Virus record (IMG/VR): IMGVR_UViG_3300027996_000082
Span: 1 to 37,392 of that record
Strand: one strand, 5' to 3'
Length of the DNA: 37,392 nucleotides
Origin: a virus
The translations under genes and the position numbers were made by a program. This document shows positions 1-37,392 of this stretch, piece after piece. The first letter of the stretch is position 1; each line of letters starts with the position of its first letter. A model generated the notes under the pieces. It ran no database searches. It worked only from the letters and a program-made list of their open reading frames with translations, and was not told the origin of the DNA.

Positions 1-843
1 TGCATTAACCCCATCTAAACTAGGATTCTTAAAAGCATTTGTTAATGCATTACTATACCGGGCATATTCAATGTTGGCTCTATCTTGTTCTGTTAAATCT
101 TCATTACGCTTCCATTGACCAGTGGGTATAATTGCTTTATCATCACTTCCAGGAACATATGTATTTTTTGCCATAAATACATTTTCAGCAATACGCCCTT
201 CTGAAGAATTTATATATTCATTAAACTTTTCTTCATCAAACCCTGCCTCTCTTGCAGACTTTTCAGCAGCACTTGCATCTTGAGAATCCTTCATTAAGTT
301 ATATTCCGGATCTCTTTTACTAGGAAGAGTGTTTAAATTCTGCTGCTCCCAAGTAGCAAAATCTATTTTATCTTTTTCAGGTGCATTTAAAGACGTATAT
401 GTACTAACAGCTTTAGGCTCCTTATAGCCTGATCCAAAATCTAATGGTTCTTTAAGACTGTTCTCATATATGTATTTTTCAAAAGCTTTCTTTTGTACTC
501 CTTCCGATATTATTTCATCTGCTTGCTCCTTGTTATAAGGCAGAGGTATTCTATAAGAAGCTTTTGGAGCAGGAACATCAAGATTCATATTCATCTGAGC
601 TAGAGGTAATTCATCTACATACTCAGCACCGGGAAATGAATAATCCTGATCTGGATGCATAAGTGTAGGGGCCCCAACATTGGGGAGAGCCCAAACAGGA
701 TAGGGAACACCTTGCATAGTTATTTCATTACCTTCTATTCTTGTAGGTTGTCCAGGGTTAGACCACTGCCCCATTTGATCAACTATTATCTCATTGGGTC
801 CTCCAGGTAGTCCTAATCTTTTTGTTTTTTTATATGCGTCCAT
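1..843 (-). CDS. Large virion/cargo-type protein, N-terminal part (gene runs off the left edge)
   Basis: An open frame of 281 codons without a stop runs from ATG 843-841 to the window edge. Its ATG overlaps the stop of the muzzle-like gene by one base (TAATG), which suggests translational coupling. The N-terminus is Pro/Gly-rich and contains GNEITMQGVPYPVWALPN, later MHPDQDYSFPGAEYVDELP. I associate this pattern with the start of very long virion proteins next to the muzzle gene in crAss-like phages; that is recognition from memory, not a search. The rest of the visible part is hydrophilic with many charged helices. A cargo or ejection role is inferred from position only. The true length is unknown. 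Confidence 0.75.
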   Translation of the reverse strand, partial: MDAYKKTKRLGLPGGPNEIIVDQMGQWSNPGQPTRIEGNEITMQGVPYPVWALPNVGAPTLMHPDQDYSFPGAEYVDELPLAQMNMNLDVPAPKASYRIPLPYNKEQADEIISEGVQKKAFEKYIYENSLKEPLDFGSGYKEPKAVSTYTSLNAPEKDKIDFATWEQQNLNTLPSKRDPEYNLMKDSQDASAAEKSAREAGFDEEKFNEYINSSEGRIAENVFMAKNTYVPGSDDKAIIPTGQWKRNEDLTEQDRANIEYARYSNALTNAFKNPSLDGVNA

Positions 844-3800
844 TATCTGTATGACATATTAAGTTTGGTATTATTCAATTTAAGAAGCATCTTCCTGTCT
901 CCAGAAACTACTCTTCTTAAGATCACCTTATTATAATAGTGTCTGAATTTTTTACGTTGCTCTTCAGGTTTATCATAATTTAAATTTAATGCATTTAAAT
1001 CACGTATATAGCCATTTAGTTGAGTTATAAATGCTTGCTCTTCTGAATTAGAAAATTCTCCTCTATCATTTGTTATATCCCAAAACTGATTAAATCTATA
1101 TTTTTGCTCTTCTTTTGAATAAAGTATTTTTATGTCATTTGGACCTATAATTGGATAAGTTATCATATTCAAAGGATCCTCTTTTGGATGAAGCTCTAAT
1201 TTTAACAAACCAGAAATCTGTTCACTATTATAAATAACAGACTCATCAAAATTAAAATCTAGATCGTGCCATCTATCATCCCCACATGTATCATGCAGAT
1301 CACCTTTATATACAAACGCCTCTAATTGATATTCTAAACTTCTTACAGTGTTCACCATTTGCCCAGTAGTCTCTATAAGTTCTATTTCCCAAGGATAATC
1401 AACACCATAGTAATTAGCATAAAGATCGCACCTATAATTGTGTTTCCAAATTGAACCTACTTTATAATTAGGTAATTCGGATACTAGCTTAAAATAGTTG
1501 CAGATCAGGGGATCTAGATTAACATAATCAAGATTTCCATTTGGACCAGTCTGATAAAGATCGTCACACCTTCCTGTTGTTGTTGTAGTTGCATTAAGAA
1601 CCGGGGGCTCTGGACAATTACAATCTACTAATCTACATATTGGGGGATTATCTGGATCACAAAGTGAATGGGCATTTGGTGGTATAGTATATCCATTGTT
1701 TGAATCCGGATATACCAAGCTATACCCTTCAGGACATTCACAACTACCAGCAGGTGCGGTTTCTATTTGTACACATTGCAGTTCACCTTCACAAAAACTT
1801 AAAGAGAATCCATCCGGGCATTGACAACCGCTAGGATCTCCAGATTGGAATGTTCCACCATTTAATGCAATTTCTTGTGTTGAGAATATCGTTATATCAG
1901 CAAGATCTCCAACTGTAGATACTACTGAAGGGTTTTGAAGTTCTGCAGAAGTAGCATCATATATCTCTGCACCAAAAGATGCAAAACTTCCGTCATTATA
2001 ACCTTGCACTTCAATAATATTTGTACCAGCCTCTAAATATATTGGAATAATATGAAACCAAGCAAAGTTATCATCATCTGCTGTGCCTCCAGTTGGATAA
2101 TTAAACTCAACAAAAAGTTGACCATTTACCTTAAATCTCATTCTATTATCTGCAGCTAAACCAACACAGTACTCCTTAGATTCCGGAACTTCAACACATT
2201 CAGTAAATCCTATCCACTCCTGTACTGGTATATGATTGCCACTGCCGTCTACTAGCCCAGTCCAAACACCTATATCATTTAATCTTTCACTCCACATTAG
2301 ATAATTGGCAGGAACGCCAGTAGGAGGTGGGGGTACGAGATTTAAGATTAAATCTTTTCCAAGCTCTACTCCTGTGCTATCTTGCAACATCATGGTTTGA
2401 TTTGGAATAGGCGGTCCTGATATCGCCACAGCTTCTATTACAGGATCTGTAGGTAAAGCAGGAATAGATCTGAATCTGGTAGTTTCGTAGAATATTGCAC
2501 CCCATTTACCATATGCAGCATTTGGAGGAGCCTGTATTACATTATAGATGATACCACAAATAATAGGAGCCGTTGTAATTCTTTCACAAGTTTCACTTGA
2601 TTCATTATAGGTGAATCCTGGAGGGCAACCATTTATTGTAGCTGCTGTTTCCAATACTGTAACAACAGCCGGTGCAGTTTCATCAATCAATAATTCACAA
2701 TTACCTGTAATAGGATTTAATATATATCCTGGAGGACACTGAGGCTCTTTTGTTTCTAAAGTTTTAGTTGTAAGAAAGTGTTCAACACTTGGCAAGCATA
2801 GATCAGGATGCCAATCATGAAATGATATCCAAGCTTTAGATTTAGGATCGTAGGATACAGTCCAACTACAATTATCAAAATACTCAGGATCTCCAACATC
2901 TATCTTTGTCCTTCCTACAAGGCTGACCAATCCGCCTTCTGGTGGTGGAGCACCTTCTACTGTTTGGAACTCCTCTTCTTCAGGTAAAAAAGTTATAATT
3001 CCCTTATATTTATCTTTAAGTTTAAAATCTTTTTTGCATATATAAACAATATCATCTGTTATGTCATATATGATTTGACAACCGACGCCAACAACAGGGT
3101 TATCACCCAATTCGCTTTCTTCCATTTCAGGAAATTGCTCTATAAGAATTGAAGGTAAATACTTATTGAACCACCATTTTAAACCTAAATTAGAAATAGG
3201 GTTAAGACCTTGACCACTTTGCTGGAAAATTTTTCCTTGTGCCTGTGATATAAAGAAGAAACCATAAGGAGTATTTATAACACCTCTTTGACTTTCACAA
3301 GATCCATACTCATTAGATAAATCAGAATTTACCAGACTTTGCATAGCTTGCGTAAATAAACCGCCATCCCCAAGAGTTAACTTAGTTCCAAGATCTGTTT
3401 CCAATTGATCTAATCCTTGGAACATTTGAGGTGACTGATATGGGAAGAATATAATAGCTCCACTTTTATTAATCGGTTTGATTACATTAACTCTATTTTT
3501 GAAATCTTTATAATTATTTTCTACGAATACTCTCCAAAAATCTTTTTTGCCTTCTTTTTGAGCTTGAAGAGAGTATATTAACCTTTTTGGATAATTTACA
3601 AAGCAGGTTTCTGCTACAAGCGGATCATAATCCCTAGCTTGGATGTTGCCGGCTGATGTTAAATTTGTTATAAATCTGCTCGAACTTAGTGAGTAATCAT
3701 ACTTATAGAAATTATCAGATTTTATAATTTCTGAATGAAAAATCTCAGAAGTTATATCAGTACCTGAATACCTAAAAGGATCATAATATCTTTTGTCCGG

Positions 3801-6800
3801 TCTATCTTCCCAATCTCTATTTGCTAAGTTTATTTCAGATTCTGTAAAAAAGTCAAGTATTCCGTTAACATGGGTATACATATATCCGTAACGCATGGCA
3901 AATATGCTGTTACCTTTTCTACCAGCAAATAAATCTAATATTGAAAAACCGCAAGAGCTCAATCCCCTATCTAAATAGAACAAATCATTTGGCATTGTGC
4001 TTCCCGCATCTTCAAGACCTAAAGTATAAAGTTTATCCACAAAATCGCTAACATCATATTTCCTAGTATTCATCCAGAATCTTGGATATGGAATGTTTTG
4101 TCTTTGTAAGTAATTATACGGATACTGATCAGGCTGGCCTAAAAGGAAGTCAGAGTATATTGGCATTATGACTTTTTCAGTATACCTATTTACATATGTA
4201 TCACCGCTAAATATTGGCGTAGTTTCATATTTATAACTATCAGGCAAACTTGTGTCAACTTCAAATAAGCAGTTTTGCATAACTGTCTGCTTAATACCAT
4301 CTATCTGACCATATTGATTTTCAAAATTAAACTTAGATGCCGCATAGTGCATTGTTACATTCTTTTTTTGGACCACCTCTGGATTGGCAAGGTAGGTATC
4401 TCCATAATCTGATGTAGCATCTCCCCCAATAGTATATCTAGAGTTATCTATTACACCAGAATATACATCAGGATCTTGAATTGCATCCTTTGATAATACT
4501 GCAACAGTATCTGGCCTATTGATGTTATTAATTTGAACATCTTCAGTATAAGCAACGTTTACGTTATTTAAATAAGCAAGCCTTTCAATTTTAGTTCTAA
4601 AAATGTCACCTTCTGCAATTTTAAAATAACTAAGCATTAGACACTGAGAATTAAACTTAAATGCAAAGTCTTCAGGAGAAGTCAACTTGTAGATTATATC
4701 TAAAATCTTCTGAGCCCCAAATACTATATTGCTTTTAAAAAGGGCAGTACCTAAAAATAGACCTAAGACACCCGGAACTTCAGAAGACGGATCTACTTTT
4801 TCCCTTGACTCACCCGCTCTTGTCCCCTTTCCACCAGGGAAAAGTCCACCAAGTGATTCAAAGGATGATAAAGCTGTATAAGCCAAATTTACAATAGCAG
4901 GAGATCCTGTTAGTGCAAGAGGTATCATTCCAGCACCTGTCGCCACCGGCAGTGCAAGTTGAGCTATGAGTTGGGCAGCTGAACTACCAACAGAACCAAG
5001 AGTATCTATAGGATTTGGCAAAACCTGGTTTTGAGTCACACCAACGTCATTGCTACCAGATGATCTTTTTCTAACACCTATTGCTGCTTGAATGGCGTAT
5101 CCCAATCCTACAATTATTCCAATAATTGTTGCTGAATTTCTAAGTAATACATTTTGAGGGTGCTTTTCAGATTTAATAAACTGACCAAGAGATCTACCAG
5201 ATAAAGCTCCATATACTCTTAATTCTGTAGTATTTAAAAACGGCCTTCTAAACATTAAATCTGGAGAATGAAATGTAAATAAACGTCTAGAATAACCTGT
5301 TAATGGTGGAAAGTTTATTTTAGAATCTGTAAAACTTTGCTCACAGCCATCTGTTCTAGGTTCTATATCAACAACAAGCGGAGACCATCCTGGAGCTCCA
5401 GATACATCTCCGGTACCATCATGATGATAAACATCCGCCCTTAAGTCATTATAAGGAAAGTTGGGATAAAATCCTTGCTTTGGTCCGAGGTTTCCTTGAT
5501 TATCCGGAATAGTAAATTTCCGCATATTTCTAATAACACCTTTTCCAATTATTGACTTGTTGCCTTCTCTTGATCCTCTTAGTATTTCATATCCTGCTAT
5601 ATTAGGAATTATAGTACCATCATTAAATTTTGGTATTTCTATATTGTTGAACTCAACACCCAAAATCCTTATTACCACTCCATCTTGCGATGATAATTGT
5701 AAACTTTCATGAGTTTCTTCAGTTGGAAACTTGTGATGTCTAATCTCTTTGCCACACAAGTCCGCCCATATATCAGGTCTAGTTGCAGGATATTTTTCAG
5801 TAGATTGCCAGTATGCCATTTGACCTCTGCTAATTATTGTACCACCATCTTCAGTTGGTTCACTTAATCCTACAGAATCTACAGTTGCTGTATTAAATAT
5901 TTGAAAATTATAGTTTGGGCCATTTATAGTGTTGGGTCCACCCACAACTACACCCGTTTCATCAACTAAAGTTCCAAATTGATTGTATCCGTTAAACTTA
6001 GGAGCTCTACCAGGAATATGATATGATGCAGATTTTTCACCTGTAGTATAAACCCATCGTATAAAAAATGAATATTGCTCATCTCTTAGGAACTGAGCTT
6101 TATTGCCTCCATTAAAGTAATAATCAGAAGGATATTCGGCAACTACCCAATTTGCTTTTATATTATTAGCCAAAGGTTGATAATTAAAATCAAATTGTTT
6201 TGTTGGTCCTTGCCTTATTAAGTAATCACTGACAACATACATTGATTCTGATTTCTCATATGCGGAAGCCCTTAAAAATAAAATATCTAAGCCAACAGGT
6301 TCCAAAGAAGGATCTATAAAATCAACAGATATAATAGACTGCTCTGTACTATATATGCCTAATACTTTTGCAACTTTAGCTCCTTGATTATCAGACAACA
6401 CAACGGCTTGGTAATATTCAAAACCTTTATCAAGATTTTCAACAAAGATTCTTAATGACCCAGTATTAATACTATGATCAAATAATGACTGGATATTAGA
6501 TACGGAAATATAATCAGTAACTCTTTGCTCATTTACTACATATGCAATGTATATCTGATAAGATCCATTTCTCAATTGACCTCCATTTTGATCTCTTTCT
6601 ACTCTAACGCAGGGCACACTCATTAAAGGCGCAAGTCTTAACTTTTCGCAATCTAAGTTTGGAGTGTCTTCATAAATTATACAATCTGCACCAGGAGGAG
6701 AAGTCACAACCTGTATATATGGAATGTCATCAAGATTTAAAGTTCTAGATGGATTTAGATTATCATCCCAATACACCTGCCAAGTGCAATCATAGTTTTC

Positions 6801-7175
6801 TTTAGATGCTCCCGTAATTAAATACTTTCTATTAAAACCAAGACACTTACTATTTACTAATGTTGTATATTCACACTTACTGTCATCAAATAAGCCAATC
6901 TCAGAGTTTATGTCATCAGTAGAGTATATGATCCACTTATCACCAATCTTATGAATTGCTCCAATTACTGTATATGGTATTGTTGAACACTGGAGATTTG
7001 CAGGCTCATTGCCAATAACTCCAACATCTCCGTCAACAGAATTATTATATGCATTTCTAGCATGTGACCAGTTTTGCTTCGGTTCTAATGAGGCATTAAG
7101 ATCCTTATTCATCCCTTTGCCAAAAGTGTTGGTCTCTATTGAAGATGTATTTTGTAGATTCTGCTTCTTTGCCAT
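843..7175 (-). CDS. Muzzle-like giant tail protein with Cys-rich and lectin-like insertions
   Basis: This 2110-residue protein begins with a conserved-looking segment (FGKGMNKDLNASLEPKQNW, about residues 17-36) followed by many short beta-strands. That style fits nozzle/muzzle proteins closing the tail tip of podoviruses and crAss-like phages. Hydrophobic stretches lie near residues 680-697, 735-780 and 805-830, unusual for a nozzle and possibly membrane-interacting. Residues about 1470-1530 and 1780-1860 hold repeated Cys modules (CPPGYILNP, CPPGFTYNE, CQCPDGFSL, CECPEGYSL). Between them, about 1545-1760, is a beta-sandwich-like region (RMRFKVNGQLFVEF, then EAGTNIIEVQGYNDG) resembling PA14 or galactose-binding folds. 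The coordinate assignment is firm; the muzzle role is inferred from size, N-terminus and its place at the end of the connector series. Confidence 0.8.
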   Translation of the reverse strand: MAKKQNLQNTSSIETNTFGKGMNKDLNASLEPKQNWSHARNAYNNSVDGDVGVIGNEPANLQCSTIPYTVIGAIHKIGDKWIIYSTDDINSEIGLFDDSKCEYTTLVNSKCLGFNRKYLITGASKENYDCTWQVYWDDNLNPSRTLNLDDIPYIQVVTSPPGADCIIYEDTPNLDCEKLRLAPLMSVPCVRVERDQNGGQLRNGSYQIYIAYVVNEQRVTDYISVSNIQSLFDHSINTGSLRIFVENLDKGFEYYQAVVLSDNQGAKVAKVLGIYSTEQSIISVDFIDPSLEPVGLDILFLRASAYEKSESMYVVSDYLIRQGPTKQFDFNYQPLANNIKANWVVAEYPSDYYFNGGNKAQFLRDEQYSFFIRWVYTTGEKSASYHIPGRAPKFNGYNQFGTLVDETGVVVGGPNTINGPNYNFQIFNTATVDSVGLSEPTEDGGTIISRGQMAYWQSTEKYPATRPDIWADLCGKEIRHHKFPTEETHESLQLSSQDGVVIRILGVEFNNIEIPKFNDGTIIPNIAGYEILRGSREGNKSIIGKGVIRNMRKFTIPDNQGNLGPKQGFYPNFPYNDLRADVYHHDGTGDVSGAPGWSPLVVDIEPRTDGCEQSFTDSKINFPPLTGYSRRLFTFHSPDLMFRRPFLNTTELRVYGALSGRSLGQFIKSEKHPQNVLLRNSATIIGIIVGLGYAIQAAIGVRKRSSGSNDVGVTQNQVLPNPIDTLGSVGSSAAQLIAQLALPVATGAGMIPLALTGSPAIVNLAYTALSSFESLGGLFPGGKGTRAGESREKVDPSSEVPGVLGLFLGTALFKSNIVFGAQKILDIIYKLTSPEDFAFKFNSQCLMLSYFKIAEGDIFRTKIERLAYLNNVNVAYTEDVQINNINRPDTVAVLSKDAIQDPDVYSGVIDNSRYTIGGDATSDYGDTYLANPEVVQKKNVTMHYAASKFNFENQYGQIDGIKQTVMQNCLFEVDTSLPDSYKYETTPIFSGDTYVNRYTEKVIMPIYSDFLLGQPDQYPYNYLQRQNIPYPRFWMNTRKYDVSDFVDKLYTLGLEDAGSTMPNDLFYLDRGLSSCGFSILDLFAGRKGNSIFAMRYGYMYTHVNGILDFFTESEINLANRDWEDRPDKRYYDPFRYSGTDITSEIFHSEIIKSDNFYKYDYSLSSSRFITNLTSAGNIQARDYDPLVAETCFVNYPKRLIYSLQAQKEGKKDFWRVFVENNYKDFKNRVNVIKPINKSGAIIFFPYQSPQMFQGLDQLETDLGTKLTLGDGGLFTQAMQSLVNSDLSNEYGSCESQRGVINTPYGFFFISQAQGKIFQQSGQGLNPISNLGLKWWFNKYLPSILIEQFPEMEESELGDNPVVGVGCQIIYDITDDIVYICKKDFKLKDKYKGIITFLPEEEEFQTVEGAPPPEGGLVSLVGRTKIDVGDPEYFDNCSWTVSYDPKSKAWISFHDWHPDLCLPSVEHFLTTKTLETKEPQCPPGYILNPITGNCELLIDETAPAVVTVLETAATINGCPPGFTYNESSETCERITTAPIICGIIYNVIQAPPNAAYGKWGAIFYETTRFRSIPALPTDPVIEAVAISGPPIPNQTMMLQDSTGVELGKDLILNLVPPPPTGVPANYLMWSERLNDIGVWTGLVDGSGNHIPVQEWIGFTECVEVPESKEYCVGLAADNRMRFKVNGQLFVEFNYPTGGTADDDNFAWFHIIPIYLEAGTNIIEVQGYNDGSFASFGAEIYDATSAELQNPSVVSTVGDLADITIFSTQEIALNGGTFQSGDPSGCQCPDGFSLSFCEGELQCVQIETAPAGSCECPEGYSLVYPDSNNGYTIPPNAHSLCDPDNPPICRLVDCNCPEPPVLNATTTTTGRCDDLYQTGPNGNLDYVNLDPLICNYFKLVSELPNYKVGSIWKHNYRCDLYANYYGVDYPWEIELIETTGQMVNTVRSLEYQLEAFVYKGDLHDTCGDDRWHDLDFNFDESVIYNSEQISGLLKLELHPKEDPLNMITYPIIGPNDIKILYSKEEQKYRFNQFWDITNDRGEFSNSEEQAFITQLNGYIRDLNALNLNYDKPEEQRKKFRHYYNKVILRRVVSGDRKMLLKLNNTKLNMSYR

Positions 7176-7185
7176 TGCATGAATA

Positions 7186-8070
7186 TTATCCTATAACCGG
7201 ATAGCTTTTAAACATATTATAATAATTGTGATACTGCGCTCTTCTGTTCAATAACCAAACATTTTGCATTTCTCTAAAATCTGGGGTATTGACAAACCCT
7301 AGTGCATTATTCCTAGCTTGTCTGTATCTTTGTTCAATCATGCCTAGTTGCTGTGATACATTTTCTCCAGCAAATATCATATTTTCAAGTATTCTTTGTT
7401 TCAATGCATATTCGTAATATTCATTGCAATAAGGATGATCTAGCACTAAAAGATTACCTTCACTGTCTTCCATTGCTCCTTGATAGCTTATATAAACTTT
7501 ACCAGTTGTAAAGCTGGTAAGAATAAAACCATCTCTTATTTCTGCAACATCAGGTGCTTGTAAATTTACATTTGGACAGTCGCAAACATACTTATTTACA
7601 TTCTCTATTCTTAAAGGTAAGAATGCCGTAAAAGTTCTATAACTAGAAGAATTTATTCTCTGTACAAGCTGATGTTCATTTTTGCCATCGCATGTTTTTA
7701 TTACACATACGTCTCTACATTCCGGATCATTACATGGACCAGACTCACCTGGAGCTGGAACATAAGGAACATCATTAAATGTTTCTATATGAGTTCCAGA
7801 TGGCGGTCTATCTGTTATAGTATATTCACCACACCTAAATGTGTAATTTAAATAAGCAAAGTCTACAGGAAGTTTTGCTTTACCGTGTTCAATTTCTAAA
7901 ACTACCTCCTTTGTTCTGTGTATTCTTAAGCCAAGATCATAATTTACTCTTGTAGCAACCTTAATTAGCTGAGCGGGCTCAATCATGTTTTCCAATGCAT
8001 AGTTTGCAAAGTCCACAGATACATCTTCATATAATGAATCAAAGGTTCTATATTTATGTGATATACTCAT
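7186..8070 (-). CDS. Connector/tail-ring structural protein
   Basis: A 294-residue protein with a helical N-terminus (FANYALENMIEPAQLIKVATRVNYDLGLRI) and a beta-rich middle. A Cys-rich insertion at about residues 112-130 has the spacing CNDPECRDVC then C. The C-terminus is helical with aromatic residues (NMFKSYPVIG). It sits 10 bases upstream of the muzzle-like gene and shares its direction. I place it among the ring/adaptor proteins that crAss-like phages encode next to the muzzle. No enzymatic motif is visible. The Cys cluster could bind zinc or form disulfides. Confidence 0.65.
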   Translation of the reverse strand: MSISHKYRTFDSLYEDVSVDFANYALENMIEPAQLIKVATRVNYDLGLRIHRTKEVVLEIEHGKAKLPVDFAYLNYTFRCGEYTITDRPPSGTHIETFNDVPYVPAPGESGPCNDPECRDVCVIKTCDGKNEHQLVQRINSSSYRTFTAFLPLRIENVNKYVCDCPNVNLQAPDVAEIRDGFILTSFTTGKVYISYQGAMEDSEGNLLVLDHPYCNEYYEYALKQRILENMIFAGENVSQQLGMIEQRYRQARNNALGFVNTPDFREMQNVWLLNRRAQYHNYYNMFKSYPVIG

Positions 8071-8110
8071 TATTTATGTTTTAGCAATTCCATTTTTTTA
8101 AAGCTAAAGC

Positions 8111-8782
8111 TTATCTATTAGGATTTACTTTATTATCTCCATCTTCTACTGGAAGTTGTACCGTCAACATCATTGCTTGAACAACAGATTGCTCTATTTC
8201 AGCAAATAAAGCTTCAGGAATATTCATTTCTTGTTCATAACGAGGTGTACATTTTTCGTATTCATCACACAGCCAAAAGCCAATATTATCATCAAATACA
8301 CCCTCTAACTTTACAGCGTCCCATTCTACATTTGGCATATAGATATAATCATTTAAAAACCAAAAGTATTTTTTCTTATTATATCTAAATGATGTTGTTT
8401 TGGTCATTGATGTATATGTGCCCGGCTGAGTAGCTTGAGCTTCTATTGACCCATCAATTGAGCTAACCGTTCTAATAAGAGGGCCCCAATAGCCTTCTAT
8501 CATGTTAGGTAGTTTTTCTCTAGATCTTTTTATTGTACAATCACTTTGTATTCCTGCACATTCAGCTTCTATCTTATCTACATCAATTAGTTCAATGTAT
8601 GGGAGTGTTCTCCACACAGAATTGAATTTCATAAGTTTATTTGCAAAGTCTTGTCTGCGCATTAATAGTTGAGCATACTTCACAACCAAGCTATAAACAT
8701 ATCTATCAGTAACAAAAGCATCTTGAACTTCAGCTTTAACCTGACCACGTATTCTTGATATGACTTCACTTATTTTTGCCAT
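8111..8782 (-). CDS. Ring/adaptor-like structural protein
   Basis: A 223-residue protein starting MAKISEVISRIRGQVKAEVQ. A helical N-terminal third (VYSLVVKYAQLLMRRQDFANKLM) is followed by beta-strands with scattered Cys (ECAGIQSDC) and a helical C-terminus (EALFAEIEQSVVQAMMLTVQ). This helix-strand-helix plan matches head-tail adaptor or ring proteins of short-tailed phages. It lies between the small basic protein and the connector protein, in a tight unit where all gaps are under 60 bases. The connector role is inferred from context; no homologue could be checked. Confidence 0.65.
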   Translation of the reverse strand: MAKISEVISRIRGQVKAEVQDAFVTDRYVYSLVVKYAQLLMRRQDFANKLMKFNSVWRTLPYIELIDVDKIEAECAGIQSDCTIKRSREKLPNMIEGYWGPLIRTVSSIDGSIEAQATQPGTYTSMTKTTSFRYNKKKYFWFLNDYIYMPNVEWDAVKLEGVFDDNIGFWLCDEYEKCTPRYEQEMNIPEALFAEIEQSVVQAMMLTVQLPVEDGDNKVNPNR

Positions 8783-8787
8783 AATGT

Positions 8788-9348
8788 TTAATCTTCAAAT
8801 TCATTATAGTTTGACAGCTTATCCGGATCTATTCCTTTATTATAAAGATGTGCAACCTTGTATTTGTTTTTCATCATTATATATTTCTGCCAATCTTTAG
8901 GATATTCTTTAGCAACCGATCTTTTAAAATCTCTTATTGCTTCAAATCTCCATAATTCTCTATTTTTAAATCTATACTTTGTAGACCAGTTAGTATAAAA
9001 TATCTTTCCTATGTGTCCGTCCGTGTCCCAATTGTTGTTTTGTAAAACCTTCCCATATTGCTTTGACAATGCATAATTCATATTAACTGTCTTGCTTGGA
9101 GGGCAGCTTCCAATAAACAAATACCCCAAGGAATCTGGGAGTTCCACACCATCCCTATACTTTATTACTCCTTCCCATAGTCTTTTGTTATAGATTTTAA
9201 TTATACTTTTCAACTTACTATTATCTATATTTTTATAGATAGGATTCTTGTCTTTAAATTCTTTAATAATTTCAGAATTTAATAAGCCTATTCTTTTTTC
9301 TCTAAATCTAGGCCCTTTTAAATTTGGTTCCTTAAAATTATTTATCAT
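8788..9348 (-). CDS. Basic hypothetical protein of the tail module
   Basis: A 186-residue Lys/Arg- and aromatic-rich protein without a recognisable catalytic motif. The centre carries YLFIGSCPPSKTVNMNYALS, and the second half has aromatic/basic helices (IFYTNWSTKYRFKNRELWRF). It begins 57 bases downstream of the metallophosphatase gene and ends 5 bases before the adaptor gene, so it is probably co-expressed with both. Its basic character would suit nucleic-acid or virion-internal contacts. I do not recognise the family. A weak copy of the minus-strand promoter motif sits just upstream. Confidence 0.6.
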   Translation of the reverse strand: MINNFKEPNLKGPRFREKRIGLLNSEIIKEFKDKNPIYKNIDNSKLKSIIKIYNKRLWEGVIKYRDGVELPDSLGYLFIGSCPPSKTVNMNYALSKQYGKVLQNNNWDTDGHIGKIFYTNWSTKYRFKNRELWRFEAIRDFKRSVAKEYPKDWQKYIMMKNKYKVAHLYNKGIDPDKLSNYNEFED

Positions 9349-9350
9349 AC

Positions 9351-9369
9351 CTTATATTATAATTTACAA
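9351..9369 (-). promoter_or_regulatory. Weak copy of the late-promoter-like motif
   Basis: The minus strand reads TTTGTAAATTATAATATAA immediately before the ATG of the 186-residue gene. It resembles the recurring motif TTGTATATTATTATA seen at 15167, 16214, 17860 and 34264 but has mismatches. It would give a very short leader. The intergenic gap is AT-rich, so chance similarity is possible. Confidence 0.3.
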
Positions 9370-9405
9370 AAAAAACACCATTTAAAAAAGTTTAAATATA
9401 TACGA

Positions 9406-10593
9406 TCAATCTGCTAAATACGTCATTTCGCATATGTTGCCTTTTGTTGGTGATTGTAGTTCTATTTTACCAGATCTTCTATTTCCAACAAACTTTTTAT
9501 GATAGTGCCAATAATCTGTTTTTGAAAGACTGGGTAATGTTTTATGGATAAAGCCCACATTTTCATTTGTAGTCACATACTCTACTTTTCTATTTGAATG
9601 AAAGTGACCCGTAAAAAGAGTTCTGTTTTTTGTTGAACCCCACTTAAGAGGAAATTCAGAAGCATAAACTAAAGGTGTATTTTTAGATACAGAATCTCCG
9701 TGTTCAAAAGCATTAAAGTTATCATGCCATACATGCACTTTTCTTTCTTGATAGGAAATATCCCAAATAATGTCTGGACAATCAATAGATCTAGATAAAG
9801 CATGAGCTAAGTGAAAGGATGTAAGCCTATCATGATTTCCAGGAATATAAACAACAGTTAAAGTCTTACAATAGTCCTTTAGAAAATGTATAGCCCAATG
9901 CATTGCATTAAAGGCCTCCATATATGCTTCTGTTGGCTTCATACTATTATCTATACTTGTTCCGGAAGTAGTAGTTCCTGTAAAAGTATCCATATTTATA
10001 AGATCTCCGCCAATAACAAAGTATAAATCTTTTATAAAATGAACTTGAGTAGCTCTTGTTATTAAATCTATTACCGCATCTTCAAAGTCTTTATCTATTG
10101 TGTCATTACCCTCTTTACCAAAATGAATATCTTGCAATGACATTATACCACAAACAAGCTCTTTAGTTGAATCATGTTTTACTTTTGGTATCTTGTGTTT
10201 CTTAGGTTTCCAGTTTTTAATTAAATCTTCAAGATAAATATCAGACTCACTTTTTTTAATTTTAGTTACTAAAGCTGAAATGCGCCAAGTATTGTTTTGT
10301 TGTTTATTCCAGTATTGGCTAAGCTTCCAAACAGATGTGTCTATATTTAAAATTCTTATTATATCTTCTGGTGACTTAGGCTCTTCAGTTACTTGTTTAT
10401 GATATGTGGCTTCATTTTTATTAAACTCAACTCTTATTTCAGAGTCAGGCATATAGCCACGTTTTCTAGCTTTATAGTCTTTTCTTATTCTTCTCCAAGC
10501 ATTGGAGGTTATTCCTAAGCGTTTTGCGCAATATTCTACTCCTTTTCTTCTTTTTAATATTTTTTCAATTTCCTCATCTGATATATCATTCAT
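9406..10593 (-). CDS. Metallophosphatase with N-terminal helix-turn-helix-like segment
   Basis: A 395-residue calcineurin-like phosphoesterase. The ordered metal-site motifs are visible: DIHFG near residue 154, GGDL near 195, GNHD near 251, HGDS near 298 and GHFH near 330. These give the Asp, His and Asn ligands of a two-metal centre that cleaves phosphoester bonds, plausibly in nucleic acid as in Mre11/SbcD relatives. The first 50 residues (EIEKILKRRKGVEYCAKRLG then ITSNAWRRIRKDY) look like a helix-turn-helix, suggesting DNA contact. It lies between the Cys-rich tail genes and the connector genes. It starts just downstream of a strong terminator, so it needs read-through or its own promoter. 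The substrate is unknown. Confidence 0.88.
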   Translation of the reverse strand: MNDISDEEIEKILKRRKGVEYCAKRLGITSNAWRRIRKDYKARKRGYMPDSEIRVEFNKNEATYHKQVTEEPKSPEDIIRILNIDTSVWKLSQYWNKQQNNTWRISALVTKIKKSESDIYLEDLIKNWKPKKHKIPKVKHDSTKELVCGIMSLQDIHFGKEGNDTIDKDFEDAVIDLITRATQVHFIKDLYFVIGGDLINMDTFTGTTTSGTSIDNSMKPTEAYMEAFNAMHWAIHFLKDYCKTLTVVYIPGNHDRLTSFHLAHALSRSIDCPDIIWDISYQERKVHVWHDNFNAFEHGDSVSKNTPLVYASEFPLKWGSTKNRTLFTGHFHSNRKVEYVTTNENVGFIHKTLPSLSKTDYWHYHKKFVGNRRSGKIELQSPTKGNICEMTYLAD

Positions 10594-10611
10594 GGCATTT
10601 AGTTTATATAA

Positions 10612-10646
10612 TTAAAAAAAAAGCCCAGCATTAAAATACCGGGCTT
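10612..10646 (-). terminator. Rho-independent terminator after the tail-protein unit
   Basis: On the minus strand AAGCCC (646-641) pairs with GGGCTT (626-621), extended by one more G-C pair after a mismatch. It is followed by a run of nine T. It ends the unit holding the 1286- and 188-residue genes and insulates it from the metallophosphatase gene. Confidence 0.85.
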
Positions 10647-10655
10647 CCAACTCGT

Positions 10656-10682
10656 GTAACAGCCAAACCAACAAGCTGTTAC
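10656..10682 (-). other. Stable hairpin between stop codon and terminator
   Basis: GTAACAGC (10656-10663) pairs perfectly with GCTGTTAC (10675-10682) across an 11-base loop. It lies just after the stop of the 188-residue gene and before the terminator. On the minus strand no T-run follows, so it may protect the 3' end of the message. On the plus strand TTTTTG follows, so it could also stop antisense transcription. Confidence 0.6.
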
Positions 10683-10693
10683 TTTTTGTTGCA

Positions 10694-11260
10694 TTATACT
10701 AAAGTAGTAACTAGTATCTCAACACTATCACATGTTGCGGCACCCGCATCCGTTGATTCTAATTTAAATTTATATGAAGTTGCTGGTGTTAACAGAGTGA
10801 CATCATAAGTTAAAACTGTAGGTGCTATTGGACTTGGATTAACAAGAGTCCAACCAGTGGGTGTAATTGCATCATCAATGTAGACGTTAATGCCTGCAGT
10901 TAAACTTGATTCTCCATTCCATACTAAAGATAGGGTTGTTGAAGCAACAGATGTTGCATAAAAGTTATAAGGCGCATGGTGTAGGTCATCTGATGTACAT
11001 GCTCCTAGACCTTGACTTAGTAGTAAGGCAAATTTTTGTACAATTGAATCAAGCCTATCTCCAGTTTCAATCTTTATAAGAAGACCTGAAGATCCAACTT
11101 GAAATGATGTTCCACAATAACTCACACACTCTGCACACTGAACATCCTCACACCTTTCACTACCTACACTACAATCTGTGTAAGAACAGGGTGTATTTAG
11201 AGGAGAGTCAGCACAACCGCAGCTCTTTGTTGGATTACATTTATTACATTCACAAGCCAT
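10694..11260 (-). CDS. Small tail protein: Cys-rich N-terminus plus fibronectin-III-like domain
   Basis: A 188-residue protein in two parts. The first 50 residues contain 13 Cys, starting MACECNKCNPTKSCGC, probably a metal-bound or disulfide-knotted anchor. Residues about 95-188 form a beta-sandwich with fibronectin-III character (APYNFYATSVASTTLSLVW, then LTPATSYKFKLESTD). It lies 18 bases after the 1286-residue tail gene and is the last gene before a strong terminator. The likely role is tail decoration or host binding, as FN3-type domains often have in phage tails. The role is inferred; the domain reading is fairly secure. Confidence 0.75.
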   Translation of the reverse strand: MACECNKCNPTKSCGCADSPLNTPCSYTDCSVGSERCEDVQCAECVSYCGTSFQVGSSGLLIKIETGDRLDSIVQKFALLLSQGLGACTSDDLHHAPYNFYATSVASTTLSLVWNGESSLTAGINVYIDDAITPTGWTLVNPSPIAPTVLTYDVTLLTPATSYKFKLESTDAGAATCDSVEILVTTLV

Positions 11261-11278
11261 TATTTTTATTTTTTAAGT

Positions 11279-14200
11279 TTATGGGCATAATAGGCAAGTC
11301 GCATACGGCCCACCTGCAATTGTTGCCGCTTCAAATTCATGATCCTGAACATTTCTATCAATATTATTATTTACTATTTCAACACACACTTGTGCTCCAA
11401 GTGGCCAAGAAGGTCTTCCACCGCCCGGTGAGAATGTTCCTGATGTGTTATCAATCTTCCAGATATCTCCATTAGTAAGTGCTCCTGCAGCATCAAGTTT
11501 AACAAAGAACGTATGTTGACCAAGACCAAGAGCATTGTTACACGTAAGAACTTCATATGTTATACATTCAGCAGGAGAACAAGATGTTTGAAGTTGTGTA
11601 TCAACTGCCCAGTCTGTTGGAACAACACCTGCATTATTGTCAATTATAGTTCCGCAATATTTATCTCCGCTAAATGTTTCAACTAAATAAACCTTTGTAT
11701 TTTGAGGCGGGGAAATCGTATCCCAAAGCAAAAATACATTGGGTGCTGCAGCATCACAAGGATCTATTTCAACAATATTTCTTATGTATTTACCTATATC
11801 TGTTTTATCAGGATAAGCTGAATCACATCCTTTTACACCATAACTAAGCAGTGTATTAAACTCATCATTTGTACCAGCTTCTATTTCTGCAAAATTATCA
11901 GAGTTCTTATCTTGATCTAATAATGCTAAAACACCGGCAGGAGCAATAACACTACCATCACTAATCTCATATAAGGGATTCATTGGTGTTGCAGCTGCAG
12001 TAGTTGCACCTTGATATGGGTTTGAAGGTGCTCCAGCTAACAAATATGGTGTAACATCTACAGCAGTTTTAACGCCATACTTTGAAGGAACAATTAGTTC
12101 ACCAACATAAGATGCAAGCATTTGCAAAATGTTAGCTGCATCTGCTCCAACAGAAGGTGTAGGAGTACTAACATGCATTGCATAGTTTATAAGAGTAAAT
12201 TTATCTGTATAAACCGGTGCAACTAGCCCTAATCCTTGAGCCCAAGTGCTAACTTGTGTTCCATTTAAAGCATCATTTAAACACTCATAGTCATCTTTAT
12301 ATTGATTTGTTGGCTGTGCAGTTAAACCGCTTCCAAAACCAGATGCTAAGGTTGCATCATGATAAACACCATCAGAACTGTTAGAGAATATAATTGCTAA
12401 TGTAGCTGCTTTAGATACTGTAGCTCCTGTTCCTCCCCATGTAGAGGGTACATATTCTAACGCATTCCAAAGCGGATCAACAGATTGATTCCAACTTGTG
12501 CCATTATCTACAATTGCCTTTTGATATCCTAACCAATTTCTATCTGTTGTTGGAACATAGTAGAACTGTCCAGCATATCCCCATTCAGCATTGTATGCAT
12601 TTCTTAATGCAATAAGACCATCTCTAATTTGTTCACCTTCAGTAGGTGTAAAATCATTAGTATTGATAAATATATATACAGCTTGATCAACATATTCCAT
12701 TCCCGTAGTACAAGGAATCAATTGTATTTGTACTGTAGCTTGCATGCTTGTACAATCTCCTGCAACTTCAGGTTGTAACTCTAAAGTTACAGTATCTGCA
12801 TAATCACCGGTAGCTAAACCAGGGCCAAATGTTGTATAAGTAAATTGATTTGAATATGTGCTTGATTGAACAAGAGTACCTAAAACTGGAGATGTTACAA
12901 TAGTAACTCTAGGATTGCTTTCTCCTAATACATATGGTACAGAAAAGTTTACAGAATCTCCATCTTGTCCACAGAACACTCTTATAACATCGGTCATTAA
13001 GAAAGCTGGACATACACAGCATTCAACAACAGTTGAAAGTCCCGCTTGATTCCAACCTGCATATAAATATCTTGTTATACCACCAATAAATGTTTTGCCA
13101 ATAAAATACCAATAAGAATCAAATGGTACACCTATAGTATTATAAGTGTTAGTTCCGCAATCTAAATATTGTTGTGCAACTTGAACGCCTGCTGGACAAA
13201 CAAGAGGACCTAAAGGATTAGTTGGACATTCGCTTGGACTTTGAATTACTGTCCAAGAATCTGTTGAATAATCATATCTTATAATTGAATATAAACTGTC
13301 AACACCATCTATTGCTTTTGCTCTAATGTAAATTGCACCAGATGTAAATGCTGTTGTAAGCACATTTGCGCCAATGCTAGCAGCAACCCAAGCAGTCCAA
13401 GTCACACCATCTGCACTATAAGATGTTTCAACACTTACACCTGCAGCAGGACCATATGCAATGTCAAGAGTAACTTCTCCAACAGCTGGATTACTTACAG
13501 AGTAATTTGACAATATTGGAGCAGATAATGTTTCAAGATATCCTGTTGTTTCTATAATTTGATTTGAACTAGGGCTATAAAAATATTGAGTTGCCCCTGG
13601 TCCTACAAAAGCATCACCTGCAATACCTATATAAACTTGATCAACAGTGGAAAATGTGGTAGCGTCTGTAATAAGGGCTGGTGTCTGGTCTGCGCATGAA
13701 ATGCCTGGTATAGTTACAAGAATTTGATCACAGGAAACAACAGATTCATTTTGCTGTATAGTAAGAAGAATTTGATACTCAGATCCTGGAACACCTCCTG
13801 TAAATGTTTCATTAATGGTTGCTCCGGGAGATACAATAGTTGCAGTACCTAACTGTGCAAACGTAGCCGTATTTGTTACAATTATTATATATGTAACTGA
13901 AGGACCAAATACATTACTAAAACTAACATTAATTTCACCAGTAGGTGAAGCTATTGCAGTTATTGGATCTGGGCAAGACAAACTAAGAGGAACAGAAACA
14001 CTACTGGTATCTGAACACTCAGAACTTCCATCTGTAACGCAAGCCTCTACTGTAACCATTATAGGTTGTGTAGCAATAAGGCTTCCAAGAGAAATTAAAA
14101 CACCACTTGAGCTTGTAGATAAGCTTGTTATATTAATATTTTGAGTTATCTGAGATCCTGCTGAATCTGTAAGTGTAACCAAACTAGACCCTCCACAGTC

Positions 14201-15139
14201 ACTAAATCCAGGAGGGACATTGGAGCTAATAAAGTTTAATACAATTGAAGATGCTATACCTTGAGGGGTTTGATTTACCGTATATGTATAACCTACTGTA
14301 AACAACTCACAAGCTACAGGACAGCAGTTTTCTTGAATAGATTGAACGGCTGTATATATATCGCATATTGCTAGCCATTGATTTACATTTGACTCTGCAA
14401 GAGTAGAAGGATTGTCAACCCATCCTTGCACATTTCCTAATGTTCCGTTAGAAGATAGCTGATCTGATGTAGAAAATAAACACTGAGCACTAATTGCATT
14501 ATTTATTAAAGCTACAGTTCCTAGAACATCTCTAAGGTTGCAAAATTCAGTTTCTAATGCTAAAAGGAGTGTTGATATAGGTATAAGCTCTCCCGGTTGA
14601 ATACATGAGGATACTACATCAAAGTCAGAAGCCTGACTAGGTGTACAAGGTAATACGCATTCTTCTAAAACTGCAATTCTTGATTCAAGATTTAGAATGT
14701 TTTGATTTAATGTTGTAACTGCATCTATAATTATGCATATCTGATTGCCAATTAGTATTGCCCAGTCTACAAGGGGTAGCTCAGTAATTAAAACATTATT
14801 GACGGTTTCTTGTAAGCATTCAGGAACAGGCAAATTTGGAATGCTTGTAGACTTCTCAATTTCTTCACAAAAGAAATCTACAATTGCCTGCAATGTTTCT
14901 ACTAGATCCGTAGGAGGAGTATCAGGCAACGCGCATTTTAAATCCAAACCTGTAAGATCTGGATCACACTGACAAGGAAGATCAATAAAATCGCAAAGCT
15001 TTGTAGCCAAGGCTGCTATAACATCGCTGACTGTATCGCCATTACATAGATCAATGCAGGGTAGATCGGGACCTTGCCACACAACACAATTTGAAGATAT
15101 TGGTGTACAAGGTGAAGTTTTTCCATTTACAGGTATCAT
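11279..15139 (-). CDS. Large Cys-rich tail fibre/spike-type protein with Ig-like domains
   Basis: A 1286-residue protein. The N-terminal ~110 residues have a characteristic Cys pattern (NCVVWQGPDLPCIDLCNGDT, then LPCQCDPDLTGLDLKC) that I associate with tail proteins of crAss-like and marine Bacteroidota phages. A helical segment around 115-165 follows. Ig/FN3-like beta-sandwiches lie at about 390-480, 535-625 and 710-790. The C-terminal third starts with AVYIFINTNDFTPTEGE near residue 816 and later AATLAIIFSNSSDGVY; these hydrophobic strands followed by Asp/Asn/Ser loops are suggestive of a von Willebrand A-like or hydrolase-like fold. It is expressed from the promoter motif at 15167-15181 with the 188-residue gene. 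Receptor binding is the probable role. Confidence 0.78.
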   Translation of the reverse strand: MIPVNGKTSPCTPISSNCVVWQGPDLPCIDLCNGDTVSDVIAALATKLCDFIDLPCQCDPDLTGLDLKCALPDTPPTDLVETLQAIVDFFCEEIEKSTSIPNLPVPECLQETVNNVLITELPLVDWAILIGNQICIIIDAVTTLNQNILNLESRIAVLEECVLPCTPSQASDFDVVSSCIQPGELIPISTLLLALETEFCNLRDVLGTVALINNAISAQCLFSTSDQLSSNGTLGNVQGWVDNPSTLAESNVNQWLAICDIYTAVQSIQENCCPVACELFTVGYTYTVNQTPQGIASSIVLNFISSNVPPGFSDCGGSSLVTLTDSAGSQITQNINITSLSTSSSGVLISLGSLIATQPIMVTVEACVTDGSSECSDTSSVSVPLSLSCPDPITAIASPTGEINVSFSNVFGPSVTYIIIVTNTATFAQLGTATIVSPGATINETFTGGVPGSEYQILLTIQQNESVVSCDQILVTIPGISCADQTPALITDATTFSTVDQVYIGIAGDAFVGPGATQYFYSPSSNQIIETTGYLETLSAPILSNYSVSNPAVGEVTLDIAYGPAAGVSVETSYSADGVTWTAWVAASIGANVLTTAFTSGAIYIRAKAIDGVDSLYSIIRYDYSTDSWTVIQSPSECPTNPLGPLVCPAGVQVAQQYLDCGTNTYNTIGVPFDSYWYFIGKTFIGGITRYLYAGWNQAGLSTVVECCVCPAFLMTDVIRVFCGQDGDSVNFSVPYVLGESNPRVTIVTSPVLGTLVQSSTYSNQFTYTTFGPGLATGDYADTVTLELQPEVAGDCTSMQATVQIQLIPCTTGMEYVDQAVYIFINTNDFTPTEGEQIRDGLIALRNAYNAEWGYAGQFYYVPTTDRNWLGYQKAIVDNGTSWNQSVDPLWNALEYVPSTWGGTGATVSKAATLAIIFSNSSDGVYHDATLASGFGSGLTAQPTNQYKDDYECLNDALNGTQVSTWAQGLGLVAPVYTDKFTLINYAMHVSTPTPSVGADAANILQMLASYVGELIVPSKYGVKTAVDVTPYLLAGAPSNPYQGATTAAATPMNPLYEISDGSVIAPAGVLALLDQDKNSDNFAEIEAGTNDEFNTLLSYGVKGCDSAYPDKTDIGKYIRNIVEIDPCDAAAPNVFLLWDTISPPQNTKVYLVETFSGDKYCGTIIDNNAGVVPTDWAVDTQLQTSCSPAECITYEVLTCNNALGLGQHTFFVKLDAAGALTNGDIWKIDNTSGTFSPGGGRPSWPLGAQVCVEIVNNNIDRNVQDHEFEAATIAGGPYATCLLCP

Positions 15140-15166
15140 AAATATATATTTTTCACAGTGTCAGTA

Positions 15167-15181
15167 TATAATAATATACAA
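15167..15181 (-). promoter_or_regulatory. Late-promoter-like motif before the large tail gene
   Basis: The minus strand reads TTGTATATTATTATA, followed by TACTGACAC, 28 bases before the ATG at 15139. The same sequence occurs at 16214-16228 and 34267-34281, and a near copy at 17860-17874, always upstream of minus-strand genes. I infer a phage late or middle promoter core. Confidence 0.6.
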
Positions 15182-15213
15182 TTTTTTTAACTATCTAACA
15201 ATACATAAAACCA

Positions 15214-15438
15214 TCAGACTGAATCACAATCTACAATAGTTATCGTTAGTCCTGTGCTTGGTGTAAGATCTTCATTTTCTAAATCTTGCCAATCACATAA
15301 TTCTTTTTTCATTATTGTTGACATCATGTCAACGGTATTACAGCATGGGGTTATGCCAAATCTTTTAGACTTAAAGTCTTTATACAAAGAGCTTGCAAAT
15401 TGACTTTCCACCTTAATTTTATTTACTTCTGTCCCCAT
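15214..15438 (-). CDS. Small hypothetical protein (74 residues)
   Basis: A 74-residue protein with ATG start, directly abutting the stop of the 61-residue Cys-rich gene. It is helical at first (FASSLYKDFKSKRFG), then has a CC pair and a second helix ending in KKELCDWQDLEN, then a short strand. No family is recognised. It is the last gene of the 183-61-74 residue unit and ends before the promoter motif of the tail gene, so it is probably a minor virion component. Confidence 0.6.
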   Translation of the reverse strand: MGTEVNKIKVESQFASSLYKDFKSKRFGITPCCNTVDMMSTIMKKELCDWQDLENEDLTPSTGLTITIVDCDSV

Positions 15439-15624
15439 CTATCTTTTTGTTCTTGCTGACATTAATTTATTTGTTAGCTTGTCTCTTGTCAATGTTGTTT
15501 GTTTTTTACCTAATGAAGTTTCATTGTATGTTTTCAAACATTTTTTATGAACCGTGCTTCCATCATTCGCTTTTGTTTTTTGACACCCACAAGTAAATCC
15601 TTTTTTGCAGTAATTACATGCCAT
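15439..15624 (-). CDS. Small zinc-ribbon-like Cys protein (61 residues)
   Basis: A 61-residue basic protein starting MACNYCKKGFTCGCQKTK, with Cys at spacing CxxC, C, C and a later KKC. The first half resembles a compact zinc knuckle and the second half is basic and helical. It overlaps neither neighbour, is flanked by structural genes in the same direction, and probably binds metal. Similar short Cys-rich starts occur in the 188- and 108-residue proteins of this window. The function is unknown. Confidence 0.6.
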   Translation of the reverse strand: MACNYCKKGFTCGCQKTKANDGSTVHKKCLKTYNETSLGKKQTTLTRDKLTNKLMSARTKR

Positions 15625-15639
15625 ATTTTTTGGTTTTAA

Positions 15640-16191
15640 TTAACAATTAGAACTTATACAATCTATTTTTTGAAGTTCTTTTAATACATAGTTATACATC
15701 TCCATTCCTTGAGAAGGTGATGTGCAATATTCTACTTTTGATACAGCTGCATCAATCAAAGTCCTTAGATAGTTCATTTTATCCACAAGCTCCTTCCTGT
15801 CAACAGTGGGCTCACAAGTTTTTAAATCTAAATCACAAAGAATCTTATAATATAAAGTTAGAATTTTTGTAATACGCAAATGATTATACTCAACATAAAC
15901 TTTATCATTTGGAGAAACGCTATACCTTACAACATATACGCCATCTGGAATTTCAATCCTAGATGTACCACAATCTGAAGTCTGTATTCCAAGATCGCAT
16001 GCTGTAAGATTTAAATCAAAATTAGGAGTAACTGCAACTAATGCCGGTGAGTTAAATCCCGGAGTTGTTATTAATAGCTCAGGACAATCTATTGGTAATA
16101 GATCTGTATATTGGCTAGTATCCCGTATGGATAGTATTTCGCAATTTGCTACAGTTGGGATTTCTAAACTTAAAATATGCTTTTCTGCCAT
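15640..16191 (-). CDS. Tail/virion structural protein (183 residues)
   Basis: An N-terminal beta-rich domain has an aromatic/charged core (IPDGVYVVRYSVSPNDKVYV, about residues 80-99). A C-terminal helical bundle follows (LTLYYKILCDLDLKTC, then RKELVDKMNYLRTLIDAAVS). Conserved-looking Cys are scattered. The gene starts just after promoter motif 16214-16230 and a strong terminator, so it opens a new unit. I read it as a tail-associated structural protein because of its place between the 501- and 1286-residue virion genes; no known domain can be named with confidence. Confidence 0.65.
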   Translation of the reverse strand: MAEKHILSLEIPTVANCEILSIRDTSQYTDLLPIDCPELLITTPGFNSPALVAVTPNFDLNLTACDLGIQTSDCGTSRIEIPDGVYVVRYSVSPNDKVYVEYNHLRITKILTLYYKILCDLDLKTCEPTVDRKELVDKMNYLRTLIDAAVSKVEYCTSPSQGMEMYNYVLKELQKIDCISSNC

Positions 16192-16213
16192 GAAATAGAA
16201 AATTATATGGTAC

Positions 16214-16230
16214 TATAATAATATACAAAA
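16214..16230 (-). promoter_or_regulatory. Late-promoter-like motif before the 183-residue gene
   Basis: The minus strand reads TTTTGTATATTATTATA, then GTACC, 22 bases upstream of the ATG at 16191 and immediately downstream of the terminator at 16242-16275. Terminator and promoter are back to back, which supports both calls. Confidence 0.65.
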
Positions 16231-16241
16231 AAAGATTCTAT

Positions 16242-16275
16242 AAAAAAAGAAGGTAGAGCGTAAACCCTACCTTCT
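16242..16275 (-). terminator. Strong rho-independent terminator after the 501-residue virion gene
   Basis: On the minus strand AGAAGGTAG pairs perfectly with CTACCTTCT (9 bp, 10-base loop), followed by seven T in the run at 16242-16248. It lies about 30 bases past the stop of the gene at 16307. Confidence 0.9.
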
Positions 16276-16306
16276 CTGATGAAACTATAATTATGAAACT
16301 AAGAAA

Positions 16307-17812
16307 TTATAGATAAGTATCAAAAGTAATATTGTTACCTAATGCATTAGCTGCATCTTCTATTCCAGTCCATAGAGTCTCTAGATCAGCAATAACCGCA
16401 GAGTCATCACATTTCACATAAACCTGAATCAGGTATTGATCATTGTCAAATACACCAGTTGGGTTGTTAAATCTAGGAACCGAGTGCTGAAGATAGTACA
16501 CTTGGTAGATAGCACTTCTATCAATTGCAGTAACAATACCTTCGCTGCCTTCAATCTCACGGATACGGGCACTGTCAGCATTTCCTTGGTTGTAAGGAGA
16601 TTGCATGTATCTATCAGTAAGTAATAGATCTCGCAACACTTTGTCACCAAGAGTTTCTGCCATTGTGCCTGGAGTTGCTGTAGCAACACCACAGTCATTA
16701 CAAGGATCGCCTGTTTCATCAAGAACAGACAGAATAAGAGATACCGGCTCTTTTTCATAATGATCTCTAGTATCAAAAGAACAGTTGCCAAATGTAGTAT
16801 CAACATAAGCACCTTCAAAACATGCAGTTGCTGTAACAACATCAGTTACTGGATCAGTAGTTGGTGCATATCCACCATTTAAGATGTCAGTAATACTAAA
16901 TGTAGCTGTATTTGCATCTACAGTGATATCAATAGTTGCAAGACCATCACCACTACCAGTTAAAACACCAGTAGCTAAAGCAGCTCCCGCAGTATATCCG
17001 CTACCAGCAGCTCTTACTGACACACCTGTGATAGCACCACCACCACCAATAGCTGTGACTTCTGCTACACCTCCAGTACCACCACCACCGGTAATAGATA
17101 CATAATCTCCAACTGCATAGCCGGTTCCAGCTGCATTAATAGCAACTGTATCAATTCCATCTAAACCGCCAGTAGAATCTGTTACTGTAATACCATGAAG
17201 AGTTGCACCTGATTGGCACTCTCTAGCAAATGGGTTAATAAGCGGGTCAAACAATAACATTTGAGCAGCAGCAGCTAAAGCCATTGCTGGATCAAGATAT
17301 TCTTGACCAACTGCACAACAAAGTCCTGGAAGAGCGGCTCCATTAGCGTATGCGTCACCTGAACTATCACCAATTGCATAAGCATTGTGATTTAAGAAAC
17401 GTAATGCTGGTGAACCTTTAACATCTAAACGTAAGAATAGATTTGATCCACAAGGAGCACAATCCGCACCAACAGCAATTGAGGCAGTTGGTTGTGCAGC
17501 CAGAGTACAGGTTGATTTACCAAGTCGTGATATATATCTAAGGTTGATACCTTTAGATTTTGCAGACTCTGCATATCCACCGTGACCAGGATTGTTTCCA
17601 ATGTTGTCATTAGTATGTAAGCTACCTTGTACAAAAACAAGATGCTTGTTTGGAGCAACAACTGGAGCAGCTGTAGAAGGTGTAACTGTAGTCCAGTCAT
17701 TGTCTCCTACAAATCCAACTTGTGCTGAAGTTAGAGCTGAAGTAGCATCTCCTGTTAGAGATACACTTGAAGCTAAAAAGCTTTTACAAAAAGCATGATT
17801 AAAATAAGCCAT
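16307..17812 (-). CDS. Probable abundant virion protein with Gly-rich beta insertion
   Basis: A 501-residue protein in its own transcription unit (promoter motif at 17860, terminator at 16242), as expected for a very abundant structural protein. The ends look like one conserved domain (MAYFNHAFCKSFLASSVSL at the start; YQVYYLQHSVPRFNNP and QYLIQVYVKCDDS near the end). Between about residues 225 and 290 lies a Gly-rich repeat insertion: AGTGYAVGDY, then runs of GGGG, then AAGSGYTAG. Such repeats are common as surface-exposed insertions in phage structural proteins. It could be a tail-barrel, sheath-like or head-decoration protein; the sequence alone does not decide. Confidence 0.72.
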   Translation of the reverse strand: MAYFNHAFCKSFLASSVSLTGDATSALTSAQVGFVGDNDWTTVTPSTAAPVVAPNKHLVFVQGSLHTNDNIGNNPGHGGYAESAKSKGINLRYISRLGKSTCTLAAQPTASIAVGADCAPCGSNLFLRLDVKGSPALRFLNHNAYAIGDSSGDAYANGAALPGLCCAVGQEYLDPAMALAAAAQMLLFDPLINPFARECQSGATLHGITVTDSTGGLDGIDTVAINAAGTGYAVGDYVSITGGGGTGGVAEVTAIGGGGAITGVSVRAAGSGYTAGAALATGVLTGSGDGLATIDITVDANTATFSITDILNGGYAPTTDPVTDVVTATACFEGAYVDTTFGNCSFDTRDHYEKEPVSLILSVLDETGDPCNDCGVATATPGTMAETLGDKVLRDLLLTDRYMQSPYNQGNADSARIREIEGSEGIVTAIDRSAIYQVYYLQHSVPRFNNPTGVFDNDQYLIQVYVKCDDSAVIADLETLWTGIEDAANALGNNITFDTYL

Positions 17813-17859
17813 TTTTTTTTAAATTAAAAGTTACATATATAAATATAAATTGTTCGTCA

Positions 17860-17874
17860 TAAATAATATACAAA
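17860..17874 (-). promoter_or_regulatory. Late-promoter-like motif before the 501-residue gene
   Basis: The minus strand reads TTTGTATATTATTTA followed by TGACG, 47 bases before the ATG at 17812. It differs from the other copies by a single base insertion. The leader is AT-rich and ends in a run of A directly before the start codon, a typical Bacteroidota-phage leader. Confidence 0.6.
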
Positions 17875-17890
17875 TTATTTACAAAGTTTC

Positions 17891-18082
17891 CTAACCTGCG
17901 GGAGGTTCTTGAATACTTTTTTCTCTAATTGACCAAATTACACCAACAAGTGACATAACTCCTCCAATTGCTTCACCAACTACATCTTCTTCTGTGTAGC
18001 CTTTGGCAATTAAAACACCACCAATAATTGTTAAAAGGTGTCTAATTATTCCTAAAATTTGCTCTTTACTGAGTTTTTTCAT
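17891..18082 (-). CDS. Holin-like small membrane protein
   Basis: A 63-residue protein with a basic N-terminus (MKKLSKEQILG) and two hydrophobic helices at about residues 9-25 (IIRHLLTIIGGVLIAKG) and 35-51 (AIGGVMSLVGVIWSI), joined by an acidic turn, with a polar tail. The two-helix layout and the length fit small holins of Bacteroidota phages. The amidase at 32683-33603 would be its partner in lysis, although the two genes are far apart. Its place inside the connector cluster is unusual for a lysis gene, so a virion membrane peptide is an alternative. A short AACCT/AGGTT hairpin overlaps its end. Confidence 0.7.
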   Translation of the reverse strand: MKKLSKEQILGIIRHLLTIIGGVLIAKGYTEEDVVGEAIGGVMSLVGVIWSIREKSIQEPPAG

Positions 18083-18103
18083 AGCGTTTTTATTTGTTAG
18101 TAA

Positions 18104-18811
18104 TTAATTACTTCTTTCTGCTGCTGATTGCTCTCTTTGCATTTGATTAAAGTTGTCTATATCTCCTGCAAGTATCGCAGCAGTATCATCAAGAAGAAGT
18201 TCTATAATATCATCTTTGAATTCACACTCAACATCCACAGCAGATATTACACCTGTGTAAGGATTAACCACACCGGCAAACTCTACATATGTTGGTCTTT
18301 TATAGTAAGTTAACACAGGATTCACAATATTAAAATCAGAATTCCTATATATTCTCACTTTGTTATCCAAAAATGTACAAAAAGTTTCTGCCCAATCAAA
18401 GTCGGGTCTTTTTAATGAATCCCTAAGAATAATATTTACGTTTGCTTCCTCTGCCAGATATATACTCATTCGTCTAGGGTCTGGGCAGCACTCATCTTTT
18501 GCATTTGCATTTATTCTTTTAAATTCAAGATAGTCATCCTTTGGAAAATTATCTGATTCAAAATATGCATCTGTTTCAGTACCAGTAAGAGGAAGCTCTC
18601 TAAGAAGAACTTGCAAATCATCTATTCTTCTTTTTGAGAATTCATCACCCTCCTTGTAGGGGTTTCCACCATGCAGCTGCCTTCTTGGCCATTCAACCTG
18701 AGCCTTATTGAAGGCTTCAGATATCATCCAAGTCTCTATATTGTCATAGTCATTGCTTGACAATTTATTGAGTCTTTGTTTTACTTTTATTTGCAGGGTA
18801 GAATTGTCCAT
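18104..18811 (-). CDS. Head-tail adaptor/ring protein
   Basis: A 235-residue protein. I start it at ATG 18811 (MDNSTLQIKVKQRLNKL) rather than the in-frame TTG at 18832, because the ATG clears the upstream stop by eight bases. The N-terminal ~60 residues (QRLNKLSSNDYDNIETWMIS, then AQVEWPRRQLHG) form a helical pattern I recognise from crAss-like connector proteins. The centre is beta-rich (DNKVRIYRNSDFNIVNPVLT) and a helix ends the chain (ELLLDDTAAILAGDID). It resembles the strand-flanked helical plan of gp4/gp6-type adaptors. The unit lies directly downstream of the 340-residue gene. Confidence 0.75.
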   Translation of the reverse strand: MDNSTLQIKVKQRLNKLSSNDYDNIETWMISEAFNKAQVEWPRRQLHGGNPYKEGDEFSKRRIDDLQVLLRELPLTGTETDAYFESDNFPKDDYLEFKRINANAKDECCPDPRRMSIYLAEEANVNIILRDSLKRPDFDWAETFCTFLDNKVRIYRNSDFNIVNPVLTYYKRPTYVEFAGVVNPYTGVISAVDVECEFKDDIIELLLDDTAAILAGDIDNFNQMQREQSAAERSN

Positions 18812-18819
18812 TATAATAT

Positions 18820-19842
18820 TTATGAATTCCAATAAGGCTCAACCTTATCCATTAATGATTTTAAAGAATCTTCATGCTCTGGATTTTTAAAAAATTCTAC
18901 AACCTCACTTGGAACTTTCCCAAGCTTTAGTCCACTATCTAGTGTTTCAATCCAACCACTTGCTTTTGGTGTTATAAACCTATAAAACATTGCATCTTTT
19001 ACCAAAGCTCTTATTTTAAGATCTTTCATTGTAGACTTAGAAACATCTAAAAACATTTCAGCTGCACGTTTTTTATTTGCTTCAGAACCTTCTCCATTTA
19101 TAAATGCATCCATATTTTCATATATAATATCATTAGGAGTTGACTTTGTGTATTGCACACTATCAGAATCTGCAACTTTAGCAACGTACATTAGTTTATT
19201 TGAGTTCTTCTCATACATTTTTTCTAACTCAACCAAAGCTTTATTTCTGAGTTTTGTATACTCAGTTCTTGTAGAAATAGTTTCTTCAAGTAGATCTAAA
19301 TAAAACTTTTTTGGATTTGGATTAGTCTTTGCAGATTTTAATGATTTTGAAATCATTGAAAATCCTCCAGCTAAAATAGCTTCTAGTTTTATCTTATCAT
19401 AAGGGTCTTTTTGCGGATCTAGATAAACAGGATCATTTCCACATCTTAGGCTTATTCTTGACCAAAACTTATCATTGTCCGGCTTTAATAACTGAACCTT
19501 GTTCCAAAAATCTTTATCTTCCGGATCAATAATGTTTGCGGCTAATTCAGCTTCTAGTTCTGAAACAGTCTTTCTAATCATTTTTATTTTTATCTCTTTT
19601 TCACCTGGAGATAACCTTTTTATATCAGGGGCAAATTCATTTAATCCTGTTACGTATCTTTTGACACCGTTCATTTCTAAACATGCAATGTTTTCTTCAT
19701 GCCAAACACCCTCATGTAAGGACATGCCGTAATTTTCTAAGCCCATATTTTGTCTAGCAGGATCAAAGTATGGTCTAACTGCAATAGTGTGGGATTTTCC
19801 CTGCTGGTATTTTTCTACAATTGTATAATCGTCGTTGGTCAT
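18820..19842 (-). CDS. Conserved-type hypothetical structural protein (340 residues)
   Basis: A 340-residue mainly helical, charged protein with no signal peptide or membrane segment. The N-terminus has short strands (HTIAVRPYFDPARQN, VWHEENIACLEMNGV); the middle is helical (LELEKMYEKNSNKLMYV); the C-terminus contains FFKNPEHEDSLKSLMD. Its position after the capsid and before the adaptor protein suggests a head-completion or connector role, but I do not recognise the family. Confidence 0.6.
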   Translation of the reverse strand: MTNDDYTIVEKYQQGKSHTIAVRPYFDPARQNMGLENYGMSLHEGVWHEENIACLEMNGVKRYVTGLNEFAPDIKRLSPGEKEIKIKMIRKTVSELEAELAANIIDPEDKDFWNKVQLLKPDNDKFWSRISLRCGNDPVYLDPQKDPYDKIKLEAILAGGFSMISKSLKSAKTNPNPKKFYLDLLEETISTRTEYTKLRNKALVELEKMYEKNSNKLMYVAKVADSDSVQYTKSTPNDIIYENMDAFINGEGSEANKKRAAEMFLDVSKSTMKDLKIRALVKDAMFYRFITPKASGWIETLDSGLKLGKVPSEVVEFFKNPEHEDSLKSLMDKVEPYWNS

Positions 19843-19882
19843 TTTATTTTGGTTTTAAAAATTAATAATCATTTACTCAAAT

Positions 19883-19898
19883 ATGCATAATTATGCAT
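19883..19898. repeat. 16-bp perfect palindrome
   Basis: ATGCATAATTATGCAT is its own reverse complement. It lies in the 116-base gap between the 64- and 340-residue genes. It could be an operator for a dimeric regulator or fold as a short hairpin; AT-rich sequence raises the chance of coincidence. Confidence 0.4.
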
Positions 19899-19958
19899 CT
19901 TATTATTAATATTTCTAATGCCAGTTTTCACTGACAAAAGTTGTTTGAGTATTGAGTA

Positions 19959-20153
19959 TTAAGCTGTAACTATCATTACCGCACCAGTTGTAGTGTATAA
20001 ATCACCTACTCCTAATCCAGCAGCAACTGCTGCAGCATTATTTGCAAACTCACGCAAATCTTTACCTGAACCTGTAGAGGCAACTAACTTAGACGCATCT
20101 TGATTTGTAAATTCAGTTGTTTTGTTTGCTTTTTTTATAGTAACTCCTATCAT
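19959..20153 (-). CDS. Small capsid-adjacent protein (64 residues)
   Basis: A 64-residue protein with a basic N-terminal strand (MIGVTIKKANKTTEF) and the C-terminal pattern AAAVAAGLGVGDLYTTTGAV. The Ala/Gly helix followed by GDLY and a final strand is a short motif often seen in small phage structural proteins near the capsid gene. It lies just after the capsid gene and its terminator, so it is probably expressed by read-through. A head-decoration or minor capsid role is a guess from position. Confidence 0.6.
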   Translation of the reverse strand: MIGVTIKKANKTTEFTNQDASKLVASTGSGKDLREFANNAAAVAAGLGVGDLYTTTGAVMIVTA

Positions 20154-20169
20154 GATAAATTATTTTAAA

Positions 20170-20199
20170 AGTTAAAAGGGGAGAACTAAATCCCCCCTT
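20170..20199 (-). terminator. Terminator after the major capsid gene
   Basis: On the minus strand AAGGGG (199-194) pairs with CCCCTT (81-76) across a 12-base loop, followed by TTAACTTTTAAAAT. It lies about 20 bases past the capsid stop. The T-run is interrupted, so partial read-through into the next gene is likely. Confidence 0.7.
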
Positions 20200-20220
20200 A
20201 TAATTATTAACTAAAACATA

Positions 20221-21840
20221 TTAGAATGAACCTCCCGTAACTGGGTTTCTCATTACAATCTTCAACACTTTGGTCGGATCTTTTACCCAAATAGCAGGCA
20301 TCGTCTGACTCATATAAACTCTGTAGCCATTGAACTGTCCAGTAGAAGCAAATCCTTGACTTCGTCCCATATAATCCATTGTACCGTTTTGATAAAACCA
20401 TTTAAGTTGGTTATCCCAATTTAACTTCAACAAGTGAATGTTGTCATTACCATTATCAGTTACATCAAAAATGACAAAGCTGAATGAGCTTAAAGGTCTT
20501 CCATCAATTAATGGATTCTCAATATCATTAGTATGTAAGTTATCAAATGCTGGGTTAAGTACAAACTTAACGTTAGCAAGGAAAGGAATTGTAAAGCTTG
20601 TATAAGCAAATCCAAAGTCAAGATCCATTCCTTGTCCAGTTACTGCACCAATCTCAGACGCATTTTGAACCAATCCTGAGCCATATACTTCATCAGCAAT
20701 AGCTTTGTTGATTAACTGCATTCCACCAATACCTGTCTGCACGATAAGCATTCGTTGTGGGTCTGGACCTTTAAATTCAACTTTACCTTGATAAAAGTTG
20801 TAAAGTTCAGACTTAAACATATCAAGTGTAAAGCTAGACTTGTTGTATACTCGCTTGAATGAGTTATCCAACTGAGACCAAAGACCAACAGAAAGTCTGA
20901 TGTCATCTGGACCATCTTGTCTCACTCTACCACCTTTACCCCACATTAGATAGGTCTCAATATCTGTAGCAATCTTAGATAAGTGAGCTGCTTCCATGTT
21001 AGTAAGGAAAGTACGTGTAAGTGATCCACTTTCAAATGCATCTCTAGCACCTGATTTACCCATACTTGCTACTAGCTCTTCAATTGAAGAAACAGATGGG
21101 TTATTTGGATCTTGGTTGAAATTTCTCCAGATCTCAGTTACAGGAACTGTACCATCAGCATTCATTCCTCCCTTAAGCATCAAATCTGCTCTAGAAGAAA
21201 TTGAATAGTGTACGTGAGCTTCTGCTCCCCCTACAAAATTGTAGAATTCACGGAATCCAGAACCTGTTTCCATATCAGAAAATCTTTCACCATATTCACC
21301 TCGTGCAGAACCTTTTCTAAAATACTTAGTACCAGGTACACAGTATAGAGTTGGATCTAACGTAGCTGCATTGTTGTTGTTCACTAACTGAACAGTGTAG
21401 ATAAAACCATCACCAGCTGGGATAATATCATCTGCGGTAATGTAAAGCTCAAGGCCATTGTACTTGTCATATGTAATAATATCACCATGTCCAAACGCTC
21501 TTTTAGAAAGCTTAATTTGGAATGTTGTACCATCTGCACCTACTGGTGAACCACCTGTAAGATCTGCTACAATGAAAGGTAAATCTTGAGCAATAGGAGT
21601 TTGCCATTTATACTCACCACGAGCATTGTCCACCATAATTGTATTCTTTCCACCAAAAGAAGCCATTTGATAAAGGGGCATTTCCACTTTTTGTGTCATT
21701 GCCCACAAATCAACCGGCCCCATATCCATAGGCTCAGAAGAACCGAGCATTTGGGTAAGGTGATAAGAATCAACATGAGAACTAGCTTTGTACTGAGTAT
21801 CTCTTAAGAAAATCCCATTATTTAAAACTGGAGTTGCCAT
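20221..21840 (-). CDS. Major capsid protein
   Basis: A 539-residue protein lying directly downstream of the scaffold in the standard order terminase-portal-scaffold-capsid. Its composition is that of a HK97-fold shell protein: an N-terminal arm, mixed strands and helices, and no Cys-rich or membrane regions. Notable segments are an N-terminal MATPVLNNGIFLRDTQYKAS, a central helix region (GKSGARDAFESGSLTRTFLT, then HLSKIATDIETYLMWG) and a C-terminal strand cluster (VKDPTKVLKIVMRNPVTG). The length fits crAss-like capsid proteins. A terminator follows, as expected for the most heavily expressed gene. Confidence 0.85.
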   Translation of the reverse strand: MATPVLNNGIFLRDTQYKASSHVDSYHLTQMLGSSEPMDMGPVDLWAMTQKVEMPLYQMASFGGKNTIMVDNARGEYKWQTPIAQDLPFIVADLTGGSPVGADGTTFQIKLSKRAFGHGDIITYDKYNGLELYITADDIIPAGDGFIYTVQLVNNNNAATLDPTLYCVPGTKYFRKGSARGEYGERFSDMETGSGFREFYNFVGGAEAHVHYSISSRADLMLKGGMNADGTVPVTEIWRNFNQDPNNPSVSSIEELVASMGKSGARDAFESGSLTRTFLTNMEAAHLSKIATDIETYLMWGKGGRVRQDGPDDIRLSVGLWSQLDNSFKRVYNKSSFTLDMFKSELYNFYQGKVEFKGPDPQRMLIVQTGIGGMQLINKAIADEVYGSGLVQNASEIGAVTGQGMDLDFGFAYTSFTIPFLANVKFVLNPAFDNLHTNDIENPLIDGRPLSSFSFVIFDVTDNGNDNIHLLKLNWDNQLKWFYQNGTMDYMGRSQGFASTGQFNGYRVYMSQTMPAIWVKDPTKVLKIVMRNPVTGGSF

Positions 21841-21876
21841 AATTGTTTATTTGTTTGTTATTTATTTATTTATTAA

Positions 21877-23151
21877 TTAAAGTCCTTCAAAAATATTTTT
21901 AGGTCTAGCTATCTTGCGTCTATTGTTGGTTTTAGTTTTTTCAGCTTCCTGAACACCAAGTGAGCTACCACCGCTATTTGCTTGTTCTGTCTTAAGTTTT
22001 CTTACAGTTTTTTCAATACTTTTCTGAGCGCCTTTTTCCATTATCTTAGCTTTATAGCCTTTTTCATCTGCCATAAGCCAAAGAACCTCAGATATCAAAT
22101 TATAATTAGGTTCTACAAACTGATACTTTTCCAAAAGGTGACCTAATAGGTTTGTATTCTTTCCACTGACAGAAGGGTAGGCTGGCTGAACTAGCCCATT
22201 ATAGATCATAGATTGTGTCTTTTTATCAAGCTTAAGATCCTTGATTTTGCCTTCTTTTAGTGTCTCATACACATTATGCATGTATTGTTTAGACGCTTGT
22301 TCTTGTTGCTGCTGCCTCATTTGTTGTTCTTCTAGCTTTCTAGCAACAACCGTTTCCTGCATTTTATCAAGCTTAGGTTTAAACTTCATAGCTTGCTGTT
22401 CTAGTTTCCCTAAATCTTTCCAGATTTCAATTTCATCTGCAATTTCTTCTTGTGTACCATAGCCTGTAGCTTGAAGATAATCATAAATGATCTTTTCTTG
22501 ATCCTTAGAATTTTCAGGATTTAATTCTCTAGACTCTTCAACATAAGCTAATGTTTTAAATAAACCTTTAAGGTCTGTACCACCATCTGCAACATATTGC
22601 GCTGCAACTTTCAATTCAGTTGGCAAAGCTTCAAAGAACTGCTTAGGGGTTTCTCTTCTTACTTGGCTTGCTCTTTCTTCAAGATTAGCCTCAATAAGTT
22701 CTTCCCAGTCCTTTGAACTGTAATCATCTAGCGACTTGTCATCATCAAATGGTACAATCTTGTCCTCTTTGATAAGCTTTTGAAATACACCGCTAATACC
22801 TTCTATCTTTTTTCTGCCTCTGGTTTCTTTTTTCTGTACTAAGCCTTCTTCTTCTTCTTCTGCTTCGTCCAGAGAATCAAATACTTTTTGAGCTTCACTC
22901 TCAATTTCAGTATTTGTAACTTCTTTTTTAGTTTCTTCTGTAATTTCTTCTACAGTTTCTTCTACAGTTTCTGTTTCATTTACAGCCGCATCTTTGGTTT
23001 TATTTTCTGCAAAAGACATGTCAACATCTTCTTCCGGAGCCTTAAATACAGACTTTGTATTTGTTTCAGGTAACATAACACTATTTGCTTCTGCACCAAA
23101 AAGTGCATCAATGTCTATGTTGACCTGTTCTACTGTTGTTTCATTACTCAT
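21877..23151 (-). CDS. Capsid scaffold-type protein
   Basis: A 424-residue, highly charged protein between portal and capsid. The N-terminal ~110 residues are acidic (Glu/Asp-rich, including a run of Glu), followed by KKETRGRKKIEG, an AT-hook-like basic patch. The middle is helical and contains a Gln-rich coiled coil near residues 275-295 (EEQQMRQQQQEQASK). The C-terminus is basic (KTNNRRKIARPKNIFEGL), as in scaffolds whose tail binds the shell. No protease motif is visible. The function is inferred from composition and position. Confidence 0.75.
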   Translation of the reverse strand: MSNETTVEQVNIDIDALFGAEANSVMLPETNTKSVFKAPEEDVDMSFAENKTKDAAVNETETVEETVEEITEETKKEVTNTEIESEAQKVFDSLDEAEEEEEGLVQKKETRGRKKIEGISGVFQKLIKEDKIVPFDDDKSLDDYSSKDWEELIEANLEERASQVRRETPKQFFEALPTELKVAAQYVADGGTDLKGLFKTLAYVEESRELNPENSKDQEKIIYDYLQATGYGTQEEIADEIEIWKDLGKLEQQAMKFKPKLDKMQETVVARKLEEQQMRQQQQEQASKQYMHNVYETLKEGKIKDLKLDKKTQSMIYNGLVQPAYPSVSGKNTNLLGHLLEKYQFVEPNYNLISEVLWLMADEKGYKAKIMEKGAQKSIEKTVRKLKTEQANSGGSSLGVQEAEKTKTNNRRKIARPKNIFEGL

Positions 23152-23182
23152 AATACGTTGGTTTTGTTGTTTGTTGTTCTTC

Positions 23183-23200
23183 TATATACAATATAAAACT
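23183..23200 (-). promoter_or_regulatory. Possible promoter before the scaffold-capsid unit
   Basis: The minus strand reads TTTTATATTGTATATAGA about 35-50 bases before the scaffold ATG. TTGTATATA matches the core of the recurring late motif, but the following bases do not. It lies in a 120-base gap, one of the longer ones in this half, where a promoter for the capsid unit is expected. Confidence 0.4.
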
Positions 23201-23271
23201 TTCTTAGTTAATAAACTTAAAATATTTTACTATGAAAAAACTTTTTGAGCAGTATATAGCTAACGATAATT

Positions 23272-26052
23272 TTATTCTTTATCAGAATTTTTATTATTCT
23301 TTTTCTTAGATTTATTTTTTGCTTCTATATCATATTTATTTTTATTCTCCCTGGCTATTTCAAGATTTTTATTTGCAATTTCTTTTTGAGTATTTAACTT
23401 CTCTCTTTCTATTTGCATCTTTTCTCTTGATTCAGAACCTTTTATAGCCGCTTGTTCACGCTTAAAGTCCATCTGCTCCCTGTACTGAGAATCACTTTTT
23501 ATTTCTTTTAATGCATCCATATAGTCACTTTCCATGTTTTGGTTAACATCTTGCCCTGAACCAAAACCGGCAGCTCTTATCTCAGCAACAGTAATATCTT
23601 TTTGTCTTTCTTTATTGTTTTCTTCAGATTCAAACTGCAACTTCATTTGTTCTTCTTGTTGCTTCGCTTGAATTTGTTGCTGTTGCATTTCTTGTTGTTG
23701 CTGCATTTCTTGTTGCCTTAACTGCTGAGTTTTTTGTTCAGCATCCTTAAGAATATCCGAAACTTCAGCAATAGACTCTGCTTTAATGATATTTCCAAGA
23801 TCGTATATACTAGCGCCTGTTGTATTGTTAGTAAGTGCCATTTGCTTTAACTGATCCAAAATGGCTCTATGATTTGTTTTAGTTGTAGCAAAAATATTAA
23901 AATCTCTAAGAAGTAAATCTGTACCATTAATTGTAAAGTTTACTTTTTCAGCTTCAGATGACATGTAGTTTAATCTAATGCTAGGATTTGTACTGTAATA
24001 AAACTGAGCTAGATCCGTTCTCATTTGATGAACTCTAGGCATTAAGTTGTCAGAATGCTGTATAAAATACATTTCGGTTTGAGCATATGACTGATTCAAG
24101 GCTTGAGTAACACCTGTTGCAGTCTCTTGACCTATAGGTGCGCCTAATCTTTCAGGATTAACGCCTATAGCTTCAAAACACTGGGACTTAAAATAATTAG
24201 CTAATTGGATCCTACTCATCAATCTTCCAGTTTGCTCCATGTTTAAGGTCTGATAATGCTGGAAGTTTGTAGCATTCTCTGTGTTAGTAATAGAAGTATC
24301 TAACGGAAGCATGCTAAAATCTTTCATTGCTGTATATGCTTTTGCATAGTTGTTCTTGCCCCAATCCTCACCCATTGAGTGACGTGGTAATGCGTTTTGA
24401 TCAAACATAATAACAGTACCTAGTTCGTCTATAAGTATATCCGCAATTTGATTATTAACCATATTGTATCCAACCTGAAATGGCTTCATTAGGTCAACAA
24501 GAGATGTTGATTTTGTGTTTCTGTCTGAAAAAACTCTCCCTTCAATAGGAAGCTTGCACCCGTACAATGAATGGTCACCTTTAAACTGAAAAGGTATTCT
24601 GCCAGGTTTACTTCTATTTATACCTAAATAAATTGGATTTATATTGTCGCCCATATTAGATCTCCAATATGCTGGTAAATTAGGGCCAATCTTAACACCT
24701 CCACAAACTTCATTAATCCAAATCCAATCAATGTGTTCTCCTTCTAATAGATTTTCTTTTGATTTTCTTTTAAATATGCTTGTATCATAAATTGGCTTTT
24801 CTGTCAACTTATAGGTTTCATCAACAATTTCTTGTATTATCTCGCCCTCCTTTGTAATTCTTATTAGGTGGCCAACTTTTCTTTGAGTCTTCCAATATGT
24901 AGTTGTAATTCTTAACAACTCCCCTTCTCCCCAAATATTTACATCATCGCTCTCATTTAAAATTGAACTAACAATATCTCCACCTCTTGCAGGATCATCT
25001 GACCAATTACTTACAAATTGTCTATATGCAAGTCCTGGTGAGTTAGTATTCCACTCATGAGAACGCGAAGGATCATAATAAGCACCATCATTCTGATAGC
25101 CTGTCATCTGATATAAGGCGGATCTTGCAGGATATATGCTTTGAAGAGAATGAAGCTGTTTCTCATCCATCAAATAACCATACTTATCAATAACATCTGC
25201 TACTGTCATAAGATCAAGCTTTCCTGCAAAATTTGAATCTGAAATATAACGGGCATCAGGAGACTTTTGATAAAACGTTAAAACCGGATTCCACAACTCA
25301 ACCTCGTAATCATCTTCCATCATCTTAAAATGCCAAAATTCTCTATCACAGGTAAGCATATCTCTAAATGCTCTTTCTTCAAGCTCTTCCATTTTGAATC
25401 TTTCGTCATCAACATTAAGTTGGTGAGATGCCCATTCTTCTACCAGGCTTCTGTAATCTTTACTAAAAAATTCTTCAATCTCTGGTAAAGTTTTAAGATT
25501 CTCAGGATTCATTTGCTGTTGAAACTCTTCAGATTCGGGATCAGCTCCCATTTCAAGCATTTTAGCTAACTGTCTTGATGAAGCATCTGCCAATAAGTTT
25601 TCTTCAACCATTGCTCTTTTTTGCTCAAGCATTTCATTATAGGATGTGTCATCAACTGCCCTAAACTGAACTTTAGAAAACCTTTTAGAGAATTCACCAC
25701 AAAGAACGTTAATTACATTTGGTATAATTGGATAAAACTTCAACTCTAATGCTGAGTTATCCTCTTTTGTGAGAATATCCATGAGCTGAGCATTTTCATT
25801 ATCATCCTCAACTATGTAATCTTTTTTATCAATTATACCTTTAGCAAGTTTGTAATTTTTTAAAAGCTTCCTAGCATTCTGTCTTAAAAATTCAATACCT
25901 TGTAGCTCAAGCCAATCCATGTTCCAAGCAAACCAGTCATTGTCTTTCTTTTTTTGAGATAAAAACTGTATAGGCTGCGTAAGACTTGATGATGTAGGAT
26001 ACCCTTCACCTTTCGCTCCTTTTTTAAGTTGTAATGCGTTATATACCTTCAT
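23272..26052 (-). CDS. Portal protein
   Basis: A 926-residue protein directly abutting the terminase stop (TAGATG). It has the pattern of a crAss-like portal: N-terminal helices, then ALELKFYPIIPNVINVLCGE (about 100-120), a long helical and beta wing region, GAPIGQETATGVTQALNQSY (about 640) in the clip/stem area, and a C-terminal ~180 residues with a Gln-rich coiled coil and a final Lys/Asn-rich tail. The dodecameric ring sits at the capsid vertex, docks the terminase and conducts DNA. Length is large for tailed phages generally but usual for this group. Confidence 0.85.
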   Translation of the reverse strand: MKVYNALQLKKGAKGEGYPTSSSLTQPIQFLSQKKKDNDWFAWNMDWLELQGIEFLRQNARKLLKNYKLAKGIIDKKDYIVEDDNENAQLMDILTKEDNSALELKFYPIIPNVINVLCGEFSKRFSKVQFRAVDDTSYNEMLEQKRAMVEENLLADASSRQLAKMLEMGADPESEEFQQQMNPENLKTLPEIEEFFSKDYRSLVEEWASHQLNVDDERFKMEELEERAFRDMLTCDREFWHFKMMEDDYEVELWNPVLTFYQKSPDARYISDSNFAGKLDLMTVADVIDKYGYLMDEKQLHSLQSIYPARSALYQMTGYQNDGAYYDPSRSHEWNTNSPGLAYRQFVSNWSDDPARGGDIVSSILNESDDVNIWGEGELLRITTTYWKTQRKVGHLIRITKEGEIIQEIVDETYKLTEKPIYDTSIFKRKSKENLLEGEHIDWIWINEVCGGVKIGPNLPAYWRSNMGDNINPIYLGINRSKPGRIPFQFKGDHSLYGCKLPIEGRVFSDRNTKSTSLVDLMKPFQVGYNMVNNQIADILIDELGTVIMFDQNALPRHSMGEDWGKNNYAKAYTAMKDFSMLPLDTSITNTENATNFQHYQTLNMEQTGRLMSRIQLANYFKSQCFEAIGVNPERLGAPIGQETATGVTQALNQSYAQTEMYFIQHSDNLMPRVHQMRTDLAQFYYSTNPSIRLNYMSSEAEKVNFTINGTDLLLRDFNIFATTKTNHRAILDQLKQMALTNNTTGASIYDLGNIIKAESIAEVSDILKDAEQKTQQLRQQEMQQQQEMQQQQIQAKQQEEQMKLQFESEENNKERQKDITVAEIRAAGFGSGQDVNQNMESDYMDALKEIKSDSQYREQMDFKREQAAIKGSESREKMQIEREKLNTQKEIANKNLEIARENKNKYDIEAKNKSKKKNNKNSDKE

Positions 26053-28236
26053 CTATCTAAAATTCTTATATGGTGATTTTTTAACTTTTTTTGAATGAGT
26101 CCTATTACTCCCAATATTTTTAAAAGGGGTATACTTTAATTTATACAAATTTTGTGACTTTTGCAAGGAGTCCAATTCATCAGATTCTCTTCTTTTAGCA
26201 TACCCTCTATTTGATTGCTGTATTTTTGCAAAAGCAACCATTGCTGAAAAAGAAACTAATCTATCCACATTTAAACCTGGATAATATGCAAGCATTTCTT
26301 TTAATAACATTGGATCTGGTATTCTTTCTACCCCTAAAGTTTTTCTTATAACGTTACCATCATCATCTATTTCTTCCTCTATCTCTTCTCTTAAAAATTC
26401 TATTGCGTATGAAATAAGATGGCTCTTAAATAACGTTCCTGTATTTTTCCAGCCATAATCAGAGTATACTGATTTATTTGCGCCAAGTTCTTTCAAAAAC
26501 AAAATTTGATTTTTAGGAACTAAATATTTTTGTTTTTTTCTAGAAATCATGTACTGTATAAAAAGAGAAATGTTATTTTCTACAACAGTCCATGCATTAT
26601 ACCATTCAATTATTAACTCTAATTGTTCATGAGTTTGCCTTATGTTATCATAACGACCACACCAAGATGCAACAATCTTATCTTTCTCTATAATGTTTTC
26701 AGATCCACCTAATACTTCTCTTCTTATTTCAACAGCGTTTTTATAAACAATAATACTACACAAAGAATCTGATGTTGTTGTCTTCCCTTCTGATACAGGA
26801 TCAATTGAAGCATAATAAAGCCCCCACTCTGGATTCTTAACAGGTCTTTCCCAAACAACTAAGCACCCTTCTTTATTTTTAGTTTTTCTTCCAACCGGAA
26901 ATTCAGATATTGGAAGCTTTCTAGATATTAGTGCTTGTATGCCATCAATATTTCTTTCTAATTCAATATGCTCATACGCATATTCTTTATCATCAATTCT
27001 TTTTAGTTGTTGCTTTATAACACTTTGTGGAAATATTGATATTTTTCTATGATCAAAGGCTTCAGCAATATTTGTTGGCTTTTGGGATATTCTCAACTGA
27101 TATTGCTCAGGTTTTAGTTCATTCTTCCAAATCTTTCTTTCATCATTTATAGCTTTAAGAGACTCTTCTATAAGGGAATTGCCATAGTCATCAATATATG
27201 GCGGCATTGACCATTGTTCTGGTATAAACAGACCGGCTAAAGCTGTGCTTCCTTCTTGATCCATAAGATTTGTCTCAACAGCATAAATATCATTTGCTGT
27301 AGGATTTAGAATCATTTCTTTTAGTGGTTCACACTGATCTAAATCACCAACAGACCCTGCAGCTATAAACATCCCTGTAGTCATCATACCAGAAGACATT
27401 GCAGGACGCAAGTATTCATACGTATCCATCATTTTAGGTGCAATTCCAGCTTCTTCATGAAAGAAGTAAGTTGTTGGTCCACCAACACCTGTTGTTGCAT
27501 TCTTTTCAAATGATGCACCTTGTATCTTAGACTTTAATCCTTTACTTGTTTTTCTGTTACCAATTCTTACCTCAATCTGCTGTTGCCATAGTAAAACTTT
27601 TTCTGGATTACTCGGTCTATACCAGGCCGTATGCTCATTAAGAAAATCTTTGTATTCCTGTAAAAACTTCCAAGATCCTTTATCATTAATGTAATCTTTA
27701 AGGCTTGCTCCAATTTTACAAACACTACCCTCTTCAAACCAATACTGATTTGTAATCTTTGCCATATGAAAATATGAACTTGCAATCTGACGCTTTTTAA
27801 GAATGGCTGCATGCATATGATGCATCTCAGCTAAAAGCTCATATAGTGCCATATGATATTGAGCATCTCTAACTTTAGCAAAACCATATTTCTTTTCTTC
27901 TTTATCATATATTGGAAGAAAGTTCAACCACATATAGTAATCTCTAGTTACATACCAGGTTAAATTATTATGCTTGTATATTACACCATTCCTGCACTTA
28001 TCCTTTTCACTATCCCAATATTTAATAAAGTCTTTAGATCTATGAGGAGCATTGCAATAAAATCCTTGATCATTAAACGCTCTTGCCTCTTTATTAAACA
28101 AATAAGCTGTTTCATCAAAATTATATAAGCCGGGCTCCTTAAATAGGGGTAAAATAAAATTAACAAATTCTTCATCACTTTTAAATGTGGTTATTTGCCA
28201 ATTGCCGTTATCATATGTTGGTATTTTTTTAGTCAT
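26053..28236 (-). CDS. terL: Terminase large subunit
   Basis: A 727-residue packaging motor. I start it at ATG 28236 (MTKKIPTYDNG) rather than the TTG two codons earlier; the ATG overlaps the co-chaperonin stop in ATGACTAA. The ATPase half shows a Walker-A-like KKRQIASSY near residue 147, a Walker-B-like TYFFHEEAG near 257 and a coupling-type AAGSVGD near 290. The nuclease half shows SIDPVSEGK near 475, VENN near 552 and DRLVSFSAM near 662, supplying the acidic metal ligands. The nucleotide-binding loop lacks the usual GKS/T and has an upstream Lys-Lys-Arg instead, a variant discussed separately. Confidence 0.9.
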   Translation of the reverse strand: MTKKIPTYDNGNWQITTFKSDEEFVNFILPLFKEPGLYNFDETAYLFNKEARAFNDQGFYCNAPHRSKDFIKYWDSEKDKCRNGVIYKHNNLTWYVTRDYYMWLNFLPIYDKEEKKYGFAKVRDAQYHMALYELLAEMHHMHAAILKKRQIASSYFHMAKITNQYWFEEGSVCKIGASLKDYINDKGSWKFLQEYKDFLNEHTAWYRPSNPEKVLLWQQQIEVRIGNRKTSKGLKSKIQGASFEKNATTGVGGPTTYFFHEEAGIAPKMMDTYEYLRPAMSSGMMTTGMFIAAGSVGDLDQCEPLKEMILNPTANDIYAVETNLMDQEGSTALAGLFIPEQWSMPPYIDDYGNSLIEESLKAINDERKIWKNELKPEQYQLRISQKPTNIAEAFDHRKISIFPQSVIKQQLKRIDDKEYAYEHIELERNIDGIQALISRKLPISEFPVGRKTKNKEGCLVVWERPVKNPEWGLYYASIDPVSEGKTTTSDSLCSIIVYKNAVEIRREVLGGSENIIEKDKIVASWCGRYDNIRQTHEQLELIIEWYNAWTVVENNISLFIQYMISRKKQKYLVPKNQILFLKELGANKSVYSDYGWKNTGTLFKSHLISYAIEFLREEIEEEIDDDGNVIRKTLGVERIPDPMLLKEMLAYYPGLNVDRLVSFSAMVAFAKIQQSNRGYAKRRESDELDSLQKSQNLYKLKYTPFKNIGSNRTHSKKVKKSPYKNFR

Positions 28237-28495
28237 GCTCAATCATGGCCAGAACCATATCAGAAGATATTAAAAGATGTTCTTCTCCTTTGTGTTGCAT
28301 TTTAATTGCATTTGCATGATCAGCATATTGTATGGTACTGCCAACTTCAATTTGCTCTACACTTGTCCCTATTGCAACCACCTCAGCAATATATTCTTTT
28401 TCTATTCCAGGTTTTAATATGGTTGTTCCCGGAAAATAAATATCTGGTTGTTTGTTTTTAATTAAAAGTTTTTTTCCTATTGGTACTATTTTCAT
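28229..28495 (-). CDS. GroES-like co-chaperonin
   Basis: An 88-residue protein with the Cpn10 pattern: MKIVPIGKKLLIK at the N-terminus, then EYIAEVVAIGTSVEQIEVGS forming the barrel strands, then IQYADHA and a C-terminal EEHLLISSDMVLAMIEHD. The mobile-loop region around residues 18-30 (DIYFPGTTILKPG) ends in hydrophobic residues suited to binding host GroEL. By analogy with T4 gp31 it would adapt the host chaperonin to fold a capsid protein. It overlaps the terminase start and lies in the packaging operon. Confidence 0.85.
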   Translation of the reverse strand: MKIVPIGKKLLIKNKQPDIYFPGTTILKPGIEKEYIAEVVAIGTSVEQIEVGSTIQYADHANAIKMQHKGEEHLLISSDMVLAMIEHD

Positions 28496-28507
28496 TTTGG
28501 TTTTTAT

Positions 28508-29026
28508 TTATAATTGATCATAAGCTAATCCTTGTCCTCCTCTAACGGAAGATGTTTGCTCTTCTTTTAAGTCTTTATACGCTCCTTTAAAGGATTGCCT
28601 AATACTATCAAAGTCTTTAGCAACAGCTCTTATTTGACTAATGTTTCCATCTCTACCATCAGTAATCTGAGTGTTTGCCATATATGTTCCTATGTTGTCT
28701 AATGCTTTTTTGATGCCCATATACGCCCTTGATGTTGGAGTCTCATACATTTTTATACACATATCCAGAGCGTATCTTATTTTAGAATCTTCAGTTGACT
28801 CTTCCAATGCAATTTCCTCTACTATTATATCTTCTTTTTCATGTTCCGGTAAATTAAAAAATGGATTTAACTCTGGATTTGGACATGTCATGTAAAACAA
28901 ATAAGTATAAACATTTAAATATGTATCTGGATATTTTTCTTTAATATCTTTTAAGAATGATAAAGTATAACAATGCTCAGTAGGAACAATCTTATCATTT
29001 TGTATATCAAACAATCTAACAATCAT
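28508..29026 (-). CDS. Hypothetical protein before the co-chaperonin (172 residues)
   Basis: A 172-residue, mostly helical, acidic protein with no recognised domain. The N-terminal half (YLFYMTCPNPELNPFF) has an aromatic segment; the second half has long helices (YALDMCIKMYETPTSRAYMG, then AVAKDFDSIRQSFKGAYKDL). The position directly upstream of co-chaperonin and terminase is where a small terminase subunit is often found, and its helical, acidic nature would allow that, but no DNA-binding motif is visible. Confidence 0.6.
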   Translation of the reverse strand: MIVRLFDIQNDKIVPTEHCYTLSFLKDIKEKYPDTYLNVYTYLFYMTCPNPELNPFFNLPEHEKEDIIVEEIALEESTEDSKIRYALDMCIKMYETPTSRAYMGIKKALDNIGTYMANTQITDGRDGNISQIRAVAKDFDSIRQSFKGAYKDLKEEQTSSVRGGQGLAYDQL

Positions 29027-29046
29027 AATTTATATTTATAAGTATA

Positions 29047-30858
29047 TTATTCTCTTATTACTAATTGATAATCTGCAACAGTTATACTAGTACTTGCACC
29101 TGTTGATTTAATCTGCATTTTTATTAGATCCCCAGTGTTAAATAAAGTTCCATAATTTATAGATATTGCTCCTACATCTAAAGAAAATCCCCCTGAGCCA
29201 TCAAATTGTACTTCTACTTCACTTCCTGGCAAAAGAGTATAACCACCACCATCGTCTTTAAAAATACCTACAGTATATGTATCATCATTACCTCCTGAAT
29301 CTAAGGATAGTGAAGCGTGTATTGAACAATATACTTGCTTTGTTCCATTATAAGTTACTATACCAGCACTAGATGTGGTAAACCTAACTGCAGCTTGAGT
29401 TGCAGCAGAACCTCCCGTATTAACATCTGCATAGACAGAACTTACAGTTGTAGCAGTTGCATTTGATGACAACGTAGAAACTGAACCACTTGTAGAATTT
29501 AATAAACCTTGATTAGCAAATATATCATATCCAGTAGTTTGTGCAGCTGAATAATCAGGTAAAAGAATTACAGGTACTTCGGGTAAAAATATTTTACCTG
29601 TAGTTAAACCTACAGTAACAAAGGCATTAGAAGATATAGTACCAAATCCTGTAGTAGATCCTGCTGCTATTTCAATACCATTCTGGGTTTGTTGTGGATG
29701 TATTACACAACCATTAATATTTATTGCACCAAATGATGCTAAGTTATTAGGCAATAACTCTATCATAGAACAAGCTGCCCATCCTGCTGGAGTTGGCAAT
29801 GTAGTTTCATCAAACCATCTAATTAACTCACAGGATGAAATCTCAAGTTTAGATGTATCTTCAAATCTTAAACCAAAGTTCTGAGCTTTAATATAGAAAA
29901 ACAAACAGTTATTTATATCTACAAGATCAAAACCTTTAATATCCATAACATCATATGTGCCTTTAAACTGACAATTTAAAAATGTAAGAACTTTTAATCT
30001 ACCTACATTAAATGCTGTAACATCAATATTAGTTGCCAAAATAATTGATCCTGCTGGTCTAGTGCCTGAAAGCCTAATGCTTGACATACTAAAATTAACA
30101 TCAACTATACTAAGCATTGGTCCTGTAGATTCCCATATTAAATGGTCTAAATTTCTATCTAGGCCCATAATCTCAACACCTTCTACATTGCATGTTATGG
30201 GGGAAGATATGCTTATTTCTCCTCTAATTAGGTATGTAGTATTTGCTACAAGTGTTGTAGGCAGATCAGAAGCTTGTGTAACTTCTTTAATTGTTCTACT
30301 GTTTGCAATTCTGATCTTTTGGCCGCCTGTCCACGTTAAAGTATCTGTTATTGTAGCAACTCTTCCTGACCCAATTGAACCATTATCTGTATATATACTT
30401 GTATCAGTAACACCTGTTGAAGTTATTTCTATTGCTTCATCAGCTCCAGTATTTAGTTTTGTTAAAATAATTCCAGAACCAGCAACTAGTTTATCTTCTA
30501 AAAAATCAGCTGTAGTATCTGCAGCTGATATGTTTACCTTTTCAGTACCTCCACTACTGGCTGTCATTAGCGCATTAAAATCTGACAATGTAGACACAAC
30601 AACAACCCTTGGATTATCAGTTTCTGGAGATGGCGCTATTAGCTGAACATCCGTTAATAATTCATTTATTATGCCATCATTACTAACGTGCTGCCTATAT
30701 GATGAAACACGATCTCTAATAATATAGCCAGGAATGTCTGCTTCTACAATTTCACTACCCGGTCTTGGTACTATTTGACCATTAATGTTTTCATTATTTA
30801 TGGTAGGTATTCTAATCTTTGTTCTGAGTGTAACAGATATTACATCTTGTGCTGCCAT
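29047..30858 (-). CDS. Beta-helical fibre-like virion protein
   Basis: A 603-residue protein. The N-terminal ~90 residues form a separate domain, probably the virion anchor. Residues about 200-400 have the short repeating strand-turn pattern of a right-handed beta-helix (VEGVEIMGLDRNLDHLIWES, LKVLTFLNCQFKGTYDVMDI, FEDTSKLEISSCELIRWF). The last ~115 residues (GTKQVYCSIHASLSLDSGGN, LPGSEVEVQFDGSGGFSLDV, ending ADYQLVIRE) resemble a jelly-roll trimeric head like C1q/TNF domains. It could be a head fibre or receptor-binding fibre. It overlaps the nuclease stop by 19 bases. Confidence 0.72.
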   Translation of the reverse strand: MAAQDVISVTLRTKIRIPTINNENINGQIVPRPGSEIVEADIPGYIIRDRVSSYRQHVSNDGIINELLTDVQLIAPSPETDNPRVVVVSTLSDFNALMTASSGGTEKVNISAADTTADFLEDKLVAGSGIILTKLNTGADEAIEITSTGVTDTSIYTDNGSIGSGRVATITDTLTWTGGQKIRIANSRTIKEVTQASDLPTTLVANTTYLIRGEISISSPITCNVEGVEIMGLDRNLDHLIWESTGPMLSIVDVNFSMSSIRLSGTRPAGSIILATNIDVTAFNVGRLKVLTFLNCQFKGTYDVMDIKGFDLVDINNCLFFYIKAQNFGLRFEDTSKLEISSCELIRWFDETTLPTPAGWAACSMIELLPNNLASFGAININGCVIHPQQTQNGIEIAAGSTTGFGTISSNAFVTVGLTTGKIFLPEVPVILLPDYSAAQTTGYDIFANQGLLNSTSGSVSTLSSNATATTVSSVYADVNTGGSAATQAAVRFTTSSAGIVTYNGTKQVYCSIHASLSLDSGGNDDTYTVGIFKDDGGGYTLLPGSEVEVQFDGSGGFSLDVGAISINYGTLFNTGDLIKMQIKSTGASTSITVADYQLVIRE

Positions 30859-31661
30859 TTTTTACTTTCTTTTATAAGCGTTATAACCTCCTTTTTTAAA
30901 TAAGGTAAGTCATACATTTCAATCTTATCTATAACAGGCTCTCCATCAATGTGTTCATTTATTGGATAACCATTTTTATCGGTACCTAATTGTACAAACT
31001 TAACATGTTGAATTTTTAAGTTTCCAATCTTTAATTTAGGGTTATGCTTTTTAATAATATACGCATAAATACTCAATTGCAGAGTGTAATGGTTTAGGTT
31101 ACAATCGTCCAAATGGTGAACTGGCGCAAACATTTTATTAGTTATACCCTCCCAATTGGTGTAACCTTTGCTCTTTATTTCTTTATTTGTCTTGTAATCT
31201 GTTATGTTTATGGTGCCATCCATGATCTCAACAAGATCTGCCTGGCCACATAAAGATGCAGACTTTAAATACACAAAATGTTCAGGATATACACCATCAG
31301 AAATCTTTTGAGAAGGTGCAAGTTTAAATCCATCACTATTAAATAAAGGTTTTACAATAGAAATCTGATGACCCTCTCTTTCAATTGTTTTTAAATTAAG
31401 TATATCAGTCTCTCTTTGATTATGATACCAGTTACCAAGCTTTATTGCTCTATTGGTTTCTTTATCCCAAGCATCAAGAATCTCTTGTTTATGTAAACCA
31501 TACCATTTAGACTTCTTATTTTTTGAAGATTTTTCTGCTATTGCATTAGCATCAAATTTAGGTTTAAACCTACTTATAAAAGATGTTACACTTGTCCAGT
31601 TTATTTTATCCTTATCTGAACTTTCATAAACATGTCCTTCTTCTTTAAATATTACCGCCAT
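30840..31661 (-). CDS. PD-(D/E)XK nuclease (Cas4/RecB-like)
   Basis: A 273-residue nuclease. The catalytic core is visible: LCGQADLVEIMDGTINITDY around residues 135-154, giving the Asp of motif II and then Asp-Tyr-Lys-Thr (DYKT) with the catalytic Lys. An upstream His-rich segment (KLGNWYHNQRET, near residue 75) supplies the conserved helix, and a downstream LQLSIYAYIIKKHNPKLK supplies the QxxxY-type helix of the RecB family. No Cys cluster for an iron-sulfur site is seen. Such genes occur in the structural module of crAss-like phages, possibly for DNA processing at packaging or host DNA degradation. Confidence 0.85.
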   Translation of the reverse strand: MAVIFKEEGHVYESSDKDKINWTSVTSFISRFKPKFDANAIAEKSSKNKKSKWYGLHKQEILDAWDKETNRAIKLGNWYHNQRETDILNLKTIEREGHQISIVKPLFNSDGFKLAPSQKISDGVYPEHFVYLKSASLCGQADLVEIMDGTINITDYKTNKEIKSKGYTNWEGITNKMFAPVHHLDDCNLNHYTLQLSIYAYIIKKHNPKLKIGNLKIQHVKFVQLGTDKNGYPINEHIDGEPVIDKIEMYDLPYLKKEVITLIKESKKWQHKM

Positions 31662-31971
31662 CTCCTAGTTTTTTGTTTAAGGCTTCTTCTTCTTCTTCTG
31701 TCATTAAAGCTGGCCATTTATCTAAAGGACAAGACGATGACAATGATCTAGTCTTAAGTCCCAAGCTACAACCACAATCACCACAACACGGTTGTGTTCC
31801 TGGCACTAAGCAAAAGTTTCCATCCTTATCCAACAAGGAGCACTGTTTACAGACCGCATATCTAAGAGCCGCTTCAGCCTCAACATGCTCTTTTTTGAAT
31901 ATATTGTTCTTTACCCCTTCTAGTATGCTTTTTGCATTTTTAAATGCTCCTATGTATTTATTAAAGTTCAT
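31645..31971 (-). CDS. Small Cys-rich zinc-ribbon protein
   Basis: A 108-residue protein with a helical N-terminus and a cysteine block in the middle: CKQC, then CLVPG, then PCCGDCGCSLGLKTR, then SSSCPLDKWP. The CxxC / CCGxCGC / CPLxKWP pattern matches a family of short phage proteins (DUF6171-like) that I recognise by eye. It probably binds one or two zinc ions. It overlaps both neighbours (IHF-like and nuclease genes), so the three are translated together. The function is unknown. Confidence 0.75.
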   Translation of the reverse strand: MNFNKYIGAFKNAKSILEGVKNNIFKKEHVEAEAALRYAVCKQCSLLDKDGNFCLVPGTQPCCGDCGCSLGLKTRSLSSSCPLDKWPALMTEEEEEALNKKLGDGGNI

Positions 31972-32323
31972 TTTTGCTTTTAAATTGTTTTCTTTCTTCT
32001 ATTACTTTTTCCATCTTCTTAAGAAGCTTTTCCATTTTCTCAATTTTATCAATTGTAGAAACATACTTTTCATATCCGGTATATGCTTGTTTAGGCAGGG
32101 TTCCGATATAGCTTTTATTTTTTATAATAGATTTTTCAAGCCTTGTCTTCCTTACAGAGAATGTTCCCAGTCCATCTACAAATACCCTTGGATGCTCAAT
32201 AGAAGATAACATTTTTCTAACTCTAGAAAAATAAAAATCTATAAAATCATCTACCACATTTTCATGAACGCCAATTTCATCTGCAATTCCCTTTTTAAAG
32301 TGTTTATGCTTTTTGGGATTCAC
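31961..32323 (-). CDS. IHF/HU-like DNA-binding protein
   Basis: A 120-residue protein with the HU/IHF pattern: helices (KKHKHFKKGIADEIGVHENV, then DFIDFYFSRVRKMLSS) followed by the beta segment RVFVDGLGTFSVRKTRLEKS, then a coiled, Lys-rich tail. The GLGTFSVRK segment corresponds to the base of the DNA-bending arms. Paired IHF-like genes are a hallmark of crAss-like phages; only one is visible here. Translation starts at GTG 32323, which overlaps the upstream stop; no in-frame ATG lies before the conserved part. Confidence 0.82.
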   Translation of the reverse strand: MNPKKHKHFKKGIADEIGVHENVVDDFIDFYFSRVRKMLSSIEHPRVFVDGLGTFSVRKTRLEKSIIKNKSYIGTLPKQAYTGYEKYVSTIDKIEKMEKLLKKMEKVIEERKQFKSKNEL

Positions 32324-32681
32324 TTCCTAATATTTTAAAGTCTAGAAGAACTACACCTTCTGTCTGAATGTTTAAATCAGAACTTATAGATATAGTCTTT
32401 TTATTTTTGCCGGGTTTTCCATTTTTCTTCAAAAGATTCTTTTTCTCAGCTTTAGTAATTGCATTTCTTGCAGACTGAGCGCTTTTAAAAATTTTCTTAT
32501 TAGTCATAAGATCACAAAAAGCGGTTATTCCAATATTATTATTTTTAGAAAGTTCCGCTAAGCAATCTACATCTGACTTACTAATCTGTATGTTATTAAA
32601 AAAACAATAAGTTAGTATCTGGTATCTAATGACATCATCAATTGATACTTTTATTTTCTTATCTACTTTATTTACAATCAT
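32304..32681 (-). CDS. Helical hypothetical protein, possible winged helix
   Basis: A 125-residue basic protein next to the IHF-like gene, with which it overlaps by 20 bases. The middle (NNIGITAFCDLMTNKKIFKS, then AQSARNAITKAEKKNLLKK) has the shape of a winged helix: two helices, a recognition-like helix and a basic wing. It could be a DNA-binding partner or regulator. The family is not recognised with certainty. Confidence 0.6.
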   Translation of the reverse strand: MIVNKVDKKIKVSIDDVIRYQILTYCFFNNIQISKSDVDCLAELSKNNNIGITAFCDLMTNKKIFKSAQSARNAITKAEKKNLLKKNGKPGKNKKTISISSDLNIQTEGVVLLDFKILGSESQKA

Positions 32682-32682
32682 A

Positions 32683-33603
32683 TTATAAATTTAATATCAT
32701 TTCTGCTAAACGAGGATCTGGATAACAATCCATCTTGCCTTTTCTTACATTACCATGAGATAGTAGACCCCTTACCTTACCGTAATATGCATCTTCATGA
32801 AAATCAAAAGCCTTGTTAGGTCCGTATTTTTTAATCCATTGCTGAAGACCTAATCTAACATCTATATTGTCTCTTCTTGCAATGTGCTTGATAAGGTTTT
32901 CTATTTCTTTTATCTGCCTGTCAGAATACCTGTGCCAACTAGTTCGACCTCTAAAAGGATTTTCCAACTTAATCACTTGGTCATTATGAGCCTTCTTTCC
33001 AATATAGCTTTCTTGATCCGAATTAAGATAACCAATTGAACAGATTTCCACTCCAACAGAGTTACGATTCATAAATCCAGATCCCGTTTTACCAAGATGC
33101 CAGCCTATACTACCTTCTGGAAATGCTTGCACAACAAGGCCATCATGTTGATCATCACTCGTTATATAGTTCTGACCGCCCACTACAAACTCTGTACAAA
33201 CTTTACCTCTGCTATCTCTGCTCCAGGAATCCACAACCCGATAAGGGTCTGCATTACTTGCAGTATGATGCAAAAACAAAAATTGATTTGCTGGTTTGCC
33301 AACTACATACTCAGATCTAGGTAAATAATATCTATGTATAAGCTGATCATATTCTGTCTTAAAATACTGTTCTAATGTATCACTATCTTCATCAATAGCC
33401 TCATTGTTACTGTTTTTATTTGCCATTAGCAGGGTCCATGTTTCATTGCCAACAAAACCATCAACAGCTATGTGATTATTCAACTGAAACTTTCTAACAG
33501 CATTTTCTGTTGTACCATCAAATACTCCTGTAACTGTTATCTTTAATAAAGATTGTAGTTTTTTTACTTCATTTCCTTTATAACCTTTCTTAAGAAAGAT
33601 CAT
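32683..33603 (-). CDS. N-acetylmuramoyl-L-alanine amidase with peptidoglycan-binding domain (endolysin)
   Basis: A 306-residue lysin. Residues about 5-60 form a peptidoglycan-binding repeat (KGYKGNEVKKLQSLLKITVT, VRKFQLNNHIAVDG, VGNETWTLL). Residues about 95-300 are an amidase-2 fold: FLFLHHTAS gives the first zinc His, NSVGVEICSIG the central strand, and LSHGNVRKGKMDCYPDP the second His and the third ligand (Cys). The enzyme cuts between muramic acid and the peptide stem. No signal peptide is seen, so release needs a holin such as the candidate at 17891. It is translated with the helical protein upstream (ATGA overlap). Confidence 0.9.
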   Translation of the reverse strand: MIFLKKGYKGNEVKKLQSLLKITVTGVFDGTTENAVRKFQLNNHIAVDGFVGNETWTLLMANKNSNNEAIDEDSDTLEQYFKTEYDQLIHRYYLPRSEYVVGKPANQFLFLHHTASNADPYRVVDSWSRDSRGKVCTEFVVGGQNYITSDDQHDGLVVQAFPEGSIGWHLGKTGSGFMNRNSVGVEICSIGYLNSDQESYIGKKAHNDQVIKLENPFRGRTSWHRYSDRQIKEIENLIKHIARRDNIDVRLGLQQWIKKYGPNKAFDFHEDAYYGKVRGLLSHGNVRKGKMDCYPDPRLAEMILNL

Positions 33604-33908
33604 ACTTCTTTTTTTAATTTGCGTTCTGGTCTCTGAGCCATAGCTTCTTCAAACTCTCTCTTGGCGGCCTCAACTTCTTCTTCTTTGTTCCCATCTTCAT
33701 TTTCCGCATGCGCTGCCTGAGCCAAGAACATTTGTGCCTGCAATCTTTTAGCACGATTTTCTTCAATTTCCGTCATCAACGATTCATATTCTAATTGAAC
33801 TTTTAGGTATTTGATTTGACCCTTGTAAAAGTTTGTAATTGCCGCCCTACGCTTATCAATTTCCTCTGGAGATAGTTCTTTTGGATTCTCTGCCGAATTT
33901 TCTGACAT
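33600..33908 (-). CDS. Small coiled-coil protein
   Basis: A 102-residue, highly charged, helical protein. One long helix spans most of it (KGQIKYLKVQLEYESLMTEI, then EENRAKRLQAQMFLAQAAHA), followed by an acidic stretch and a basic tail. It overlaps the amidase start by four bases (ATGA). It has no membrane segment. It may be a virion minor protein or lysis accessory; no family is recognised. Confidence 0.65.
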   Translation of the reverse strand: MSENSAENPKELSPEEIDKRRAAITNFYKGQIKYLKVQLEYESLMTEIEENRAKRLQAQMFLAQAAHAENEDGNKEEEVEAAKREFEEAMAQRPERKLKKEV

Positions 33909-33976
33909 AATTATTTGGTTTTAATATTAGATAGCTAATTTATGAAAAAGGTTTAAATAATTAAAGTTTAATGAGA

Positions 33977-34267
33977 TTATTCTGGAAACCTTTCATCCAA
34001 TAGCTTCTTAATCTCAAAGCATCTCTCAAACCACTCCCGACCTTTATAGTAGTCTAGCATCATATTTAATTGAGACTTCTCTGGACCTAGATCAGGGTCA
34101 AAGGCTAGTATTGCCGTACCGCCATTATCTTCAGCATTTAGGAGATCATCAAAGGTCAGTTCCTTAAGAAGAACCCTATAAGAGTTATCATAAGCAACTT
34201 CAATGATTTTATCCTCTAATTGTATACGCTCTAGTTCATCTAAACCTTCATAGTCATCTTCATCCAT
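33977..34267 (-). CDS. Acidic small protein, first gene of the leftward cluster
   Basis: A 96-residue acidic protein starting at ATG 34267 (MDEDDYEGLDELERIQLEDK). The frame is open six codons further, to a TTG, but those codons are the promoter motif itself (encoding FVYYYM), so I reject that start. The rest is helical and acidic with TAILAFDPDLGPEKSQLN in the middle. If the motif at 34264-34281 is a promoter core, the transcript would be nearly leaderless or the real start would be further inside. The function is unknown. Confidence 0.55.
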   Translation of the reverse strand: MDEDDYEGLDELERIQLEDKIIEVAYDNSYRVLLKELTFDDLLNAEDNGGTAILAFDPDLGPEKSQLNMMLDYYKGREWFERCFEIKKLLDERFPE

Positions 34268-34281
34268 ATAATAATATACAA
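34264..34281 (-). promoter_or_regulatory. Late-promoter-like motif at the head of the leftward cluster
   Basis: The minus strand reads TTGTATATTATTATATGG, overlapping the first ATG of the leftmost-reading cluster. It is identical over 15 bases to the copies at 15167-15181 and 16214-16228. Its position at the strand switch fits a promoter for the whole head-packaging unit. Confidence 0.5.
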
Positions 34282-34292
34282 ACAAAACGTGA

Positions 34293-34328
34293 GACCCCCC
34301 TTATAGGAGTAAATATTTTTGACCCCCC
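34293..34328. repeat. GACCCCCC direct repeats in the divergent control region
   Basis: GACCCCCCT occurs at 34293-34301 and again at 34321-34329, 28 bases apart, close to three helical turns. A third, partial copy (GACCCCCT) is at 34404-34411. In an AT-rich genome such C-tracts stand out. They sit between the divergent minus- and plus-strand promoter candidates and could bind a regulator. Confidence 0.5.
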
Positions 34329-34350
34329 TATATTCCAGACTTTATATTTG
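34318..34350 (+). promoter_or_regulatory. Bacteroidota-type promoter for the plus-strand gene
   Basis: TTTG at 34318-34321 is followed after 21 bases by TATATTTG at 34343-34350. This matches the TAnnTTTG minus-7 consensus with the TTTG minus-33 element of the Bacteroidota primary sigma factor. It would start transcription near 34356, about 90 bases before the 103-residue gene. Confidence 0.6.
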
Positions 34351-34444
34351 GCATAGAGTGTACCTCCTAGCATTCTGCTCCCGGGCTAAGATTTGAGTCG
34401 GGGGACCCCCTCCTGAACTCATCAAACCTAAAAATTGTGAAAGT

Positions 34445-34756
34445 ATGACACGTAAATTGAATTTCCTAAAGACATCTAACATTGTTGCATTCTGCAGAAA
34501 CCTTGGTGCTACCAAAGTAGAACTTTGCCAGAACAAGGGTGTCTCAGAACGAACTGGCAAGGCTAAGAAGCCTTTCTTCTCTATCCCTGAAGCAGGGATC
34601 GTTGGCACTGTAAGCGCCAAAGTTGGGAGTGAACTTAGTAGAGATCTGATGATCTCTGTCTGCGTTGACCCCAACGATGAAGAAGCAGTTGAGTTCTACT
34701 TGCTACACCCTGCGGGGAAGCGGCCTGAGAACAAACTGGATGAGCTTACGGTCTAA
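34445..34756 (+). CDS. Plus-strand hypothetical protein (103 residues)
   Basis: A 103-residue protein starting at ATG 34445. A basic N-terminus (MTRKLNFLKTSNIVAFCRNL) is followed by a beta-rich body (KKPFFSIPEAGIVGTVSAKV, DLMISVCVDPNDEEAVEFYL) and a short acidic end. No family is recognised. The gene is visibly richer in G and C than the surrounding phage genes. Its stop codon lies in the loop of a 7-bp hairpin. The opposite-strand frame overlapping it has low-complexity, unprotein-like content and is treated as a shadow. Confidence 0.65.
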   Translation: MTRKLNFLKTSNIVAFCRNLGATKVELCQNKGVSERTGKAKKPFFSIPEAGIVGTVSAKVGSELSRDLMISVCVDPNDEEAVEFYLLHPAGKRPENKLDELTV

Positions 34757-34920
34757 CCGTAAGTTTGTCACCACGCGAAGGGTTTATCTGTGTAGCGTGG
34801 TTTCAGTTTCTGCCACTTTAAGTCATAGCTCCGGTATGGGCTTGTGACTTAAGGTGGGATATTTATGAATGCAAGAAGGTATAACAACATGTCATGTGTT
34901 GGGATGAATGCACCTTCTTG
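34745..34920 (+). ncRNA. Cluster of stable hairpins forming a structured 3' region or small RNA
   Basis: Four helices follow one another. CTTACGG (34745-34751) pairs with CCGTAAG (34757-34763), holding the stop codon in the loop. CCACGC (34771-34776) pairs with GCGTGG (34795-34800). CCACTTTAAGTCA (34813-34825) pairs with TGACTTAAGGTGG (34845-34857), 13 bp with one G-U, and an inner AGCTC/GGGCT helix. CAAGAAGGT (34872-34880) pairs with ACCTTCTTG (34912-34920), enclosing a CAACA/TGTTG hairpin. No frame is open through it. It may protect the 103-residue message or be an independent RNA. Confidence 0.7.
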
Positions 34921-34938
34921 TCTTCATACTGTCATAAA

Positions 34939-34966
34939 GGGTGGGTTACACTTAACTTTGGGTGGG
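34939..34966 (+). repeat. Tandem GGGTGGG elements (possible G-quadruplex)
   Basis: GGGTGGG occurs at 34939-34945 and 34960-34966, giving four GGG runs with spacers of 1, 14 and 1 bases. In RNA this could form a three-layer quadruplex with a long central loop, just upstream of the terminator hairpin. Confidence 0.4.
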
Positions 34967-34980
34967 CTCTTACTATTATT

Positions 34981-35005
34981 ACCTTAAATTGTGATTATTT
35001 AAGGT
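34981..35005 (+). terminator. Terminator hairpin after the 103-residue transcript
   Basis: ACCTTAAAT (34981-34989) pairs perfectly with ATTTAAGGT (34997-35005) over a 7-base loop, followed by AAAATTTATTTATTTGTG. The stem is AT-rich and the T-run interrupted, so termination may be incomplete. It separates the upstream unit from the large RNA region. Confidence 0.6.
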
Positions 35006-35094
35006 AAAATTTATTTATTTGTGTCTGTGTTTGTTTGTTTGAGTACATAAACCAACAATTCAAGCACATTAAAACAAGTAAATAATCTGCTATG

Positions 35095-35112
35095 CTGTAT
35101 TATATATATAGC
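35095..35112 (+). promoter_or_regulatory. Candidate promoter for the large non-coding RNA
   Basis: CTGTATTATATATATAGC lies between the terminator and the first RNA helices. It resembles the minus-strand late motif (TTGTATATTATTATA) with a rearranged A/T core. A start near 35115-35120 would place the first helix (35123) at the 5' end of the transcript. Confidence 0.4.
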
Positions 35113-35122
35113 TAAATAAAAG

Positions 35123-35415
35123 GTTTAAGAGTAACTCCCTGAGTCTGATCAACTCTAAACTCTAAGGTTTGTGAAGTATAGTAGCACGCCTTGAACAACT
35201 AAGGTTAAGCCTGAAGACGTGCCCTAACGTGGCATGTCAGAGCAGGGACCTTAGCTGTTTGAAGTATTAAGGTTAGTAAACCATGACAAGCCTGTGGGGC
35301 TACTATCTATTTCTAAATTGTATGGGTTATATACAATTTAGTACTAAACATCATTACCCGATGAAATAGAAGTTAGTGCGGACGTAAAAATCAGGTAGAG
35401 AATAAACTCTTAAAC
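35123..35415 (+). ncRNA. Domain 1 of the large RNA, closed by a 10-bp long-range helix
   Basis: GTTTAAGAGT (35123-35132) is the exact complement of ACTCTTAAAC (35406-35415). Inside are hairpin 35141-35155; a long arm closed by ATAGTAGC (35178-35185) and GCTACTAT (35299-35306); a 12-bp helix (35194-35205 with 35248-35259, one mismatch); CCTG/CAGG (35210-35213, 35243-35246); an 8-bp hairpin 35216-35238; an 11-bp hairpin 35313-35341; and hairpin 35349-35363, whose loop TACC can pair with GGTA at 35394-35397. Confidence 0.7.
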
Positions 35416-35426
35416 ATACACAAATA

Positions 35427-35479
35427 CAAATCATTAAACTCACTATGATTTGCACTCTAAGGTTAGTGAGATAACCTTA
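35427..35479 (+). ncRNA. Two adjacent hairpins with complementary loops (kissing pair)
   Basis: CAAATCAT (35427-35434) pairs with ATGATTTG (35445-35452), and TAAGGTTA (35458-35465) pairs with TAACCTTA (35472-35479). The loop of the first contains CTCACT (35439-35444). The loop of the second, plus its closing base, is AGTGAG (35465-35470), the exact complement. Confidence 0.65.
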
Positions 35480-35485
35480 TAACCT

Positions 35486-35616
35486 AATATGTAAGTTAAG
35501 TGCCTACCTAAGTGTATGGTCTAACAAAAATCTTAACAAAATCATATTGACTTATTAATTGGATGTAGAGTCATCACTATGCTTGTAACTAGGCAAATGC
35601 TAAAATATTAATAAGT
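35486..35616 (+). ncRNA. Two further arms of the large RNA
   Basis: Arm one stacks AATATG/CATATT (35486-35491, 35543-35548), GTTAAG/CTTAAC (35495-35500, 35532-35537) and a hairpin at 35503-35519. Arm two is closed by ACTTATTAAT/ATTAATAAGT (35550-35559, 35607-35616) and holds a GATG/CATC hairpin (35562-35575). Its second loop, GTAACT (35585-35590), can pair with AGTTAC (35637-35642) outside the arm as a pseudoknot. Confidence 0.6.
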
Positions 35617-35658
35617 TTACTATTCTTAAAGTACTAAGTTACTAGTCAACGTCATCAT

Positions 35659-35766
35659 TAGTGTGTAGTACAGAGGAGAGGATACTCTATACTCTGAGCA
35701 ACCGTTCACCTTGTCGAGACTTAGAGTCCTCCCAGATGGAATCAAGATTCGGTTGCTTACACACTA
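35659..35766 (+). ncRNA. Perfectly packed three-way junction
   Basis: The closing helix TAGTGTGTA (35659-35667) with TACACACTA (35758-35766) leads over three bases to hairpin 35671-35696 (CAGAG/CTCTG, then AGAG/CTCT). With no gap, an arm follows, closed by AGCAACCG (35697-35704) and CGGTTGCT (35750-35757), which abuts the closing helix. The arm contains CTTG/CAAG (35710-35713, 35743-35746) and GACT/AGTC (35718-35728). Confidence 0.7.
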
Positions 35767-35772
35767 TGTTAT

Positions 35773-35836
35773 TATAAACTTATTCCCACTGAATAGATAG
35801 ACATATCTATTAGTTTTGCTGATGAGCAGGTTTATA
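35773..35836 (+). ncRNA. Second three-way junction, next to the tRNA-like domain
   Basis: TATAAAC (35773-35779) pairs with GTTTATA (35830-35836). Inside are AATAGATA/TATCTATT (35792-35799, 35804-35811) capped by GACA, and TGCT/AGCA (35817-35820, 35825-35828) capped by GATG. Confidence 0.65.
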
Positions 35837-35865
35837 GCCAAAGGTGGGTGTCATTAGAAATGATA

Positions 35866-35950
35866 GGGAAAGTTCGAACGTAGCTCCACAGCGTGAGTGG
35901 GAGCAGAGTATATTACGTTGGTTGTGTGGGTTCAAGTCCCACCTTTCCCA
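35866..35950 (+). ncRNA. tRNA-like domain without normal D and anticodon arms
   Basis: GGGAAAG (35866-35872) pairs with CTTTCCC (35943-35949), a perfect 7-bp acceptor stem with discriminator A. A canonical T-arm follows the rules: GTGGG, loop TTCAAGT, CCCAC (35926-35942). Between them there is no standard cloverleaf. Instead AACGTA (35877-35882) pairs with TACGTT (35914-35919), enclosing GCTCCAC/GTGGGAGC (35883-35889, 35897-35904, one bulged G) with the 7-base loop AGCGTGA, which lacks T33. CCA is not encoded. The arrangement recalls the tRNA-like end of tmRNA, which also lacks a D stem, but no tag frame is evident. Confidence 0.65.
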
Positions 35951-36040
35951 CAATAGAGGAGTTAACAGTCCTGAGGAGCAATGTTTACTATCGGACTAAT
36001 AGTTTAAATACTATTTAAAGATAATAGCATTAACTGTAAT

Positions 36041-36158
36041 CCTGCATCAGCTAGCTACTGATGTAGGTAAACTAAGGTGAGAATCCTTGGAACGTTTAAT
36101 ATATACCGTGGCTTATGTCTTTGTTATCTTTATCAACCTCTGAATATGTTGGTATATA
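36041..36158 (+). ncRNA. Hairpin series 3' of the tRNA-like domain
   Basis: CCTGCATCAG (36041-36050) pairs with CTGATGTAGG (36058-36067), 10 bp with one G-U and a 7-base loop. CTAAGG (36072-36077) pairs with CCTTGG (36085-36090), again with a 7-base loop. TATATACC (36100-36107) pairs with GGTATATA (36151-36158) and encloses 43 bases. Confidence 0.6.
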
Positions 36159-36217
36159 GGGTAAGCAAAGCATTAGTGTCTAAAGAATATATTATATGAG
36201 GAAAGAAAAATCTCTAT

Positions 36218-36325
36218 AAACAATAGTGTTTAAATACAGTTGTGTGTATTTACGTGAGCCTTCATCACGTTAAGATAAACCAGTAATGGGATAAAACAAT
36301 CACTCTAATTTGGAAGAGTGATTGT
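36218..36325 (+). ncRNA. Row of stable hairpins, including an 11-bp perfect stem
   Basis: AAACA/TGTTT (36218-36231), TAAATACA/TGTATTTA (36231-36252), CGTGA/TCACG with loop GCCTTCA (36253-36269) and ACAATCACTCT/AGAGTGATTGT (36296-36306, 36315-36325) follow in sequence. The last looks like a terminator stem, but no T-run follows (GATGTAG), so I treat it as part of the RNA. Confidence 0.65.
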
Positions 36326-36365
36326 GATGTAGTTAACGGCATTCAATAGAAAGGTATTATAACAT

Positions 36366-36531
36366 CTATATTTTGGAATGGGCCTACAGGCTGATAGAAA
36401 TATAGAGAATCTGACAGGCAGGTTCTTGAGATAGAAATATCAATAAGCGTTGTAATAAGTAACGGTAGTATAGTGTTGTCGCACTTGAAGCTGTTATTAA
36501 GTAATGAAACAGAGTGCTAAGAGAAATCTTG
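36366..36531 (+). ncRNA. Arm group with two GAAA tetraloop hairpins
   Basis: CTATATTT/AAATATAG (36366-36373, 36398-36405) holds GCC-TACA-GGC (36382-36391). GAATCTG/CAGGTTC (36407-36425) has a 5-base loop. GATA-GAAA-TATC (36430-36441) and TAAGA-GAAA-TCTTG (36518-36531) are GNRA-capped. GCACT/AGTGC (36481-36485, 36513-36517) stacks on CTGTT/AACAG (36491-36495, 36508-36512). Confidence 0.65.
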
Positions 36532-36574
36532 TGTTCACGTTTAGTTATTAGTGAGTAGCCTTGACAAGCAAAAG

Positions 36575-36651
36575 CAGGTAGGAGTAGTATCTAAGCATCT
36601 CAAAAGGATGTATGGTACAATAAACTCCAAATGCCTTCTACTAATTACCTG
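36575..36651 (+). ncRNA. Arm carrying an 11-nt GAAA-tetraloop-receptor motif
   Basis: CAGGTA/TACCTG (36575-36580, 36646-36651) and AGTA/TACT (36583-36586, 36639-36642) close the arm. Inside, helix GTATC/GGTAC (36587-36591, 36614-36618) leads into TCTAAG (36590-36595) opposite TATGG (36611-36615), then CATC/GATG (36596-36599, 36607-36610) with a 7-base loop. The consensus receptor is CCTAAG opposite TATGG; only the first C is replaced by T, which keeps a wobble pair. Confidence 0.7.
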
Positions 36652-36663
36652 AATCCTTTTTAA

Positions 36664-36841
36664 CCATGTGAAACATGGATCTAAACAAACAATAGAAAAA
36701 AGCAAAATTAATTTGGAGACTGTTGTGAGCCCTAAAGGCAACAATGGACTTATTCCTCTGTAATATGGGGACATAGAAGAACCGCAAGTTCAACTATGAA
36801 GGAATAAATTAGTATCTAGCTAAGAGAGGTGGTTCTCTCTT
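36664..36841 (+). ncRNA. 3' hairpin group of the large RNA
   Basis: CCATGT/ACATGG with a GAA loop (36664-36678). A TTGT/ACAA and GCC/GGC hairpin (36723-36744). TTATTCCT/AGGAATAA (36750-36757, 36800-36807) encloses CATAG/CTATG and GAAC/GTTC with a symmetric AA/AA internal loop and loop CGCAA. AAGAGAG/CTCTCTT (36822-36841) has a 6-base loop. Confidence 0.6.
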
Positions 36842-36881
36842 TATCTCGCCAGAGAAGTTGGTATGAAATTGAACTTATGAC

Positions 36882-37008
36882 CACAACAGTAGTGATGGCA
36901 AGCATCTTAACTTGTGTCTATGTGTACTACAATCAGAAATGGTTGTGTGAGTTAGTAAGGGAAACCTTAATCAACGTGCATATAAACAGTCAAACTCTCA
37001 GCTGTTTA
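36882..37008 (+). ncRNA. Last helices, including a third GAAA tetraloop
   Basis: CACAAC/GTTGTG (36882-36887, 36942-36947) encloses GTAGT/ACTAC (36889-36893, 36926-36930) and GATG/CATC (36894-36906). TAAGG-GAAA-CCTTA (36956-36969) is GNRA-capped. TAAACAG/CTGTTTA (36983-36989, 37002-37008) closes the series about 50 bases before the next start codon. Confidence 0.55.
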
Positions 37009-37055
37009 ATAACAAATCAAGTCAAATTAATGTTTCCACTTAAAAACCCTGAACA

Positions 37056-37346
37056 ATGACCAAATTATCACCAGAAGAATGGACAAAAAACCTTAGTCAA
37101 GATGTAGTAGTTCATTATACACAGCGTGTATGGGATGAACCTCTTACTGAAAAAGAAATAGAAGATTTTTTTGCAGGTAAAGGTGGAAAAAAAGAATATG
37201 TTGAAGTAGTCTTTAAATCCAAAGAGCGAGCAATAGAATTTGTTTGTCAGCGTGAACTTCTACCTAATGCTGAAAACTTCCATATAAATGGATTTAGAGT
37301 TCATTGGAACAAGAAACAACAAAGATTTTGGTTGGGTTTCTTGTAA
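37056..37346 (+). CDS. Small plus-strand protein (96 residues) after the RNA region
   Basis: A 96-residue soluble protein starting at ATG 37056 (MTKLSPEEWTKNLSQDVVVH). It has mixed helix and strand (EPLTEKEIEDFFAGKGGKKE, then YVEVVFKSKERAIEFVCQRE, ending NKKQQRFWLGFL) and reads like an alpha/beta fold with an aromatic C-terminus. No family is recognised. It is followed by a strong terminator and may be the coding end of the transcript carrying the large RNA, or be transcribed on its own. Confidence 0.7.
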   Translation: MTKLSPEEWTKNLSQDVVVHYTQRVWDEPLTEKEIEDFFAGKGGKKEYVEVVFKSKERAIEFVCQRELLPNAENFHINGFRVHWNKKQQRFWLGFL

Positions 37347-37351
37347 GAAAT

Positions 37352-37383
37352 AGAAACTACCTGCTAAATAGGTAGTTTCTTTT
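37352..37383 (+). terminator. Rho-independent terminator after the 96-residue gene
   Basis: AGAAACTACCT (37352-37362) pairs perfectly with AGGTAGTTTCT (37370-37380), 11 bp over a 7-base loop, followed by TTTACTATC. It starts a few bases after the stop codon. Confidence 0.85.
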
Positions 37384-37392
37384 ACTATCATT

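Follow-up and report, generated by a model that had tools for sequence, protein, structure and literature searches.

GOLLD is among the largest RNA-only structures known. In the cryo-EM structure of GOLLD env-38, a hollow 14-mer, each half-shell has a cap made by the 5' domain and a ring made by the 3' domain, and GOLLD levels go up as cells lyse (PMC12286853). ROOL, a large phage RNA found near tRNAs, also forms a cage (PMC12286853). Neither "crAss" nor "Bacteroid" appears in that paper, the most detailed on GOLLD that we found, and in the open literature, outside which subscription journals and preprints largely lie, we found no report of GOLLD joined with self-cleaving ribozymes. Because this coverage is thin and phages similar to those described here may be the source of the original lake-derived GOLLDs, our claim is of a variant and not of a new class. 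Specifically, what is new is a divergent GOLLD subfamily at one genome position, together with Pistol and twister ribozymes that abut its 3' end.

The window, by which we mean the whole 37.4-kb virus record analyzed, carries its late genes (terminase, portal, major head protein, and an amidase-type endolysin) on the minus strand, and the nearest relatives of its terminase are those of crAss-like and Flavobacterium phages, all at less than 60% identity (best, ~26%). The stretch 35115-37010 separates these late genes from a gene at 37056 that runs rightward. We read this stretch and its flanks, with a probability of roughly 80%, as a noncoding RNA transcription unit comprising a Hatchet ribozyme, a tRNA-like element, an element shared with other phages, a divergent GOLLD of ~930 nt, and one small gene, laid out as follows:

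34980-35006, plus strand: inverted repeat resembling a terminator, ahead of the unit, TACCTTAAA...TTTAAGGTA followed by AT-rich sequence; read from the sequence
35095-35114, plus strand: conserved promoter-like box, ...TATTATATATATAGCTA, recognized by recurrence of its core; putative function
35115-35262, plus strand: structured leader (fold z = -2.5)
35263-35396, plus strand: Hatchet ribozyme (RF02678), full length, 82.1 bits, above the gathering score of 51
35397-35835, plus strand: structured sequence of unknown kind, from folding only (z = -1.3 to -1.6), with a nested hairpin at ~35659-35768
35866-35950, plus strand: tRNA-like element, acceptor GGGAAAG/CTTTCCC, T-arm GTGGGTTCAAGTCCCAC, degenerate anticodon region
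35954-36072, plus strand: small element X, hairpin CTGCATCAG...CTGATGTAG, common to loci L182 (E = 4e-11) and L186 (E = 2e-7)
36076-36576, plus strand: likely 5' domain of the large RNA, delimited by conservation; 36351-36499 covaries strongly
36577-37003, plus strand: GOLLD 3' domain (RF02032), full model 1-416, 71 bits, E = 1.8e-18, with covariation
37056-37346, plus strand: 96-aa ORF, the first protein gene past the RNA, of no family and not conserved beside GOLLD elsewhere
37352-37380, plus strand: strong intrinsic terminator at the end of the unit, with a 12-bp stem, a T tail, and a mirror form on the other strand

A sequence-only reading of the window, taken to be from a crAss-like phage, had proposed that 35115-37010 holds no credible protein gene and that its plus strand encodes densely helical, structured noncoding RNA, and this was borne out. 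The only ORFs of at least 60 aa within the stretch are one of 77 aa on the minus strand and a GTG ORF of 76 aa on the plus strand, and their protein matches amount only to scraps of 27 to 36 aa in a relative that is homologous at the DNA level. Perfect helices of at least 8 bp within 300 nt numbered 33, versus 9.9 in dinucleotide shuffles, those of at least 9 bp 11 versus 2.7, and those of at least 10 bp 5 versus 0.7, with none of the 60 shuffles reaching the observed count in any class. The long-range helix singled out in that reading, 35123-35132 with 35406-35415, is a perfect 10-bp match that encloses the leader and the Hatchet. Single-sequence folding energy was only modestly below that of shuffles (mean z of -1.3 in 200-nt windows, versus -0.5 in coding DNA); hence, the real proof of structure lies in covariation among relatives.

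The limits of the stretch are likewise well placed. A box ending in TATATATAGCTA, directly before it, recurs upstream of the noncoding regions of relatives; its core, TATATAGCTA, occurs 8 times on the plus strand of the equivalent upstream regions, versus 0.5 expected, with a shared ACCAC-rich flank. The 5' limit coincides with this promoter-like box, and the 3' limit with the end of GOLLD at ~37003-37010. The bracketing by a promoter and an upstream terminator proposed earlier thus corresponds to the conserved box ending at 35114 and the terminator-like hairpin at 34980-35006, the latter not called in a consensus terminator scan, as it has too few G-C pairs.

Judged by sequence, the large RNA at 36076-37010 is almost certainly homologous to GOLLD. 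Its 3' part, 427 nt long, aligns with RF02032 from one end of the model to the other (E = 3.1e-20 in the genome search), contrary to the initial view that no element assigns the region to GOLLD or ROOL. This match was revealed by a permissive Infernal scan of small loci, including 521 bases of the window, and the permissive Rfam scan of small loci also found GOLLD in three relatives (68-117 bits). Default Rfam scans of the window and 26 relatives returned no GOLLD, and neither did a scan at E ≤ 5 over 2.7 kb of the window; the idea of a new family, raised when default scans were blank, was dropped after the permissive match. GOLLD matches occur in 27 of the 41 contigs with the large RNA, 26 of them at the RNA itself (E ≤ 6e-13), and the relatives span 46 to 134 bits (best, 133.7 bits, E = 4.5e-39), with no match at E ≤ 1 in 14 control genomes. 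All of these scores, including that of the window, are below the Rfam gathering cut-off for GOLLD of 150 bits, a reporting cut-off and not a biological feature. Default scans therefore miss these RNAs, and we file them as a divergent subfamily, not as Rfam-accepted members. Rfam models only the 3' domain; 36076-36576 is the likely 5' domain, by its position, size, and covariation, and its first ~55 nt are common to L178, L179, and L180, where they lie just upstream of GOLLD. Further likenesses to GOLLD are the apparent division into two domains, of which the 5' one is the more variable, the length of ~0.8-0.9 kb, the phage-borne setting, and tRNA or tRNA-like neighbors (in the window, and as many tRNAs in L217), while the crAss-like phages, the fixed position divergent from the late genes, and the self-cleaving ribozymes around it set the present RNAs apart. 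Searching with Rfam models thus gave known-family matches for part of the region, Hatchet above its curated cut-off and GOLLD below; in contrast, ROOL had no covariance-model match at any threshold used, and group I and II introns, OLE, HEARO, and tmRNA had none in the region.

Covariation, which had been put forward as the check to make among homologous regions, is strong in the GOLLD-like RNA. In a G-test with a tree-based null on 25 sequences, 16 pairs reached E ≤ 0.05 and 20 reached E ≤ 0.5, all of them within the RNAalifold structure and nearly always paired; the test, which ignores complementarity, is an R-scape-like procedure of our own rather than R-scape itself, and the alignment that it used also served to predict the structure. 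The 44 pairs of subdomain 36351-36499 are 92.7% paired, versus 34-47% when the partner is slid by 1 to 3 columns, and show 257 two-sided changes versus 78 in shuffles. The long-range helix of GOLLD is present in the window (ACTGTTGTG with CACAACAGT, ~36720-36728 with 36881-36889) and covaries, being different yet complementary in most of the 25 sequences. The strands at 36744-36749 and 36916-36921 form a second helix, which crosses the first and also covaries, and at the corresponding position the Rfam GOLLD consensus is complementary too (gugaC/Gucac). GNRA-type loops cap several of the hairpins, among them the one at 36779-36791, with GCAA in 24 of 25 sequences, in keeping with a compact tertiary fold.

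These relatives were reached through terminase and portal searches, which yielded 144 loci; the flanking 96-aa protein, tried as a homology route, found no relatives. One contig, G001, shares 36142-37014 at 63% identity, with protein genes directly upstream of the RNA, and a profile subsequently added G007 and G002. Scanning IMG/VR with two degenerate motifs, together with a profile search, enlarged the collection to about 40 contigs (E values between 1e-262 and 1e-10). A crAss-type terminase is present in 29 of the 41 RNA-bearing contigs, the remainder being mostly short, and in all 29 contigs with both, the RNA lies on the strand opposite TerL and 5 to 20 kb upstream of it (one distance, in G007, was measured across the contig ends). 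Nearly all contigs carry one copy. Close relatives that lack the GOLLD-like RNA often have other noncoding stretches at the same place, and these did not match the models of this RNA. Among INPHARED phages, blastn with five family members as queries gave no matches, and nhmmer found no GOLLD-like RNA in phi14:2 (nearly the whole genome) or in half of the crAss001 genome. Weak R1 and R2 matches in reference phages were taken as chance, the R1 match in phi14:2 lying inside annotated genes, as were, by profile, all 27 motif matches in bacterial genomes.

Stop-codon-recoded phages are among those that bear a GOLLD relative, with 11 in-frame TAG codons in the terminase gene of G101, and 6 and 8 in-frame TGA codons in those of G098 and G095, respectively. 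In L217 (the 153-kb contig G120), the GOLLD relative lies amid many tRNAs and a permuted tmRNA. The cultured crAss-like Cellulophaga phage phi14:2 (NC_021806; L260) has a gene desert at 2904-4602, in which ARAGORN calls a tmRNA at 4031-4500 (tag GSSVQKLAMVA; 46.0 bits versus an Rfam cut-off of 47), with the 1.1 kb ahead of it unassigned.

Upstream of GOLLD, the picture is one of separate modules. No homologues of the leader (35115-35262) were found, nor relatives of 35397-35835, and most of the 5' part has no relatives among 50-odd upstream regions; the Rfam filters that hide GOLLD may also have lost other families in 35397-36076. The Hatchet differs from described ones in standing at the start of a GOLLD-bearing unit and at its cut point, where C-U is expected at the base of P1 (PMC6154101). 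In the window, the nucleotides beside the expected cleavage point are off consensus, the alignment giving U-A or A-U, and, given this deviation, its cleavage may be slow or lost. L212 has another Hatchet upstream of its GOLLD, with C-U at the cut point if P1 starts at UUGAGG and with protein ORFs between the two RNAs; none above the cut-off was found in 87 close relatives. The element at 35866-35950 resembles tRNA (RF00005) in its intact acceptor stem and T-arm, but it scores 25.1 bits, below the gathering score of 29, has no normal anticodon arm, and is not called by ARAGORN. Nearby, 35840-35848 (AAAGGTGGG) can pair with 35942-35950 (CCCACCTTT) in competition with the T-arm and acceptor stem, a pairing that could be a switch or chance. 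Other tRNA-like elements adjoin GOLLD elsewhere, two upstream in L178 and one just after it in L166 (minus strand in both); they have good acceptor stems and T-arms, have odd anticodon regions, and are mostly missed by ARAGORN. Element X stands apart from GOLLD in L182, where 2.7 kb separates them, and in L186, and the 5' part is therefore modular. A motif in noncoding sequence upstream of GOLLD in L180, L186, and L212, CCTAAGCAAG.AGACAAA.TGCTT, is probably a further small RNA family.

At the other end of the RNA, known ribozymes follow the GOLLD match in several relatives, while none was found there in the window. Pistol starts 6 nt past the match in the near-identical phages G122 and G124 (and 280 nt past it in G099), and Twister-P1 starts 3 nt past it in G109 and G125, also near-identical to each other (57 bits, cut-off 67). 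Four contigs from two independent lineages thus carry a ribozyme 3 to 6 nt past the GOLLD 3' end, and two unrelated ribozymes at one junction suggest a shared role in forming that end, although ribozyme-driven maturation of GOLLD RNA is put forward here only tentatively.

The stretch 35115-37010 is a chain of several RNA modules. The sequence-only reading had offered an undescribed large class or a tandem set; the tandem set stands, and the undescribed class gives way to the GOLLD and Hatchet matches. That the whole ~1.9 kb is a single giant RNA of an undescribed class is very unlikely: the noncoding stretch is continuous on one strand, with excess helices throughout and a 10-bp helix spanning leader and Hatchet, but GOLLD stands alone in G001, element X is distant from it in L182, ORFs part it from Hatchet in L212, and, apart from the L212 Hatchet, nothing homologous to the 5' 0.85 kb is found near other GOLLDs. 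Since L212 and G001 have protein genes separating GOLLD from the upstream RNA elements, these parts need not act together. Still less probable is that the likeness to GOLLD reflects convergence or composition bias in a separate class. The window does score half of the curated cut-off, and the first, less permissive scan gave no match, yet full-length alignments at an identical place in 26 contigs, with E values down to 4.5e-39 and nothing in the control genomes, together with the conserved long-range helix and crossing-helix arms, argue for homology.

A role mainly in cis, in which GOLLD and the rest would be an extended, structured 5' untranslated region controlling the genes that follow, beginning with the early gene at 37056, is improbable as well. 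GOLLD ends 52 nt ahead of that ORF with no terminator between, and rightward genes come after GOLLD in relatives too. However, a terminator follows this single ORF, the downstream gene varies by phage whereas 0.7-0.9 kb of the RNA are conserved, and in four relatives a self-cutting ribozyme lies between GOLLD and the next gene. The 96-aa protein was also considered as a GOLLD-binding protein and rejected, as it is unconserved beside GOLLD, belongs to no family, and gives a poor structure model. No conserved protein partner was found downstream of GOLLD across the relatives, which fits an RNA-only complex.

In the transcription unit that we favor, transcription would start at the promoter-like box near 35100 and end at the terminator at 37352-37380, passing in order through leader, Hatchet, unassigned structured RNA, tRNA-like element, element X, GOLLD, and the small gene. 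The primary transcript would be cut into separate RNAs, with Hatchet acting in the window, Pistol or twister acting at the 3' end of GOLLD in relatives, and tRNA-processing enzymes possibly contributing. The freed GOLLD would fold through its 5' and 3' domains and self-assemble, early in infection, into a hollow homo-oligomeric cage. Homology to env-38 leads us to expect such a cage, though we rate its assembly at about even odds. For cargo and benefit, the best candidates would be ribosome binding or the sequestration of RNAs, tRNA-like or otherwise. More speculatively, and on balance doubtfully, such cage RNAs might be self-maturing, with unrelated ribozymes (Pistol, twister, and perhaps the upstream Hatchet) recruited to excise GOLLD from an early transcript and the co-made tRNA-like and other modules acting as cargo or partners.

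Distant GOLLDs such as these escape notice under the Rfam cut-off and default filters. With ~40 members at one fixed place, stop-codon-recoded phages included, they form a large comparative data set, and their genetic context, at the start of the rightward block and opposite the late genes, provides a setting for testing GOLLD function. Further, ribozymes a few bases past the end of the RNA suggest how the mature RNA is made.
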